Part shown: one piece after another, positions 1-64,000 of the stretch
Numbering within the stretch: the stretch's first letter is position 1
How the letters are laid out: each line of letters begins with the position of its first letter
Position numbers and translations under genes: made by a program
The notes under the pieces: generated by a model
Databases searched by the model: none
What the model was told of the DNA's origin: nothing
Seen by the model: the letters and a program-made list of their open reading frames with translations, nothing else
Assembly: GCF_002307355.1 (NCBI RefSeq)
Contig: NZ_CP017481.1
Span: 2,914,001-2,978,000, forward strand
Direction of reading: 5' to 3'
Length of the DNA: 64,000 nucleotides
DNA from: Pectobacterium polaris
GTDB taxonomy: Bacteria; Pseudomonadota; Gammaproteobacteria; Enterobacterales; Enterobacteriaceae

Positions 1-101
1 CGACAGAGCGCCTGGTGTCGGCGAACAGCAAAAAACTGACCGGATTCTACGTGATGCCGGATACTTTATTCAGTTTTGAGGATGCCGATCTAGCGGAATA
101 A
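1..101 (+). CDS. gsiB: Glutathione/peptide ABC transporter substrate-binding protein, C-terminal end (partial)
   Basis: Only the last 32 codons or so are inside the window; the reading frame begins at base 3 and ends at a TAA at 99-101. The residues include [12 protein letters not shown], which suits the C-terminus of a family 5 periplasmic peptide-binding protein. The two permease genes that follow match E. coli GsiC and GsiD closely, so this is almost certainly GsiB, the periplasmic glutathione-binding component. The identification rests mainly on this operon context because too little of the protein is present for domain evidence. Confidence 0.75.
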
Positions 102-189
102 TCCGCCGCAAAAGAATGACCAGGGAGTCGGGTGGCCGTGAGGCTGCCCGCAGTGGTCAACACACGTTCACTCATAGGGAGTCCGACGC

Positions 190-216
190 ATGTCTGTGGA
201 AAACTGTTCATGCTGA
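190..216 (+). other. Possible 8-codon leader ORF overlapping the gsiC start
   Basis: An ATG at 190 with a Shine-Dalgarno-like AGGGAG a few bases upstream opens a frame of eight codons ending in TGA at 214-216. That stop overlaps the gsiC ATG at 210 in a different frame. The layout would allow translational coupling of gsiC to the mini-ORF. There is no proof that it is translated, and it may be chance. Confidence 0.25.
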
Positions 217-1130
217 ATTATTTTATCAAACGACTACTGGGACTGATTCCCACGCTCCTGATTGTGATGGTGCTGGTGTTCCTGTTCGTTCATCTGTTAC
301 CCGGCGATCCGGCGCGTTTAGCCGCCGGGCGGGAAGCGGATGCTGCTGTTATTGAGATGGTGCGGCAGGATTTGGGGTTGGATAAACCGCTGCCGCACCA
401 GTTCTGGCACTTCTTTACTAATGTCCTGCAAGGGGATTTTGGCACGTCGATCGTATCGAAACGCCCCGTCACCGAAGAGATCGCCATGCGCTTTATGCCG
501 ACGTTTTGGCTGACGGTGTGCAGTATGGTGTGGGCGGTGATTTTTGGCATGGCGATCGGCATCGTGTCCGCCGTGTGGCGCAACGGCTGGCCGGACAGAA
601 TCGGGATGACGCTGGCGGTCTCCGGTCTCTCTTTCCCTGCGTTTGCGCTCGGCATGCTGTTAATGCAGGTTTTTTCCGTCGAACTGGGGTGGCTGCCGAC
701 GGTGGGGGCAGACACCTGGCTACACTACATTTTGCCCTCGTTGACGCTGGGTGCGGCGGTCGCGGCGGTGATGGCGCGGTTTACCCGTGCATCGTTTGTT
801 GATGTCTTGCAAGAAGATTATATGCGTACGGCACGGGCAAAGGGCGTGCGCGAATCGCTGGTGGTGGTGAAACACGGGCTGCGCAATGCGCTGATTCCGG
901 TAGTTACGATGATGGGGCTGCAATTTGGTTTCTTGCTCGGTGGCTCAATCGTCGTGGAGAAGGTCTTCAACTGGCCGGGGCTAGGACGGCTGCTGGTGGA
1001 TGCGGTGGAGATGCGCGACTATCCGGTGATTCAGGCCGAAGTGCTGTTGTTTTCGCTGGAGTTTATTCTGATCAATCTGCTGGTGGATATGCTGTATGCC
1101 GCGATTAACCCAGCCATTCGTTATAAATAA
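210..1130 (+). CDS. gsiC: Glutathione ABC transporter permease GsiC
   Basis: Inner-membrane permease of the GsiABCD glutathione (and peptide) importer. The 306-residue product has the same length as E. coli GsiC and follows it nearly residue for residue from [11 protein letters not shown] onward. It has an N-terminal membrane anchor, a periplasmic loop with the LPGDPAR motif typical of DppB/OppB-type permeases, and the EAA coupling loop around residues 207-228 (ARAKGV to ALIP) that contacts the ATPase. A longer frame opens upstream at 132, but the extra 26 residues are arginine-rich and not conserved, so the ATG at 210 is preferred. It is followed 9 bases later by gsiD. The ATPase gene gsiA would lie upstream of the window. 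Confidence 0.93.
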
Positions 1131-1139
1131 GGAAAGGGA

Positions 1140-2045
1140 ATGAGACACTGGCGACGTAACGCTATGCTGGCGACGCTCCCTGTCATTAGGGATAAATCGG
1201 TTCGTACGCCGTGGCGTGAATTCTGGCGGCGCTTTCTTCGGCAGCATGTCGCGGTCACCGCAGGTGTGTTTGTGCTGCTGCTGATTGCGATCGCGTTTCT
1301 GGCACCGTACCTGATGCCCTATGATGCCGAGACCTACTTCGATTATGACCGCCTGAATGAAGGCCCGTCGGCGGCGCATTGGCTAGGGGTGGATTCATTA
1401 GGGCGTGATATTTTCAGTCGGATCCTGATGGGGACGCGTATCTCGCTGGCGGCGGGCATTCTCTCGGTGCTGGTCGGGATGATTATCGGTACGACACTCG
1501 GTCTGGTGGCGGGCTACTACGAAGGGTGGGCAGACAGGATCATCATGCGCCTCTGCGACGTACTGTTTGCCTTCCCCGGTATTCTGCTGGCGATTGCCGT
1601 TGTGGCGATTATGGGCAGTGGGATGGCGAATGTGATTGTCGCCGTCGCGATTTTCAGCATCCCGGCTTTCGCCCGTCTGGTGCGCGGCAATACGCTGGTG
1701 CTGAAGCAACTTACCTATATTGAATCGGCCCGCAGCATTGGTGCCAGCGACCGGACGATCCTCTTTCGGCATATTCTGCCCGGTTCGGTGTCTTCCATCG
1801 TGGTGTTTTTCTCGATGCGCATTGGAATGTCGATCATCACGGCAGCCAGCCTGTCATTTTTAGGGCTGGGCGCACAGCCGCCGATGCCGGAGTGGGGAGC
1901 GATGCTGAACGAAGCGCGGTCGGATATGGTGATTGCCCCGCACGTCGCGATCTTCCCTAGTCTGGCGATCTTTCTGACGGTCTTGGCGTTTAATTTGCTG
2001 GGTGATGGCCTGCGCGATGCGCTCGACCCGAAATTGAAAAGCTGA
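1140..2045 (+). CDS. gsiD: Glutathione ABC transporter permease GsiD
   Basis: Second permease of the GsiABCD importer, 301 residues against 303 in E. coli. It has the cytoplasmic N-terminal extension with [10 protein letters not shown] characteristic of DppC/OppC-type subunits, then the [14 protein letters not shown] segment after the first membrane helix, and an EAA loop near residues 195-215 (ESARSIGAS to HILP). The [13 protein letters not shown] segment near the C-terminus is typical of the family. It pairs with GsiC to form the transmembrane channel. The gene is the last of the operon and a hairpin with flanking A and T runs follows 17 bases after the stop. Confidence 0.93.
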
Positions 2046-2062
2046 ATAAAAAGCAGTGATAA

Positions 2063-2090
2063 AAAAAGCGCGGTAAATACCGCGCTTTTT
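2063..2090. terminator. Bidirectional terminator between gsiD and maeA
   Basis: A GC-rich stem (AGCGCGGTA pairing with TACCGCGCT, loop of two bases) is flanked by an A run on the left and a T run on the right. It can therefore serve gsiD on the plus strand and maeA on the minus strand, whose stop codon lies at 2104. Confidence 0.85.
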
Positions 2091-2103
2091 AGCAGTCAGA
2101 CAG

Positions 2104-3801
2104 TTAGAACGAGGTGCGTTTGTAGCTGCGGTACTGCGGTTGCCAGAAGTTATGGTCAATCGCCTTCTGCAATGCATCGGCTGAAGTCACTACGGCTGCG
2201 CCTTGCAGCTGTGCGGCTTTACCCACATCCAGAGCAATACGCTTGGACACCTGCTGGATATCGGACAGATCCGGCAGCAGAGCGCCTTCACCGTTATTCG
2301 CCAGCGGCGAGCAGTCAGCCAGTGCGCGGCTGGCGGCCATCAACATGCCGTCAGTGATACGCTTGGCACCCGACGCCAGAACACCTAACCCGATACCTGG
2401 GAAAATGTAGGAGTTGTTGCACTGGGCGATAGGGAAGACTTTGCCCTGATAGTTAACCGGAGCGAACGGACTGCCGGTGGCGACCAGCGCTGAGCCTTCT
2501 GTCCAGCGAATGATATCTTCTGGACGGGCTTCCACGCGGGATGTCGGGTTAGACAGCGGCATCACGATAGGACGCGCGCAGTGCTTGTGCATTTCACGGA
2601 TGATTTCTTCCGTGAACAGACCCGGCTGGCCGGATACACCGATCAGGATGGTCGGCTTGGCATTGCGTACCACTTCCAGCAGTGAAATCGCATCGCTGTT
2701 GCAATCCCAGTCAGCCAGCAGTTCACTTTTCTGCACCAGCTTGCTCTGGAAATCGAGCAGGTTCGGCAGTTTGTCCGTCAGCAGACCGAAGCGGTCAACC
2801 ATGAAGACGCGTGCGCGTGCTTCTTCTTCGCTCAGCCCTTCAGACTTCATCTGCGCGACGATTTGCTCAGCAATACCACAGCCTGCGGAGCCCGCACCCA
2901 GGAAGGTAACGGTCTGATCGCGTAGCTGAGTCCCTGCTGCACGGCTGGCGGCAATCAGGCTGCCGATGGCAACGGCGGCGGTGCCCTGAATGTCATCGTT
3001 AAAGCTACAGATCTCATCACGATAGCGGTTCAGCAGTGGTGTGGCGTTTTTCTGTGCGAAGTCTTCAAACTGCAACAGCACGTTCGGCCAGCGGCGCTTA
3101 ACGGCCTGAATGAATTCGTCAACGAAGGAATAGTATTCGTCGTCGGTGATACGCGGGTGGCGCCAGCCCATGTACAGCGGATCGTTCAGGCGCTGCGGGT
3201 TGTTGGTGCCGACATCCAGAACGACGGGCAGGGTGTAGGCCGGGCTGATGCCACCACAGGCGGTGTACAGCGACAGCTTACCGATTGGAATCCCCATGCC
3301 GCCGATACCCTGGTCGCCCAGACCCAGAATACGCTCACCGTCGGTCACAACGATGACTTTCACGTTCTGCTTGGTGGCGTTTTGCAGCATATCGTCGATA
3401 TGTGCGCGGTTAGGGTAGGAGATAAACAGGCCGCGTGCGCGACGATAGATATCGGAGAAGTGTTCACAGGCTTCGCCAACGGTCGGGGTGTAGATGATAG
3501 GCATCATCTCACTGAGGTGACCGTCCAGCAGGCGGTAGAACAGCGTCTCGTTGGTGTCCTGAATGTTGCGCAGGTACACGTGTTTTTCAATATCGTGTTT
3601 GAATTCCTGGTACTGACGCCAGGCGCGTTCTGCCTGTTCTTCGATGGTTTCGACGGCTTCAGGCAGCAGACCATGCAGGTTAAAGTTAGCGCGTTCTTCT
3701 TCAGTAAACGCACTGCCTTTATTCAGCAGGGGAAATTCAAGCAATATTGGGCCAGCGTAGGGAATATGGAGAGGACGTTTGCTTTCGTATTCTAATTCCA
3801 T
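2104..3801 (-). CDS. maeA: NAD-dependent malic enzyme (oxaloacetate-decarboxylating)
   Basis: Converts malate and NAD+ to pyruvate, CO2 and NADH in the cytoplasm, feeding pyruvate from the TCA cycle during growth on C4 acids. The 565-residue length equals E. coli MaeA. Visible family features are the [10 protein letters not shown] segment with the catalytic tyrosine near residue 104, [11 protein letters not shown] at about 160-170, the [11 protein letters not shown] metal/substrate region and the Rossmann motif [13 protein letters not shown] at about 315-327. The product ends in YRSYKRTSF, close to the E. coli end. It is a single-gene unit convergent with gsiD, and about 200 bases separate it from cdd. 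No specific regulator site was recognised. Confidence 0.95.
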
Positions 3802-4007
3802 GACTTTTTACTCTCGGATAACAGAAAAAACTCAGGTGTTGTCGATCAAAACTGTTGCGGATCTTAAATTACCCAGAAAATATGTACAGGAATTGTTAAT
3901 TTAAATAGTTACAGATGGCTTGCATCTTAGTCAAAATGCAGGCTTTATCGATTCACCTCTCGTTTCTAACTCTTCCCTTTGCTGAAATTCTTTGCTGACC
4001 TCTGCCG

Positions 4008-4898
4008 TTATTCCTCAATAAAGTGATGTTCAATGTCGGTGCAGCCTAACTCGGCCAGCATAATTTGCGAAATGGCCCAGTGGCTGACAACTGCATTACG
4101 ACGCTCAACGACAGCCGCGTGTTTAATGGTGCACGTATCTTCGCCAGCAAGGTTCATCAGATTCAACGCGACTTGCAAAGGCGGCAGGCTAGGGTTGAAT
4201 GCCGCATTTTCTGCGTAGCGTCCGGTATAAATGTTGCCACTTGAGGTTTCCAGCGCAATGCCGCTGATGGCTTTACTATAGGGGGCGTGGCTACGGTTGG
4301 CGGCATCCAGCGCCCGACGCGCAAGCGCGTTCACATTCTGCAAGGTTGCGCCGTGGTTGACGTCATCCATCAGCAAGGTATCGATGTGCAGATCGACGGG
4401 GCCAAAGGAATCCGGCAGATAGTGGCTGAGCACGGCAGGCTGGCGACCCGGCAATTGAATGCGCAGCGAGGCGGCATTACGTAATTCGTTCATAAACTGA
4501 CGACAGTGGCCACATGGCGTGTAGTTCACGGTCACGGCCCGCAACCCACGCTCATTGCGTATCCAGGCGTGGCTGACGGCGCTTTGTTCGGCATGCACCG
4601 TTTGCTGCAACTGAACCGCGCTGAACTCCATGTTGGCACCAAAGTAGAAATTGCCGCTGAGTCCTTGCGCAATCGCACCAACCTGAAAATTCGAGATAGG
4701 TGCTTGTGCGCAGGCCGCTGCCAGAGGCAACAGCGCAAAGGCCAACGCATCGGCGTCTAGCTGGCTGGCTTCGCAGACGGCATTCACGTCGTCTGCGGTG
4801 AGCATGGCGGCAAAATCTGGTTTATCGATCAAAGGACCGATCGCGGCTTGCAGACTGGCAGGTAATTGCTGGAAGGCGTTTTCAAATCGTGGATGCAT
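4008..4898 (-). CDS. cdd: Cytidine deaminase
   Basis: Hydrolytically deaminates cytidine and deoxycytidine to uridine and deoxyuridine in pyrimidine salvage. The 296-residue protein is the two-domain dimeric form of E. coli (294 residues). The zinc site is intact: HAE at residues 102-104 and PCGHC at 128-132, giving His102, Cys129 and Cys132 as ligands and Glu104 as proton shuttle. The C-terminal half is the inactive duplicate domain. It lies downstream of yohJ and yohK in the same orientation, the order seen in E. coli, separated from yohK by about 170 bases. A CRP-like site lies just upstream of its start. Confidence 0.96.
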
Positions 4899-4958
4899 AT
4901 CGGCGTACTCTTTTTACCCGTCAATGACGTCATGTTAGGGAGCAGAGTAGCAATAAAT

Positions 4959-4974
4959 TGTGATCAAAATCTCT
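4959..4974 (-). promoter_or_regulatory. Candidate CRP site upstream of cdd
   Basis: The plus strand reads TGTGA, six bases, then TCTCT. This is one perfect CRP half-site and one 3-of-5 half-site, about 60 bases upstream of the cdd ATG. The E. coli cdd promoter is controlled by CRP and CytR, which makes a functional site plausible. It is inferred from a weak match. Confidence 0.45.
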
Positions 4975-5070
4975 TTGTTGAATGAAAGGAATGCAAATTA
5001 ACTGTTAAATGCGAGATGTATCTCAATTTTATGGCAGGGCGAAGCGAGGTACGCACCGTCCCCGCGAGAT

Positions 5071-5766
5071 TCAGCCAGCGACGTGTAAGAGCAGAGGGAA
5101 AATGAGCGGCGCAATCAGCGACGTGATGATCCCGCAGATGACCAGCGCCAGCGAACTGAATGCGCCTTCCTGATAATCAACCTCCGCACAGCGTGCCGTA
5201 CCAAGTGCGTGTGAGGCGGTGCCCATCGACAGCCCACGTGCGGCTTTGGTTTTAATACCGATACGGTTGAACACACTGTGGCCTAAGACTGCGCCGAGGA
5301 TACCGACAAAAATCACGCAGACGGCGCTGATAGCAGGAATCCCACCAATCGAGCTGGCGACGGCCATCGCAATCGGCGTGGTGACGGATTTCGGTAGCAC
5401 CGAGGCGGCAATTTCTGGCGATGCACCCATCCACAGCGCCACCAGCGTGCCGGAGATAATGGCGGTCAGGCTACCGATGAAGCACACGCTGATGATCGAC
5501 TTCCAGCGCGCGCGAATTTGGTGCAGCTGTTCATAAAGCGGGAACGCCAGCGCGACCACCGCCGGTTGCAGCAGATCGTTAAGGACTTTGCTGCCCTGAA
5601 AATAGTGCTCGTAGGGAATCTTCAATACCAGCAGCAGCGGAATAATAATCGCCATCGATACCAGCAGCGGGTTCAACAGGGAAATTCGGGTCAGCACGGC
5701 CAGTTTACGCGCGGCGAAAAAGACAATCAGAGTGAGGGGCAGTGACCACCACAAATAGCTGAACAT
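5071..5766 (-). CDS. yohK: LrgB-family inner membrane protein YohK
   Basis: Membrane protein of the LrgB/CidB family, 231 residues as in E. coli YohK, with many hydrophobic segments. The conserved block KSVTTPIAMAVASSIGG and the GTASHALGTARC segment are diagnostic. LrgAB/CidAB proteins are described as holin-like or as transporters of small metabolites such as pyruvate; the substrate of YohJK is not certain. The start codon overlaps the yohJ stop by one base (TAATG), so the two are translationally coupled, with cdd downstream. A nucleoside-related role has been suggested from this neighbourhood but cannot be shown here. Confidence 0.92.
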   Translation of the reverse strand: MFSYLWWSLPLTLIVFFAARKLAVLTRISLLNPLLVSMAIIIPLLLVLKIPYEHYFQGSKVLNDLLQPAVVALAFPLYEQLHQIRARWKSIISVCFIGSLTAIISGTLVALWMGASPEIAASVLPKSVTTPIAMAVASSIGGIPAISAVCVIFVGILGAVLGHSVFNRIGIKTKAARGLSMGTASHALGTARCAEVDYQEGAFSSLALVICGIITSLIAPLIFPLLLHVAG

Positions 5767-6173
5767 TATTCATTATCCTTCGGCGGCGTGCGATCGCCAG
5801 CCACGGCTCGTTCACGCTGCATTATCTGGGTACTGAAACCCACAACCAACATCACAATAAAGGTACTGATCAGGCAGGAAACCACGATGGGGCCAAACTG
5901 TTGGCTGACCAGATCGTAATAATTCATCACGCCGACGCCGATAGGGACGAACAGCAGCGCCATGTGGCGAATAAGAAGGTGGCAACCCGGTTTTACCCAC
6001 TGCGCGGGCAGAATTTGCGAGGCGAGAAGGATGAACAAGACCAGCATGCCGATGATACTGCCGGGGATAGTGAACGGAAGTAACGCGGATACCGCATTGC
6101 CTGCCAGCAGGCAGAGATAAATCAATGCGAAAGCGCGTAAATACTGCCAGCACACGATGAACGTATTACGCAT
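5766..6173 (-). CDS. yohJ: LrgA-family inner membrane protein YohJ
   Basis: Small hydrophobic partner of YohK, 135 residues from the ATG at 6173 (E. coli YohJ has 132). It has four likely membrane segments and the LrgA signature [13 protein letters not shown] and [12 protein letters not shown]. An upstream in-frame ATG at 6206 would add 11 residues; the shorter form aligns with the E. coli start ([15 protein letters not shown] compared with WQYLRAF in E. coli). It is the first gene of a yohJ-yohK-cdd cluster. The C-terminal tail is charged and probably cytoplasmic. Confidence 0.9.
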
Positions 6174-6359
6174 GGGAAATTCCTGATTAGCTGAGGGGAT
6201 TATCATAACGCTAATGGAATTTACGTGCTACAGCGCACATTGCTAACGTTATGCGGCAACTCATGGCAGGGGAGATGTGATGAATAGCATGAGAGCGACA
6301 GCAAACGTGCCGCACCCAGGCTTTTGTTGTTCCAAATACTTTATTGATCCAAATAGTCG

Positions 6360-7664
6360 TTAGTCAAATAGCCGTTCATCACGAATCGCGGCACAGACCG
6401 CGTCGGTCAGCTTACGCAGTTCATCAGGCTGAATGATAAACGGCGGCATCAGATAAATGAGTCGACCAAAGGGGCGAATCCACACGCCGCGCTCGACGAA
6501 GAAGCGCTGTAGCCGCGCCATATTAACCGGACGCCGTGTTTCCACTACGCCGATAGCGCCCAGCACGCGAACGTTCGCCACCAGCGGCGAATCCGCGCAG
6601 GGTTGCAGGGTTTCTTGCAGCTGCCGTTGAATCTGTTTGACCTGCTCCTGCCAGCGGTTTTCCTCCAGGATCGATAAACTGGCGTTGGCTGCCGCGCAGG
6701 CGAGCGGATTGCCCATAAATGTGGGGCCGTGCATAAAACAGCCTGCCGCGCCGTTGCTGATGGTTTCCGCCACTATTCGGGTGGTTATTGTGGCGGAGAG
6801 CGTCATATAACCGCCAGTCAGCGCTTTTCCCAGGCACATAATATCGGGTGAAATTCCCGCATGCTCACAGGCAAACAGCTTGCCGGTGCGGCCAAATCCG
6901 GTGGCGATCTCATCGGCAATCAGCAAAATGCCCCATTGATCGCACAGTTCCCGAACCCGACGCAGGTAGGCCGGGTGGTAGAAACGCATGCCGCCTGCAC
7001 CCTGTACGATGGGTTCCAGAATCACGGCCGCGATCTCATGAGTATGCGCTGACAGCATCGCCTGTAGCGGTGCGATCTCCGCTTCCTGCCACTCGTCGGT
7101 AAAACCACCTTCGTTGATCGCGGCGCAGGGCGGTGCATCGACAAACAGGTGGGTAGGCAGATAGCCCTGATACAGACTGTGCATCGAATTTTGCGGATCG
7201 CACACGGACATGGCACCGAAGGTGTCACCGTGATAGCCATGACGCAGGGTGAGAAAGCGCTGACGGGCTTCACCGCGTGCCTGCCAATATTGCAGCGCCA
7301 TTTTCATCGCTACTTCGACGGCTACCGAGCCGGAATCCGCCAGAAATACGCATTCCAACGCTTCTGGCGTTATATCCACCAGTTGGCGGCACAGCGTCAC
7401 CGCCGCCGGATGGGTGATCCCGCCGAACATCACGTGCGACATCTGGCTGAGCTGAGCCTGTACCGCCTGATTGATTACCGGATGGTTGTAACCGTGAATC
7501 GCTGCCCACCACGACGACATACCGTCAATCAGGCGACGCCCGTCGTTCAACTGAAGCTCTACGCCGCTGGCTGATATGACCGGATAGCAGGGCAGCGGTT
7601 CGGTCATTGACGTGTAGGGGTGCCAGATGTGGCGCTGGTCAAAAGCAAGGTCTTCTGGGTTCAT
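6360..7664 (-). CDS. bioA: Adenosylmethionine-8-amino-7-oxononanoate aminotransferase
   Basis: PLP enzyme of biotin synthesis that transfers an amino group from S-adenosylmethionine to 7-keto-8-aminopelargonate, giving 7,8-diaminopelargonate. It has 434 residues, near the usual 429. Class III aminotransferase features are [13 protein letters not shown] near residue 142, [15 protein letters not shown] near 247-261 and the PLP lysine at Lys280 in [24 protein letters not shown] near residue 50 is typical of BioA substrate binding. It is transcribed away from bioBFCD, and both units share the 95-base control region that contains the BirA operator. Confidence 0.96.
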
Positions 7665-7672
7665 GGTGATCT

Positions 7673-7708
7673 TTCGTAAACCAAAATGGACTCTATTTGG
7701 TTGACAGT
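7673..7708. promoter_or_regulatory. BirA operator of the divergent bioA/bioBFCD promoters
   Basis: The sequence holds GTAAACC and GGTTGACAG half-sites separated by exactly 16 bases. This is the arrangement of the E. coli bio operator (TTGTAAACC, N16, GGTTTACAA). It lies between the bioA and bioB start codons. In the known system, biotin-charged BirA dimers bind here and repress both divergent promoters. The right half deviates by two bases from the E. coli half-site. Confidence 0.9.
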
Positions 7709-7759
7709 ATATCGGGTTAATTTACACTGGCGAAACGTTTTTAGTTTGGAGATGCCGAG

Positions 7760-8797
7760 ATGGCTGACCGCATGTACTGGACGCTTGAGCAAGCGCAAGA
7801 CTTATTTAATAAACCATTTCTGGAACTGATGTTTGAAGCGCAGCAGATCCACCGTCAGCATTTTGATCCCCGTCAGGTACAGGTCAGTACGTTACTGTCG
7901 ATAAAAACCGGTTCTTGCCCTGAGGACTGTAAATATTGCCCGCAGAGCTCCCGCTATCGCACCGGTATTGATACCGAACGCTTGATGCAGGTTGAGCAAG
8001 TGCTGGAGTCGGCTCGTCAGGCGAAAGCCACAGGGTCGACGCGCTTTTGTATGGGCGCGGCGTGGAAAAACCCGCACGAGCGTGACATGCCGTATCTGGA
8101 ACAGATGGTGCAAGGCGTGAAAGCGATGGGGATGGAAACCTGTATGACGCTGGGAACGCTGCACAACGATCAGGCCGCGCGTCTGGCCTCTGCCGGACTG
8201 GATTTCTATAACCATAACCTCGATACCTCGCCGGAATTTTACGGCAGCATCATCACCACCCGCACGTATCAAGAGCGTCTGGATACGCTGGATAAAGTGC
8301 GCGGTGCGGGCATTAAAGTCTGCTCGGGCGGCATCGTTGGATTGGGTGAAACCGTGCGCGACCGCGCCGGGCTGCTGGTGCAATTGGCTAACCTGCCGAC
8401 GCCGCCGGAAAGCGTGCCGATCAACATGCTGGTTAAGGTGAAAGGCACGCCGCTAGCGGATAACGATGATGTTGATCCATTTGATTTCATTCGGACTATT
8501 GCCGTTGCGCGCATCATGATGCCGGCTTCCTATGTGCGCCTGTCCGCCGGACGCGAGCAGATGAGCGAGCAAACGCAGGCAATGTGCTTTATGGCGGGGG
8601 CGAACTCCATTTTCTACGGCTGCAAACTGCTTACCACGCCAAACCCGAAAGAAGACAAAGATCTGGCGCTGTTCCTCAAATTAGGTCTGAATCCGCAGCA
8701 GACGGGGACTGAATTCGGGGATAACCAACAGCAGCAGCGGTTGGCGGAACAGCTGATTAATGCCGATAGTGAGCAATTTTATAATGCTGCGGTATGA
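7760..8797 (+). CDS. bioB: Biotin synthase
   Basis: Radical SAM enzyme that inserts sulfur into dethiobiotin, the last step of biotin synthesis. It has 345 residues (346 in E. coli). The radical SAM cluster motif is CPEDCKYC with Cys53, Cys57 and Cys60. [17 protein letters not shown] and the [13 protein letters not shown] segment with the conserved arginine ligand of the [2Fe-2S] cluster are present. The C-terminal residues after NPKEDKDL are glutamine-rich and variable. It is the first gene of bioBFCD, 39 bases upstream of bioF, under the BirA operator. Confidence 0.97.
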
Positions 8798-8836
8798 CGT
8801 CCAGCCTGCAAACCGTCGGGTAAGGCGTGCTGCATC

Positions 8837-9994
8837 ATGAGCTGGCAGCAACGTATTGACGCCGCGCTGGTACAACGCCAGCGCGATGATGCTTACCGTG
8901 TGCGACGGGTGAATCAAGGCGGTAGCGGGCGCTGGCTGATGCAGGGCGATCGCGGCTACCTGAATTTTTCCAGCAACGACTATCTGGGGCTGAGCCACCA
9001 CCCAGAGATTGTGCGCGCCTGGCAGCAGGGCGCTGAGCAATACGGTATTGGCAGCGGCGGTTCCGGGCATGTGACGGGGTATACCGATGCCCATGCCGCG
9101 CTGGAAGATCAGCTTGCCGACTGGCTGGGCTATCCGCGTGCGCTGCTGTTTATTTCCGGCTATGCCGCGAATCAGGCGGTGGTGGCCGCGCTGGCACAGG
9201 CGGAAGACCGTATTTTCGCCGATAAACTCAGCCACGCTTCGCTGCTGGAAGCAGCTGCACAGTCGCCCGCGACGCTGCGCCGTTTTAAACACAATCAGGT
9301 CGATAGCCTGCAAGCGCTGCTGGAAAAGCCTGCGGATGGTCAGACGCTGGTGGTGACCGAAGGCGTTTTCAGCATGGATGGCGATACCGCGCCGCTGTCG
9401 GCGCTACAAGCCCTGTGCCGAGCGCACGATGCCTGGCTGATGGTGGACGATGCACACGGGATTGGCGTGCTGGGTGATGAAGGTCGCGGCAGCTGTTGGC
9501 AGCAGGGCGTCAAGCCTGAACTGCTGATTGTCACGTTTGGTAAGGCGTTCGGTGTGAGCGGCGCGGCGGTACTGTGCGCCGAACCGTTGGCCGAGTACTT
9601 CCTGCAATTCGCTCGTCATTTGATTTACAGCACTTCGATGCCTGCCGCACAGGCCTGTGCGCTGAGCGCGGCGGTCAACGGTGTCCGACAGGGCGACGCG
9701 CGGCGTGATGCGCTACGACGCAACATCGCCCAGTTTCGCGCGGGCTTTTCCAACTCCTCCTATCAACTGATGGATTCACAGAGCGCGATTCAGCCGCTGA
9801 TTGTTGGTGAGAACGCGCGGGCAATGGCGCTGATGAGCCAACTGCGTGAACAGGGCGTGTGGGTCAGTGCGATGCGCCCGCCGACAGTGCCTGTCGGCAG
9901 CGCGCGTCTGCGGATTACGCTGACGGCGGAACATCAGCCGGATGATATCAGTCGCTTGCTTACGGTATTGCACCATGCTGACAGAAAACTATAA
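8837..9994 (+). CDS. bioF: 8-amino-7-oxononanoate synthase
   Basis: PLP enzyme condensing pimeloyl-ACP with alanine to 7-keto-8-aminopelargonate, the first dedicated ring-forming step of biotin synthesis. It has 385 residues (384 in E. coli). The PLP lysine is Lys236 in TFGKAFG, and the aspartate motif [11 protein letters not shown] lies near residue 203. [14 protein letters not shown] and [11 protein letters not shown] near the N-terminus are typical of the alpha-oxoamine synthase family. Its 3' end overlaps the bioC start by 20 bases, indicating translational coupling. Confidence 0.97.
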
Positions 9995-10736
9995 CAAGCA
10001 GGCGATTGCGCAGGCGTTTGGGCGAGCTGCGGGGTGTTACGATCGCTTTGCCGAGCTGCAACGTACTAGCGGAGAACGCCTGCTAGCGCTGATGCCGCCA
10101 CACAGCGGTCTACAGGTGCTGGATGCGGGGTGCGGAACCGGGCATTTTAGCCGCCACTGGCGTCAGGCGGGTAACTATGTGACCGCGCTGGATTTGTCGG
10201 TAGACATGCTGGCGTATGCCCGTGAACTGGACGCAGCAGACTGCTATCAGGAAGGGGATATCGAAAACCTGCCGCTGGCGGATGGCTGTGTAGACATCAG
10301 CTATAGCAATCTGGCCGTGCAGTGGTGTGATTCGTTACCGCGTGCGTTGGCCGAGCTGTATCGGGTTACGCGGCCGGGGGGCGTGATTGCGTTTGCGACG
10401 CTGGCGGACGGCTCCTTAAGCGAACTATCACAGGCGTGGCAGCGGCTGGACGGCACGCAGCGGACCAATCGCTTTCTGCCGCTCTCCGCTATCGACGCGG
10501 CCTGTCAGCCTTATCGACATCATTTAGTACAAGAACGTGAGGTCTGCCTTTTCCCTGATGTATTGACGTTGATGAAATCTCTGAAGGGGATTGGCGCGAC
10601 CTGGCTGCACGAAGGGCGTACGCCGGGGCTATTGAGCCGGGCACGTCTGGCGGCGCTGTCTGCCCACTATCCGCAAGAACAGGGCGGCTACCCGCTCAGC
10701 TATCAATTGGTTTATGGAGTGATTTATCGTGATTGA
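9975..10736 (+). CDS. bioC: Malonyl-[ACP] O-methyltransferase
   Basis: SAM-dependent methyltransferase that caps malonyl-ACP as its methyl ester so that the fatty acid enzymes can build the pimeloyl chain. The ATG at 9975 gives 253 residues (251 in E. coli), starting [16 protein letters not shown]. An in-frame ATG at 9942 would extend it into bioF and is not favoured. SAM-binding motif I is [14 protein letters not shown] near residue 45. [14 protein letters not shown] corresponds to the conserved BioC region. It overlaps bioF by 20 bases and bioD by 8 bases. Confidence 0.96.
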
Positions 10737-11409
10737 GCGCTGGTTTGTGACGGGCACGGATACCGAGGTTGGGAAAACGGTCGCGAGTACGGCGTTACTT
10801 CAGGCTGCTAATCAGGCTGGATATCGTACCGCAGGCTATAAACCTGTGGCGTCCGGCTGTGAAATGACGGCCGATGGCATTCGCAACAGCGATGCGCTGG
10901 CGCTTCAAGCTAATAGCAGTGTCCGGCTGGAGTATCAGGCGGTGAACCCGCTGGCGTTTATGGAACCGACGTCACCGCACATTATCAGTGCGGTGGAACT
11001 GCGGCCTATCCATCTCCCAGCGTTGTCCGCAGGGCTACGGGCATTAGAAACGCAGGCGGATTGGCTGCTGGTCGAAGGCGCTGGCGGGTGGTTTACGCCG
11101 TTGTCAGAGCAAGATACGTTTGCCGACTGGGTGGTTCAGGAGCAGCTTCCCGTGATTTTGGTGGTCGGCATCAAGCTGGGGTGTATCAACCACGCGATGC
11201 TAACGGCCCACGCGATTCAACACGCGGGCCTGCGCCTTGGCGGCTGGATTGCTAATGACATCACGCCACCCGGAAAATGGCACCAGCCGTATCTGCAAAC
11301 GCTGCAACAGCACCTACCCGCGCCGATGCTGGGCGAAATTCCTTATATATCGGATCTTCAGTTGCATGATTTGGGGCAGTATATTGATATTGGGTTATTA
11401 GCGGAGTAA
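10729..11409 (+). CDS. bioD: Dethiobiotin synthetase
   Basis: ATP-dependent enzyme that closes the ureido ring of 7,8-diaminopelargonate with CO2 to form dethiobiotin. It has 226 residues. The P-loop is GTDTEVGKT at residues 8-16, followed by GYKPVASGC, and VEGAGGWFTPL is the second nucleotide-binding segment. The start is a GTG at 10729 inside the end of bioC (8-base overlap). It is the last gene of the bio operon. No strong terminator was found directly after it, and a 778-base gap precedes uvrB. Confidence 0.96.
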   Translation: MIERWFVTGTDTEVGKTVASTALLQAANQAGYRTAGYKPVASGCEMTADGIRNSDALALQANSSVRLEYQAVNPLAFMEPTSPHIISAVELRPIHLPALSAGLRALETQADWLLVEGAGGWFTPLSEQDTFADWVVQEQLPVILVVGIKLGCINHAMLTAHAIQHAGLRLGGWIANDITPPGKWHQPYLQTLQQHLPAPMLGEIPYISDLQLHDLGQYIDIGLLAE

Positions 11410-11715
11410 TCATTTTAGCAACCCTTCGCCTGCGTCTAATCAAGCAACGGTTTTTGTTGTTTTTTACCACCGTTTGTTTCACGACTGTAAAACCTACATT
11501 TTTATGCCGATTAATAGCTAAAACCTTCTTGAGTTTTCCCCTAACTCCCCGCCATGCCTGAATTGTTGCAATTTAGCCCTCTGCTGTTTTTAGTCTTTTT
11601 CCGTCTAATACTTATGCGATAAATCACAGAAAGAGTGTGAAGAAAATCCATATCAGGGGGGATCGCGAATGAAGCGGGTATTTCTCTAACTCAGTGCTGA
11701 TGCGGGGTTGTGGGA

Positions 11716-11740
11716 GTTATCCACCATTTCTGTGGATAAC
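11716..11740. promoter_or_regulatory. Inverted pair of DnaA boxes
   Basis: TTATCCACC at 11717 and TGTGGATAA at 11731 face each other. The second is a perfect consensus DnaA box on the opposite strand and the first differs at one base. They also form a perfect 9-base inverted repeat (GTTATCCAC and GTGGATAAC) with a 7-base loop. The distance to uvrB is about 450 bases. DnaA boxes have been described upstream of E. coli uvrB, which supports a regulatory role. Confidence 0.65.
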
Positions 11741-12040
11741 TATGTGAATTATGGATAGACAACACGGCCTAACCGAGAGCTGGCGCGGCCTGTCGCCAGG
11801 TTGACGCTATTCTCCACGGTTTTGCTAATCTATTTATTATCATATGCTTAAGTAAAATCAAGCGTCTTGAACATCAATGGGGCGTAGTTGCATAAATTAA
11901 CGTCACCGGTCATCCCCGTATGTTACATTTTTACCAAATCTGGGGATAAATCATGATGATTTTATCTGGTAGATTGAATATGAATGTGCTAGCAAATTCA
12001 TTTGTCGATTAATCATCCAATCCAGCGATAATTTCCTTGA

Positions 12041-12060
12041 TGCTGTTTTTATATCCAGTA
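12041..12060 (+). promoter_or_regulatory. LexA (SOS) box of uvrB
   Basis: CTG and CAG half-sites are separated by ten bases (TTTTTATATC), matching the CTG-N10-CAG rule and nearly identical to the E. coli uvrB operator. It lies about 130 bases upstream of the uvrB ATG. LexA cleavage after DNA damage would release repression. Confidence 0.9.
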
Positions 12061-12080
12061 TCATTGCGGTGGCGAATTTC

Positions 12081-12116
12081 GTCATTGGCATTCAAAATGT
12101 CATTGGCATTCAAAAT
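12081..12116 (+). repeat. 18-base perfect tandem duplication in the uvrB leader
   Basis: GTCATTGGCATTCAAAAT occurs twice head to tail, at 12081-12098 and 12099-12116, between the LexA box and the uvrB start codon. The copies are identical, which suggests a recent slippage or duplication event. Any effect on leader structure is unknown. Confidence 0.9.
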
Positions 12117-12187
12117 CAAGTTCCGAGCATCCACCCACGAACGTCGCATTGCGCGATGGGTAATAACGATAAGTAGCGTGCTTAACG

Positions 12188-14200
12188 ATGAGTAAAGTAT
12201 TTACACTGAATTCCGACTTTAAACCGGCAGGCGATCAGCCTGAGGCCATTCGTCGTTTAAAAGAGGGTCTGGAAGACGGGTTAGCGCACCAAACGCTGCT
12301 TGGGGTGACGGGCTCAGGTAAGACGTTCACGATCGCCAACGTAATTGCCGACCTCAATCGGCCGACGATGATGTTGGCACCGAATAAAACGCTGGCAGCC
12401 CAGCTGTATGGCGAAATGAAAGAATTCTTTCCTGATAATGCCGTCGAGTACTTCGTCTCGTACTACGACTATTATCAGCCAGAAGCCTACGTTCCAAGCT
12501 CGGACACCTTTATTGAAAAAGATGCGTCGGTTAACGAACATATCGAACAGATGCGTCTTTCTGCAACAAAAGCGCTGCTGGAGCGGCGCGATGTGATCGT
12601 CGTGGCCTCGGTATCCGCGATCTATGGTCTGGGCGATCCCGATCTCTATCTGAAAATGATGCTGCACCTGACGCAGGGGATGCTGATTGACCAGCGCGCT
12701 ATTTTGCGACGTCTGGCCGAATTGCAGTATGCCCGCAACGATCAGTCGTTTCAGCGCGGTACGTTCCGCGTGCGCGGTGAGGTGATCGATATCTTCCCTG
12801 CGGAATCTGACGAAATCGCGCTGCGTGTTGAACTGTTCGATGAGGAAGTCGAGCGGTTGTCGCTGTTTGACCCGCTGACGGGCCACGTCCTCCAGACGGT
12901 GCCGCGCTATACCATCTATCCAAAAACGCACTACGTCACGCCGCGTGAGCGTATTTTGCAGGCGATGGAAGAGATCAAGGTTGAACTGGTCGACCGTAAA
13001 AGGGTGCTGCTGGCCAATGACAAACTGGTGGAAGAGCAGCGATTGAGCCAGCGCACGCAGTTTGATCTGGAGATGATGAACGAACTGGGTTACTGCTCCG
13101 GTATCGAAAATTACTCACGCTACCTTTCCGGTCGCGGCCCTGGCGAGTCGCCACCGACGCTGTTTGACTATCTGCCTGCGGACGGGCTGCTGGTCATTGA
13201 CGAATCCCACGTCACCGTGCCTCAGATCGGCGGTATGTATCGCGGCGACCGCGCGCGTAAAGAGACGCTGGTCGAATACGGTTTCCGGCTGCCTTCAGCG
13301 CTGGATAACCGACCGATGAAATTTGAAGAATTTGAAGCACTGGCTCCACAGACGATCTATGTATCTGCGACGCCGGGTAACTATGAGTTGGAAAAATCGG
13401 GCGGTGACGTGATCGATCAGGTGGTGCGTCCCACCGGGCTGCTCGATCCGATCATCGAAGTACGACCTGTCGCAACCCAGGTGGACGATCTGCTTTCCGA
13501 AATTCGCCTGCGTGCTGCAATTAATGAACGGGTACTGGTAACCACGCTGACCAAGCGAATGGCGGAAGATCTCACTGAATATCTGGAAGAACACGGCGAG
13601 CGGGTACGTTATCTGCACTCGGATATCGATACCGTCGAACGTGTGGAAATCATCCGTGATTTACGTCTTGGCGAGTTCGACGTGCTGGTGGGGATCAACC
13701 TGCTGCGTGAAGGGCTGGATATGCCTGAAGTGTCGCTGGTGGCGATTCTGGATGCCGATAAAGAGGGTTTCCTGCGTTCTGAACGTTCCCTGATCCAGAC
13801 GATTGGGCGTGCGGCACGTAACCTGCGTGGCAAAGCCATTCTCTACGGCGACAGGATTACGGCGTCGATGGCGAAAGCGATTGGTGAAACGGAGCGTCGC
13901 CGCGAGAAGCAGGAAGCCTACAACACCGAACACGGGATTGTGCCGCAGGGAATCAATAAGAAGATCTCCGATATCCTGCAACTCGGTAAGCCGACGAACA
14001 AAGGTAAAGGGCGTGGCAGTCGTAAAGCGGCAGAGCCAGCAGCAGGTTATGAACTCATGACGCCGAAGGCGCTGGAGCTGAAAATCCGCGAGTTGGAAAG
14101 CAAGATGTTGACGCACGCGCAGAACCTTGAATTTGAAGAGGCGGCCGCTCTGCGCGATGAAGTACACGCACTGCGCGCACAATTTATCGCCGTATCCTAA
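12188..14200 (+). CDS. uvrB: Excinuclease ABC subunit B
   Basis: Damage-verification helicase of nucleotide excision repair; it is loaded by UvrA and recruits UvrC. It has 670 residues (673 in E. coli). The Walker A motif is GVTGSGKT at residues 39-46. The beta-hairpin that inserts between DNA strands starts at [12 protein letters not shown] near residue 92. [40 protein letters not shown] and QTIGRAARN are the later helicase motifs, and a C-terminal UVR motif ([22 protein letters not shown]) binds UvrC. It is a single-gene SOS unit; the VOC gene begins 25 bases after the stop. Confidence 0.98.
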
Positions 14201-14225
14201 CGATGCAAGCACTCGCTGAGGATCA

Positions 14226-14660
14226 ATGATGGATCAGACTATACCGGGAGTAGAAGTGCTGTTTGTGGCGGGTTTCGGGCCGATCGTGAAATCCCTTTCT
14301 GCCAGCCATGCGCTCTATGTCGATACGCTGAAGTTGCCGCTGAAGCCTGTTGCGGAAGGGAGCGACTATCTGGTGAGCGACGAGATAGATGGCGTGAAGC
14401 ATTTCGCGCTGTGGCCGCTGTCGCAGGCTAGTGAGTCCTGTTTCGGGCACGAAAGTTGGCCTGCGGATCTTCCTGAACCGCAAAGCTGGCTGGAGTTCGA
14501 AGTGGCTGACATGGTGGAGGCGACCAGCACGCTGAAAGCGCAAGGCTATGTGTTACTGGTGGAAAACCGTCTTGAGCCTTGGGGACAGCAGGTCACGCGT
14601 TTCCTGAGTCCCGAAGGCATTCTGATTGGTGTAACTTATACGCCGTGGCTGCGGGATTGA
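14226..14660 (+). CDS. VOC-family (glyoxalase/bleomycin-resistance fold) protein
   Basis: A 144-residue protein with the two beta-alpha-beta-beta-beta modules expected of the vicinal oxygen chelate fold. The first half covers [21 protein letters not shown], and the second covers [20 protein letters not shown] followed by a C-terminal [16 protein letters not shown] that looks like the terminal metal-ligand strand. Members include lyases, dioxygenases and resistance proteins, and nothing here fixes the substrate. It lies between uvrB and ybhK, which are adjacent in E. coli, so it appears to be an insertion. Its last 25 bases overlap the 3' end of ybhK tail to tail. A second ATG two codons in, at 14229, is an equally possible start. 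Confidence 0.8.
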
Positions 14661-15568
14661 GAGCCCAACAGCTGTAGCGCACGATCGATGGCCTGGCGCA
14701 GTAACTCACGGTCGTGATGGTGAGGAACATCTTCTGCGGCCAGTGCCTGCTGTACGACCAGCCGGTCGCCAATCTGGCTGATATCGACTTTTGGACCGAC
14801 GATCGCGGCATCAACCACGGGTTTCCCTACCTTGTGTTCAATCCAGGATAGCTTCTCCACCAGCGTCAGACGGGCGGCGGGGTTGCTCTGCTCATTGCCC
14901 AGATTGCCGATGTACACCATAGGAGCGGGCGTGCGGCGGAGTGCCTGTGTCAGATCTTCCAGCAGCAGTAGCGGCATCAGGCTGGTCAGAAAGCTGCCGG
15001 GACCAATCAAAATCAGGTCGGCTTTTGCGATGGCATCAATCGCCTCGCGCGTGGCCGGCACCGTCGGGTACAGCATCAAATCCTGCGGCAAGGCTGCCAG
15101 CTGATCGATCTCGACTTCACCATAAACGGGGTTGCCCTGTTCATCAATTGCCATCAAATCGACAGGATGCTCGGACATCGGAATTAAAAAGGCATCCACT
15201 TTGAGCAGGTTACGGAGCAGGTTAATGGCTTCCAGCGGCCGCACGCTCAGGTGATCGAGCGCTTTTAGCATCAGGTTACCCAGATTGTGCCCAGCAAGTT
15301 CACCGTTACCGTTAAACCGATACTCAAACATCGCGGATGCCACGCTGGGCGTCGTAATAAGTTGATTCAGGCAATTGCGGGTATCGCCCCAGGCAATGCC
15401 TCCTTCAGAGCGACGGATGCGGCCAGTCGAACCACCGTTATCTGTCGTCGTGACAATGCCGGTTAGCCGTGAACCCAGGGAAGAGAGCGAAGACATCACA
15501 CGACCTAAACCGTGTCCGCCTCCGAGTGCGACAACCCTGTCGAGGTCGGCCAACGTGCGATTGCGCAT
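14636..15568 (-). CDS. ybhK: YvcK/YbhK-family gluconeogenesis/morphogenesis factor
   Basis: Member of the CofD/YvcK family; Bacillus YvcK is needed for growth on gluconeogenic carbon sources and for cell shape and binds UDP-sugars. The ATG at 15568 gives 310 residues and starts [20 protein letters not shown] exactly like E. coli YbhK. Upstream in-frame ATGs extend into the palindromic repeat and are rejected. Conserved segments are [55 protein letters not shown] and [10 protein letters not shown]. The C-terminus ([12 protein letters not shown]) is longer than in E. coli and runs into the convergent VOC gene. Confidence 0.94.
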
Positions 15569-15609
15569 AGAAAACCTTATGAATGAGCCAGAGGAATATG
15601 AATAACGTG

Positions 15610-15810
15610 TATACCCGTCATACTTCAAGTTGCATGTGCGTTGGCTGCGTTCAAATACTCGGCCCATCGTGGGCCTCGCCCTGAAGGGCCGCTGCAAGCA
15701 GCGTTCAAATCTGCTCCCGGCAGATTTGTCACCCGAATCACTTACCTGAGTAAGCTCATCGGGATGCCTTCTCTTGCCGCCTGCCTGAAACTCGAATTAT
15801 TTAGGGTATA
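15610..15810. repeat. MITE-like palindromic intergenic repeat, full copy
   Basis: The element begins TATACCCGTCATACTTCAAG and ends with an imperfect inverted copy (CTCGAATTATTTAGGGTATA), giving TATACCC and GGGTATA tips. Internally it is rich in short inverted repeats (for example AAATCTGC and GCAGATTT). A shorter related copy lies at 32262-32341. Similar elements occur in multiple copies in soft-rot and related enterobacteria. I do not assign a family name. No target-site duplication was evident. Confidence 0.8.
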
Positions 15811-16065
15811 AGAATTGTCGCTAAGGTAGCTGATTTCACCTTAAAACGCGAAAAATCCTCACGTAGGCATGACCTGAGACAATTTCTGCCGCGTATTTTT
15901 CCGTATGCTGTACACCATAAGATATTGAAAATTCGTTATATATTTATTTATATATCGATTTTGAGAGTGGTTGACTGTGCTTTTTCGCAGTAGACTGCTT
16001 AATGAAATCACGATTCTTGACCGGTTATCTCGCTGCGGTTTAACGGATAACTGATAGGAATCAAA

Positions 16066-16186
16066 CTCCTAGCCTTGGTGCCTAAGTGATGCGCTTATTG
16101 CGCGTGATACGGTGCCCTGGCCGTGACCTTCGCGGTCACCAGGGTGCGAGGCAGAAATGCCTGCATCTCCCGTATTTGGAAAGGTG
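16066..16186 (+). ncRNA. Molybdenum cofactor (Moco) riboswitch
   Basis: The leader of moaA carries the conserved Moco RNA features: CTCCTAGCC near 16067, a GGTGCC, a GC-rich internal stem (CCGTGACC and GGTCACC), and the strongly conserved 3' block GAGGCAGAAATGCCTGCATC followed by TCCCGTATTTGGAAAGG. The 3' block includes the moaA ribosome binding site (GGAAAGG), which suggests control of translation initiation as in E. coli. The exact 5' boundary is estimated. Confidence 0.88.
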
Positions 16187-16189
16187 TTT

Positions 16190-17179
16190 ATGGTGAGTCA
16201 ACTGACTGATGCGTTTGCGCGCAAGTTCTACTATTTGCGTCTGTCTATCACAGACGTCTGCAATTTTCGCTGTACCTACTGTCTGCCAGATGGTTATCAG
16301 GCCAATGGCACCAATCCGCATCGCTTTTTATCACTCGATGAAATTCGTCGCGTCAGCCGCGCGTTTGCCGAATTAGGGACGGAAAAAGTCCGTCTCACCG
16401 GCGGTGAACCGTCTTTGCGCCGTGACTTTGTCGATATCATTGCTGCCATCCGTGAAAACCCCGCGATTCGTACGCTGGCGGTCACCACCAACGGCTATCG
16501 CCTTGCACGGGATGCCGCACAGTGGCGTGATGCGGGGCTAACGGCGCTGAACGTGAGCGTGGACAGTCTGGATGCACGCCAGTTTCACGCGATTACCGGG
16601 CAGGACAAATTCCGGCAGGTGATGGACGGCATCGACGCCGCCTTTGACTGTGGCTTTGCCAAGGTCAAAGTTAACACGGTGCTGATGCGTGATGTGAACG
16701 CGGGCAGCCTGCAAACCTTCCTCGACTGGATTAAACACCGCCCGATTCAACTACGCTTTATTGAACTGATGGAAACGGGGGAAGGGGGCGACATGTTCCG
16801 CCGTCACCACGTTTCCGGCGAGGTGATCCGCCAGCAACTGTTGCGACAAGGCTGGCAGCAACAACAACGCGCACGCAGCGACGGTCCTGCACAGGTGTTC
16901 AGCCATCCTGACTATCAGGGCGAAATCGGGCTGATTATGCCGTATGAGAAAGATTTCTGCCTGAGCTGCAACCGCCTGCGGGTTTCTGCCGTGGGGAATC
17001 TCCATCTGTGTCTCTTTGGCGAACAGGGTATTCCGCTGCGCGATTTACTGGCTGACGATCGTCACCTCGATGATTTGAAAATGCGTATCTCGGGCGGGCT
17101 GTCGGCGAAAAAGCAGACTCACTTCCTGCATGAAGGGAATAGCGGCATCACGCAAAACCTGTCATTTATCGGCGGTTAA
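16190..17179 (+). CDS. moaA: GTP 3',8-cyclase (molybdenum cofactor biosynthesis protein A)
   Basis: Radical SAM enzyme catalysing the first step of molybdopterin synthesis, cyclising GTP to 3',8-cyclo-GTP. The ATG at 16190 gives 329 residues, the E. coli length, starting [19 protein letters not shown]; an upstream frame to 16157 lies inside the riboswitch and is rejected. The N-terminal cluster motif is CNFRCTYC (Cys24, Cys28, Cys31) and the C-terminal cluster is CLSCNRLRV plus a later [16 protein letters not shown] binds SAM. Residues near 220-225 ([13 protein letters not shown]) are glutamine-rich but equivalent in length to E. coli. It starts the moaABCDE operon. Confidence 0.97.
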
Positions 17180-17213
17180 TCCGCGACATCACTGATTCTT
17201 AAAGGAGCCTGAC

Positions 17214-17732
17214 ATGAGCAAAGTCAGCAGCGAATTTGTTTCGCTCAATCTTGCGGTTCTGACCGTTTCCGAACGCCGTACGGCGGAAGATGACACCTCC
17301 GGCGACTATCTGCGCGAAGCGGCGCAGTCTGCGGGGCACCGTATTGTCGACAGCGCTATCGTGAAAGAGAACCTGTACCAGATTCGGGCGCGGGTCTCGG
17401 CGTGGATTGCCAGCGACGAGGTACAGGGCATTCTGATTAATGGCGGGACTGGCTTTACCGCAGGGGATGTGGTGCCGGAAGCCATTGGCGTCTTGTTCGA
17501 CCGGGAAATTGAAGGTTTCGGCGAGCTGTTTCGCATGGTGTCGTACGAAGATATTGGTACGGCGACGCTGCAATCCCGCGCGCTTGCCGGTCTGGCTAAC
17601 CAGACGGTGATTTTCGCCATGCCGGGTTCGACTCGTGCCTGTCGAACCGCATGGGAACGCATCATTCAGGAACAGCTGGATGCGCGCCAGAAGCCGTGCA
17701 ATTTTTATCCGCACGTGAAAAAATCCTCTTAA
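17214..17732 (+). CDS. moaB: Molybdenum cofactor biosynthesis protein B
   Basis: MogA/MoaB-family protein, 172 residues (170 in E. coli). The molybdopterin-binding fold is shown by LAVLTVSERRTAEDDTSG at the N-terminus, ILINGGTGFTAGDVVPEAI in the centre and IFAMPGSTRACRTAWE towards the C-terminus. Family members adenylylate molybdopterin; in E. coli, MogA does most of this and MoaB appears dispensable, so its exact duty is uncertain. It follows moaA after 34 bases with a strong AAGGAG ribosome binding site and precedes moaC. Confidence 0.95.
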   Translation: MSKVSSEFVSLNLAVLTVSERRTAEDDTSGDYLREAAQSAGHRIVDSAIVKENLYQIRARVSAWIASDEVQGILINGGTGFTAGDVVPEAIGVLFDREIEGFGELFRMVSYEDIGTATLQSRALAGLANQTVIFAMPGSTRACRTAWERIIQEQLDARQKPCNFYPHVKKSS

Positions 17733-17750
17733 CGGTAAGCCTTACTCACT

Positions 17751-18245
17751 ATGTCATCATCTAAGCCACAATTGACCCACATTAACGCCGCTGGCGAAGC
17801 CGCGATGGTGGATGTGTCCGCCAAAGTTGAAACCGTGCGCGAAGCGCGCGCGGAAGCCTTCGTTGAAATGGCACCGCAGACGCTGGCGATGATTATTGCC
17901 GGCAGCCACCACAAGGGCGATGTGTTCGCCACCGCGCGCATCGCTGGGATTCAGGCGGCGAAACGCACCTGGGAACTGATTCCGCTTTGTCATCCGCTGC
18001 TGCTGAGCAAAGTTGCTGTCGAGCTGGAAGCACAGCCGGAGCACAATCGGGTTCGTATTGAATCCGTGTGTCGCCTGACGGGGAAAACTGGCGTGGAGAT
18101 GGAAGCGCTGACAGCGGCCTCTGTCGCTGCGCTGACTATCTATGACATGTGCAAAGCCGTGCAGAAAGACATGGTGATTGGTCCAGTGCGTCTGCTGGCG
18201 AAAAGCGGCGGCAAATCCGGCGACTTTACCGTGGAGGGAGCATGA
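17751..18245 (+). CDS. moaC: Cyclic pyranopterin monophosphate synthase
   Basis: Converts 3',8-cyclo-GTP to cyclic pyranopterin monophosphate, the second half of the first molybdopterin step. It has 164 residues (161 in E. coli). [37 protein letters not shown], the IPLCHPL substrate segment and [25 protein letters not shown] are all intact, and the catalytic lysine region [19 protein letters not shown] ends the protein. The moaD start overlaps its stop (ATGA). Confidence 0.97.
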
Positions 18246-18487
18246 TCAAGATTCTGTTTTTTGCACAAGTCCGTGAACTGATCGAGACAGACAGCCTGTC
18301 GCTGCCTGCCGAATATGCCACCGTAGAGGACGTCCGGCAGGCGCTATGCCAACGCGGTGCACGTTGGGCGCTGGCGCTGGAGTCGGGCAAGCTGTTGGCC
18401 GCGGTGAACCAGTCGCTGGTTGAGCTGACCCACCCGCTACAGGACGGCGATGAAGTGGCGTTTTTCCCACCGGTAACGGGAGGTTGA
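18242..18487 (+). CDS. moaD: Molybdopterin synthase sulfur carrier subunit
   Basis: Ubiquitin-like small subunit of molybdopterin synthase, 81 residues, ending in the double glycine whose C-terminus is adenylylated by MoeB and converted to a thiocarboxylate. The sequence runs from [13 protein letters not shown] to FFPPVTGG. The ATG overlaps the end of moaC by four bases. It donates sulfur to cyclic pyranopterin in complex with MoaE, encoded next. Confidence 0.96.
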
Positions 18488-18489
18488 TC

Positions 18490-18942
18490 GTGGCAGAGAC
18501 GCGTATTCTGGTCGGCGAAGAGAACTTCAACGTAGGGGATGAATATCAGTGGCTGGCGCAGTGTGATGAAGACGGCGCGGTCGTGACGTTCACCGGTAAG
18601 GTGCGTAATCACAATCTGGCGAAAAACGTCAGCGCGTTGACGCTGGAACATTACCCCGGCATGACGGAAAAGGCGCTGGCGGAGATTGTTGAACTGGCTC
18701 GCGAGCGCTGGGAACTGCCGCGTGTGAGCGTGATTCATCGGGTGGGCGCACTCTATCCGGGCGATGAAATTGTGTTCGTTGGTGTCAGTGCCGCTCACCG
18801 CAGCGCGGCGTTTGATGCCGCCCAATTTATTATGGATTACCTGAAAACCCGCGCGCCATTCTGGAAGCGCGAAGCGACGCCGGAAGGTGAACGCTGGGTG
18901 GAATCACGCGACAGTGATAAGCAGGCCGCGCAACGCTGGTAG
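18490..18942 (+). CDS. moaE: Molybdopterin synthase catalytic subunit
   Basis: Large subunit of molybdopterin synthase. The GTG at 18490 gives 150 residues, the E. coli length, beginning MAETRILVGEENF; a TTG at 18484 would add two residues and is less likely. DEDGAVVTFTGKVRNHN, LTLEHYPGMTEKAL, VIHRVGALYPGDEIVFVGV, AHRSAAFDAAQFIMDYLKTRAPFWK and the KREATPEGERWVE end are conserved, including the lysines that bind the pterin. The start is three bases after the moaD stop. It closes the moa operon. Confidence 0.96.
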   Translation: MAETRILVGEENFNVGDEYQWLAQCDEDGAVVTFTGKVRNHNLAKNVSALTLEHYPGMTEKALAEIVELARERWELPRVSVIHRVGALYPGDEIVFVGVSAAHRSAAFDAAQFIMDYLKTRAPFWKREATPEGERWVESRDSDKQAAQRW

Positions 18943-19053
18943 TCCATTTCTGTGTTAGGATAAAAGGATGGTGGGGAGAGAATATTTAATCTCGATCCTC
19001 AAACGGGCGGTTCGCGCCGCGTTAATCAGATAACTTTATGCAAAGGTAACATC

Positions 19054-19761
19054 ATGGACAGATATCCACGCTCGGGTTCGATTGTTGAACGCTCGCAGAC
19101 GGGTCTCCAGGCCTATATGGCACAGGTTTATGGCTGGATGACCTGCGGCCTGCTGCTGACGGCGTTCGTCTCCTGGTACGCGGCGAATACGCCCGCCGTA
19201 CTGAATTTTGTTTTCTCCAGCCAGATTACGTTCTTCGGTCTGATCATTGCCCAACTGGGGCTGGTCTTCGTGATTTCCGGCATGGTACAGCGCCTGAGCG
19301 GTACGGTCGCCACATCGCTGTTTATGCTCTATTCCGCGCTGACGGGCCTGACGCTCTCTAGCATTTTCATCATGTACTCCGGTGAATCCATCGCCAGCAC
19401 CTTTGTTATTACGGCGGGGATGTTCGGAGCGATGAGCCTGTACGGCTACACTACGAAGCGTGATTTGAGCGGCTTTGGCAGCATGCTGTTCATGGCGCTG
19501 ATCGGAATTGTGCTGGCCTCGCTGGTGAACCTGTGGCTGAAAAGCGAAGCGTTGATGTGGGCTGTGACCTATATCGGTGTTGTGGTGTTTGTCGGTCTGA
19601 CCGCGTATGACACCCAGAAGCTGAAAAATATCGGCGAGCAGCTGTCTGTTGATGACAAAGACAGCTTCCGTAAATACTCCATCGTGGGCGCGTTGACGCT
19701 GTACCTCGACTTCATCAACCTGTTCCTGATGCTGCTGCGTATTTTCGGTAATCGTCGTTAA
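19054..19761 (+). CDS. ybhL: BAX inhibitor-1 family inner membrane protein YbhL
   Basis: Seven-helix membrane protein of the BI-1/TMBIM family, 235 residues (234 in E. coli). Several members act as pH-sensitive calcium leak channels; the role of YbhL is not established. Conserved stretches are YMAQVYGWMTCGLLLTAF, TLSSIFIMYSGESIASTF, GYTTKRDLSGFGSMLFMALIG and the C-terminal aspartate-bearing GLTAYDTQKLKNIGE and LYLDFINLFLMLLRI. It is a single gene with a hairpin after it. In E. coli ybhMNOPQ follow, but here ybhR comes directly. Confidence 0.93.
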   Translation: MDRYPRSGSIVERSQTGLQAYMAQVYGWMTCGLLLTAFVSWYAANTPAVLNFVFSSQITFFGLIIAQLGLVFVISGMVQRLSGTVATSLFMLYSALTGLTLSSIFIMYSGESIASTFVITAGMFGAMSLYGYTTKRDLSGFGSMLFMALIGIVLASLVNLWLKSEALMWAVTYIGVVVFVGLTAYDTQKLKNIGEQLSVDDKDSFRKYSIVGALTLYLDFINLFLMLLRIFGNRR

Positions 19762-19772
19762 TTCTTGCTCAT

Positions 19773-19802
19773 CTATCTGGCGCGACTCCCTGCGCCAGAT
19801 AG
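19773..19802. terminator. Hairpin between convergent ybhL and ybhR
   Basis: An 11-base perfect stem (CTATCTGGCGC with GCGCCAGATAG) has an 8-base loop. The downstream sequence is pyrimidine-rich but lacks a clean T run, so it may terminate weakly in either direction. Confidence 0.6.
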
Positions 19803-19833
19803 CTTCCTACCTATCTTTCCCTCTTACCTGTTA

Positions 19834-20970
19834 TTACGCGATATTCCGTCTAAAAATGGCGTAGGCTGCCGAGCCGGTGGTCAGCGTGATGATGAACAGC
19901 GGCCATAGACTGCCCCAGATAATGCTGAAATCCGCATCCTTGAGGTAAATCTGCTTAGTGATGTCGGTGAAGTGACGAATTGGGTTAACCCAGGTGATGT
20001 GCTGCAGCCAGATCGGCATGTTCTCAACCGGTGACACATAGCCTGAAAGCAGAATCGCGGGCATCAGGAAGACGAACACGCCGATAAACGCCTGTTGCTG
20101 CGTTGAGCAGAGTGAAGAAATCAGCAGACCGAAACCCACCAGCGACAGGCCATAGATAAGCATCGTGGTGTAAAACAGCAGCAGCGATCCGGCGAAAGGG
20201 ATATGGAAAATCAGTATGCCTGCCAGCAGCACGATCGTGGCCTGAAACGTGGCGACAATCAGCGCGGGTACCGCTTTGCCAATAAATATCTGGCTGGTGG
20301 ATAGCGGCGAAACCAGCAGCTGTTCCAGCGTACCCTGTTCCCGCTCGCGTGCCACAGAGAGCGCCGTGACAATCAGCACGCCGATGGTGGCGATCATGGC
20401 AATCAGCGACGGCACGACAAACCATTTGTAGTCCAGATTCGGGTTATACCAGTGGCGTACTACCAGCTCGCTGTTGTTTGGATTGGACGTGTTCTGATTC
20501 ACGCCGCTTTGAGCCGGCCTGGCTGCTAGCAATGCCAACTGATAATCACGCACGATGTGCTGCACGGCGTTGGCGGCGATCTGCGCGCTGTTGGAACGTC
20601 TGCCGTCCAGAATAAGCTGGAGCGATGCGCTGTTCCCGCTGGCGATATCGCGCGAGAACTGCGGGGGGAAACGCAGAATGAGAAGCGCGTGCTGATTGTC
20701 CAGCGTCGGTGCAATATCCTGCGAATTATGCAGCATCAGCACGTGGGAAAAGGACTTGGCCTTGGCAAAGCGCTGTGTCAGTTCTACCGAGTGAGGGCCG
20801 CTGTCTTCGCTGTAAATCGCAATAGTCGCATTGGTGACGTCGAGCGTCGCGGCGAAAGGAAACAGCGAAACCTGAAGGATAACGGGCAGCACCAGAATGG
20901 AGCGCGTTTGCGGATCGCGCAGCAGCGATTGCAGCTCCTTAATAATCAACGTCCACAGACGATGCAGCAT
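19834..20970 (-). CDS. ybhR: ABC exporter permease YbhR
   Basis: Type 2 ABC exporter permease, 378 residues (368 in E. coli), with an N-terminal membrane anchor, a large periplasmic domain (about residues 45-170) and five or so C-terminal helices. [18 protein letters not shown] is the conserved cytoplasmic loop of ABC-2 permeases, and [22 protein letters not shown] and [16 protein letters not shown] are typical helices. With YbhS it forms the heterodimeric channel powered by YbhF and linked to YbhG. The E. coli system has been linked to export of tetracycline, cefoperazone and cations. It is the last gene of ybhGFSR. Confidence 0.93.
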
Positions 20971-20979
20971 AGTCGCTCC

Positions 20980-22155
20980 CTAATCCAGCCTGCGACGGGT
21001 TTGCCAGGCCGTCAGACCAATAAAGACCAGCGCGGAGAGAATGAGAAACAGCAGGTTAGTCATCAGCACCGTACCGATATTCCCCGCGAGAAACAGCGTT
21101 TGCAGCGTGCTGACAAAATAGCGCGCCGGGATGATGTACGACACGCCGCGGACAAATTCCGGCATGCTGTCGATTTCAAAAATAAAGCCGGACAGCATGA
21201 TGGCCGGCAGGAATGCCGCATTCAGCGCCACCATCGCAGCGTTGAACTGGTTGCGGGTGAGGGTGGAGATCAGCAGCCCCATGCCCAGCGTGCTGGCAAG
21301 AAACAGGCTGCTAATAACAAACAGCAAAATCAGTGAACCGCGATAGGGCACCTGCATAATGAAGGTGGAGACCAGAATACACAGCGTCATGGCGACCATC
21401 CCAAGAAAGTAATAAGGGATGAGTTTGGACAGCAGCAGCTCGGCACGGGTGACCTGCGTAGAGAGCAGCGCCTCCATCGTCCCGCGCTCCCACTCGCGGG
21501 CAATCACCAGCGAGGTGAGGATGGCACCAATCACCGTCATGATGATGGTGATCGCGCCGGGGATGATGAAATGCTGGCTGATGGCGGCCGGATTAAACCA
21601 GTAGCGCGATTGCACGTCGAAAAGCTGCTCGAACGTCTCGCCGCGATCTTCCGCCCGCTGCTGTTGCCACAGCAGCCAGATGCCTTCTGCGTATCCCTGC
21701 ACAAAATTCGCCGTGTTGGGTTCGCTACCGTCGGTAATGACCTGGATCGGTGCACGATCGCCCGGCCGCGCCAGCCGTTCGGCAAAGTCGGTGGGGATGA
21801 CGATCAGCCCGCGAATGCTGCCGGCCTGCATCTGTTGAATCAGGTACTGACGATTATTGCTGATGGTCGGCTCGATAAACGGCGACGCCGCGAAGGTATT
21901 CGCCAGATCGCGCGCGTCTTCGCTCTGCTGTTCCATCAGGATACCGACGTGTAGGCGGCTGGAATCCAGATTGATGCCGTAGCCAAAGATAAACAGCAAC
22001 AGCAGCGGAATGACGAACGCAATCAGCCCGCTACTGGGGTCGCGCAAAATTTGGCGGGTTTCTTTCAGGCACAGCGCCCGCAGGCGACGCGTGGAAAAAT
22101 GCGTGCTGCCATGCTGGCTCGTTTTATCTTGCTCTGACCTATTCTGTTCAGCCAT
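20980..22155 (-). CDS. ybhS: ABC exporter permease YbhS
   Basis: Partner permease of YbhR, 391 residues (377 in E. coli). The N-terminus carries an extra hydrophilic stretch before [21 protein letters not shown]. The cytoplasmic loop [26 protein letters not shown] is the ABC-2 signature, and [18 protein letters not shown] precedes the last helices. It overlaps the end of ybhF by 8 bases and is separated from ybhR by 9 bases, consistent with one transcript for the whole exporter. Confidence 0.93.
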
Positions 22156-23890
22156 GCTCCGCCTCCCCGTCGTACGCCTGAATCAGCGCAATAAACGCTT
22201 CCTCCATCGTCGGTGATGGCGTCTGTGTGCTGGCCGCCTGATGCTTCAGTTCGTCCGGCGTGCCGCTGGCGATCAGCTTGCCGCGGTACACCAGCCCGAT
22301 ACGATCGCAGTATTCGGCTTCGTCCATGAAGTGCGTGGTGACCATCACCGTGACGCCACGGTTGACCATACCGTTGATATGTATCCAGAACTCGCGCCGG
22401 GTCAGCGGATCGACGCCGGAGGTTGGTTCGTCGAGAAACAGAATGTCGGGTTCGTGCATCAGCGCACAGGCTAGCGCCAGCCGCTGCTTGAACCCCAAGG
22501 GCAGGGCGTCCGGCGTTTGGCGATAAATGGGCTGGAAATTGAAGGCGTCGGTCATTCCGGCCATTTTATCGCGCTGTGCCTTGCCCTTGAGTCCATAGAC
22601 GCCGGAGAAAAAGCGCAGGTTCTGTTCGACGGTCAGGTTGCCGTAGAGCGAGAACTTTTGCGCCATGTAACCCAAATGCTGGCGGGCTTTACCGGAGCTG
22701 GTTTTCAAATCCATGTCGAGCACCAGCGCTTTGCCGTCAGTCGGTACCAGTAGGCCGCACATCATCTTGAAGGTGGTCGATTTTCCCGCGCCGTTCGGGC
22801 CGAGCAGGCCGAAGATTTCGCCTCGCTTCACCTGAAAACTGACGTGATCGGTTGCCGCGAAATCGCCAAATTTTTTCGTCAGCGCCTGGGCTTCAATTAC
22901 CGTTTCACCGCCGCTAACGTCAATCTGCGGCATGATGCTCGCCAGCGATGAATCACTGGCCGGGCCGCCGCCCAGCAGGTCGATAAAGGCATCTTCAAAG
23001 CGCGGATCGGTGTCATGCAGGCTGTCTGCTCCCAGATTCAAGGCGGAGAGCAGTGATGCGCGATCCGCATCGGGTTTTAGCATCAGCCTGACATATTGCC
23101 CCTGAATCACACCGTCACTGACCTGTGGCAGACGCAGCGCTTCCTGTAACACATCCCGATGTCGGCGCGTTCCAGTATCCATCAGGATACAGCGTCCGGC
23201 CATGCGTGCGGTCAGATCGCGCGGCGCACCGCGATACAGCAGCTCACCTTCGTTCAGCAGCAGCACATCCCGACACTGTTCCGCCTCATCAAGATAAGAC
23301 GTGCTCCACAGGATCAACATACCGTCGTCGGCCAGTTCGTGCACCATGTGCCACAGTTCGCGGCGAGAGATCGGGTCGACGCCCACGCCCGGCTCATCCA
23401 GCAGGAGTATCTTAGGCTGCCCCAGCAGTGTACAGGCCAGCCCCAGCTTCTGTTTCATGCCGCCGGACAGCTTGCCTGCTAGCCTGTCGGTAAAGCGGGT
23501 CAGATCGGTAAATGACAGCAGGCGCGCGAACGTTTCTCTGCGTACTTCGCCGGTGATACCGCGCAAGTCGGCATACAGCGTCAGGTTTTCCATCACCGTC
23601 AGGTCTTCATACAGCCCGAATTTTTGCGGCATATAGCCCAAAATGGCATGCAGCTGACGATCTTCTTTGATGGGATCCAGATTCGCCACGCGCAGTGTTC
23701 CGTTACTGGGGGTTAATAATCCGGCCAGCATGCGCAGCAGGGTGGTTTTACCCGCGCCGTCGGGGCCAACCAATCCGGTAACCGCACCGCTGTGTATCTC
23801 GGCGGTGAGGCTGGCAAGCGCGGGTTTATCCTGTCCAGTAAAGCGTTTTTCCAGCCCGTCCAACGCGATCTGCGCGGGAGAATTAGTCAT
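22148..23890 (-). CDS. ybhF: ABC exporter tandem ATPase YbhF
   Basis: ATPase with two nucleotide-binding domains in one chain, 580 residues from the ATG at 23890 (578 in E. coli). Domain 1 has Walker [10 protein letters not shown] near residue 40 and signature [12 protein letters not shown]. Domain 2 has GPNGAGKST near residue 355, but its signature is degenerate ([12 protein letters not shown]), as in E. coli. Both domains have LLDEP or FLDEP Walker B motifs. Longer in-frame starts extend into ybhG and are rejected. The start overlaps the end of ybhG by 8 bases. It energises YbhRS. Confidence 0.95.
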
Positions 23891-24914
23891 GGCGAACGGG
23901 CTCGTGAGCGCGATTGGCATCCTCGGTGCTTGCGTCTTCAAAACGTAGCGTGACCGGCATCCCTTGCCGTAAGCCATCATCGGGATCGTTAACGACAATG
24001 CGCAGGCGATAAACCAAATCGGTGCGGAGATCTTCCGTTTCGACGCTTTTCGGTGTGAATTCGGCGCTAGGTGAGACAAAGCCGACTTTGCCATGATAGG
24101 GCTGATTGGGGCGGCCATCGGTGTAAATCAGCATCTGGCTACCGGGCACGACACGCCCGAGATCTTTCTCGCTCACGTAGGCGCGTACCCAAACTGGGCG
24201 AGTGAGTGAAAGGGTGAAAACGGTACTGCCCGCCGCCAGCATGCTGCCTTTTTCGGCGGCGCGGGTGAGGATCACGCCGGGAGACGGTGCCAGCAGTTCG
24301 GCATCCTGTTTATTCAGCTCCGCCTGCGCCAGTCCGGCTTCGGCCTGTGCCACCGCCGCCTGCGCGGCGGCAATTTCCTGCGGTCGGTTACCGCTTTCGA
24401 ACTGGCTCAGCTTGTCTTTCGCGGCCTGTAGTGTTGCAAGCGCCTGATTACGTGACGTTCTGGCGTCGTCGAGCATGTTGGCGGAAATCGCGCGTTTGTC
24501 CCACAGCCCTTGCTGACGCTGGTAGAAGCTGTTGGTGTAATCATAGGCTGCCTGACTCTGTGCAACCTGAGATCGCACCTGCGCGATCTCTTCCTGTCGG
24601 TAGCCTTCCTGCGACAGTTGAAGCTGTGCCTGCGCGCTGGCGAGGTTCGCCTGTGCCTGATGTTGTGCGTTCAGATAAGGTGCGGCGTCCAGAGTTGCCA
24701 GCGATTGTCCTGCCTGCACAGCATCGCCTTCATCAACGTGCAGCTCGGCCACTCTGCCGCCGACGCGGAAGGCCAGATTGACGGTGCGGATATCCACATT
24801 GCCGTAGAGCGTTAACGGTTTTTCCTGCTGTTGCTGGTGGTGATAAAAGCCATAACCCGCACCGAGCAGGACAAGAACGAGGGCAGCGAACGCCAGTTTT
24901 CTCTTGTTCATCAC
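23883..24914 (-). CDS. ybhG: HlyD-family membrane fusion protein YbhG
   Basis: Periplasmic adaptor of the YbhGFSR exporter, 343 residues (332 in E. coli). One N-terminal membrane anchor ([20 protein letters not shown]) is followed by a lipoyl-like half ([20 protein letters not shown]), a long alpha-helical coiled coil rich in alanine and glutamine (about residues 75-215) and the second lipoyl/beta-barrel region ([17 protein letters not shown]). It would link the inner-membrane pump to an outer-membrane channel. It is the first gene of the unit. The usual upstream regulator gene cecR (ybiH) is missing. The C-terminus is longer and charged. Confidence 0.93.
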
Positions 24915-24916
24915 GC

Positions 24917-24953
24917 ATAGTTCCTTGTTTATAAAGAATAGTTCCTTACTTAT
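24917..24953. repeat. Two 16-base direct repeats, 21-base period, upstream of ybhG
   Basis: ATAGTTCCTTGTTTAT at 24917 and ATAGTTCCTTACTTAT at 24938 match at 14 of 16 bases and repeat after 21 bases, two helical turns. They lie directly before the ybhG start codon. The regular spacing would suit a dimeric regulator or could reflect an old duplication of the ribosome binding region (AAGGAACTAT on the coding strand). Confidence 0.7.
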
Positions 24954-25198
24954 CAGCGGTTGGCTTGTCAGCGGTAGCGATCCCGCAGGCCGTTCAGAGG
25001 ACGCGTCGTCTCTTATTTCTGGAAGCTATTAATCATATGACGGGTTACAGGGGTTTATGGCGATTTAGAGTGATCGAGTTCACAAAAATACATTGCATTT
25101 GGCCGGCACTTTCAGACACCTCCGCTTGCGTTGTTTTTATGTATTTGATTTTAAATAAAAACATTAGAAATGTAGCAATATTGTAATTTGTTTCATTG

Positions 25199-25220
25199 AA
25201 TGATAATAATTGTTATTAGC
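25199..25220 (+). promoter_or_regulatory. Fur box upstream of the TonB-dependent receptor
   Basis: The sequence AATGATAATAATTGTTATTA is an AT-rich palindrome that matches the GATAAT/ATTATC half-sites of the Fur consensus. It lies about 235 bases before the receptor start and is the only strong match in the region. Repression by Fe2+-Fur when iron is plentiful is the expected effect. Confidence 0.75.
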
Positions 25221-25454
25221 AATTACATATGTATTGGTACTGACATAGTGATCTGACAGCACTGACGCGGCGTAGAGAGTGAAAAAACCTGTGTTCAATG
25301 CCTGAACGGATCATCACCCGCCAAGATGTTTCGCGTGAGACGAAGCATTTTGGCATTTTTTTGCCTGCCACGACGTGCCTGTTCCCAGATAAGCACCTCG
25401 TCACAGGCGGTGACTTTTATTGACGGTTGGATACATAACCAAAGGGGAAGGACA

Positions 25455-27569
25455 GTGAACCAGATGCGCACTTTACTCGCATTGATGCCATGCGTGCTGA
25501 TTGCTCCGGCGTATGCACAGGATGACACGACCAAAAAGGGTGAGGCGAGTGGCGATGAGATGGTGATTACCGCCTCACGCTCGAATATCCAGCAGCAGAA
25601 AGCGCCGCAGGTGGTCACGGTGATTACCAAAGAGCAAATCGAGCAGCAGATGCAGGTCACCTCCGACTCGTCACAAATTCTCAGCAATCTGCTGCCTTCG
25701 TTCTCTCCCAGCCGTCAGAAAATGAGCGGCAGCGGTGAAACCTTCCGCGGCCGTGCCGCTCTGGTGATGATCGACGGCATTCCCCAGTCCAACCCGTTAC
25801 GTCCGACCGGGCGTGAGATGCACACCATAGATTACTCGATGGTCGAGCGTATCGAAGTGATCCATGGCGCGAATGCCACCAACGGCATGGGCGCAACGGG
25901 GGGCGTGATTAATATTATTACCCGCCGACCGGAAAACGGCTCATTTAACCAGCACGTCAACGTACAGACCACGATTCCGACGGAAAAGATTCGCGGTGAA
26001 ACCGCCAGCTATAAAACCACCTATCGGCTCGATGGGCGTGAAGACTATCTCGACTACCTATTCGCGATTGGTTATGAGAATCAGGGACTGTATCTGGACG
26101 GTAACAATCGTCCCGTCGGCGTGGATAACACGCAGGGCGATACCATGGACTCCCGTTCTTACGACCTGTTAGCGAAAGTCGGCTACTGGCTGGATGACTA
26201 TCAGCGCATTCAACTGAGTGTAAACCGCTATAACATCAAAGGTGAAAATAGTTACCTGAGTGTCCCCGGTATTCGTGCTCAGGGTATCCCGACGACGTCA
26301 GTGCGCGGCACACCGCCGGGTGAAGCGCCACATAACAGCATATGGACGACCGGCTTTACTTACGAAAATCATGATCTTGCAGGAATGAAACTGTCCGCGC
26401 TGGTATTTAATCAGCGCTATGAGGCGCTATTTGGCGCAACGAACTCGAATACGTTTCAAGACCCTGCGATAGCGCCCAGCGGGATGCTGTATGAGCAATC
26501 TCGATCCGTTGCTAATAAATATGGCACTAAATTGGCGTTGACTAAAGACGACTTGCTGGATGATACGCTTAAAGTCACCGTCGGATTCGATACGCTGTAC
26601 GATAAAGGGAAGCAGGATCTTTACCTGACCAAGCGTACCTATGTGCCGGAGATGGAATACACCAACTATTCACCGTTTATTCAGGGTGAATATCAACTGC
26701 TGGATAACGTCACATTGCATGCGGGTGTACGCCACGAAATCGCCAAGCTGCGCGTCGGTGGTTACCAAACGCTGGCATTTTATGGTGGTCATTCGGTAGA
26801 AGGCGGTAGCCCTAAATTTAATGAAACGCTGTATAACGCCGGTATCGTCTATGCGGCGACGGACTCGCTGAGTTTGTTTGCCAACTACTCGGAAGGGTTT
26901 GGTATGCCGGATGTGGGGCGTGCGCTGCGTTCCATCAGGCGTTCAGGTGTTAGTCTGAAAAACTTTGACGGCTTTAAGCCGGTTGTGACAGATAACGTAG
27001 AGACGGGGTTCCGTTTTAAGCGGGATAAGTTTGATTTTGAAGCCAGTTATTATGAGTCCAAATCGAAACTGGGCGAAAACGTGACGGAGAGCGGTGGCGT
27101 ATTTTTGTCCGAACGCCAGCGCACTCAGATTCGCGGTGTTGAAGTGACTGCGGGCTATCAGATCAACGAGCAGCATAAAGTAAATGCCTCTTATGCGCAT
27201 AGCGAAGGAAAATATGACGACAATAAAGATGGCAAAGTGGATACAAAATTCAACGGCCTGAATATTGCACCGGATCGTCTGATCACCAGTTGGTCGGCGA
27301 ATTGGAACGATAAATGGAGCTCATTCGTGCAGGCGAATTATGCCTTTGGCCGCAGTTTTGACGATGCGGGTATGGCGTTTGACGGTTACCTGTTGATGGA
27401 TGCGGCGGTGGGTTACAAGTTGCCATATGGTCGCCTCAACGTGGCGGTGGCTAACCTGCTGGATAAACAGTACATCACTTACTATTCGCAGGCGGGGCTT
27501 GTTAACGATACGCGCTATTTCTCTGGGCGCGGCCGCACGGTAACGCTGGGTTATTCGGTTGATTTCTAA
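25455..27569 (+). CDS. TonB-dependent ferric siderophore receptor
   Basis: Outer-membrane gated barrel for an iron chelate. The GTG at 25455 gives 704 residues; the ATG at 25464 (701 residues) is equally possible, both served by GGGGAAGGA. A signal peptide (MRTLLALMPCVLIAPAYAQ) is followed by the TonB box DEMVITAS, the plug domain (VMIDGIPQSNPLRP, VERIEVIHGANATNGMGATGGVINIITRRP) and a C-terminal barrel ending in aromatic GYSVDF. The barrel segments (FNETLYNAGIVYA, LFANYSEGFGMPDVG) resemble IutA-type receptors for citrate-hydroxamate and citrate-carboxylate siderophores. The following importer genes recall achromobactin (CbrABCD) and Fec systems, so a citrate-type siderophore such as achromobactin is likely. 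The ligand is inferred. Confidence 0.88.
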   Translation: MNQMRTLLALMPCVLIAPAYAQDDTTKKGEASGDEMVITASRSNIQQQKAPQVVTVITKEQIEQQMQVTSDSSQILSNLLPSFSPSRQKMSGSGETFRGRAALVMIDGIPQSNPLRPTGREMHTIDYSMVERIEVIHGANATNGMGATGGVINIITRRPENGSFNQHVNVQTTIPTEKIRGETASYKTTYRLDGREDYLDYLFAIGYENQGLYLDGNNRPVGVDNTQGDTMDSRSYDLLAKVGYWLDDYQRIQLSVNRYNIKGENSYLSVPGIRAQGIPTTSVRGTPPGEAPHNSIWTTGFTYENHDLAGMKLSALVFNQRYEALFGATNSNTFQDPAIAPSGMLYEQSRSVANKYGTKLALTKDDLLDDTLKVTVGFDTLYDKGKQDLYLTKRTYVPEMEYTNYSPFIQGEYQLLDNVTLHAGVRHEIAKLRVGGYQTLAFYGGHSVEGGSPKFNETLYNAGIVYAATDSLSLFANYSEGFGMPDVGRALRSIRRSGVSLKNFDGFKPVVTDNVETGFRFKRDKFDFEASYYESKSKLGENVTESGGVFLSERQRTQIRGVEVTAGYQINEQHKVNASYAHSEGKYDDNKDGKVDTKFNGLNIAPDRLITSWSANWNDKWSSFVQANYAFGRSFDDAGMAFDGYLLMDAAVGYKLPYGRLNVAVANLLDKQYITYYSQAGLVNDTRYFSGRGRTVTLGYSVDF

Positions 27570-28578
27570 GCGTAACCGATTTAATTCTGTCCTCAGTTCA
27601 GCAACACGGCAGCGTTTTACGCTGGCCGTGTTGTTGTCTTTTCTGCTGGTGACGTTAGTGCAGGCGGCAGAATCGCCGCGTCAGATTCGGCATGCGCTGG
27701 GCGTAACTGCGGTGACGGGGACGCCGCTGCGTATCGTGACACTGTTTCAGGGGGCGACGGATTCCGCCGTGGCGCTGGGAATCCAACCGATTGGCGTGGT
27801 GGAATCGTGGACGGAGAAGCCGATTTATCGCTACTTGCGTCCCGCTTTGCAGGGCGTAATGCTGGTCGGGCTGGAAACGCAGCCCAGTCTGGAAACTATC
27901 GCGCTACTCAAGCCTGACCTCATCGTGGCGTCTACGTTTCGGCATGAGAAAATCTACGGTCTGCTGTCGCAGATTGCGCCGACGATTGCGCTAGACAGGG
28001 TGTCGGAATTTAAAGAAACGATACAGATGATGGGTGTGGCGCTGAACAGGGAAGAGAAAGCGAACGAGATTTTAGCCCACTGGGATCGGCGCGTGGATGC
28101 GCTGCGTGACCGATTGAAAGCGCGGTTCGGTGAACGCTGGCCGCTCAGCGTGTCTATTCTCGAATTCCGTGAAGATCATATGCGCAGCTATCTGCCTGCC
28201 AGCTTTGCCGGATCGGTGCTGTCGGAAATCGGTTTTGTCTGGTCGCGGCCGGAAAGCTATACGTCAGGCGTGATGCAAAAGCTCACCAGCAAAGAGAGCA
28301 TTCCGGTGGTGGATGCCGATCTGTTCTTTGTTTTGCTGCGTTCAGACAAGCCTGCGGTGGCGCAGAACTATCGCGATTGGCAGGCGCATCCGCTCTGGCA
28401 ACGGCTGCATGCGCCCCAGCAGCAACAGGTTTATCCGGTGGACAACGTGGCCTGGAGTCTGTCTGGCGGTATCTTGGGGGCGAATAATATGCTGGACGAT
28501 ATCGAACGGCAGTTTGCTGGCAAGGCCGAATCTGCCGGTAAAAAGCGCGATGCCGCAGAGGAGATTTCTACACGATGA
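27559..28578 (+). CDS. Iron-siderophore ABC transporter substrate-binding protein
   Basis: Periplasmic binding protein of the FecB/CbrA type (periplasmic-binding fold family 2), 339 residues. It starts at a TTG that overlaps the receptor stop by 11 bases. The N-terminus is positively charged and then hydrophobic ([19 protein letters not shown]), consistent with a signal peptide. [31 protein letters not shown] and a long central helix are typical of this group, as is [16 protein letters not shown] at the end. The tight overlap with the receptor supports a common transcript and a shared ligand. A later internal start cannot be excluded. Confidence 0.86.
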
Positions 28579-29564
28579 GACAGAGCATCGTGACGGCAGC
28601 GGGTGTCGTATTGCTGCTGCTGAGTGTCGTCGCCAGCCTGATGCTGGGGCAAACCACCATTTCGTTGGGGGCCGTGTTCAATTCACTGTTCCATTACGAT
28701 CCGCAGCAGATCGATCACATACTGGTGCTAACGACCCGCCTGTCGCGGACGGTGATTGCCATCGTTGTCGGTGCCAGCCTTGCGGTTGCCGGGGCGTTAA
28801 TGCAGGCGTTGACGCGTAACCCGCTGGCGTCGCCGGGGATATTCGGCATTAACGCCGGTGCCATGTTTGCCATCGTCCTGCTGTCTTCCCTGTTTACCTT
28901 TTCCTCACAGATCGCGCTGGCGTGGACGGCCTATCTGGGTGCCGCTGTGGCTGGCGTCATGGTGTATGTGCTGGGAACGCTGGGCAACGCCCGTTCCAGC
29001 CACTTACGCATTGTGCTGGCCGGTGCCGCTATTAGCGCGCTGTTTATTTCGTTTACGCAGGCGTTGCTGGTGATCAATCAGGACGGGCTGGACAGCATGC
29101 TGTTCTGGCTGGCCGGGTCGGTGTCTGGCCGCAGCCTGTCGATGCTGTTACCGCTCCTGCCGTACTTTGCTATCGCGCTATTCCTTGCGCTGCTGCTGGC
29201 GCGTCACCTGAATATTCTGGTGGCGGGCGATGAGATCGCCAAAGGTCTGGGGCAGCGAACCGCGTTGGTGCGTGCGCTATCCGGGCTGTGTGTGATCGGG
29301 CTGGCGGGTGGCGCGGTGGCGATAGCCGGAAATATCGGCTTTGTCGGGTTGATTGTGCCGCATATTGTGCGTCGCGTGCTGTCTGCCGATCACCGTTGGC
29401 TGTTGCCCGGCTGCGCTATTTTCGGTGCCACGCTGCTGCTGCTGGCTGATGTTGCTTCGCGTCTGCTGATCGTGCCGCAGGAAGTGCCGGTTGGGGCAAT
29501 GACCGCGCTGCTGGGCGCGCCCTTCTTCATTTATCTGGCGAGAAGGGGAATGCGGCATGGCTAA
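28575..29564 (+). CDS. FecCD-family iron-siderophore permease, subunit 1
   Basis: Inner-membrane permease with about ten helices, 329 residues. Family blocks are [63 protein letters not shown] and [24 protein letters not shown]. It resembles CbrB/FecC-type subunits that pair with a second homologous permease. The ATG overlaps the stop of the binding-protein gene (ATGA), and its own stop overlaps the next gene by 8 bases, indicating coupled translation. Confidence 0.9.
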
Positions 29565-30588
29565 GGTGTATACCGTACGTGTGGGAAGGATGTCGCGTCA
29601 GATTGATCGCCGCACGTCTGCGGTGGCATTGTCGCTCCTGCTGGTGTTGTTCGCCGTCGTGTTCCTGTCGCTGTCACTAGGACAGGTGGTGTTGTCTCCC
29701 GCGCAGGTGATGTCAGCGCTACTGGGAAAAGCAGACAGCGGCGTGGACTTTATCGTCAACGACCTGCGTTTGCCGCGTGCGCTGCTAGCGCTGTTGGTTG
29801 GCGGCGCGCTGGCGATATCGGGTTTGATTCTGCAAAGCATTGTGCGTAATCCGCTGGCCTCGCCGGATATTCTGGGGATTACCAGTGGCGCATCGGCGGC
29901 GGCAGTGTTCTTCCTCTCGTTTCTGGCGACGGCGATAAGCCAGCGTTGGCTGCCGCTGGCGGCAATGGGTGGGGCATGGGTGACGGCGGTCGCGATTTAT
30001 CTGCTGGCCTGGAAGCAGGGTGCATCGCCGTTGCGGCTGGTGCTGGTTGGCGTTGGGCTGTCCGCCATTATGGGCGCGGCGGTGACCATGATGCTGGTGT
30101 TTAGCCCGATAGGCACCACGCTGACGGCGTATGTGTGGCTGACGGGCAGTATTTATGGCGCACAGTGGCAGCATGTGTCGGCGCTGGCAGGCTGGTTGCT
30201 GCTTGGCGCGCCGTTTCTGGTGGGGCTGGCGCGGCACGTTAACGTGCATGAGCTGGATGACGCGCTGGCCTGCGGTGTCGGGCAATCTGTCGGGCGCATC
30301 CGGCTCGCACTGCTGACGCTGAGCGTCGCGCTGGCTGGAGCGGCGATTGCCTATGCAGGCGCGATGGCCTTTGTCGGCCTGCTGGCCCCGCATATTGCGA
30401 AAAAGCTGGCGAGCCGCTCATTCCCCGGACTGGCGCTGGTGTCGGCGCTGACGGGCGGTTTACTGGTGATGGTGGCCGATTTGATTGGCCGCACGGCGTT
30501 CTTACCGCTGGATCTGCCTGCCGGCATTTTTATCTCCGTGCTCGGGACGCCTTTCTTTATCTATTTATTGCTTCGGCAACGTTATTGA
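29557..30588 (+). CDS. FecCD-family iron-siderophore permease, subunit 2
   Basis: Second permease, 343 residues, of the same fold as the preceding one. [79 protein letters not shown] and [22 protein letters not shown] follow the family pattern. The hydrophilic N-terminus of about 20 residues is longer than usual; an internal start such as the ATG at 29590 is possible. With subunit 1 it would form the channel for the ferric chelate. The ATPase gene starts 12 bases later. Confidence 0.89.
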
Positions 30589-30600
30589 GATCGCAAGATT

Positions 30601-31452
30601 ATGCCAGAGAATGTGCAGCCAACACGCGTCCCCCACACTGACCGCGAGGCGATTGCCAGCCAGTCGCTGACGCTGAGTTACGAAAAGCAGGTCGTGATTG
30701 ATGCGCTGGATATCACGCTGCCCGCTCAGAAAATTTCGGTGCTGGTGGGCAGTAACGGCTGCGGTAAGAGCACGTTATTGAAGTCGTTTGCCCGCCTGCT
30801 GAAACCCACGAGCGGGACGATTATCGTCAATGGGGCGGATATTCATCGGCAATCTACCGTTGAGGTGGCAAAGTCGCTGGCGATTCTTCCGCAAACGCCG
30901 ACCGCGCCGGAAGGCCTGACGGTCTATCAACTGGTGAAGATGGGGCGCTACCCGCATCAGTCGTGGTTGAAACAGTGGTCGGAAACGGATGAAGAAAAAG
31001 TGCTTCAGGCGCTGCGCAGTACCGGCGTGCTGGCATTAAAGGATCGCGCGGTAGATTCGCTGTCCGGTGGGCAGCGCCAGCGCGTCTGGATCGCGATGAC
31101 GCTGGCGCAGGATACCGACATCGTCCTGCTGGATGAACCGACGACCTATCTCGATCTGGCGCATCAGATGGAAGTGCTGGATTTGTTGCGGGAACTGAAC
31201 GCGCAGCAGCACAAAACCATCGTTATGGTGTTGCATGATTTGAATCTGGCGTGTCGCTACGCGCATCACATGGTGGCCGTACATAACCGGACGGTATTTG
31301 CGCAGGGCAACCCGCGCGACATTCTCACGGAAGCCACGGTAAAGACGGTGTTTAACCTGAACTGTCGCATCATTGACGATCCGTTCTTCGGCACGCCGCT
31401 GTGTATTCCGTTTGGACGTGAAGCGGCGGAGACCGCGTCCGATGTCGGCTAA
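30601..31452 (+). CDS. Iron-siderophore ABC transporter ATPase
   Basis: FepC/FecE/CbrD-type ATPase, 283 residues. Walker A is GSNGCGKSTL, the Q-loop region LAILPQTP, the signature LSGGQRQRVWIAMTL and Walker B IVLLDEPTTYLDLAHQ, followed by the switch histidine in VMVLHDLN. The Walker, signature and switch elements needed for activity are intact. It energises the two FecCD-type permeases upstream. Its 3' end overlaps the start of the FhuF-like gene by 11 bases. Confidence 0.92.
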   Translation: MPENVQPTRVPHTDREAIASQSLTLSYEKQVVIDALDITLPAQKISVLVGSNGCGKSTLLKSFARLLKPTSGTIIVNGADIHRQSTVEVAKSLAILPQTPTAPEGLTVYQLVKMGRYPHQSWLKQWSETDEEKVLQALRSTGVLALKDRAVDSLSGGQRQRVWIAMTLAQDTDIVLLDEPTTYLDLAHQMEVLDLLRELNAQQHKTIVMVLHDLNLACRYAHHMVAVHNRTVFAQGNPRDILTEATVKTVFNLNCRIIDDPFFGTPLCIPFGREAAETASDVG

Positions 31453-32251
31453 CCGCCTGACCGCACCGCAGTGGGCGATGCTCTCCGGCACGCTGCAATT
31501 AACGGATGCTTCACAGCGGGCAGGGCAGGAGAGTTGCCCGAGCCGTAGGGTGTTGGATCCAGACTATTGCTGCTGGCTGCTGGAAACGCTGACGCCACCG
31601 CTGCTGTCGCCGTCGATCAAGATTACCGCCTCGCTGCTGGCGAAGCGCATTGGCTTCTTAACCACGGCTGCCAGCCTGTACGCCATGTCGGTGTATAACA
31701 AAGGGCTGAACATGACGCTGGATAACAGCGTGCTGGAATTTGGACACGCTCGCCTGTGGACATCGACCATGCCGCTTTACGATCTCACCGTGTCCCTGCC
31801 GGAGCTGGAGCAACGAGACGCATGGCGCGATAGTCTATTCGACACGCTGTTTGCTCAACACCTGTCGCCGATCCTGCATACGTTGTCGGCGGTGTCGGGC
31901 GCGCCGCTGCGCATCCTTTGGGAAAACGTTGCGGTGCGGGTGTTTTCGTTATACGAACAGCGCATTGAGTGGAACGATCCGGCGGCGGTGTGCTCACCGG
32001 GAATGACGCTGGCACAGCAGGTGCAGCAGGACTTTGACGCCTTGCTGGCGGCGCCCGGCGAACGTTTTGGCTGTGATGATAATCCGCTGAAACCGTTCTT
32101 TCGTGCGAAAACGCGGGTTCCCGTCGCGGGGCGCTCGGTGAGCTTTCGTGACGTGCGCTTTCGCCGCACCTGCTGTTTTTATTACAAGGCGTCACAGCCG
32201 CAGGAATACTGCCAAAACTGCCCATTACTGCGCCCCGCTAAAAAAACGTAG
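31442..32251 (+). CDS. FhuF-like ferric siderophore reductase
   Basis: Probable cytoplasmic [2Fe-2S] protein that reduces the imported ferric chelate and releases iron. The ATG at 31442 gives 269 residues; a longer frame from 31373 lies within the ATPase gene. The C-terminus carries CC, eleven residues, C, two residues, C (RTCCFYY to YCQNCPLL). This is the FhuF cluster motif, with one more residue than the CC-X10-C-X2-C of E. coli FhuF. An internal region (ASLLAKRIGFLTTAASLYAMS) also fits the FhuF/IucA-like reductase family. It is the last gene of the locus, and a palindromic repeat fragment follows ten bases after the stop. Confidence 0.82.
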   Translation: MSANRLTAPQWAMLSGTLQLTDASQRAGQESCPSRRVLDPDYCCWLLETLTPPLLSPSIKITASLLAKRIGFLTTAASLYAMSVYNKGLNMTLDNSVLEFGHARLWTSTMPLYDLTVSLPELEQRDAWRDSLFDTLFAQHLSPILHTLSAVSGAPLRILWENVAVRVFSLYEQRIEWNDPAAVCSPGMTLAQQVQQDFDALLAAPGERFGCDDNPLKPFFRAKTRVPVAGRSVSFRDVRFRRTCCFYYKASQPQEYCQNCPLLRPAKKT

Positions 32252-32261
32252 GGAACGTTTT

Positions 32262-32341
32262 TCAACGTCGCTTGCGACGGCCCGTAGGCCGAGTATTTAA
32301 GAGAAGCCAACGCACATGTAGCTTGAAGTATGACGGGGATA
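32262..32341. repeat. MITE-like palindromic repeat, shortened inverted copy
   Basis: On the minus strand this reads TATCCCCGTCATACTTCAAG and continues with CATGTGCGTTGGCT and AAATACTCGGCC, matching the left half of the element at 15610-15810 with scattered changes. Only about 80 bases are present. It sits between the siderophore locus and rhlE. Confidence 0.8.
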
Positions 32342-32398
32342 GAATCTCTGCTACAATCGTCGGCAGTCATGCACCGTAGTTGTGCTCGTTCACCGTGG

Positions 32399-32447
32399 TT
32401 GTTGCGTATGTCGTTGTTTACGTAGATTGTTACGTGAGTTGTTACGT
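32399..32447 (+). repeat. Four short TTGTT(T)RCGT repeats upstream of rhlE
   Basis: TTGTTGCGT at 32399, TTGTTTACGT at 32414, TTGTTACGT at 32427 and TTGTTACGT at 32439 form an imperfect series with spacings of 15, 13 and 12 bases. It lies about 90 to 140 bases before the rhlE start. It may be an array of protein-binding sites or a slippage product. Confidence 0.6.
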
Positions 32448-32537
32448 ATATAGCGGCTCAGCAAACCCGTCTTACTGACCCTCTGAAAACTACACCGGCT
32501 ACTGTCCGGTCAGAGCGGATCTGGAGTTGTTCTCTTT

Positions 32538-33974
32538 ATGTCATTTGATTCTCTCGGCCTGAGTGCCGATATTCTGCGCGCGATTGACGAGCAGGGTTAT
32601 CGCGATCCTACTCCTGTTCAGCGTCAGGCGATTCCTGTCGTGCTGGAAGGGCGCGATTTAATGGCCAGCGCGCAAACCGGTACGGGCAAAACAGCGGGCT
32701 TTACGCTGCCGTTATTGCAATTGCTGACCAGCCGTGAAGCGCAGCACAAAGGAAAAGGTCGCCGTCCGGTACGTGCGCTGATCCTGACGCCAACCCGTGA
32801 GTTGGCTGCGCAGATTGATGAAAATGTGAAGTCGTATAGCAAGTATCTGAGCCTGCGTTCACTGGTCGTATTCGGTGGTGTGAGCATTAACCCACAGATG
32901 ATGAAACTGCGCGGCGGCGTAGATATTCTGGTGGCGACACCGGGACGCCTGCTCGATCTGGAGCATCAGCGCGCTGTTGATCTGTCACAGATTGAAATTC
33001 TGGTGCTGGATGAAGCAGACCGTATGCTGGATATGGGCTTCATTCACGACATTCGCCGTGTACTGGCGAAGCTGCCCGCTAAGCGTCAAAACCTGCTGTT
33101 CTCCGCGACCTTCTCTGATGAGATCAAAGCGCTGGCGAACAAGCTGCTGACTAATCCCGCCTCGGTTGAAGTCGTGCGTCGTAATACGCCGTCTGAACTG
33201 GTTACGCAGCACGTGCATTTTGTTGATAAGCGCCGCAAGCGTGAACTGTTGTCGCAGCTGATTGGTGAAAATAACTGGCAGCAGGTGCTGGTATTTACCC
33301 GCACCAAGCACGGTGCTAACCACTTGGCTGAGCTGCTGGAAAAAGACGGTATTACCGCTGCGGCTATCCACGGTAATAAAAGTCAGGGAGCGCGTACTCG
33401 TGCACTGGCGAACTTCAAAGACGGCAGCATTCGCGTGCTGGTTGCGACAGATATCGCCGCGCGTGGTCTGGATATCGACCAACTGCCGCACGTGGTGAAC
33501 TATGAGCTGCCAAACGTGCCGGAAGATTACGTTCACCGTATCGGCCGTACCGGTCGTGCGGAAGCAACGGGCGAAGCGCTGTCGCTGGTCTGTGTGGATG
33601 AACACAAACTGCTGCGCGACATCGAGCGTCTGTTGAAGCGTGAGATCCCACGTATCGCTATCGAAGGCTACGAGCCGGATCCGTCCATCAAGGCAGAACC
33701 GATTGTGAATGGCCGTCAGGGCAACCGTGGTGGCGGCGGCGGTGCGCGTAACGCATCTCCTCGCGCACAGTCTGGCGCGCCACGCGGTCAGTCCGAGCGC
33801 AGCCAGGGTCAAGGCGAACGCCGTCCGGCCGATGGCAATCGCCAGCCGCGTAAAGCGGGCGGTAATAGCGATAGCCCGTGGGGTGGTAATAAAGGTAATA
33901 GCGGGAAAGGTAGTGGCGAAGGCCAACGCCGCGCACCGCGTCCGCAAAATCGCAGTAAGCCAGCGGACAAGTAA
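32538..33974 (+). CDS. rhlE: ATP-dependent RNA helicase RhlE
   Basis: DEAD-box RNA helicase with roles in ribosome assembly and RNA turnover, 478 residues (454 in E. coli). Motifs in order are the Q motif [10 protein letters not shown] near residue 26, AQTGTGKT near 49, PTRELA, VATPGRL, DEAD near 158, SAT, and the C-terminal HRIGRTGR near 336. Beyond about residue 390 the protein is a disordered tail rich in Gly, Arg, Gln and Asn that probably binds RNA, and it accounts for the greater length. In E. coli rhlE is divergent from cecR; here it follows the iron locus. Confidence 0.95.
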
Positions 33975-33982
33975 AATCGATA

Positions 33983-34007
33983 GGGAGCCCAGCGGCTCCC
34001 TTTTTTT
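33983..34007 (+). terminator. Rho-independent terminator after rhlE
   Basis: A perfect stem GGGAGCC/GGCTCCC with a four-base loop is followed by seven T residues. It begins 9 bases after the rhlE stop. The convergent exporter gene ends at 34014. Confidence 0.9.
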
Positions 34008-34013
34008 ATCGCG

Positions 34014-34913
34014 TTATTTCGCCGTGGCAGGCTGTGCGGTCAGACGACGTGGACGATAGAACATCGCTGCGTTGCCCGCCAGAATCAGCAGCAGGCCGAT
34101 AAGCGCGTTGGGCCGCCACTGGTAGTCTTCAAATAGTGTCGAAATCGACAGTGCCACCAGCGGAAAGAGCAGCGTGGTATACGCGGCCTGACTGGCACCG
34201 ATGCGACCGATCAGGCTGAAGTAGGCACCGAAGCCGATGACTGAACCAAAGATAGCCAGATAGAACAGTGAACCCAGATAGCTGGCGCTGTACTCCGGTG
34301 CGAAGCTATATCCCTGAATCAGGCTGAACAACCCCATCCATAGCGCACCATATCCCATGCCCCAGCCGTTGGTCGTCAGTATGTCGCGGCCCTGTCGCTG
34401 GTGCTGGGCGCTAATCATATTGCCGAGCGAGAAGCAGTAGGTGCCCAGAATGCTTAATCCCACGCCCCACAGCAAATGGGGCTGTGCGTCGATTTGCATC
34501 AGGTCATGCCAGAACAGCGCGACGATGCCGATCAGCCCGAGCGGTGTGGCGATCGCCACGTTACGTGTTAACGGCTGGCCGAAGAAAATACGGCTGTTAA
34601 AGGCGTTAAACAGTACCGCCATCGAAAAAATGATGGATTCCAATCCGCTCGAAATCCAGGCGATGGCGTGATAAAAACAGAGAAAGTTGACGCCGAACAC
34701 GCATAGCCCTTGTACCATACACAGCAGGTGAGCGCGTGATGAAAGCGGACGCAGGCGACGCGTCAGGGCCAGAATTGTCAGCAAGATGGCCGATGCCAGC
34801 GCAAAGCGCCAGAACACGGAGACTTCGGCCGCGACCTTGCCGTGTTGCAGGCTAATCGCGATCCAGGTCGTGCCCCAAATCAGGACGACAGAAAAATAGA
34901 GTAAGGTATTCAT
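34014..34913 (-). CDS. EamA/DMT-family transporter
   Basis: Ten-helix drug/metabolite transporter, 299 residues, consisting of two EamA repeats. The N-terminus VVLIWGTTWIAISLQHG and the centre (GLFSLIQGYSFAPEYSASYLGSLFYLAIFGSVIGFGAYFSLI) are typical. Such proteins export amino acids or other small metabolites, and the substrate cannot be told from the sequence. The gene is divergent from an AraC-family regulator 115 bases away, which probably controls it. Confidence 0.88.
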   Translation of the reverse strand: MNTLLYFSVVLIWGTTWIAISLQHGKVAAEVSVFWRFALASAILLTILALTRRLRPLSSRAHLLCMVQGLCVFGVNFLCFYHAIAWISSGLESIIFSMAVLFNAFNSRIFFGQPLTRNVAIATPLGLIGIVALFWHDLMQIDAQPHLLWGVGLSILGTYCFSLGNMISAQHQRQGRDILTTNGWGMGYGALWMGLFSLIQGYSFAPEYSASYLGSLFYLAIFGSVIGFGAYFSLIGRIGASQAAYTTLLFPLVALSISTLFEDYQWRPNALIGLLLILAGNAAMFYRPRRLTAQPATAK

Positions 34914-35028
34914 TGGGTGATTCCGTATGAGTGCATGGCGACAGTATGGCGCGTGCGTTTGTCGCGGGCTTTCAGCACCTTGCGGTAAATAACAGAATCT
35001 TGCGGTTAAGTGAAAAACGGAGGCAGCA

Positions 35029-35901
35029 ATGCATCGTTATAAAGCGTTCGATACCATGCTGCATCATAAAACCGAGCTGCGCGACACCGTCGAGCTGACC
35101 TCCTGCGTGCGGCTGGCTTCATGGTTTAACCGCCACGATCGCGTCACGATGGAAAACACTGAACACCATACGCTCAGCCTTTATACCGCTGGTGGTTATG
35201 AGAGCTATCATAAAACGGCGGACGGCTGGCATAACGGCGGCGGGCCGGATCGTTTCTGCCTGATGCCGAAACAAAGCGCCTCTACTTGGGATCTTCGTGG
35301 CGACCTCGAGTTTGTGCATCTGTATTTTGATGATGCGCACCTGCGGCAGTTGGCCGAGCAAACCTGGGATCGTAGCCCGGCGTCGATCTGCACGGAAGAG
35401 CGGGTATTTGGTAGCGATCCGCTGATTACCTCGCTGTATCGACAATTTCTGCTCAGCAATCGCTGGGACGACTCGGCGAATCAGCTTGTGCTGAGTAGCG
35501 CCGCGACGCTGTTGATGATTCAGGTGCTGCGTAGTTACACCCAATTGCAGTGGGAACTGCCTACGGTGCGCGGCGGGCTGGCACCTGTTGTACTGCGGCG
35601 CAGCAAGATGCAAATTGAAGCACATCTCGATCAGCCACTGACGCTACAGACGCTGGCGGCGGAAGCGGGGCTTAGCGAGTTTCACTTTGCACGCATGTTT
35701 CGCCAGAGTGTGGGAATGGCACCGCATCAGTATGTTCTGAAACAGCGGCTAGCCCGCGCGGAAGCACTCGTGCGTCAAGGTACGCAGTCGATCACGGACA
35801 TCGCGTTGGCCTGCGGGTTCAGCTCCGCCAGCCACCTGAGCCACCAATTCAAAAAGGAATACGGCCTGACGCCGTCGGCGCTGCGGCTGGCGCAGAAGTA
35901 G
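35029..35901 (+). CDS. AraC-family transcriptional regulator
   Basis: Regulator of 290 residues with a ligand-sensing N-terminal region (about residues 1-185) and a C-terminal double helix-turn-helix (about 190-290): LTLQTLAAEAGLSEFHFARMF and SITDIALACGFSSASHLSHQFKKEYG. The N-terminal part, with HTLSLYTAGGYESYHKTADGW and FCLMPKQSASTWDLRGD, resembles a cupin-like sensor. It is divergent from the DMT exporter and is its most likely regulator. The inducer is unknown. Confidence 0.88.
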   Translation: MHRYKAFDTMLHHKTELRDTVELTSCVRLASWFNRHDRVTMENTEHHTLSLYTAGGYESYHKTADGWHNGGGPDRFCLMPKQSASTWDLRGDLEFVHLYFDDAHLRQLAEQTWDRSPASICTEERVFGSDPLITSLYRQFLLSNRWDDSANQLVLSSAATLLMIQVLRSYTQLQWELPTVRGGLAPVVLRRSKMQIEAHLDQPLTLQTLAAEAGLSEFHFARMFRQSVGMAPHQYVLKQRLARAEALVRQGTQSITDIALACGFSSASHLSHQFKKEYGLTPSALRLAQK

Positions 35902-35972
35902 ACCGGAGAAAGTAGACGGGCAAACAGTCAGTGAGGCGGACGAGTGTCCGCCTCACGCTTTTCTGGACGCGA

Positions 35973-37202
35973 TTATTTCGCCGCCAGCAGGCATAAATTC
36001 AATGCCACTTCATACGATTTCACAAACGACGGCACAGGAAGAAACTCAAAGCGCGAGTGGAAATTGTGTGCGCCAGTGAAGAAGTTCGGCGTGAGCAACC
36101 CTTTGGCAGACAGCGCAGCGCCGTCCGTGCCGCCGCGCATTGGTGTCACTTTGGGTTCAATGCCTAGCGTGTCGAGTGCGGCAAACAGCAGGTCGATAGC
36201 GCGGCGATCGTCGGTGATGGCGTTGCTGATATTGCTGTAGATATCGGTGAGGGCATAGGTCACGCTGCCAGTCGGGTACTGCGCGGCAATCTTCTCTGCG
36301 ATTGCGGCGATCTGCTGCTTACGCTGTTCAAACGTGGCTAAATCAAAGTCGCGGATAGACGCCTTGAGCTTCGCTTCATTGGCATTCGCCGTCAGGTCGT
36401 TAAACCAGACATAACCCTCGCGTCCTTCCGTGTGCTCCGGCGTCTGCTGGCGATCGAACTGGCTGATAAAGTCATGTGCCATGAGCAGCGGGTTAACCAG
36501 CACGCCTTTCGCCGACATCGGGTGCGCTGGCACACCGGTAAAGCGAATTTCCGCGGAAGCCGCATTGAAGTTCTCATACACCACTTCACCCAGCTCGCAG
36601 CAGTCGATGGTGTAGGCAAAATCAACATCGAAGCGTTTGAGATCGAGCGCTTTCGCTCCACGCAGCCCAATCTCTTCATCTGGTACGAAGGCGACCACGA
36701 TATCGCCGTGCAGCGTCGCGTCACTCAGGTTCTCCATGAGCGTCATGACCACGGTAACGGCGGCCTTGTTGTCCGCGCCGAGTACGCTGGTGCCGTTGCT
36801 AAAAATAATGTCCTGCCCAACATACGGCAGAATTTCTGGGTGTTCCGCCGTGCGCAGCCAGATGTCCTGTTCGGCATTCAGGCACAGGTCTTCACCGGTA
36901 AAACGCAGCGTTTGCGGGTGAATATTCGGCGACAGGCCGACGTCAACCGTATCGATATGAGTAATAAAACCGATGCGCGGTGCGGACGGACAGTTGCCCG
37001 GCTTCACGGCCGTCACGGTGGCGTGCTCATCAATCACCACATCCTGTAGGCCCAGCACGCGGAGTTCGTCCGCCAGCAATCGCGCCATTTCATGCTGTTC
37101 CGGTGTGCTAGGCAACGTTGTCGAACGGGCATCGCTTTGGCTGGTGACGGCGAGGTAACGGTAAAAACGCGTGCTGAGCTGATGAGCTAAACGGTCTGTC
37201 AT
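35973..37202 (-). CDS. pepT: Tripeptide aminopeptidase (peptidase T)
   Basis: Zinc metallopeptidase of family M20 that removes the N-terminal residue of tripeptides, 409 residues (408 in E. coli). Metal-site segments are FITHIDTVD near residue 75, GADNKAAV near 140, PDEEIGLRG near 175, YTIDCCELGEV near 196 and the C-terminal GGTDGAALSAKG with an HNFHSRFEF segment. A lid domain lies in the middle. It is a single gene convergent with the AraC gene and divergent from the DppA-like gene, so peptide use is a shared theme. Confidence 0.96.
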   Translation of the reverse strand: MTDRLAHQLSTRFYRYLAVTSQSDARSTTLPSTPEQHEMARLLADELRVLGLQDVVIDEHATVTAVKPGNCPSAPRIGFITHIDTVDVGLSPNIHPQTLRFTGEDLCLNAEQDIWLRTAEHPEILPYVGQDIIFSNGTSVLGADNKAAVTVVMTLMENLSDATLHGDIVVAFVPDEEIGLRGAKALDLKRFDVDFAYTIDCCELGEVVYENFNAASAEIRFTGVPAHPMSAKGVLVNPLLMAHDFISQFDRQQTPEHTEGREGYVWFNDLTANANEAKLKASIRDFDLATFEQRKQQIAAIAEKIAAQYPTGSVTYALTDIYSNISNAITDDRRAIDLLFAALDTLGIEPKVTPMRGGTDGAALSAKGLLTPNFFTGAHNFHSRFEFLPVPSFVKSYEVALNLCLLAAK

Positions 37203-37334
37203 AACGAATCCTTTTTATTCAGTAATAGCTATGACAGTTATCCTAACGTAGAAATTATTTCATTCGGTGGTTTTATTTGTCATTTTATCGTCATGGTTTT
37301 TATATTTCAGACAGAGATAGTCAGAAAGCAAACG

Positions 37335-37380
37335 CACTAAATGGGACACGAATAACACTAAATGGGACATGAATAACACT
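37335..37380 (+). repeat. 21-base tandem duplication upstream of the DppA-like gene
   Basis: CACTAAATGGGACACGAATAA at 37335 is repeated with one change at 37356, followed by a partial third CACT at 37377. The array ends 16 bases before the start codon, so it lies in the untranslated leader or promoter. The 21-base period is two helical turns. Confidence 0.9.
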
Positions 37381-37396
37381 ACAAGCGAGGACTGGA

Positions 37397-38992
37397 ATGA
37401 AAAAAGCAGGAATACGATTGACTCTGGCAGCGTTGACGCTGGCGGTCGCTTCAGCGGCCTCAGCGAATACGCTGGTGTACTGCTCGGAAGGATCGCCGGA
37501 AAACTTTAACCCGCAGCTTTACACCTCCGGCACCAGCGTGGATGCCAGCGCTGTGCCGATTTATAACCGTCTGGTAGATTTCAAAGTGGGCACCACGGAG
37601 CTGGTGCCGAGTCTGGCGGAGAGTTGGGACGTCAGTGCTGATGGGCGTGTCTATACCTTCCATTTGCGTAAAGGCGTGAAATTCCAGAGCAATAAATACT
37701 TCAAACCTTCGCGTGATTTTACCGCCGACGACGTTATTTTCTCCTTCATGCGGCAAAAAGATCCGCAGCACCCTTACCACAGCGTCTCGAAAGGGACCTA
37801 TGCCAATTTTGAGAGCTTGTCCTTTGGCTCGTTGATTCAGAGCATCGAGAAAGTGGATGACCACACGGTGCGCTTTACGCTCTCCCATGCGGAAGCCCCA
37901 TTTCTGGCCGATTTAGCCTGGTACTTCGCGTCTATTCTCTCTGCGGAATATGCCGATGCGATGCTCAAAGCCGGGACGCCGGAGCGTGTGGACATGGATC
38001 CGATTGGCACCGGACCGTTTGAATTAGCGCAATATCAGAAGGATTCTCGCATCCTGTTTAAAGCGTTCCCCGACTATTGGGAAGGCAAGGCCAAGCTGGA
38101 TCGGCTGATTTTCACCATCACGCCGGATGCCTCCGTGCGGTACGCCAAGCTGGAGAAGAATGAGTGTCAGGTGATGCCGTTCCCTAATCCCGCCGACCTG
38201 CCGCGCATGAAAGAAAACAAGGACATCGTGCTGATGCAAAAGGCCGGACTGAACACCGGCTTCCTGTCGTTCAATACCCAGAAAGCACCGACGGATAATG
38301 TGAAGGTGCGGCAGGCGTTAACGATGGCGATTAACAAGCCGGCGATTATCGAAGCTGTTTTCCAGGGAACCGGAACGGCGGCGAAAAACCTGCTGCCGCC
38401 GGGCGTCTGGAGTGCCGATAGCGACCTGAAAGACTATGACTACGATCCTGAGAAGGCGAAGGCGTTACTGAAAGAAGCCGGTTTGGCGGAGGGCACCGCT
38501 ATCGAACTGTGGGCGATGCCGGTACAGCGCCCGTATAACCCGAACGCTCGCCGCATGTCGGAGATGATTCAGGCGGACTGGGCGAAAGTCGGTGTGCAGG
38601 CCAAAATTGTCACCTTCGAGTGGGGCGAATACCTGAAAAGGGTGAAAGGCGGTGAGCATCAGGCGGCACTGATGGGCTGGACAACGGCAACGGGCGATCC
38701 TGATAACTTCTTCGGGCCGCTCTTTACCTGTACGGCGGCCAACGGTGGTTCCAACTCGGCAAAATGGTGTTATGCGCCGTTTGATAAACTCATTATCGAA
38801 GCGCGCGCTTCACAGGATCATGAGCAGCGTATTGCCCTGTACAAGCAGGCGCAGCAGATGATGCACGATCAGGCACCGGCCGTCATGATTGCGCATTCCA
38901 CCATCTTTGAACCCGTACGTAAGGAAGTGACCGGATATGAGGTCGACCCGTTCGGTAAGCATATTTTCTATCAGGTAGACGTGAAGAAATAA
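37397..38992 (+). CDS. DppA-like dipeptide ABC transporter substrate-binding protein (orphan)
   Basis: Periplasmic family 5 binding protein of 531 residues (E. coli DppA 535). A signal peptide (MKKAGIRLTLAALTLAVASAASA) is followed by NTLVYCSEGSPENFNPQLYTSG, and long stretches match DppA, for example NECQVMPFPNPADLPRMK, WAMPVQRPYNPNARRMSEM and KIVTFEWGEYLKR. No permease or ATPase genes are nearby, so it must use the Dpp membrane components encoded elsewhere, or act in heme or peptide sensing. It is probably a paralogue rather than DppA itself, which normally heads dppABCDF. Two tandem repeats flank the gene. Confidence 0.88.
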   Translation: MKKAGIRLTLAALTLAVASAASANTLVYCSEGSPENFNPQLYTSGTSVDASAVPIYNRLVDFKVGTTELVPSLAESWDVSADGRVYTFHLRKGVKFQSNKYFKPSRDFTADDVIFSFMRQKDPQHPYHSVSKGTYANFESLSFGSLIQSIEKVDDHTVRFTLSHAEAPFLADLAWYFASILSAEYADAMLKAGTPERVDMDPIGTGPFELAQYQKDSRILFKAFPDYWEGKAKLDRLIFTITPDASVRYAKLEKNECQVMPFPNPADLPRMKENKDIVLMQKAGLNTGFLSFNTQKAPTDNVKVRQALTMAINKPAIIEAVFQGTGTAAKNLLPPGVWSADSDLKDYDYDPEKAKALLKEAGLAEGTAIELWAMPVQRPYNPNARRMSEMIQADWAKVGVQAKIVTFEWGEYLKRVKGGEHQAALMGWTTATGDPDNFFGPLFTCTAANGGSNSAKWCYAPFDKLIIEARASQDHEQRIALYKQAQQMMHDQAPAVMIAHSTIFEPVRKEVTGYEVDPFGKHIFYQVDVKK

Positions 38993-39011
38993 GATCGTGA
39001 AGAAATAAGAT
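38980..39011 (+). repeat. 16-base perfect tandem repeat spanning the stop codon of the DppA-like gene
   Basis: CGTGAAGAAATAAGAT occurs at 38980-38995 and again at 38996-39011. The first copy includes the last codons and TAA stop of the DppA-like gene. The second copy repeats them outside the gene. This is a clear short duplication event. Confidence 0.9.
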
Positions 39012-39418
39012 GCAGTGAAAACGGCACGCCGCACGGCGTGCCTGACTTCGGCGGAACGCGATTGCTCGATTTCGTCGTGTCGACAGTTTCCCATGCGGAT
39101 AATACCGCACCTCTGTGGCTAGCCTTATCGGTATTGCGCCGAGCATTGCTGTACGCCACTCGCCGCCAATGCCACTTTCCGTAATACACGCCACTTTCCG
39201 CAATACGCGGAGTTTCTTCTCCATTAATCGACACGTTTGCCTGCAAGCGGGTGGCGTCTTGCAATATTCGTCAATGGGAATGACAACTCAGGTTATGAAG
39301 TCAGAGCATTAATGATACTACTATCAGATACAAAGCACTGCCGACACAAGATCGAACCAGAACTCATCAATTGAGAAAACGCGACGTGTAGAAATCAACA
39401 ATATCATGGAATCCATGT
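38993..39418. other. Intergenic region between the DppA-like gene and the PTS EIIC gene
   Basis: About 430 bases without a credible gene. It holds the 16-base duplication, a strong hairpin at 39023-39042 (GGCACGCC with GGCGTGCC) without a T run that may end the DppA-like transcript, and a 19-base tandem repeat at 39171-39208. The last 130 bases are AT-richer and should contain the promoter of the PTS unit, but no CRP or other site was convincing. Confidence 0.65.
39171..39208 (+). repeat. 19-base tandem repeat upstream of the PTS locus
   Basis: GCCACTTTCCGTAATACAC at 39171-39189 and GCCACTTTCCGCAATACGC at 39190-39208 differ at two positions. A weaker related segment (GCCACTCGCCG) precedes them. 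Function unknown. Confidence 0.85.
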
Positions 39419-40705
39419 ATGTCATTTAACTCAACGCTAGTACAAGAAAAAATGCTGCAATTAATGCAGAGCATTGGCCAAAATATTTATCTGAAATCAG
39501 TAATGAGCGGAATGATGCTGGTGTTGCCTGCCACCATAATGAGTTCACTGGCGACCTTGCTGAAAGTATTTCCGTTTGCGCCTTATCAGGCATTTCTGGT
39601 CAAACACGATCTTGTTCGGTTTTTTGATATACCGATTAATTTTACCAATAATTTCCTGGCCGTCATCGTCGCGTTCTCTGTTGCTTATACATTAGCTAAA
39701 AACCTTAACGCTGATAGTTTCATGAGCGGCCTGCTTTCGATGATATCGTTTTTCATTCTGACACCTTATCAATTAGGCGATGTCGGGCCTTTGGGGCAGT
39801 CATTTGCTATTCCGAGCCACTGGCTTGGTGCGATGGGGTTATTTACGGGGATTCTGGTTGCCATCACGGCAACACGGATATTCGTAGCGATAACCAGAAA
39901 AGGGCTGATTATAAAAATGCCTGACACGGTGCCGGAGTTTATTTCGAAATCATTCTCGTCATTGGTGCCGGGCATTGTGATCCTCACGTTTTTCACCGTG
40001 GTTTCTGCCGCTATCACGATCAATGGCCTAGGCAGCATTCATGAGATTATTTATAAACTCATTCAGGCACCGTTGACGTCACTCGGGTCGGGTATCGGGT
40101 CGCTTATTTTTGTCGCTATTCTTGCTCAACTGCTCTGGTTTTTTGGGCTGCACGGGCACGCGATTACGCTGGGTATCGTTGCGCCTATCTGGTTCGCTAT
40201 GGATGCGCAACAGTTGGCCGCCTATGCCGCAGGAATCACACCGCCGAATATCACGGGTTTTGCCTTTTTCATGACCTATGGGGTTGCCGGGGATTTATTG
40301 CCGCTTGCCTTTATGCTGGCATTTCTGGCCAAAAGTAATCGTTATCAGACGCTAGGGAAAATTGCCTTGCCTCCCGCTGTGTTCACCATCGGCGAACCGA
40401 TGGCTTATGGTGTACCGCTGGTCATGAATTTCGCTCTCGCCATTCCCTATATTTTCATCAATGGGCTCATGCTTGGTCTCGCATACTACCTCACTGTCAT
40501 CGGTATTTTGCCGCGCGTTGCGGGTGTCAGTACGCCAGCAGGGATTCCGGTTATTGTCTCTGGATTTATGCAGGGGAGCTGGAAAATTGCGGCGTTTCAG
40601 TTTGTCGGGCTTTTTATTCGTTTCGCAGGTTGGTATTTCTTCTTCAAAATTGCTGACGCAATAGCCTGCAAGGAAGAAAACGCAGAACGCGTGAATAACA
40701 GTTAA
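39419..40705 (+). CDS. PTS lactose/cellobiose-family EIIC (sugar permease)
   Basis: Membrane sugar-translocating subunit of a PTS transporter, 428 residues, about ten helices. FFGLHGHAITLGIVAPIWF and GEPMAYGVPLVMNFALAIPYI are the conserved cytoplasmic-loop and sugar-binding segments of CelB/ChbC-type EIIC proteins. It contains no EIIB or EIIA domain; these are encoded 6.3 kb downstream at 46962 and 47319. The adjacent GH78 gene suggests that the cargo is a rhamnosyl saccharide, which is inference. The gene is AT-richer than the housekeeping genes around it. Confidence 0.9.
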   Translation: MSFNSTLVQEKMLQLMQSIGQNIYLKSVMSGMMLVLPATIMSSLATLLKVFPFAPYQAFLVKHDLVRFFDIPINFTNNFLAVIVAFSVAYTLAKNLNADSFMSGLLSMISFFILTPYQLGDVGPLGQSFAIPSHWLGAMGLFTGILVAITATRIFVAITRKGLIIKMPDTVPEFISKSFSSLVPGIVILTFFTVVSAAITINGLGSIHEIIYKLIQAPLTSLGSGIGSLIFVAILAQLLWFFGLHGHAITLGIVAPIWFAMDAQQLAAYAAGITPPNITGFAFFMTYGVAGDLLPLAFMLAFLAKSNRYQTLGKIALPPAVFTIGEPMAYGVPLVMNFALAIPYIFINGLMLGLAYYLTVIGILPRVAGVSTPAGIPVIVSGFMQGSWKIAAFQFVGLFIRFAGWYFFFKIADAIACKEENAERVNNS

Positions 40706-40755
40706 TACACGAATCTATGGGGTTTGCGTAATAAAGCAGACATTAAAAGTGAGCC

Positions 40756-43392
40756 ATGATGAGCAGCATGTTAAAAATTAATTATCAAGAAGAAAATATT
40801 GTCGTTGATAGATGTCCTTTATTTTTAAGCTGGTCGGTAGATTATCGGCAGACGTCATTCACTCTGTCTGTTTTAAAGGATGAAACCGTTATCTACACCA
40901 CCAGCAGAGCAGGTAATGATACGACGTTACACCTTGACTCATTCGCGTTAGCCTGCAATACACAGTATGCCATTGAAATTTTCGTTTATGGTGAGGGCGA
41001 TAATCGTACCTCAATGAAAAAAATGTTCAGTACCAGTAATTTCGGTCAATTTAAAGGGTGCTGGATTTCAGGTGATAAAAAAAATAGTGATGATGGTTAT
41101 TATCTGGAGAATAGAAATACCGTTATAAGAAAGACGTTTGATGTCGTTGATGATATCGCGATGGCCTGCATGAGTATTGTCGGGTTGGGTTTCTATAAAC
41201 TCTATATTAACGGGAATGAAATAACGGGAAATGAGCTCAATACCGACTGGACGAACTATAATAAAACCGTTTATTACGATACGTATGACGTGAGTTCCTT
41301 TTTAAGAAAAGGAACGAATAACGTCACTATCGAATTGGGAAATGGATGGTTTAACCCTGCGCCGCTTAAATTATTTGGAAAGTACAATTTAAGAGATGTG
41401 TTGTCCGTTGGCGATCCGCAAGTCATCGCTGATTTGGTGATTAAGGGAACCACGGGAGAGTTCACCATTTCCACCGATGAATCGTGGGAATTCTGCGAAG
41501 GGGCATATGTTTTTAATAATATCTATCTGGGTGAAAGGGTGGATTTCAGACTCTTCAGGGGAAGCAACACAAGCGATATTATCAATCCGGTATGGAAAAA
41601 GGTATTGATTAGTCATGGGCCAAAAGGCGAATTCGTATCCAGCTTTATTCCAAAGATCAAACAAGCCGCGACGGTGGGTTCCTCGCATATCTACGTTGTC
41701 GATGAAAATGAGTTGATTATTGATTTTGGCAAAATTATCGCCGGATTTATCAACCTAACGATGACTGCCTCTGAGAACCAACAAGTTCTGCTGACTTACA
41801 GTGAAGAGGTGTACGAAAACTATACGCTGAACTCCGATTCCACGCTGGCGGGGTTTGTTGGCAAAGAGGTTGCGCCCGGCGTCATCATTAATGGTGGACC
41901 GGAAGCGCCTCACCGTGCGGAACAGCAGGACACGCTGACTTGCCGCAGTGGGGTCAATCATTTTGTTAATCAATTCACTTATCACTCCTTTCGTTATGTC
42001 AGAATCAGCGGCATTAACCTCGACCAGTTGAATCATATTTGTGCCGTTTCTGTTCATACCGATCTGGCTGAATGTGGCGGATTCCGTTGTTCCGATCCTT
42101 ACCTGAATCAGTTAGTGGATATTGCCCGGGAGACGAAGTTAAACAATGTCCACTCCGTACTGAGTGACTGTGCTCGCGAGCGATTTGCCTATGGCGGAGA
42201 TATCGTTGCGCTGGCTAAGTCACAAGTCTATCAATTTGATTCTGCAACCATTTATGAGAAAACCCTTGTAGACTTTATTAATGACATCCGCCCGAATGGG
42301 GGCGTTCCCGAAACAGCTCCGTTTATGGGGATAAAAACCAATGGAACGGGAGGGGATGCCGGGCCATTGGGCTGGCAACTGGTACTCCCTTATCTGATTC
42401 ACATCCATTACCAGCACTATGGCAATGTGAAATTGGTCTATGAAATGCTCCCGTTCCTTGAACGCCAGCTTGAGCATTTGGCGCGGTTAAATCTTGATGA
42501 ACTGAGCGCGTGCTGCCTGGGGGACTGGGGAAGTCGCGATGTGAATACGGCAAATTACAAGTCAGGGTCACCTGCTCTGCATTTTACGGCTACCTGTTTT
42601 TATTACTATCACATCATTTTGTTGGTGAAATTCTGTAGAGCAATAAATCTGAAAGAAAAAGCGGATTTTTATTCAAATAAAGCAAATGAAGTAAGAAATG
42701 AAATTCTGACAAGATATAAAAATGAAGATGGTAGTTTTGCGGATAAAAGCCAGACAAGCTATGTATTTGCCATATACTTTGCGCTTGCAGACGATATACA
42801 AGCCGCGCTAACGTCACTACTTAACCTGATTGCCGCTGATAATGACAACATTAAATGTGGTATCTTTGGGCAAAGTTTTCTTTATGAAATTTGTCGTCAA
42901 TATGACCAGAATGATGTGATTGTTAAATGGCTCAGCGCTGATGAGGGTTTCAAGGGAATGCTCAACGGTGAGTCCATGACCTTAAAGGAGTTTTTCGGCG
43001 ACAACAAAAATGGCTCTTGTAATCACGCTATGTTCAGTTCCTATTCAAGCTGGATGTATCAGGGATTGGGGGGAATATCTGTTACGGATGATGCGGTAGG
43101 CTCTGATGTTATTTCAATCAATCCCTGTTTTATCGATTCCATTGAGTTTGTCGATTGCTGGCACCAAACGATACGAGGCCGTATTAATTGCAACTGGCGT
43201 CGTGATGGAAATGGAATTGAATTAGTGATCAAGATTCCATATAACCTAAAAAAATGCACTCTGACGATCGCCAAGGCGTATACTGTCCTTGATGAATTAC
43301 CCGCTTCGATGAAGTGTGATAGTTTTAATCAATATTTTGACATAACGAATGTGGGCGAGATAAAAATCCTGCTGACGAGGTCGTTACATTAA
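40756..43392 (+). CDS. GH78 alpha-L-rhamnosidase, cytoplasmic
   Basis: Glycoside hydrolase that removes terminal alpha-L-rhamnose, 878 residues, with no signal peptide. The N-terminal part (about 120-330) has the GH78 accessory beta domain pattern: FYKLYINGNEITGNELNTDWTNYNKTVYYDTYDVSSFLRKGTN interrupted here for length, with GNGWFNP and AYVFNNIYLGERVDFR later. The catalytic (alpha/alpha)6 domain follows; its acid motif is DCARERFAYGGDI at residues 471-483, where the usual DCPxRE has Ala for Pro. GDWGSRDVNT and a late SSYSSWMYQGLGGI segment also fit. It follows EIIC by 50 bases, so it probably cleaves the imported, phosphorylated sugar. Starts at 40759 or 40768 are also possible. Confidence 0.86.
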   Translation: MMSSMLKINYQEENIVVDRCPLFLSWSVDYRQTSFTLSVLKDETVIYTTSRAGNDTTLHLDSFALACNTQYAIEIFVYGEGDNRTSMKKMFSTSNFGQFKGCWISGDKKNSDDGYYLENRNTVIRKTFDVVDDIAMACMSIVGLGFYKLYINGNEITGNELNTDWTNYNKTVYYDTYDVSSFLRKGTNNVTIELGNGWFNPAPLKLFGKYNLRDVLSVGDPQVIADLVIKGTTGEFTISTDESWEFCEGAYVFNNIYLGERVDFRLFRGSNTSDIINPVWKKVLISHGPKGEFVSSFIPKIKQAATVGSSHIYVVDENELIIDFGKIIAGFINLTMTASENQQVLLTYSEEVYENYTLNSDSTLAGFVGKEVAPGVIINGGPEAPHRAEQQDTLTCRSGVNHFVNQFTYHSFRYVRISGINLDQLNHICAVSVHTDLAECGGFRCSDPYLNQLVDIARETKLNNVHSVLSDCARERFAYGGDIVALAKSQVYQFDSATIYEKTLVDFINDIRPNGGVPETAPFMGIKTNGTGGDAGPLGWQLVLPYLIHIHYQHYGNVKLVYEMLPFLERQLEHLARLNLDELSACCLGDWGSRDVNTANYKSGSPALHFTATCFYYYHIILLVKFCRAINLKEKADFYSNKANEVRNEILTRYKNEDGSFADKSQTSYVFAIYFALADDIQAALTSLLNLIAADNDNIKCGIFGQSFLYEICRQYDQNDVIVKWLSADEGFKGMLNGESMTLKEFFGDNKNGSCNHAMFSSYSSWMYQGLGGISVTDDAVGSDVISINPCFIDSIEFVDCWHQTIRGRINCNWRRDGNGIELVIKIPYNLKKCTLTIAKAYTVLDELPASMKCDSFNQYFDITNVGEIKILLTRSLH

Positions 43393-43431
43393 AGTATTGG
43401 CGTAACAACCCTGCTCCATGTAGGTGGTTTT

Positions 43432-44376
43432 ATGTTGAACTCTACAATCCATGACGATCTGCTGGCGTATACAGACAGAGAGCTTGAAATATTACAAGCC
43501 AATTATAAATTTAACCATAAATTTAAAAATCACATGGAGCGAAAGTTTTTTAAAGACAACTACATCTATATCGAAAAGCAAACGCGGTTCGCAAAAATAC
43601 CGTTACATTCTCATGGGTTCATTGAGCTTATTTACATCTATCAGGGTGAGATGAAGCAAAATGTAAACGAGTTACCTTTAACGTTGAAGAAGGGCGAACT
43701 CCTGCTGCTCAATCAGTTTGCCAAGCATGAAATTGACGCAGCAGGCCATGATGACATCATTATCAATTTCATTATAAAAATTGAATTTTTTGGAAAATTA
43801 ATGTCATTATTTGATGAAGAGAACATCATATCCGATTTCATTCTTTCATCAATTAACGGAAAAATGCGATATGGTGAGCATATCCATTTTAAAGTGGGTG
43901 ATATTGAGTCAATACAAACGATAATGCACGTTATTATTAGTGAAATATACAGTAAAAATAACCTGAAAGAAGTGCGTGTCAATTTCCTGGTTGGTTTACT
44001 CATCACTGAACTGATCTCGAATGTGGAGTCGAGTGACTATCATGTCAATGGCAGCTACAACGAATCACTGTCCATGTCGGTACTTAAGTATATTGATGAA
44101 AACTACAGTACGGCCAGCCTGAAAGAAATTTCTGACAGGCTAAAACAGCCTAATTATAAAGTCAGTAAATTGCTAAAAGCATTTACGGGTAAAAATTTCA
44201 GTGAGCTCCTCATCGAGAAACGAATAGACGTGCTCATCCATCTCCTCAAACATACTAACCACTCAATCATTGATATTATCAATATGACGGGTTATGAGAA
44301 TGCCTCGCACTGCTATAAAATATTTAAAGAGAAGCACAGTATGAGCATAAAGGAATACAGAGATAGAAATATGTAG
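43432..44376 (+). CDS. AraC-family regulator with cupin sensor, probable local regulator
   Basis: Regulator of 314 residues. The N-terminal half has a cupin-type sensor (LHSHGFIELIYIYQGEMKQNVNELPLTLKKGELLLL interrupted as LHSHGFIELIYIYQG and KKGELLLLNQF) that probably binds a sugar. The C-terminal half has two helix-turn-helix motifs, ASLKEISDRLKQPNYKVSKLL and SIIDIINMTGYENASHCYKIF. It follows the rhamnosidase by 39 bases, and a terminator ends the unit after it. It likely activates both this unit and the porin-esterase-EIIB-EIIA unit. The gene is distinctly AT-rich, suggesting acquisition. Confidence 0.86.
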   Translation: MLNSTIHDDLLAYTDRELEILQANYKFNHKFKNHMERKFFKDNYIYIEKQTRFAKIPLHSHGFIELIYIYQGEMKQNVNELPLTLKKGELLLLNQFAKHEIDAAGHDDIIINFIIKIEFFGKLMSLFDEENIISDFILSSINGKMRYGEHIHFKVGDIESIQTIMHVIISEIYSKNNLKEVRVNFLVGLLITELISNVESSDYHVNGSYNESLSMSVLKYIDENYSTASLKEISDRLKQPNYKVSKLLKAFTGKNFSELLIEKRIDVLIHLLKHTNHSIIDIINMTGYENASHCYKIFKEKHSMSIKEYRDRNM

Positions 44377-44395
44377 AGCTCATGTTTTCTATTAG

Positions 44396-44428
44396 AAACC
44401 GCAGGAGAGATTACTGCGGTTTTTTTTC
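44396..44428 (+). terminator. Rho-independent terminator after the AraC gene
   Basis: A nine-base stem AAACCGCAG/CTGCGGTTT with a nine-base loop runs into eight or more T residues. It separates the EIIC-rhamnosidase-AraC unit from the porin unit. Confidence 0.92.
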
Positions 44429-44570
44429 GTATATACCCTGCAAAAATCGACATAGAGAAAGGCAAGTCAGGATATAACTCACTGCATTATTGTAAATATA
44501 ATGATGATAATTCATAACAACAAAATATCCATTTATCTTCTGCCTATTATACTCTGATGGAGTCGAATTA

Positions 44571-45854
44571 ATGCACCATAATAAAATAGCGATATATTTA
44601 ACATCATGCTTTATTTCAATATCCTCTGTTCATGCCGCCAATCTTTCTGACGATGGGTCTTTCCAATTAAATGGCTATGGCATGGTCGCCGGGGATTTCC
44701 AGAGCGAATTCAATCGTCCTAAAAATATGTCATTGCATGCCGATCCCACGGGGCCAAATCAGGATCCCCGGGGGAAAATGGGCGATCTTGGGAACAGCTT
44801 TTGGCATGACTATTTTACCTCGCTGGCCATCACGAAAAAATGGCAGGGGGTGGGTGCCCCTGAACAGTGGGCTGATTATACTTATCAAATGGTTGGCTAT
44901 GGTGATAAGAGCATTGAAACGGCGCAGAATTTTGGTCGATTTGGCGGGTTATCTTTTCTGCCCGAAGACGCCAATATCTGGGCGGGCCGTCGCTACCTGG
45001 ATGAGCGCCTCAGCATCTTTGCCTATAACACAAAAGAGATTCATGTTGACTCCGGTGTGGGTTACAGCGGCAAAGATCTTGATGTGACGATAGGCACAGC
45101 ACAAATAGACTGGTCGAGTGCCAGCGCGCCACAGGCAATTGAAGGGTCGCGACGTATTTTTGATATCGCATACCGAGTGGGTCCAACGGAATGGGGTGCC
45201 ACCTATGTGAAGGAGCTGGATAACCCGTTAAATACCGGCGTTCAGCGAGCCATGAGTTTCTCTGGGAAATACAATTTATCGTCGTTTATGGGAATAGCAG
45301 AAGGGCGTTCATCGCTAAAATTCCAATACGGTAAAGGCATTATTGCTCAGTACCTGAATACCAGCCGGATCAGCGTGCTGAGTGAGGAAGGGGATTCAGC
45401 GCTGCGGCTTACGCTTGATGGTAGCCTCAATATGTTTGACGATTTTGCCGTTACTCCCGCCTTTATTTACGAATATACCAAGCGCGACAAATCTGCGGAA
45501 AGAACCACGCTAATCCCGGATACCAGCTATGCGGGCGGCAACACAATTTATGGATCGGGAAATGAGACTGGAATTTTCGCTGGCGTCAGCGTTAAACAAA
45601 ACCTCCACCATCAGAACCTGTCGATGCTGTATGAAGCGGTTATCAATAATACGACCAATAAAAATGGCGTGATAGGCGCAGACGGCACCGCATATAAGAT
45701 TGCGATGGGGCCGGCGATTCAGCTTGATGTTATGCCCTATGCTGCGCCAATCGCCAGCCTGACGCTCACCTACGCGGGCGGCGATCGTGCCGTTACCCTG
45801 TTACCTACCGATTCTGAATGGCGTCTGGGCTACCGTCTGGAAGTCTGGTTTTAA
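44571..45854 (+). CDS. LamB-like outer membrane carbohydrate porin
   Basis: Outer-membrane sugar channel of 427 residues. A signal peptide (IAIYLTSCFISISSVHA) is followed by a beta-rich protein with maltoporin-family landmarks: an N-terminal GSFQLNGYGMVAGDF, LGNSFWHDYFTSLAI, DANIWAGRRYLDERLSIFAY matching the WAGKRFY region of LamB, and a C-terminal WRLGYRLEVWF, the expected terminal beta strand with an aromatic end. It would pass oligosaccharides through the outer membrane for the esterase and PTS encoded beside it. The substrate is inferred from context. It starts the second unit of the island, 194 bases after the AraC gene. Confidence 0.82.
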   Translation: MHHNKIAIYLTSCFISISSVHAANLSDDGSFQLNGYGMVAGDFQSEFNRPKNMSLHADPTGPNQDPRGKMGDLGNSFWHDYFTSLAITKKWQGVGAPEQWADYTYQMVGYGDKSIETAQNFGRFGGLSFLPEDANIWAGRRYLDERLSIFAYNTKEIHVDSGVGYSGKDLDVTIGTAQIDWSSASAPQAIEGSRRIFDIAYRVGPTEWGATYVKELDNPLNTGVQRAMSFSGKYNLSSFMGIAEGRSSLKFQYGKGIIAQYLNTSRISVLSEEGDSALRLTLDGSLNMFDDFAVTPAFIYEYTKRDKSAERTTLIPDTSYAGGNTIYGSGNETGIFAGVSVKQNLHHQNLSMLYEAVINNTTNKNGVIGADGTAYKIAMGPAIQLDVMPYAAPIASLTLTYAGGDRAVTLLPTDSEWRLGYRLEVWF

Positions 45855-45896
45855 CACATTATTTATCTCTTATTTGAAATGACAGGATGTATCGAT

Positions 45897-46859
45897 ATGC
45901 TGAAAAAAATAACGCTCTTATTGATGGTATTAACGGCACCCTCTGTATTTGCGCAAGCGGATACGGCAGGCAGTAACATTATTAACATCAAGCCTACGGC
46001 GCTTCCCGTCGAAATGGAAGCCGACATTGCTTATTCATTGACCAAAAATATCATGGGGCGACCGCTGCAATTATCCATGGATTTGGTTAAGCCTTACTCA
46101 GATAAGCCGTTGCCTGCGGTAGTCTTTATTACCGGCGGGGGTTTTATTGATGCGCCCAAATCCAAATACATCGGGCAACGTGTTGATATCGCGAGAGCGG
46201 GTTATGTCGTCGCCAGCATTAATTATCGTGTCGTGCCAACGGTGACATTCCCTGGCATCGTTGAAGATGCAAAAACCGCGGTCAGATTTTTACGTGCCAA
46301 TGCGGATAAATTTGGTATTGACCCGAATAAGATTGCCGTCATGGGGGAATCTGCCGGTGGATATTTAGCCGCGATGGTGGCGACGACGAACGGTGTGAGC
46401 GAGTTTGATAAAGGTGATTATCTGAATCAGCGCAGCGATGTTCAGGCTGCCATTGATTTGTATGGATTATCCGATCTAACGTCCGTCGGCGCAGACTTCT
46501 CGGATGAGAGGAAAGAGGCACATAAATCGCCAGCTATCCCAGAAGCGATGCTGGTCAATGGGATTCCGTGGCACGGCGGCGGGTCGATTTTGAACGATCT
46601 GGATAAAGCCAAAAAAGCCAACCCCATTACCTATATATCAAAGAAAACGCCGCCATTCTTATTAATGCATGGCGATGCCGATAATGTTGTGTCACCGAGT
46701 CAGACGCGCATTCTGCATGAAGCGCTTGTTGCTCATGGCATTAATTCAACGCGTTATGTTGTTCAGGGCGCCGATCATGCCGGGCTATTGTGGTATCAAC
46801 CTGAAATCATGAAAACCATTATTGCATTCCTGGACCGCAATTTGAAATCTACCCGATAG
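45897..46859 (+). CDS. Secreted alpha/beta-hydrolase esterase (BD-FAE/lipase-like)
   Basis: Exported carboxylesterase of 320 residues from the ATG at 45897, preceded by AGGATG; an ATG at 45879 would add six residues. Signal peptide MLKKITLLLMVLTAPSVFA. The oxyanion segment is VVFITGGGFID, where HGGG-type proteins usually have His. The nucleophile is Ser152 in GESAGGY. Asp262 in HGDADNVV and His294 in GADHAGL complete a catalytic triad. Such enzymes deacylate plant polysaccharides or glycosides (acetyl or feruloyl groups). Between a porin and PTS genes it likely strips an acyl group in the periplasm before uptake. The specificity is inferred. Confidence 0.83.
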   Translation: MLKKITLLLMVLTAPSVFAQADTAGSNIINIKPTALPVEMEADIAYSLTKNIMGRPLQLSMDLVKPYSDKPLPAVVFITGGGFIDAPKSKYIGQRVDIARAGYVVASINYRVVPTVTFPGIVEDAKTAVRFLRANADKFGIDPNKIAVMGESAGGYLAAMVATTNGVSEFDKGDYLNQRSDVQAAIDLYGLSDLTSVGADFSDERKEAHKSPAIPEAMLVNGIPWHGGGSILNDLDKAKKANPITYISKKTPPFLLMHGDADNVVSPSQTRILHEALVAHGINSTRYVVQGADHAGLLWYQPEIMKTIIAFLDRNLKSTR

Positions 46860-46866
46860 GATGAAT

Positions 46867-46897
46867 AAAAACCGCGCTTTATTTAGCGCTGGTTTTT
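46867..46897 (+). terminator. Hairpin between esterase and EIIB genes (attenuator or partial terminator)
   Basis: AAAAACC-GCGCT pairs with AGCGC-T-GGTTTTT with one bulged T and a six-base loop, flanked by A and T runs. It lies 7 bases after the esterase stop and 65 bases before EIIB. It could reduce transcription into the EIIB/EIIA pair or protect the mRNA 3' end. Confidence 0.7.
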
Positions 46898-46961
46898 ATG
46901 GGGATTTTATTTATCTCAGAAAGAAATACTTTGTCTCTTAAATTATTATGGCGATTTCATT

Positions 46962-47267
46962 ATGAAAAAGATTTTCCTTTGTTGTGCAGCAGGTATGTCG
47001 ACCAGTATGGTCATGAATAAAATGAAGCAGGCCGCAGCAGAAAAAAATATTGAGGTGCAGATCGTTGCGGTATCAATGGATGATTTTGACAGCATGTTAC
47101 CCCAGTACGACTGCTGTCTTTTAGGGCCACAGATTAAATATAAGTTTGATGAATTTCAGAAAAAAGCGGCCGCGGCAGGAAAGAAAATTGCCGTTATCGA
47201 CAGCATGGATTACGGCATGATGCGGGGCGATAAAATCCTTAGTGATGCCCTGGCAATGCTTGATTAA
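46962..47267 (+). CDS. PTS lactose/cellobiose-family EIIB
   Basis: Cytoplasmic phosphocarrier of 101 residues. The N-terminal FLCCAAGMSTSMVMNKM is the EIIB active-site loop with the phosphorylated cysteine at Cys8, next to AAGMSTS as in ChbB. LLGPQIKYKFDEFQKKA and IDSMDYGMMRGDKIL follow the family. It takes phosphate from the EIIA encoded 51 bases downstream and passes it to the sugar in the EIIC encoded at 39419. Confidence 0.93.
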   Translation: MKKIFLCCAAGMSTSMVMNKMKQAAAEKNIEVQIVAVSMDDFDSMLPQYDCCLLGPQIKYKFDEFQKKAAAAGKKIAVIDSMDYGMMRGDKILSDALAMLD

Positions 47268-47318
47268 ACGCTCGCATTATTCTGACAGTTTTTTAAATTT
47301 ATAAACGTGGGGTTAAGT

Positions 47319-47636
47319 ATGGACATGGAATCAACCGTCATGGAGCTTATTATTAATGCGGGGGAATCCCGAAGCTGTGCCATGCAGGCGCTTCGTGCCG
47401 CTAAGCAGGGAAACTGGGTGGAGACGGATTTGCAAATGAAGGCGTCTTTCGAGGCGTCAAAGCGTGCTCATGACGTGCAGACTATGCTGATTGGCATGGA
47501 TGAAGGATGCGGCAAAGTGCCGGTTAACCTCATTCTGGTGCATGCACAGGATCACATTATGAATGCCATGCTGGCGCGTGAGTTGATTGAAGAACTCATT
47601 GATGTTCATCGCCAGCTCCAGAAAAAGCAGGCATAA
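47319..47636 (+). CDS. PTS lactose/cellobiose-family EIIA
   Basis: Cytoplasmic helical phosphocarrier of 105 residues from the ATG at 47319, preceded by GGGGTT; a GTG at 47307 would add four residues. AGESRSCAMQALRAAKQGNW and LVHAQDHIMNAMLARELIEELI are typical of LacF/ChbA-type EIIA. His75 is the expected phosphorylation site and Asp78 the metal-binding residue at the trimer axis. It is the last gene of the island. Confidence 0.93.
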   Translation: MDMESTVMELIINAGESRSCAMQALRAAKQGNWVETDLQMKASFEASKRAHDVQTMLIGMDEGCGKVPVNLILVHAQDHIMNAMLARELIEELIDVHRQLQKKQA

Positions 47637-47702
47637 GACCTGCTCTGTCACGCATTCAGCGTGATTGCCATCCGATTAACGGCGATCGCCAAAGCGATCG
47701 TC

Positions 47703-47734
47703 TAATCACAGTGACCCATGAATCACCGTGATTA
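47703..47734. terminator. Stem-loop between convergent EIIA and queH
   Basis: TAATCACAGTGA pairs with TCACCGTGATTA at 11 of 12 positions around an eight-base loop. It has no T run on either side, so it may be a weak terminator or an mRNA-stabilising structure for both convergent genes. Confidence 0.5.
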
Positions 47735-47745
47735 TCGAGACACGG

Positions 47746-48435
47746 TTACTCGGTTTCATCACCGTAATACAGCTTACCGATGCGGATAATATCGCGTCCC
47801 TGTGATTTGCGATGCTTATTGGAATCACGCAGAGAATAAATGCAGCCGCAATACTCCTGTTGATAGAAACGTTCGCGTTTGCTGATTTCAATCATGCGCG
47901 ACGAGCCGCCGCCTTTGCGCCAGTTGTAATCCCAATAGGTCACGCCGGGATACTTCTGCGCGGCGTTATGCCCACACTCGGTAATCTGCTGCATATTTTT
48001 CCAGCGTGAAATTCCCAGCGAACTGGAAATGACGCTAAAGCCGTTTTCTGCGGCGTACAGCGCCGTGCGTTCGAAGCGCATATCAAAACACATGGTGCAG
48101 CGAATTCCGCGTTCCGGTTCCCACTCCATGCCTTTAGCGCGTTCAAACCAGTTATCCGAGTCATAATCTGCATCGATGAAAGGCACGTTATGCTGTTCGG
48201 CGAAACGGATATTTTCTTCTTTGCGGATCAGGTATTCGCGCTGCGGGTGGATATTGGGGTTATAAAAGAAAATGGTGTAATCGATGCCAGAAGCGGTGAT
48301 GGCTTCCATGACTTCACCAGAGCAGGGCGCGCAGCAGGAGTGCAGCAACAGCTTGTCGGCATTATTCGGCAGAGAAAGCTGTGGACGTTGCAGTGCAGCG
48401 GTTTTGACGTTCTGCATAGTTTTGACATTCGACAT
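47746..48435 (-). CDS. queH: Epoxyqueuosine reductase QueH
   Basis: Performs the last step of queuosine tRNA modification, reducing epoxyqueuosine; it is the non-cobalamin alternative to QueG. It has 229 residues. The iron-sulfur cysteines are in HSCCAPCSG (Cys34, Cys35, Cys38), RCTMCFDMR and the C-terminal [21 protein letters not shown] and [11 protein letters not shown] are also family features. A second ATG at residue 7 gives an alternative start at 48417. It is divergent from dusC, another tRNA modification gene, 209 bases away. Confidence 0.92.
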
Positions 48436-48644
48436 AAGAAATGGTCACTTCGTTGTGGTCCGCAAGGACGGTGTCGGCACAAGTTCGTCACGAATTATTG
48501 ATGATATGCTCACAAGAGGCAACCTCATGGCCTACCTAGCGTTATCTTTCCCGTTGCGTTCCCCGTACAATACCCCCTAAGATTGCCTGCTTTTTTTGGC
48601 CTGAATGGCTGTGGTTAACGATCGAATGGTTACCGAGTAGCGTT

Positions 48645-49577
48645 ATGCGTGTTCTGCTTGCCCCGATGGAAGGGGTTCTCGACTCATTGGTGCGAGAACT
48701 GCTGACTGAAGTAAATGATTATGACCTGTGCATCACCGAATTTTTACGCGTGGTGGATCAGTGTCTGCCGGTTAAATCCTTTTATCGCCTTTGCCCGGAA
48801 TTACACCATGCCAGCCGCACGCCGTCAGGTACGCTGGTACGTGTTCAGCTACTGGGACAATATCCACAGTGGCTGGCGGAAAATGCGGCACGTGCTGTCG
48901 AACTGGGTTCGTATGGCGTCGATCTTAACTGCGGCTGCCCGTCGAAGCTGGTGAACGGCAGCGGGGGCGGGGCGACGTTGCTGAAAGATCCCGAGCTGAT
49001 TTATCAGGGCGCAAAAGCGATGCGTGAGGCGGTGCCCGCACACTTGCCGGTTACGGTGAAAATCCGTCTGGGTTGGGATTCTGGTGCTCGCCAGTTTGAG
49101 ATTGCCGACGCGGTACAGCAGGCGGGCGCAAGCGAACTGGCCGTGCATGGCCGTACGAAAGAAGACGGGTATAAAGCCGAATGCATTAACTGGCAGGCAA
49201 TAGGGGAAATCCGCCAGCGCCTGCAAATTCCGGTGATCGCCAACGGCGAAATCTGGGACTGGCAAAGCGCGCAGGACTGTATGGCGACAACGGGCTGCGA
49301 CGCGGTGATGATCGGGCGGGGCGCGCTGAATGTGCCGAACCTGAGCCGCGTGATTAAGTATAACGAACCGCGCATGCCGTGGCCGGAGGTCATGCTGCTG
49401 CTACAAAAGTATGTGCAGTTGGAAAAGCAGGGCGACACGGGACTGTATCACGTCGCGCGCATCAAACAGTGGCTCGGCTATTTGCGTAAAGAGTACGACG
49501 ACGCCACCGACTTATTCAGCGAGATCCGCACGTTAAAGACCTCGGCGGATATCGCCCGTGTGATTGGTGAGCCATAG
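48645..49577 (+). CDS. dusC: tRNA-dihydrouridine(16) synthase
   Basis: FMN-dependent reductase that makes dihydrouridine at position 16 of tRNA, 310 residues (315 in E. coli). [31 protein letters not shown], with the flavin-binding start, [22 protein letters not shown] with the catalytic cysteine in the NCGCP motif, [16 protein letters not shown] and [10 protein letters not shown] are family segments. It stands alone, with mmuP 187 bases downstream. Confidence 0.95.
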
Positions 49578-49739
49578 GCGCTCACCGTTTCCTCATTTTC
49601 TACCTTCCTACATCTGCCTTCCTACGCTTCGTGTTCTCATCACGCTGTTCAGATTTAACGCACCCATCACTCTCGCGCTGGCCTGTACTTTACTTTACGA
49701 ATCGGTTGACGGTATAACACTTCATCTATCTGGAAGTTT

Positions 49740-49755
49740 AGACGTCTATAAAGAA
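49740..49755 (+). promoter_or_regulatory. MetJ (met box) operator of mmuPM
   Basis: AGACGTCT at 49740-49747 is a perfect met box. The preceding eight bases (GGAAGTTT) match it at five of eight positions, so tandem binding by MetJ is plausible. It lies 17 bases before the mmuP ATG, next to a possible TTGACG -35 hexamer at 49706. Repression by MetJ-SAM would fit a methionine-forming pathway. Confidence 0.75.
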
Positions 49756-49763
49756 AGGTCATC

Positions 49764-51176
49764 ATGGAACAACATGCATCAGGCACGGAAGGGCAGTTTA
49801 AGCGCACCATGAAGGCTCGCCATTTGGTGATGCTTTCGCTCGGCGGCGTCATCGGCACTGGCCTGTTTTTCAATACGGGCTACATTATTTCCACGACGGG
49901 TGCGGCCGGGACGCTATTGGCGTATCTGATCGGCGCGCTGGTGGTGTATCTGGTGATGCTGAGTCTGGGTGAGCTGTCCGTCGCCATGCCGGAAACCGGA
50001 GCGTTCCATGTGTATGCTTCCCGCTATCTCAGCCCGGCTACCGGTTATACCGTGGCGTGGCTGTATTGGCTGACGTGGACGGTTGCGCTAGGTTCCAGCC
50101 TGACTGCTGCCGGTTTTTGCATGCAGTATTGGTTCCCACAGGTGCCAGTCTGGACCTGGTGTCTGCTGTTTTGTGTGCTGATCTATCTGCTGAATATCGT
50201 GTCGTCCCGCTTCTTTGCCGAAGGCGAATTCTGGTTCTCTATCGTTAAAGTCGTCACGATTCTCGCTTTTATCGTGCTCGGTGCTGGCGCGATGTTTGGC
50301 TTTATTCCGATGCAGGACGGTTCACCTGCGCCGTTCTTCCAGAACATTACCGCGTCTGGCTGGCTCCCATACGGTGGCCTGCCAATATTGATGACGATGG
50401 TGGCGGTGAACTTCGCCTTCTCCGGTACGGAGCTGATCGGCATCGCGGCTGGAGAAACCGAGAATCCGCAGAAGGTCGTGCCGATGGCGATTCGTACTAC
50501 CGTTGCGCGACTGGTGATCTTCTTTCTGGGCACGGTGCTGGTGCTGGCGGCACTCATTCCGATGGAAGAGGCCGGTATCGCTAAAAGCCCGTTTGTGCTG
50601 GTGTTTGAAAAGATTGGTATTCCTTACGCCGCCGATATTTTTAATTTCGTGATTTTGACGGCGATCCTGTCCGCCGCTAACTCGGGGCTGTATGCCTCGG
50701 GGCGTATGCTGTGGTCGCTGTCCAACGAAGGCACGTTGCCGCGCCGTTTTTCTCGTCTGACGCGCCGTGGCATTCCGCTTTTTGCGATCTCCATCAGTAT
50801 GCTGGGCGGGCTGTTGGCGCTGTTTTCCAGCGTGGTCGCGCCAGATACCGTCTACGTGGCACTGTCCGCGATTTCTGGTTTTGCCGTGGTGGCGGTGTGG
50901 TTAAGCATCTGCGCCTCGCACTATATGTTCCGCCGTCACCATGTCCGCTCGGGAAAACCGCTTTCCGACCTGCAATATCGCGCCCCTTGGTTCCCCATCA
51001 CGCCGATTCTTGGTTTCCTGCTGTGTCTGCTGGCCTGCGTCGGGCTGGCGTTTGACCCAAGCCAGCGGATTGCGCTGTGGTGTGGAATTCCGTTTGTCGC
51101 ACTGTGCTATGGTGCTTATTATTTCACGCAGTCAATGAAGAAACGTAGATTAACGGGAGTGGAAGACATTGCGTAA
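49764..51176 (+). CDS. mmuP: S-methylmethionine permease MmuP
   Basis: APC-superfamily amino acid transporter, 470 residues (467 in E. coli), twelve helices. The N-terminal cytoplasmic tail is followed by [24 protein letters not shown], the amino-acid backbone-binding motif region. [26 protein letters not shown] and [25 protein letters not shown] are typical. The assignment to S-methylmethionine rests on similarity and the overlap of its end with mmuM. S-methylmethionine is abundant in plants, so uptake suits a plant-associated host. It is under a met box. Confidence 0.93.
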
Positions 51177-52116
51177 AAATACGGTTACCGAAATGCTGGC
51201 GACGGCATCAACGATTGTGCTGGACGGTGCGTTGGCGACCGAACTGGAAGCGCGCGGCTGTGATTTAACCGATCCGCTGTGGTCGGCGAAAGTGCTGGTT
51301 GAAAATCCGGCGCTGATTTATCAGGTGCATCTCGATTATTTCAAAGCTGGGGCACAGTGTGCGATTACCGCCAGTTATCAGGCGACGCCGCAAGGATTTG
51401 AGGCGCGCGGGTATAGCGAAGCGGAGTCACTGGCGCTGATTGCCAAGAGCGTACAGCTGGCGGCGCAGGCGCGGGATGATTACCGTCGCGATAATCCGCA
51501 AGCTGGGACGCTGCTGGTGGCGGGGTCGGTGGGGCCGTACGGTGCCTATCTGGCGGATGGTTCGGAGTATCGCGGCGATTACCAGCTGCCGCAGGCCGAG
51601 ATGATGGCGTTTCATCGGCCGCGTATCGCGGCGCTGCATGAAGCGGGTGCCGATCTGCTGGCCTGCGAGACGCTGCCGTCTTTTGCCGAAATAGAGGCGC
51701 TGATTGCGTTACTGGCCGAGTTCCCTCAGGCGCAGGCCTGGTTCTCCTTCACATTGCGTGACAGCGAACACCTCAGCGACGGCACACCATTGCGCACAGT
51801 GCTGGCGCGGGTCAATGCCTGTTCACAGGTGGTCGCTGTGGGTATCAACTGCATCGCGCTGGAAAACGTGACGCCAGCGCTGACGCACCTGTCCTCGCTG
51901 ACGGATTTGCCGTTGGTGGTTTATCCCAATTCCGGCGAGCAGTATGATGCGGTAACGAAAACCTGGAGCAACGCCCACGATGACGCCTGCTCGCTGACAG
52001 CCTATTTGCCCGAGTGGCAGGCAGCAGGTGCACGTCTGATTGGTGGCTGTTGCCGAACCACGCCCGCTGATATCGCCGGTATTGCACGCTGCTGCCAGCA
52101 TGAGGGTCAGCACTAA
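51169..52116 (+). CDS. mmuM: Homocysteine S-methyltransferase MmuM
   Basis: Zinc enzyme that methylates homocysteine with S-methylmethionine, giving two methionines, 315 residues (310 in E. coli). It starts at a TTG overlapping the mmuP stop by 8 bases; an ATG at 51193 is possible but would shorten the protein before [13 protein letters not shown]. Zinc ligands are expected in the NCIALENV region (Cys near residue 227) and the C-terminal GGCCRTTP pair. [20 protein letters not shown] is conserved. It forms an operon with mmuP, and the next gene starts 17 bases later. Confidence 0.95.
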
Positions 52117-52132
52117 ATAAGGGGATGCTGTG

Positions 52133-52681
52133 ATGGAAAATGATGTGAACCTGCAACAGGCGTATTCGCTTGCCAGACAGCGTGTCGCGCCGGGTGTGCC
52201 GGTAACGGTGCTGTACATTGGCGAACAGCAGACGACGGTTGTCTGCGGAACGGCGTCACAACCGTCGGCAACCCTGCAATTGACCATCGGTTTTGACAAA
52301 ACGGCGTCGGTGTTTTTCAAGCACCTTCCCCCCACGCCAGACGAAATGGAGCGGGCGATCATGGCGGTAGAGGATGAAGTGACGCGTATTCGCCACGACA
52401 TTCCTGCGGATTCCGTTCTGTTTTCTTTCGACCCCGCATTGGTGGCCCTCGCACAGATTTCGGGAGCAGAAGAAGAGGAAGCAGGCTGGCGTTTACCGCA
52501 AGATGACATGGAACGGACATTTAAACGTCTGGAACGCGTCATGCAGGGGAGTCCGGCGACCTGGGAGGGGATTCCGCTAGAGAACGCTTTCTCCGCCCGA
52601 TTGCTGATTTTTCGTGAGTTTATGCACCATCACGGCTTCGATTCTGCACTGATTTTGCTATTACCAGCAGTTGCTGCGTGA
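52133..52681 (+). CDS. Unrecognised protein downstream of mmuM
   Basis: A 182-residue hydrophilic protein that I cannot assign to a family. No signal peptide or membrane segment is seen before the C-terminus. It contains several acidic helices (EMERAIMAVEDEVTRIRHD and AEEEEAGWRLPQDDMERTF) and ends in a hydrophobic stretch FDSALILLLPAVAA. A clear AAGGGG ribosome binding site precedes the ATG at 52133. It lies 16 bases after mmuM in the same direction and before a terminator, so it is probably the third gene of the mmu operon. Its codon use looks like that of its neighbours. Confidence 0.7.
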   Translation: MENDVNLQQAYSLARQRVAPGVPVTVLYIGEQQTTVVCGTASQPSATLQLTIGFDKTASVFFKHLPPTPDEMERAIMAVEDEVTRIRHDIPADSVLFSFDPALVALAQISGAEEEEAGWRLPQDDMERTFKRLERVMQGSPATWEGIPLENAFSARLLIFREFMHHHGFDSALILLLPAVAA

Positions 52682-53079
52682 AGAACTAGCGGTTTTCCTC
52701 TTCTCAGCTACTATTAACGGCGGTCAGCGTCCAGCAAGGATTCTGACCGCATTTTTTTGCTGGGAAATCGCCGATAGCATTCATCTACAGATATTCATTG
52801 CCAGGAAATTGCACTCGGGATATCTGACGTTGTAAGGTAATAACACAGCATGATTACCAAGGTCATGCCATCGCGTTGTCAGGATGCGACAGGATGTAGG
52901 GTGTTAATCAAGGAGGATGAGAGGACGGCCATTGGGCCATATTATGTTACCTGTATGATCTATTTTACGGATGACCGAATCATTATTATCTTGAATTTCC
53001 GTATGTCAGCGTAATAAAGCGCTGATCGATATGGCGGAGAGTCAATTTTATTTCAGGGAATCCAGTGAGGGGAAAGAAC
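52682..53079 (+). other. Intergenic region before the adenylate cyclase gene
   Basis: About 400 bases with the terminator at 52720-52757 and otherwise no gene or clear regulatory site. Composition becomes AT-rich at 52940-53060, where the promoter of the class IV cyclase gene should lie. Confidence 0.6.
52720..52757 (+). terminator. Terminator at the end of the mmu operon
   Basis: GCGGTCAG pairs with CTGACCGC eight bases over a 17-base loop, followed by A and seven T residues. It begins 38 bases after the stop of the unrecognised gene. Confidence 0.85.
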
Positions 53080-53622
53080 ATGGTTGAACATTTCACAGGG
53101 AAATATGAAGTTGAACTTAAATTTCGCATCGACGATATAGCCGTTTTTAGGAATACGCTTTTTAGCCTTCATCCCGAGGCTTTCGTCTTTGAAAATAAAG
53201 AACATGATGTTTATTACGATGATGCAGAGAATAGTCTGCGACAGCAAAATATCAAAATGCTGGTGCGTCGTATGGAGCCATCGGGCATTAAGCTCTGGAT
53301 TGTGAAAGGGCCAGGCGTCGATCGCTGTGAAGCGGTTAACGTTGAAGGCTTTGAAAAAACCGACAGCATGTTACAGACGTTGGGGTATCAACCTCTTTTT
53401 GAAATTCATAAAATCCGCAGCATCTACTTTTTAAACGCCTTCCATATTACGCTCGATTATATTGAATCACTGGGTTATTTCGTCGAAATATCAGTGATGA
53501 CCGATGATGAAACCCAGTTGAAAGCACTCAGAGAACGGTGTATAGAGTGTGCGCTACGGCTTCAATTGCCATTGGATAATATTGAAACGAAATCTTATTA
53601 TCAATTATTAGGCTTTAATTAA
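53080..53622 (+). CDS. cyaB: Class IV adenylate cyclase (CYTH domain)
   Basis: Makes cAMP from ATP by a tunnel-fold CYTH enzyme unrelated to CyaA. It has 180 residues from the ATG at 53080, preceded by GAGGGG; a GTG at 53065 would add five residues. It resembles the Yersinia pestis AC-IV (179 residues) over its length, for example GKYEVELKF, WIVKGPGVDRCEA, SIYFLNAFHITLDY and SYYQLLGF at the end. The CYTH signature ExExK is Glu10, Glu12, Lys14. Physiological cAMP in this group comes mainly from CyaA, so the role of class IV is open. It stands alone. Confidence 0.87.
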   Translation: MVEHFTGKYEVELKFRIDDIAVFRNTLFSLHPEAFVFENKEHDVYYDDAENSLRQQNIKMLVRRMEPSGIKLWIVKGPGVDRCEAVNVEGFEKTDSMLQTLGYQPLFEIHKIRSIYFLNAFHITLDYIESLGYFVEISVMTDDETQLKALRERCIECALRLQLPLDNIETKSYYQLLGFN

Positions 53623-53679
53623 TTGTTCTTTTCTGGTTATTGAATTGTTGTTTTTATTGTTCTATTTGCACACGGGGAA

Positions 53680-54039
53680 ATGATGAAAAAATCTATTTCG
53701 GCGGCGCTGGCCACGTTAGTGATGGCGTTTTCTCTGTCCGTTCATGGCAGCGATGGGGTGCACTATAAAGACGGTGCCTACATCGGTAAAGCGCAGGGGA
53801 AGGCGGCAGAAGTTGAGGTCACGGTCAGCATTAAAGACGGGAAGATCGCCAATGCTGAAGTGTTGAAGCATGGCGATACGGAAGCGATGATGCTGAGCGC
53901 GACGGATCAGATTGTGCCGGAACTTATTGAGAAGCAGGACATTAACAAGGTGGATGCGGTAACGGGGGCAACGTTATCGAGTCAGGGCGTGATTAACGCA
54001 GTGAAACAGGCGCTGGAACAGGCCAAAGTCACACCGTAG
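53680..54039 (+). CDS. Exported FMN-binding domain protein
   Basis: Small periplasmic protein of 119 residues with a signal peptide (KSISAALATLVMAFSLSVHG) and an FMN_bind domain like that of NqrC/RnfG. The motif DAVTGATLSS at residues 92-101 is the site where ApbE attaches FMN covalently, most likely at Thr98. A start at 53683 is equally possible. An isolated FMN-bind protein next to a membrane protein suggests electron transfer across or within the envelope, for example to a periplasmic reductase. Its electron partners are unknown. Confidence 0.85.
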   Translation: MMKKSISAALATLVMAFSLSVHGSDGVHYKDGAYIGKAQGKAAEVEVTVSIKDGKIANAEVLKHGDTEAMMLSATDQIVPELIEKQDINKVDAVTGATLSSQGVINAVKQALEQAKVTP

Positions 54040-54101
54040 TCGCACCGATTTTTGGCTATCACCGTTAATGAAGGCCTGAGTGATTAAGGAGTCGCACTGC
54101 C

Positions 54102-54611
54102 GTGGAAAACCTGCTGATGATTCTGCGTCACACGCCTTACTGGGTGTGGATCGTTTTGGGTTACCTGATTTATGCCGGCGTAAAAGCCAGCCAGCCACGG
54201 CAGCAATCGTTGGTGCGGATGTTGGTTGTGCCGATGATTTTCATGGTGTGGGGCATCAGTGCGATTTTTCATACGCTGCGGCTCCCGCTTGCGGCGGCGG
54301 GCGGATTTCTGCTGGCGTTGATCATCGGGCTGGGCATCGGATGGGCGTGGGGGAAAACGTCAGGAACCTACTTGCCGGAATCGCGCCATTTTCAACGCAC
54401 CGGTTCGTGGTGGTCGCTGGTCTTGATGCTGCTGACGTTTTGTTCTCATTTCTACTTTTCCGTCCAGTTGGCTCTGTTTCCCGCGTTGGCGCATGACCCT
54501 GTATTCTGCCTGCTGTCCGGCGCGGCAAGTGGGATTACCGCAGGGATATTCAGCGGCGTCAGCCTGCGTTTGCTCAACCACATGCGCAAAATAAGACCGT
54601 CTCTGACGTAA
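54102..54611 (+). CDS. Uncharacterised four- or five-helix inner membrane protein
   Basis: 169 residues from a GTG, with about five hydrophobic segments (WVWIVLGYLIYAGV, VRMLVVPMIFMVWG, AAAGGFLLALIIGLGIGWAWG, SLVLMLLTFCSHFYF, LLSGAASGITAGIFSG). It resembles small conserved membrane proteins of unknown function (DUF6622-like). It follows the FMN-binding gene by 62 bases in the same direction and may anchor or receive electrons from that protein, but it has no heme-ligand histidine pair or cysteine cluster that would prove this. Confidence 0.72.
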   Translation: MENLLMILRHTPYWVWIVLGYLIYAGVKASQPRQQSLVRMLVVPMIFMVWGISAIFHTLRLPLAAAGGFLLALIIGLGIGWAWGKTSGTYLPESRHFQRTGSWWSLVLMLLTFCSHFYFSVQLALFPALAHDPVFCLLSGAASGITAGIFSGVSLRLLNHMRKIRPSLT

Positions 54612-54760
54612 CAGGATAAAAAACAGTAGGTTGCTCAAACCGTCTGTCAACATTTGTCACAAAGCTTTTCTGCTGTATGAGTGCGCAGGGAAGGGCGGTA
54701 AATTATAATGCCGATGCCCATCCCTTTCATTTAACAGAATACTGTTTAAGTTATTGAAGA

Positions 54761-55708
54761 ATGACTAAAAATTTTAAGCTTTCTCTTTTTGGCCTGTTAG
54801 TGCTGTCAACCCATGCTGTGATGTTGCCTCAGGCTATGGCGAAAGCGCCGACGTACTCCGCTGGCACTGCGCATCAGGAAATTGCTTCCGGTAGCGCCAT
54901 GGTCGTGGATCTGCGTGATAACCACATCCTTTATTCCAGCAATCCTGATGTGGTGGTGCCGATTGCTTCGGTGACGAAACTGATGACGGCGCTGGTGGTG
55001 CTGGATGCCAATCAACCGTTGGATGAAATTATCTCTGTCGATATCAGCCAGACGAAAGAAATGAAAGGGGTCTACTCACGCGTTCGTCTGAACAGTGAGA
55101 TCAGCCGCCGTGACATGCTGCTACTGGCGCTGATGTCATCAGAAAACCGCGCGGCGGCCAGTCTGGCGCACCACTATCCGGGCGGCTATCAGGCGTTTAT
55201 CCGCGCGATGAATGCCAAAGCCCGTGCGTTGGGGATGGCCCACACGCGCTATGTGGAGCCGACCGGGTTGTCCATCAATAATGTCTCGACTGCCCGCGAT
55301 CTCACCAAACTCCTGATTGCCAGCAAGCAATATCCGCTGCTGGGTCAGCTTAGTACCACTCAGGAGAAAACGGCGACGTTCTCCCACCCGGCGTACAGCC
55401 AGCCGTTCAGAAACACGAACCATCTGGTCTATAAAGAGGACTGGAGCATTCAGCTTACTAAAACGGGCTTCACGAATCAGGCAGGGCACTGTCTGGTGAT
55501 GCGTACGGTCATTAATCAGCGGCCTGTTGCGCTGGTGGTGTTGGATGCTTTCGGTAAATACACGCACTTTGCGGATGCTAACCGCCTGCGTAAGTGGATT
55601 GAAACCGGTAAGGTCAGCGAGGTGCCTGCCGCCGCGTTGAGCTATAAGAAACAAAAATCACTGGCTTCCCGCCAACCGCAGAGCATGGCGAGTATCGAAA
55701 CTGAATAA
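54761..55708 (+). CDS. pbpG: D-alanyl-D-alanine endopeptidase PBP7
   Basis: Periplasmic low-molecular-weight penicillin-binding protein that cuts peptidoglycan cross-links, 315 residues (310 in E. coli). A signal peptide precedes residue 27 or so. The catalytic motifs are SVTK at 70-73, SEN at 127-129 and KTG near residue 235 in [13 protein letters not shown]. The C-terminal [11 protein letters not shown] matches E. coli. A hairpin with C and G runs (55715-55741) follows. It is a single gene. Confidence 0.96.
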
Positions 55709-55714
55709 TCAGAA

Positions 55715-55741
55715 CTCCCCTTCCTGATGGTGTGGAAGGGG
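55715..55741. terminator. Hairpin after pbpG
   Basis: CCCCTTCC pairs with GGAAGGGG over a ten-base loop. No long T run follows. It lies between pbpG and the convergent glutathione S-transferase gene. Confidence 0.55.
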
Positions 55742-55785
55742 ATGTCTTAACGGTGGCTGAGCAAGCCACCGCTTGCGACGGGCTG

Positions 55786-56472
55786 TCACGCTCGAGCGCG
55801 AAAATCTTCTACCACTTCACCCGCTTTTTTCACTTCGTCATCATGCGCCACTTCACGCCAGGTTTCCGCTAATGCATCCTGTAGCCAACGCTGCATGGCA
55901 GGCTGTGCTAACAGATGCTCACAATAGGCAGTGGCTTCCGGCGAAACGGGAAGCTGGTAGGTTTTGATACGGAAGACAACCGGCGCAAAGAAGGCGTCCA
56001 CGGCTGAAAACTGTTTTCCTGCCAGAAACGGTCCGCCAAAGCGCGTCAGTCCTTCCTGCCACAGTTCGCAGATGCGGTTAATATCGTTACTGAGGGCAGG
56101 CGATATCTCATTCATTTTAACGCGCACGCCGCAGCTCATGGAGCAGATGTTACGCAGCTCGGTAAAGCCAGAATGCATTTCGGCAGCGGCACAGCGTGCC
56201 CAGGCGCGGGTTTTGGTATCAGCAGGCCAGACGCCGGGATGTTGTTCAGCCAGATACTCGGTAATCGCCAACGAATCCCAGACGGTGGTCTCGCCATCGA
56301 TCAGGCAGGGAACTTTTGCCGTCGGCGAAAAGGCCTTAAAGGCCGGCTGTGACATGCCCGGCGCAAAGGCAACCAGTTTCTCTTCGAAAGGAATCGACAG
56401 CGCTTTCAACAGCACCCACGGACGCAGTGACCAAGAGGAATAGTTTTTATTGGCGATATACAGCTGATACAT
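55786..56472 (-). CDS. Glutathione S-transferase family protein
   Basis: 228 residues from the ATG at 56472, which begins MYQLYIANKNYSSWSLRPW. A longer frame runs upstream to 56649 into the deoR gene and is rejected. The thioredoxin-like N-terminus has SSWSLRPW, with a serine or tyrosine at the glutathione site, and VPCLIDGETTVWDSLAITEYLAE, with cis-Pro and the ESLAI-like glutathione-binding helix. The C-terminal domain is all helical with GPFLAGKQFSAVDAFFAP. Substrate unknown; E. coli YfcF is of similar size. It is convergent with pbpG. Confidence 0.88.
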   Translation of the reverse strand: MYQLYIANKNYSSWSLRPWVLLKALSIPFEEKLVAFAPGMSQPAFKAFSPTAKVPCLIDGETTVWDSLAITEYLAEQHPGVWPADTKTRAWARCAAAEMHSGFTELRNICSMSCGVRVKMNEISPALSNDINRICELWQEGLTRFGGPFLAGKQFSAVDAFFAPVVFRIKTYQLPVSPEATAYCEHLLAQPAMQRWLQDALAETWREVAHDDEVKKAGEVVEDFRARA

Positions 56473-56624
56473 GTCTGATGCTCCTTGTGTTAACGAAGCC
56501 TTAGCATTAGCACGAAAGGTAGGAGAAATCATCTTGCATCGAGTCGCCCACGCGTGTGTATGAGAATCCGCGGTGAGAGAAAATCGAGGCGATGAATCAC
56601 GGAGAGGTGATTCATCGTGGTTTA

Positions 56625-57395
56625 TCAGGCCAAAATAATCTGTTGGCAATGCATCTGTAGTAATGACAGTTCGGGTTTATCCGCACTGGAGGCATCCGTC
56701 ACGACCATATCGATTTCCGGCATGGTGGCATAGACAACCCGACTGGTGACGCCAATCTTGCTGCGATCCGCGAGGATAATGCGCGTTCTGGCATATTGCA
56801 CCATGGATCGGGCAATGGCCGCCTCGTGGTGAGCAAAACTGGTGGCGCCGGAGGCGGCATCTATCCCGACCGGAGAGAGAAGCGCCACGTCGGCACGGTA
56901 GCGTTGCAGCTCATTAAGGGTCACATCACCGCTGGTTGCCTGTGCTGAGGCTCCCATGTATCCACCGAGTAGTATCACGCTATGCTGTGCGACAGATTCC
57001 GTTGCGGTGAGTTTCTGCGCGACGGTTAGGCTATTGGTGATGACGGTCATCCCCGGCATGGAGAGCAGTTCGTCGGCTAGCAGAGACGTTGTACTGCCAG
57101 CATCGATAAACAGGGTTTGCCCGGCCTTTAACTGCTGTACCGCTGCACGGGCAATGGCCTGCTTTTCTTTTTCACGCACGGTGTTGCGAATGGACAACGG
57201 CGGTTCCGGTTCCTGTGTTGTTGCCACGATCCCGCCATGGACACGGCGCAGGGCACCTGCCGCTTCCAGCTTCAGAATATCGCGTCGTACTGTTTCACGC
57301 GAAACGCCGAGATGTTGAATAATTTTCTCCGTGCTCACTCGGTTTAACGTTGAGAGCAAGGCCTGTATGCGATGTAACCGCGTTTCTTCTAACAT
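56625..57395 (-). CDS. DeoR-family transcriptional regulator
   Basis: Repressor of 256 residues with an N-terminal helix-turn-helix (VSTEKIIQHLGVSRETVRRDILKLEAAGALRRVHGG shortened as VSRETVRRDI) and a C-terminal sugar-phosphate-type sensor (DAGSTTSLLADELL, VITNSLTVAQKL, ILLGGYMG, LADRSKIG). It follows the fused permease gene by 34 bases in the same direction and is therefore likely the last gene of the phosphonate-type transporter unit, which it presumably regulates. DeoR regulators usually sense phosphorylated metabolites, which fits an aminoalkyl-phosphate or phosphonate pathway. Confidence 0.87.
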   Translation of the reverse strand: MLEETRLHRIQALLSTLNRVSTEKIIQHLGVSRETVRRDILKLEAAGALRRVHGGIVATTQEPEPPLSIRNTVREKEKQAIARAAVQQLKAGQTLFIDAGSTTSLLADELLSMPGMTVITNSLTVAQKLTATESVAQHSVILLGGYMGASAQATSGDVTLNELQRYRADVALLSPVGIDAASGATSFAHHEAAIARSMVQYARTRIILADRSKIGVTSRVVYATMPEIDMVVTDASSADKPELSLLQMHCQQIILA

Positions 57396-57429
57396 AGCTG
57401 TCCATTCGTTGATGTTCTGAAACCAGTTA

Positions 57430-59079
57430 CTATGATTTCCGCTTCTCTGTTACAAGATGCAGAAGTAGTGCCGTCATGGCAACAATCCCCATAATACAGG
57501 TCGAAAAGGCGGCAGCCTGTGACGTAAAGCCTGCTTCATCCAGTCGCATAACGGTGACGGCACCTAAAGGCAGCGATGGCGTGACCAAAAAAATCACGGC
57601 CGATAGTGTAACCATTGAGCGCATGAATAAAAACATGGCGACCGAAATCAGCGTGACACGCATCGCTGGCAGGTAGACATCGCGCAGAATGCGCACCACG
57701 CCACCACCTAAAACCGTTGTGGCATCTTCCATCGCATGCGGCACGTTACGTATCCCCATCATCATCGTGGTGTAGCCCTGCGTGTGGTAGTGATAATAAT
57801 TGCATAATGCCACCAGCAGTGCCGATCCATACAGCATACCCCAGGGAAGATCGGCGGTATTGAATGTGAACACATAAGATAGCCCCAATACCAAACCGGG
57901 AACGGCAACAGGCAGTGCGCTAAGCAGCACGGCGGCATTGGCGACTTTGCCCGGTTGACGGTGAATACCGAATGTGAGCAGGAATAGCAGCGCGGTGCCG
58001 ACCACCGCCGCCAGTGCGGAAATCCAGACTGACGTCCACAGTGGCGTATAGCCGCCTGCGAGATCGATATCGTAATGTTTTAGGGTCAGGTCCAGACGGT
58101 ACGGCCATAGGCGTATCATGCTGGCGATAATGACGGTGCCAATCACGGCGACAATCGTGAGTGCGATAGCCATGGTTGCCAGATAGAACGACATATCGCG
58201 TGTGCGTAATGGCTGCGGAACGTGTGGGATAGCCGCCTGTGTTCCGATGGCTTTTTGCCGTCTGGCCGTTGCGCGTTCTATCCAGATCGATGCGGCAGCA
58301 GGCAGCAGGAGTAGGATCCCGACGACGGCTCCCATGCCGAATTTCATCTGGCCGCTGACCTGGCTGTAGATTTCGGTTGCCAGCACCGAGAAGTTACCGC
58401 CGATGACAATGGCGTTGCCGAAATCCGTGATCGTAATGGTAAAGATGACAAAGGCCGCACTCAGCAGGCCATATCGCAGGCCGGGAAGGGTGATATCCAA
58501 AAATTGTCGCCAGTCGGACGCGCCCAGAACGTTAGCCGCTTCATACTGACGGGTATCGCTATGGCGCAGCGTGGTACGAATGATCAGAATCGCCTGCGGC
58601 AGCGCGTACAGGACGTTGGCAATCAATAGCCCCCAAAAGCCATAAATATCCAATCGCACGCCAAGAAGATTACCGATGATACCGTTTCTCCCCAACAGAA
58701 AAATCAGTCCTAATCCCAACACCAGCGAAGGGGCTAGTATAGGAAGCGCGGTTGAAAAGGCGATAAAACGTTTGGCGGGCATGGCAGTACATTCCAGCCC
58801 ATAGGCGACAATAAATCCCAGCAAGAGGGTGACCAACGTGGTAACGACGCCGAGTAATAGACTGTTTGCTGTTGCCCGCCAGATGCCGGGCGAGTCCGTC
58901 AGTGCCAAATAGTTTGATAGCCCCACGGTGCCGCTTTGATCGTCCAGCAGGCTGTGCCAAACGATGCTCAGCATGGGTATGCCGAAAAACATGAGTAACG
59001 CCAGTAGCGGGAGCCACAGGCACAGACGGGATAGCCAGCGATCGCTAACGGTTTGCGGAGGGAGACGTGATTGATTCAT
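57430..59079 (-). CDS. 2-aminoethylphosphonate-type ABC permease (fused double module)
   Basis: 549 residues with two membrane permease modules in tandem, about six helices each, as in PhnU2/FbpB-type proteins. The EAA loops are EAANVLGASDWRQFLDITLPGLR in the first half and EDATTVLGGGVVRILRDVYLPAM in the second, both with the conserved G. It resembles the putative 2-aminoethylphosphonate permease group (about 546 residues). Its start overlaps the ATPase stop by four bases. Substrate assignment depends on this family and the neighbours. Confidence 0.85.
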   Translation of the reverse strand: MNQSRLPPQTVSDRWLSRLCLWLPLLALLMFFGIPMLSIVWHSLLDDQSGTVGLSNYLALTDSPGIWRATANSLLLGVVTTLVTLLLGFIVAYGLECTAMPAKRFIAFSTALPILAPSLVLGLGLIFLLGRNGIIGNLLGVRLDIYGFWGLLIANVLYALPQAILIIRTTLRHSDTRQYEAANVLGASDWRQFLDITLPGLRYGLLSAAFVIFTITITDFGNAIVIGGNFSVLATEIYSQVSGQMKFGMGAVVGILLLLPAAASIWIERATARRQKAIGTQAAIPHVPQPLRTRDMSFYLATMAIALTIVAVIGTVIIASMIRLWPYRLDLTLKHYDIDLAGGYTPLWTSVWISALAAVVGTALLFLLTFGIHRQPGKVANAAVLLSALPVAVPGLVLGLSYVFTFNTADLPWGMLYGSALLVALCNYYHYHTQGYTTMMMGIRNVPHAMEDATTVLGGGVVRILRDVYLPAMRVTLISVAMFLFMRSMVTLSAVIFLVTPSLPLGAVTVMRLDEAGFTSQAAAFSTCIMGIVAMTALLLHLVTEKRKS

Positions 59080-60086
59080 GCTTGCACCCAGGCGCAGTCT
59101 TCTGCGCGAATCGAAAGATGAACAAATTCACCAGGGGACCAGTTGACGGCGCTGCTGGTCTCGACCAAGAGCGGCTGTGATTTCCACATCACCTGCACGC
59201 GTTGGATGCTGCCGAGGAAGCTGGTGCTGATGACCTTCCCTTCCGCGCTTTCAGCTTTATGCAGGGCAATCCGTTCAGGGCGAATAAACAGTTCAGCGTC
59301 TTCCGGCGGCGCAGGTTCCTGTGCCGAGGGGATCAGTTCAGGCATGCAGGTGCTGACGACATTGCGCGACAGTAAATTACTGTGTCCCATGAATTCGGCA
59401 ACGAAACGTGTGCGTGGGCTGGTATAGAGTTCGTGTGGTGTCCCTTCCTGCACAATACGTCCGCCGTGCATACAAATGATTTTATCCGCCATGCTCATCG
59501 CTTCTTCCTGATCGTGTGTGACCATCAGGGTTGGAATGCCGAGTCGCTGTTGCACGTCACGTAACTCCTGACGTAGTCCGGCACGTACGCGCGCATCCAG
59601 TGCCGAAAGGGGCTCATCCAGTAATAGCAGAGAAGGGTTGACCGCCAGTGCACGTGCAATAGCGACGCGCTGTTGTTGTCCTCCCGAAAGCTGATTAGGG
59701 TAACGATCGCCGAATCCGCTCAGGCGTACGGTATCCAGCAGGTCATTAACGCGTGCGGTCATTTCCTCTGCTGGGGTCTGGCGGATTTTCAGCCCATAGC
59801 CAATATTTTGTGCAATCGTCATGTGGGGAAAGAGTGAGTAGGACTGAAAGACGATGCCAAAGCCCCTTTCTCGCGCAGGCACGTTGACCAGATCGCGATC
59901 GTCTAACGTGATTTTCCCTCCATCGCAGCTTAGCAACCCGGCAATGATGCGCAGCAATGTCGTTTTGCCACAGCCGCTGGGGCCAAGCAGGCAGACAAAT
60001 TCGGCATTGTCGATCGACAAATTGATACGGTCGAGAGCGACATAGCCCTCAAAGCTTTTATAAAGATTTTGAATAACCAGAGCCAT
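59076..60086 (-). CDS. 2-aminoethylphosphonate-type ABC transporter ATPase
   Basis: ATPase of 336 residues. Walker A is GPSGCGKTTL near residue 35, the signature LSGGQQQRVAIARAL near 138, Walker B LLLDEPLSALDARVR and the switch histidine in VTHDQEEAM. A TOBE-type domain occupies the C-terminus from about residue 245 (FIRPERIALH). It resembles PhnT and other spermidine/iron/phosphonate ATPases of the CUT1-like class. It follows the binding-protein gene by 78 bases and overlaps the permease gene. Confidence 0.88.
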   Translation of the reverse strand: MALVIQNLYKSFEGYVALDRINLSIDNAEFVCLLGPSGCGKTTLLRIIAGLLSCDGGKITLDDRDLVNVPARERGFGIVFQSYSLFPHMTIAQNIGYGLKIRQTPAEEMTARVNDLLDTVRLSGFGDRYPNQLSGGQQQRVAIARALAVNPSLLLLDEPLSALDARVRAGLRQELRDVQQRLGIPTLMVTHDQEEAMSMADKIICMHGGRIVQEGTPHELYTSPRTRFVAEFMGHSNLLSRNVVSTCMPELIPSAQEPAPPEDAELFIRPERIALHKAESAEGKVISTSFLGSIQRVQVMWKSQPLLVETSSAVNWSPGEFVHLSIRAEDCAWVQA

Positions 60087-60164
60087 GAATGCGACCTCTT
60101 AATTACGGCTGCCGCGAAGGGATAAAGTACGCTGCGCGGCAGTCTTTACTGCGAATACAGACCA

Positions 60165-61184
60165 TTATCGGCCGATGGATTTTTGCCAAGTTGCCAGTGT
60201 GGCGTCGCGTTCGTTGGCGCTTTTGGTGAAGTCCACAGGGTAGAGTACGTGTGTGAGATCGGCTGGCAGACCTGCCATTTGCGCGGCTTTGGACTGTTCA
60301 ACGCCAGGGATTGTCACGATCTCTTTATATTTGGTGTACAGCGCGGCGGCATGACTGGAAAGTGTCCAGTCGAGGAAGCGTTTGGCATCCGGTTTGTTCT
60401 TGGCGGCGCTCATCAGAGCGGAGGCCTCCAACTCATAGCCTGCGCCATCGTTTGGGATCACCATTTTGACCGGGTAGCCTTCTTCAATTGACTGCATCGC
60501 GGCGAAAGCCAGTGATACACCAATAGCGTATTCCCCTGTACGTGCTGCTTTACACGGGCGCGATCCTGACTTGGTGTATTGGGCAATATTGCCATCCAGC
60601 GATTTCAGAAAGGCCCAGCCGTTTTGTTCCCCCTTCGATTGCAGCAGTGCGGCGATTTGCAGGTAGCCTGTGCCGGAGGAAACGGGGTTTGGCATCACGA
60701 CCTCACCTTTATAGATCGGGTTAGTCAGATCCTGCCAGGACGCGGGAACGGGAAGTTTCTTGGCCTTTAGCGCTTCGGTGTTGACGCAAAAGGCTGCCAT
60801 ATAGCCCGTTGCAGCAAACCATTTGTGATCGGGAGCGCGGTAGGTAGCCGCGAGGTTATCACTGCCTTTGGCCTCGTAGGGTTCCAATAAGGCAGATAAA
60901 CGCGGATCCATCACGCTGGTAACGGCCCAGCCCCAAATGACGTCATGTTGTGGATTTTTGGATTCAGCCAGAATCCGTGGGCCAAGGTCGCCAGTGGACA
61001 AGCGCAATACGTTAATTGTCAGGTCGGGCAAATCCTTCTTGGCCTGCGCGACGTAATCCTTGATCTCATCTTCTTCCAGAGAGGTATAGACCGTGATGGT
61101 GCCTGCGTGTGCCGCAGCGTTAACCAGTGTGGTACAGGTGAGCGCAGCGATCAGACTGGCGCGGCGAAATGAAAATCGGTTCAT
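60165..61184 (-). CDS. 2-aminoethylphosphonate-type ABC substrate-binding protein
   Basis: Periplasmic binding protein of 339 residues from the ATG at 61184; a longer frame to 61313 lacks a suitable start. Signal peptide MNRFSFRRASLIAALTCTTLVNAAAHA. The mature part opens TITVYTSLEEDEIKDY and contains DVIWGWAVTSVMDPRL, WFAATGYMAAFCVNTEALK and LMSAAKNKPDAKRFLDW, typical of the Fe3+/AEP-binding subgroup. It is the first gene of the unit, divergent from the class III PLP enzyme. An iron-type ligand is the alternative, but the PLP enzyme makes an aminophosphonate more likely. Confidence 0.84.
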   Translation of the reverse strand: MNRFSFRRASLIAALTCTTLVNAAAHAGTITVYTSLEEDEIKDYVAQAKKDLPDLTINVLRLSTGDLGPRILAESKNPQHDVIWGWAVTSVMDPRLSALLEPYEAKGSDNLAATYRAPDHKWFAATGYMAAFCVNTEALKAKKLPVPASWQDLTNPIYKGEVVMPNPVSSGTGYLQIAALLQSKGEQNGWAFLKSLDGNIAQYTKSGSRPCKAARTGEYAIGVSLAFAAMQSIEEGYPVKMVIPNDGAGYELEASALMSAAKNKPDAKRFLDWTLSSHAAALYTKYKEIVTIPGVEQSKAAQMAGLPADLTHVLYPVDFTKSANERDATLATWQKSIGR

Positions 61185-61600
61185 AAATGTTCCCCTACGG
61201 TTGTGGAAAATATTGGCATCGGTGTTCCCCTCGTCTCGAACGGCGTATTGCTCGTTCTGTGTATTTTTGTGTTTATCGCGAGTGGTCTGAAGTTTTAGCA
61301 CTAATCGTGCCATTTTCTAATTTGGTGAGGGGTTATGTAAAAATATATATATTTATTAATGAATTGTTGGTATCCGTATCCATGTGAACGAATAGGTAAA
61401 CGGATGCGTTGAACAATGCATTACTTTTTATGACGAGTTTATTGCACTTTTTTGGCATTTTTGTGCATCAAAAAAGTGCATTTTTTTGTATTTGTGTATT
61501 TTATTGCTTTTGGTGTAGGGTGAGTGTTATCTGAACATGCGCGATGCGTTTTATCCCTGTGATACGCAGTCGGGCCACAACCTTTGAAACAGGAATTATT
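61185..61600. other. AT-rich divergent control region between transporter and PLP enzyme
   Basis: About 416 bases with no credible gene, AT-rich around 61320-61370 and 61430-61510. It holds one exceptional structure, a perfect 12-base inverted repeat at 61443-61480. Promoters for both divergent units should lie here. Confidence 0.65.
61443..61480. promoter_or_regulatory. Perfect 12-base inverted repeat, candidate operator
   Basis: TGCACTTTTTTG and CAAAAAAGTGCA pair perfectly around a 14-base spacer that itself contains a GCATTTTTGTGCAT near-repeat. A T-rich stretch follows. Lying between two divergent units and near a DeoR regulator gene, it is a plausible operator. An RNA hairpin reading is possible, but no gene ends on the plus strand before it. 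Confidence 0.6.
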
Positions 61601-62947
61601 ATGGCGACACGCTCAACTATCATGGATACCAACAGCTTTCGCGCTGAGCATGCGGATGCGCTGGATGAGGATACCCGCAGACTGACGAATAGGCGGACTC
61701 AGGTGTTAGGGGATTCCTACCGTTTGTTCTACCGTAATCCGGTCCATCTGGTTCGCGGTGAGGGGCAATATCTGTGGGATGCTGCCGGACATAAGTATCT
61801 GGATGTCTACAACAATGTTGCCAGTATCGGGCACTGTCATCCTGCGGTCATCAATGCGGTTCACGAGCAAATGCGTCTGCTCAATACCCATACCCGTTAT
61901 TTGCACGAACGTATCCTGGATTACTCTGCGGATATTCTGAGCACTGTGCCAGCCGCCATCAATAAGGCGATGTATATGTGTACCGGGTCGGAGGCTAACG
62001 ATCTGGCGATTCGTGTGGCGCGTGCCTATAGTGGCGGAACGGGCATTATTGTGAGCCGAGAAGCCTACCATGGGACCAGTGAGTTAACGTCTGGCGCGTC
62101 GCCTGCGCTCGGAAGCGGTCAGGCTTTGGCGGCAACAACGCGCCTTGTGCCTGCTCCCGATCGCTATCGGGTAAATGCGCCAGACCTGGGTGCTTGGTTC
62201 GCGCAGCAAATTCAATTGCAAATTGATGACATGGCAGCGAACGGCATCAAATTTGCCGGTTTTCTGGCTGATTCCATTTTTTCTTCGGATGGCGTATTAC
62301 CGGGACCGGCTGGCTACCTGAAACCGGCGATCGATGTGGTTCATGCCAATGGCGGGATTTTCATCGCCGATGAGGTCCAGCCCGGTTTTGCCCGCACGGG
62401 TGAGCATTTTTGGGGATTCGGTCGGCATGGGATCGTGCCTGATGTCGTGACGCTGGGCAAACCTATGGGCAACGGTATACCGGTGTCGGCATTATTGGCA
62501 AAAGCCGATGTGCTGGCGGCATTCAGCGATGAAATTCCCTACTTCAATACCTTTGGTGGAAATCCGGTATCGATGGCGGCCGCACAGGCGGTATTCAACG
62601 TTATTCATGAGGAAGGTTTACAGGAACATAGCCGCATTGTCGGGGAAAAATTGAAGCGGGAACTGATGCTGCTTGCCGATCGCCATGCGTGTATCGGCGA
62701 TGTGCGCGGAGCAGGGCTGTTTATCGGCTTTGAACTGGTCAGCGATCGCGAAACAAAAGCGGCGGATAAAGCGCTGGCGCTGGATGTGGTCGAGCAACTT
62801 CGAGCTGAGCGAGTTCTCACGTCAGTTGCGGGCCCCTATGGCAATGTGCTGAAGTTACGCCCGCCGTTAGCCTTTCAGGAGCATGACATTGATTGGCTGG
62901 TTGGGGCACTCGATCGCGCGTTAAGCTTGCAGTCACATCGGCGTTAA
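61601..62947 (+). CDS. Class III PLP-dependent aminotransferase/phospho-lyase-like enzyme
   Basis: 448 residues from the ATG at 61601, with AGGA eight bases upstream. The sequence follows human phosphoethanolamine phospho-lyase (ETNPPL) over long stretches: HLVRGEGQYLWDAAGHKYLD, NVASIGHCHPAVINAVHEQM, TRYLHERILDY, GSEANDLAIRVARAYSGG, YHGTSELTSGASP, FIADEVQPGFARTGEHFWGF, TLGKPMGNGIP (PLP lysine) and YFNTFGGNPVSMA. This clade also holds bacterial (R)-1-hydroxy-2-aminoethylphosphonate ammonia-lyase (PbfA). With the phosphonate-type importer divergent from it, I infer action on an aminoalkyl phosphate or phosphonate. Simple transamination remains possible. Confidence 0.82.
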   Translation: MATRSTIMDTNSFRAEHADALDEDTRRLTNRRTQVLGDSYRLFYRNPVHLVRGEGQYLWDAAGHKYLDVYNNVASIGHCHPAVINAVHEQMRLLNTHTRYLHERILDYSADILSTVPAAINKAMYMCTGSEANDLAIRVARAYSGGTGIIVSREAYHGTSELTSGASPALGSGQALAATTRLVPAPDRYRVNAPDLGAWFAQQIQLQIDDMAANGIKFAGFLADSIFSSDGVLPGPAGYLKPAIDVVHANGGIFIADEVQPGFARTGEHFWGFGRHGIVPDVVTLGKPMGNGIPVSALLAKADVLAAFSDEIPYFNTFGGNPVSMAAAQAVFNVIHEEGLQEHSRIVGEKLKRELMLLADRHACIGDVRGAGLFIGFELVSDRETKAADKALALDVVEQLRAERVLTSVAGPYGNVLKLRPPLAFQEHDIDWLVGALDRALSLQSHRR

Positions 62948-63293
62948 TTTCCCTTCAGATACGCATGCGTCGGTCGCCGTCCGCCGCATGCAGCTCTATG
63001 CCATGCGTTTTCCCCGTCGCTGCCCTCGCTGAATGTGAGTTTTGCGTATCGTTTAGCATTATTCTTGCAGTTTTTATTAAATGAAACCTCAACAAATGCA
63101 CTATATTACGCGCTGTGCATTTGAGTGCGTCGGTGCGGCAACCACTATCGGGAAGCCTTATTCGCTTAAGGCAGGAGAAGGTGTTTTTTGCCTTGTCAGA
63201 GAAGGGATGTGACCGTCGGAATCTTCAACCTGTCTTGTGCTTCAGCGCGCTGTTCTGACTCTGACGCCTGGATTGACTGGGTCTTTATAACGA
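62948..63293 (+). other. Intergenic region before bglX
   Basis: About 345 bases with no gene. It has a 6-base inverted repeat ATGCAC/GTGCAT around 63094-63120 and a small stem GCCTTA/TAAGGC near 63155-63172. Neither is matched to a known site. A promoter for bglX is expected in the AT-rich part around 63050-63110. Confidence 0.5.
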
Positions 63294-64000
63294 ATGAAAT
63301 GGCTTACTTCACTGACTATAGCAATTGGACTTGCCTGTAATCCGGCGTTTGCGCAGGAGCTGACGTCTGCGCCGGCCTCAATATCGCCTTCACATCAGCA
63401 ACGTGATGCGTTTGTCACGGATCTGCTGAAGAAAATGACGTTGGAAGAGAAAATCGGCCAGCTCCGATTAATCAGCGTCGGGACGGATAACCCGAAAGAA
63501 GCCATTCGGGAAATGATCAGAAACGGCCAGGTTGGCGCGATTTTTAATACAGTGACCCGTCCAGATATCCGTGAGATGCAAGATCAGGTGATGCAGCTCA
63601 GCCGCCTGAAGATCCCGCTGTTTTTCGCCTACGATGTGGTGCATGGCCAGCGCACGATTTTCCCTATCGCGCTGGGCCTAGCTTCTAGCTGGGATATGGA
63701 CGCGATTGCGAAAAGTGCGCGCGTAGCGGCGTATGAAGCGACGGAAGACGGTCTGAACATGACCTGGGCGCCGATGGTGGATATCACCCGCGATCCGCGC
63801 TGGGGCCGTGTGTCAGAAGGCTTCGGTGAAGATACCTGGCTGACCAGCAAAATTGCCGGTGTGGTAGTCAAATCCTTTCAGGGCGATGACGTAACCGGAC
63901 GCCACTCGCTGATGACCAGCGTAAAACACTACGCGCTCTACGGTGCGGTGGAAGGCGGACGCGACTATAACACCGTGGACATGAGCCCTCAGCGCATGTT
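63294..64000 (+). CDS. bglX: Periplasmic beta-glucosidase BglX, N-terminal part (partial)
   Basis: The first 236 codons or so of a family GH3 beta-glucosidase; the gene runs past the window edge. Signal peptide MKWLTSLTIAIGLACNPAFA. KKMTLEEKIGQLRLISVG, FFAYDVVHGQRTIFPIALGLASSWD, NMTWAPMVDITRDPRWGRVSEGFGEDTWL and SVKHYALYGAVEGGRDYN are the GH3 N-terminal domain and match E. coli BglX closely. The nucleophile aspartate lies downstream of the window. It hydrolyses beta-glucosides in the periplasm, which suits a plant-tissue lifestyle. Confidence 0.93.
   Translation, partial: MKWLTSLTIAIGLACNPAFAQELTSAPASISPSHQQRDAFVTDLLKKMTLEEKIGQLRLISVGTDNPKEAIREMIRNGQVGAIFNTVTRPDIREMQDQVMQLSRLKIPLFFAYDVVHGQRTIFPIALGLASSWDMDAIAKSARVAAYEATEDGLNMTWAPMVDITRDPRWGRVSEGFGEDTWLTSKIAGVVVKSFQGDDVTGRHSLMTSVKHYALYGAVEGGRDYNTVDMSPQRM

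Follow-up and report, generated by a model that had tools for sequence, protein, structure and literature searches.

The window analysed here, a stretch of 64,000 nucleotides from the single-contig, 4.83-Mb genome of Pectobacterium polaris, carries between positions 39419 and 47636 seven open reading frames, all on the forward strand and all with open frames, which encode in this order a lactose-type EIIC of the phosphotransferase system (PTS), a glycoside hydrolase of family 78 (GH78), an AraC regulator, a LamB porin, an exported esterase of the BD-FAE type, EIIB, and EIIA (Table 1). Each of the seven products scores above the Pfam gathering threshold for its own family (PTS_EIIC, four GH78 domains, HTH_18 with AraC_binding, LamB, BD-FAE, PTS_IIB, and PTS_IIA), so that ORF positions, strand, and families agree with the seven same-direction genes described in an initial annotation of this DNA.

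Table 1. Features of the P. polaris window, in window coordinates
Feature	Position	Strand	Basis
dppA-like peptide-binding protein gene, left flank	37397..38992	+	NF043070, 922 bits, below the cut-off of 1005; neighbour of queH in related stretches
Left edge: second copy of the 16-bp unit (38980-39011), empty-site intergenic sequence, degraded copy of the queH 3' end	38993..39139	.	alignment to L111; families D3, D9
PTS EIIC, lactose/cellobiose family	39419..40705	+	PF02378, 129 bits; TIGR00410 above cut-off
GH78, predicted alpha-L-rhamnosidase, PTS-linked branch, without signal peptide (by eye)	40756..43392	+	GH78 domains
GH78 codons 461-475: branch-specific K461 and H466, then catalytic-loop D471 and E475	42136..42180	+	alignment
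AraC-family regulator with cupin domain	43432..44376	+	HTH_18, AraC_binding
LamB-family outer-membrane porin	44571..45854	+	PF02264, 61.6 bits, cut-off 25.1
Exported alpha/beta-hydrolase esterase, BD-FAE family	45879..46859	+	PF20434, 186 bits; GESAG (GxSxG) in translation
PTS EIIB, lactose/cellobiose family	46962..47267	+	PF02302; CAAGMST motif aligned to 4mge
PTS EIIA, lactose/cellobiose family	47307..47636	+	PF02255; His differing between 1wcr and 2lrk conserved
queH, intact right flank of the insertion	47746..48435	-	PF02677; adjoins the dppA-like gene in 19/20 stretches

Gene products of the locus

The three PTS proteins make up a full lactose/cellobiose-family set. EIIC exceeds the cut-off of the NCBIfam lacE subfamily (268.9 against 236 bits) and aligns with 3qnq (E 2.4e-61) together with the His and Glu that we take to be the sugar-site residues; the CAAGMST motif of EIIB presumably holds the phospho-Cys, and the His by which 1wcr and 2lrk differ is, we assume, the active, phosphorylated His of EIIA. 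EIIB and EIIA fall under the narrower NCBIfam cut-offs.

The GH78 protein has the catalytic and accessory domains of its family, and release of rhamnose is its predicted activity. Its E475 and E745 align with E636 and E895 of SaRha78A, which we take to be the general acid and general base glutamates, and both are invariant in a 25-row GH78 alignment. A missing general base had been suspected in this branch from the lack of a Glu directly behind NHAMFSSY, but the alignment places the base at E745, the Glu in TLxE; since this residue is conserved, a phosphorylase reading of the protein was dropped. Relative to the characterized enzymes DtRha (6i60), SaRha78A (3w5m/3w5n), BsRhaB (2okx), and KoRha (4xhc), the island GH78 is divergent (24% identity to 6i60 and 21% to 3w5n), and the loop of its branch, DC[x]RER, is one or two residues shorter than the DCPxRER/DCPQRDER of characterized GH78 and is accompanied by K/R461 and H/R466.

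By eye, the N-termini of the esterase and the porin resemble signal peptides, whereas that of GH78 does not, which agrees with the earlier description of a signal-less GH78 alongside an exported esterase. The second ATG (45897) is the probable start of the esterase, to judge from homologue P0121, a protein of 320 aa that matches 98% of the query at 100% identity. Feruloyl esterase is the name of its family only, and acetyl-ester activity is equally open on the strength of sequence matches, the nearest PDB entries including an acetyl xylan esterase. The porin is a LamB-family member by its LamB domain, with passage of sugar as its predicted role; a PDB sequence search gave no match to it at E<=0.001. 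For the AraC regulator the top NCBIfam model is RhaS, at 52.6 bits under a cut-off of 288. Between 38900 and 48000, terminator-like sites exceed those of shuffled sequences (20 against a mean of 8.9, sd 3.3), and one such site lies on each strand between the esterase and EIIB genes, at 46874-46889.

Insertion site and related gene clusters

The dppA-like gene and queH are separated by 8753 bp in this genome, as against 52-278 bp in 19 of the 20 same-genus stretches fetched; among these 19, queH was matched only partly in L121, and L122, the 20th stretch, gave no queH match. An insertion of 8.7 kb is thus missing from the site in 19/20 stretches, and its left edge matches the empty site of L111 at 77% over 151 columns. 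At the end of the dppA-like gene there is an exact 16-bp tandem duplication with a degraded copy of the queH 3' end alongside it (38980-39139). At E<=1e-100, EIIC was found in the P. polaris source genome alone among 25 genomes of the genus, which, with the length of the gap, bears out the view of the locus as an accessory island; at E<=1e-120 it occurs in two of the 392 sampled genomes of the family (the source genome counted) and, in the genus to which V. tubiashii belongs, in three of 227. This rare and patchy distribution fits a mobile catabolic unit. The island had also been called AT-richer than its flanks, which holds against the dppA-like gene and dusC (36-51% GC per island gene against 55 and 57%); queH itself is at 50%. 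No tRNA gene lies in the window, and inspection by eye of the ORFs between 36000 and 51000 showed no integrase. Megablast against E. coli gave hits in 43 of 5426 genomes but no counterpart of the island, the 20 records listed being matched in queH only. Homologues in 'Pectobacterium sp. LFLA-215' are 83% (GH78) and 95% (esterase) identical.

The same arrangement of seven genes is present in Pantoea allii (L018), in Vibrio tubiashii (L019) and two more Vibrio loci (L146, L147), and in Klebsiella pneumoniae (L097, L098). Both K. pneumoniae records came from a search of plasmid records, although one of them, at 5.4 Mb, is plainly a chromosome. Across related loci, identity to the proteins of the window is 63-85% for EIIC and 45-60% for GH78. 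All gene kinds of the island are present in a different order in a Fusobacteriaceae MAG (L023), three Clostridium loci hold EIIB, EIIA, EIIC, and GH78, and esterases of a like kind occur in Vibrio, Pantoea, Brenneria, and Dickeya. Two copies are decayed: in K. pneumoniae 176 (L098:10001-18063) an IS5-family element lies inside GH78 and the porin and esterase genes are each in two pieces, and in G795 (L148:4979-9598) GH78 is in two frames and the AraC gene is cut, with no porin, esterase, EIIB, or EIIA in about 5 kb beyond this remnant.

In all three Vibrio loci a GH1 gene directly follows EIIA; that of V. tubiashii passes the NCBIfam cut-off for a 6-phospho-beta-glucosidase, and it is followed by a RhaS-like gene (under cut-off) and then by genes for rhamnulokinase (rhaB) and rhamnose isomerase (rhaA), both above cut-off. 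GH1 6-phospho-beta-glucosidases also lie near GH78 in the three Clostridium loci (L021, L022, L026). There is no GH1 gene in the operon of the window, nor near GH78 in the Pantoea allii or Fusobacteriaceae locus, and this counts against the interpretation that we develop below.

A PTS-linked branch of GH78

The wider distribution of the linkage was followed in 79 distinct loci from named records, the best 80 of 395 relatives, which were picked by patterns conserved in the 25-row GH78 alignment; counts over these loci describe near relatives and not GH78 as a whole. A scan of genome contigs with the single GH78 protein as query found nothing. The shortened loop motif, as DC[x]RE[RH], is present in 48 of the 79 loci, and in 45 of these 48 a PTS gene lies within 1 kb (families confirmed on samples by Pfam), belonging to the lac superfamily in 23 loci, the glc superfamily in 20, and the man superfamily in four, with two loci having two kinds. 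Co-occurrence of GH78 with lactose-family EIIC, EIIB, and EIIA, which the initial annotation had proposed to look for, is therefore found both as a conserved order in Pantoea, three Vibrio loci, and Klebsiella and as a lac PTS at 23 branch loci; the combination that it singled out stands as a conserved linkage, but the link is broader than the lac family. The three branch loci without PTS are L052 and L061, whose contigs end early, and L051, a member with full flanks that counts against our main reading. L037, L041, and L060, unclassed by motif and hence outside the 48, are all PTS-linked.

Two comparisons were made with other GH78 genes. Of the 28 loci that carry the canonical, longer motif and come from other taxa, none has a PTS, a weak control in that these taxa often have no sugar PTS and some contigs are short. 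Within 11 of the same genomes, a PTS lies within 2 kb of four of the 38 other GH78 genes (L182, L203, L204, L207). For this second control, 21 genomes were searched and 37 stretches matching at about E 1e-19 or better were taken from 11 of them, eight weaker matches being left out; a profile found 44 GH78 genes in these stretches, from which three focal genes or pieces (L207, L190, L191), two double readings (L209), and one branch member (L210) were removed. The canonical motif was present in 25 of the 38, and no motif was found in the other 13. Chance linkage to PTS genes was rejected on the two comparisons together. Among the control exceptions, a canonical-motif GH78 gene is directly beside a PTS gene in Streptococcus ovuberis (L182:2770-7484) and Companilactobacillus suantsaicola (L207:4792-12346).

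In a tree of 74 rows, from which 15 redundant or short-contig rows (L052 and L061 among them) had been dropped and to which 12 controls had been added, all PTS-linked rows of the branch (24 lac, 9 glc, and 4 man) and L051 fall on one branch with an SH-aLRT of 100, and the four PTS-linked control exceptions are placed on the other side of the split. Branch members span Pseudomonadota, Fusobacteriota, Bacillota, and Actinomycetota. Well-supported forks force at least two changes of the lac label within the branch while a link to some PTS is kept, and this persistence of the link through changes of PTS kind is the strongest argument that what the GH78 enzyme depends on is a PTS product, whichever transporter supplies it. 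Other genes of a possible pathway are less constant across the 48 loci: GH1 lies within 9 kb in 14, RhaA or RhaB within 10 kb in 12, and an esterase within 5 kb in 12.

In 19 Actinomycetota loci (L034, L045, and 17 others) GH78 adjoins a glc-family EIIBC in what looks like a parallel unit for rhamnosyl glucosides, with an esterase of BD-FAE/Abhydrolase type within 5 kb, GH1 within 9 kb, and RhaA or RhaB within 10 kb in nine of the 19 each. Branch GH78 genes stand beside a mannose-family PTS in L055, L060, L064, L072, and L210 (Niallia, Vagococcus, Listeria, Enterococcus), the L210 member at a distance of 177 bp.

The branch is also marked in its residues. Position 461 is K or R in all 111 branch rows and in none of the 61 others, and position 466 is H or R in 111/111 and 4/61, respectively; these are the only two of 878 positions that are basic in >=93% of the branch and in <=20% of the rest. 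The branch rows are the window, 48 loci, 61 homologues, and one control, and the others are 28 loci and 33 controls, rows that, being related, are not independent observations; the homologues P0015, P0023, and P0043 (820 aa or less) and five controls shorter than 650 aa were left out. With the 61 homologues that had been found by similarity to the GH78 of the window set aside, both positions are basic in 50/50. They sit just ahead of D471 and the catalytic acid E475, and are candidate phosphate-reading positions; in a structure model of the protein, pLDDT is under 50 at 467-478. K300 was also considered as a phosphate reader, being K in 23 and H in one of 24 lac-linked loci, and was rejected: Actinomycetota mostly have P or R there, and over the branch the position is basic in 95/111 rows and P in 15/111 (none lac- or man-linked, mostly from glc-type loci), so that it is neither a general phosphate reader nor a mark of the whole branch.

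We propose tentatively, as a serious possibility that stops short of a probable one, that this branch may consist of 6-phospho-glucoside-dependent alpha-L-rhamnosidases, which would cut only once a PTS has phosphorylated the glucose next to the rhamnose and would read the phosphate through K/R461 and H/R466. We know of no earlier phospho-specific activity in GH78. Among plant and dietary phenolics, rhamnosylated glucosides form one of the major classes. If the proposal is true, assays on ordinary naringin or pNP-rhamnoside would miss or misjudge the branch enzymes of bacteria from the gut, food, and plants, and genomes could be annotated by the motif for PTS-dependent use of rhamnosyl glycosides. 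The GH78 enzyme could instead cut unphosphorylated rhamnosides that enter otherwise, with the PTS importing another beta-glucoside of the same plant material and the two sharing regulation only, and a purified Lactobacillus acidophilus rhamnosidase is reported to act on rutin and naringin (PMC7858073); we regard this as unlikely, because a neighbouring PTS drawn from three superfamilies in 45/48 branch loci stands against 4/38 for other GH78 genes and because the seven-gene unit has no second sugar transporter. Should that enzyme, or that of a bee Lactobacillus (PMC8456714), belong to the branch, it would count against strict dependence on phosphate.

Proposed substrate and pathway, and known systems

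Known transporters of the lac-family PTS phosphorylate the O6 of their sugar, a position at which L-rhamnose has no hydroxyl, galacturonic acid carries a carboxylate, and the glucose of rutinose is occupied by rhamnose. Because rhamnose has no O6 hydroxyl, the phosphate must go on the partner hexose, which needs a free O6, and this need argues against rutinose and RG-I and for rhamnose at O2, O3, or O4 of glucose, as in neohesperidosides and glycosides of the chacotriose and verbascoside types. The neighbouring GH1 6-phospho-beta-glucosidases suggest that the glucose is itself beta-linked, and hence a rhamnosyl-beta-glucoside rather than only a free disaccharide. In verbascoside, rhamnose is on O3, a caffeoyl ester is on O4, and O6 is free; it would employ every gene of the operon, the exported esterase acting as a caffeoyl esterase, which is a guess that acetylated glycosides fit equally well.

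On these grounds we consider it fairly probable that the operon of the island came in by horizontal transfer and serves the use of plant alpha-L-rhamnosyl-beta-D-glucosides with a free glucose O6, in which GH78 would act on the PTS-phosphorylated forms. Computation establishes the identities of the genes, their insertion and conserved order, and, for the GH78 branch, its PTS linkage and its specific basic residues. The route that we infer, in its substrate, phosphorylated state, order of steps, and regulation, would run as follows. A glycoside with rhamnose on O2, O3, or O4 of glucose, for example a neohesperidoside or a hydroxycinnamoyl-esterified phenylpropanoid glycoside of the verbascoside type, would pass the outer membrane through the LamB porin and lose its acyl or cinnamoyl group to the periplasmic BD-FAE-type esterase; EIIA, EIIB, and EIIC would import it and phosphorylate the O6 of its glucose; the cytoplasmic GH78, of a branch dedicated to PTS products, would take rhamnose off the phosphorylated glycoside; the 6-phospho-beta-glucoside left over would be cut by a GH1 enzyme coded elsewhere in the host (adjacent in Vibrio); and the freed rhamnose would go to RhaBAD, with the AraC protein as the presumed switch of the operon. 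What this offers is an ordered and testable pathway from porin through esterase, PTS, GH78, and 6-phospho-beta-glucosidase to RhaBAD.

The general proposal of the initial annotation, uptake and hydrolysis of a rhamnosyl sugar, is supported by these results, and its particular candidates, rutinose and RG-I oligosaccharides, are poor ones, since the usual O6 phosphorylation site is missing. Import of an acylated rhamnosyl disaccharide of that kind, a rutinose or RG-I fragment, followed by GH78 cleavage would agree with the gene content and with the five pectate-lyase matches of the host genome (PF00544), three of them in tandem, and a bee Lactobacillus with an upregulated rhamnosidase gene, whose enzyme may or may not belong to the branch, is reported to consume rutin (PMC8456714); we consider it very unlikely, as rutinose has no free glucose O6, rhamnose and galacturonic acid have no O6 hydroxyl, and an RG-I route would have no need of the GH1 6-phospho-beta-glucosidases seen in the Vibrio and Clostridium loci.

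As to the remaining steps of the phosphorylated-glucoside route, the host genome has 10 GH1 matches, rhaB- and rhaS/rhaR-like genes by similarity, and rhaD by eye. For RhaA there is one match only (G000:C1:1675496-1676736; L149:8997-10237, minus strand), and it falls into two reading frames with a short overlap of a few bases; open rhaB-, rhaS-, and rhaR-like genes adjoin it. Use of rhamnose by this host is therefore uncertain unless the split is a sequencing error, and of the complete route that had been claimed, the genes for uptake and hydrolysis are present whereas completeness in this strain is doubtful. The split rhaA, the presence of the operon in one of 25 genus genomes, and the broken copies in K. 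pneumoniae 176 and G795 would also suit an operon that reached the lineage recently and is decaying there or of little use to it, a reading to which we give very little credence because all seven frames are open here and the catalytic residues are conserved.

Among known systems, the island is a chb/bgl-like PTS operon built on GH78. The chb operon of E. coli (chbBCARFG, with the porin ChiP) likewise combines lac-family EIIB, EIIC, and EIIA with a regulator of the AraC/cupin type, a porin of the outer membrane, a deacylase, and a glycosidase that works on the phosphorylated sugar in the cytoplasm, and the best match of the island EIIA is the chitobiose EIIA. It differs in having a GH4 enzyme in place of GH78, a cytoplasmic amidase, ChbG, in place of the exported ester-type esterase, and a different sugar, whereas the porin of the island is of the LamB family and lies inside the operon; scores against the chb equivalogs ChbC and ChbR stay under their cut-offs (PRK10297, 140.7 against 760 bits; PRK10296, 23.9 against 264 bits). 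The bgl and asc aryl-beta-glucoside operons share PTS uptake of beta-glucosides, the LamB-type porin BglH, and a phospho-glycosidase, and they are unlike the island in having no rhamnosidase or esterase and, in E. coli bgl, another PTS family.

The combination was thought possibly undescribed, which is too strong: a 2019 paper on V. parahaemolyticus AQ3810 describes a 26-kb L-rhamnose region that lacks a canonical transporter but has a rhamnosidase and, next to it, a PTS (PMC6537148), so that the two already stand together in print in an island that also carries genes of rhamnose catabolism. The account of that region names no GH family, PTS family, porin, or esterase and proposes no phosphorylated substrate; a GH78 homologue of V. 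parahaemolyticus (P0036) is 46% identical, and one of Vibrio natriegens (P0029) 47%. A study of rhamnose-use regulons describes a rhamnose permease, ABC transporters, and other routes for rhamnosyl oligosaccharides, the terms PTS and phosphotransferase being absent from its text (PMC3870299). In the open-access passages searched, we found no mention of a phosphorylated substrate, of this GH78 branch, or of a unit with porin and esterase. In Listeria costaricensis, a ChbG-type chitin disaccharide deacetylase above the NCBIfam cut-off (L027:6614-7444) lies near an EIIC-GH78 pair.
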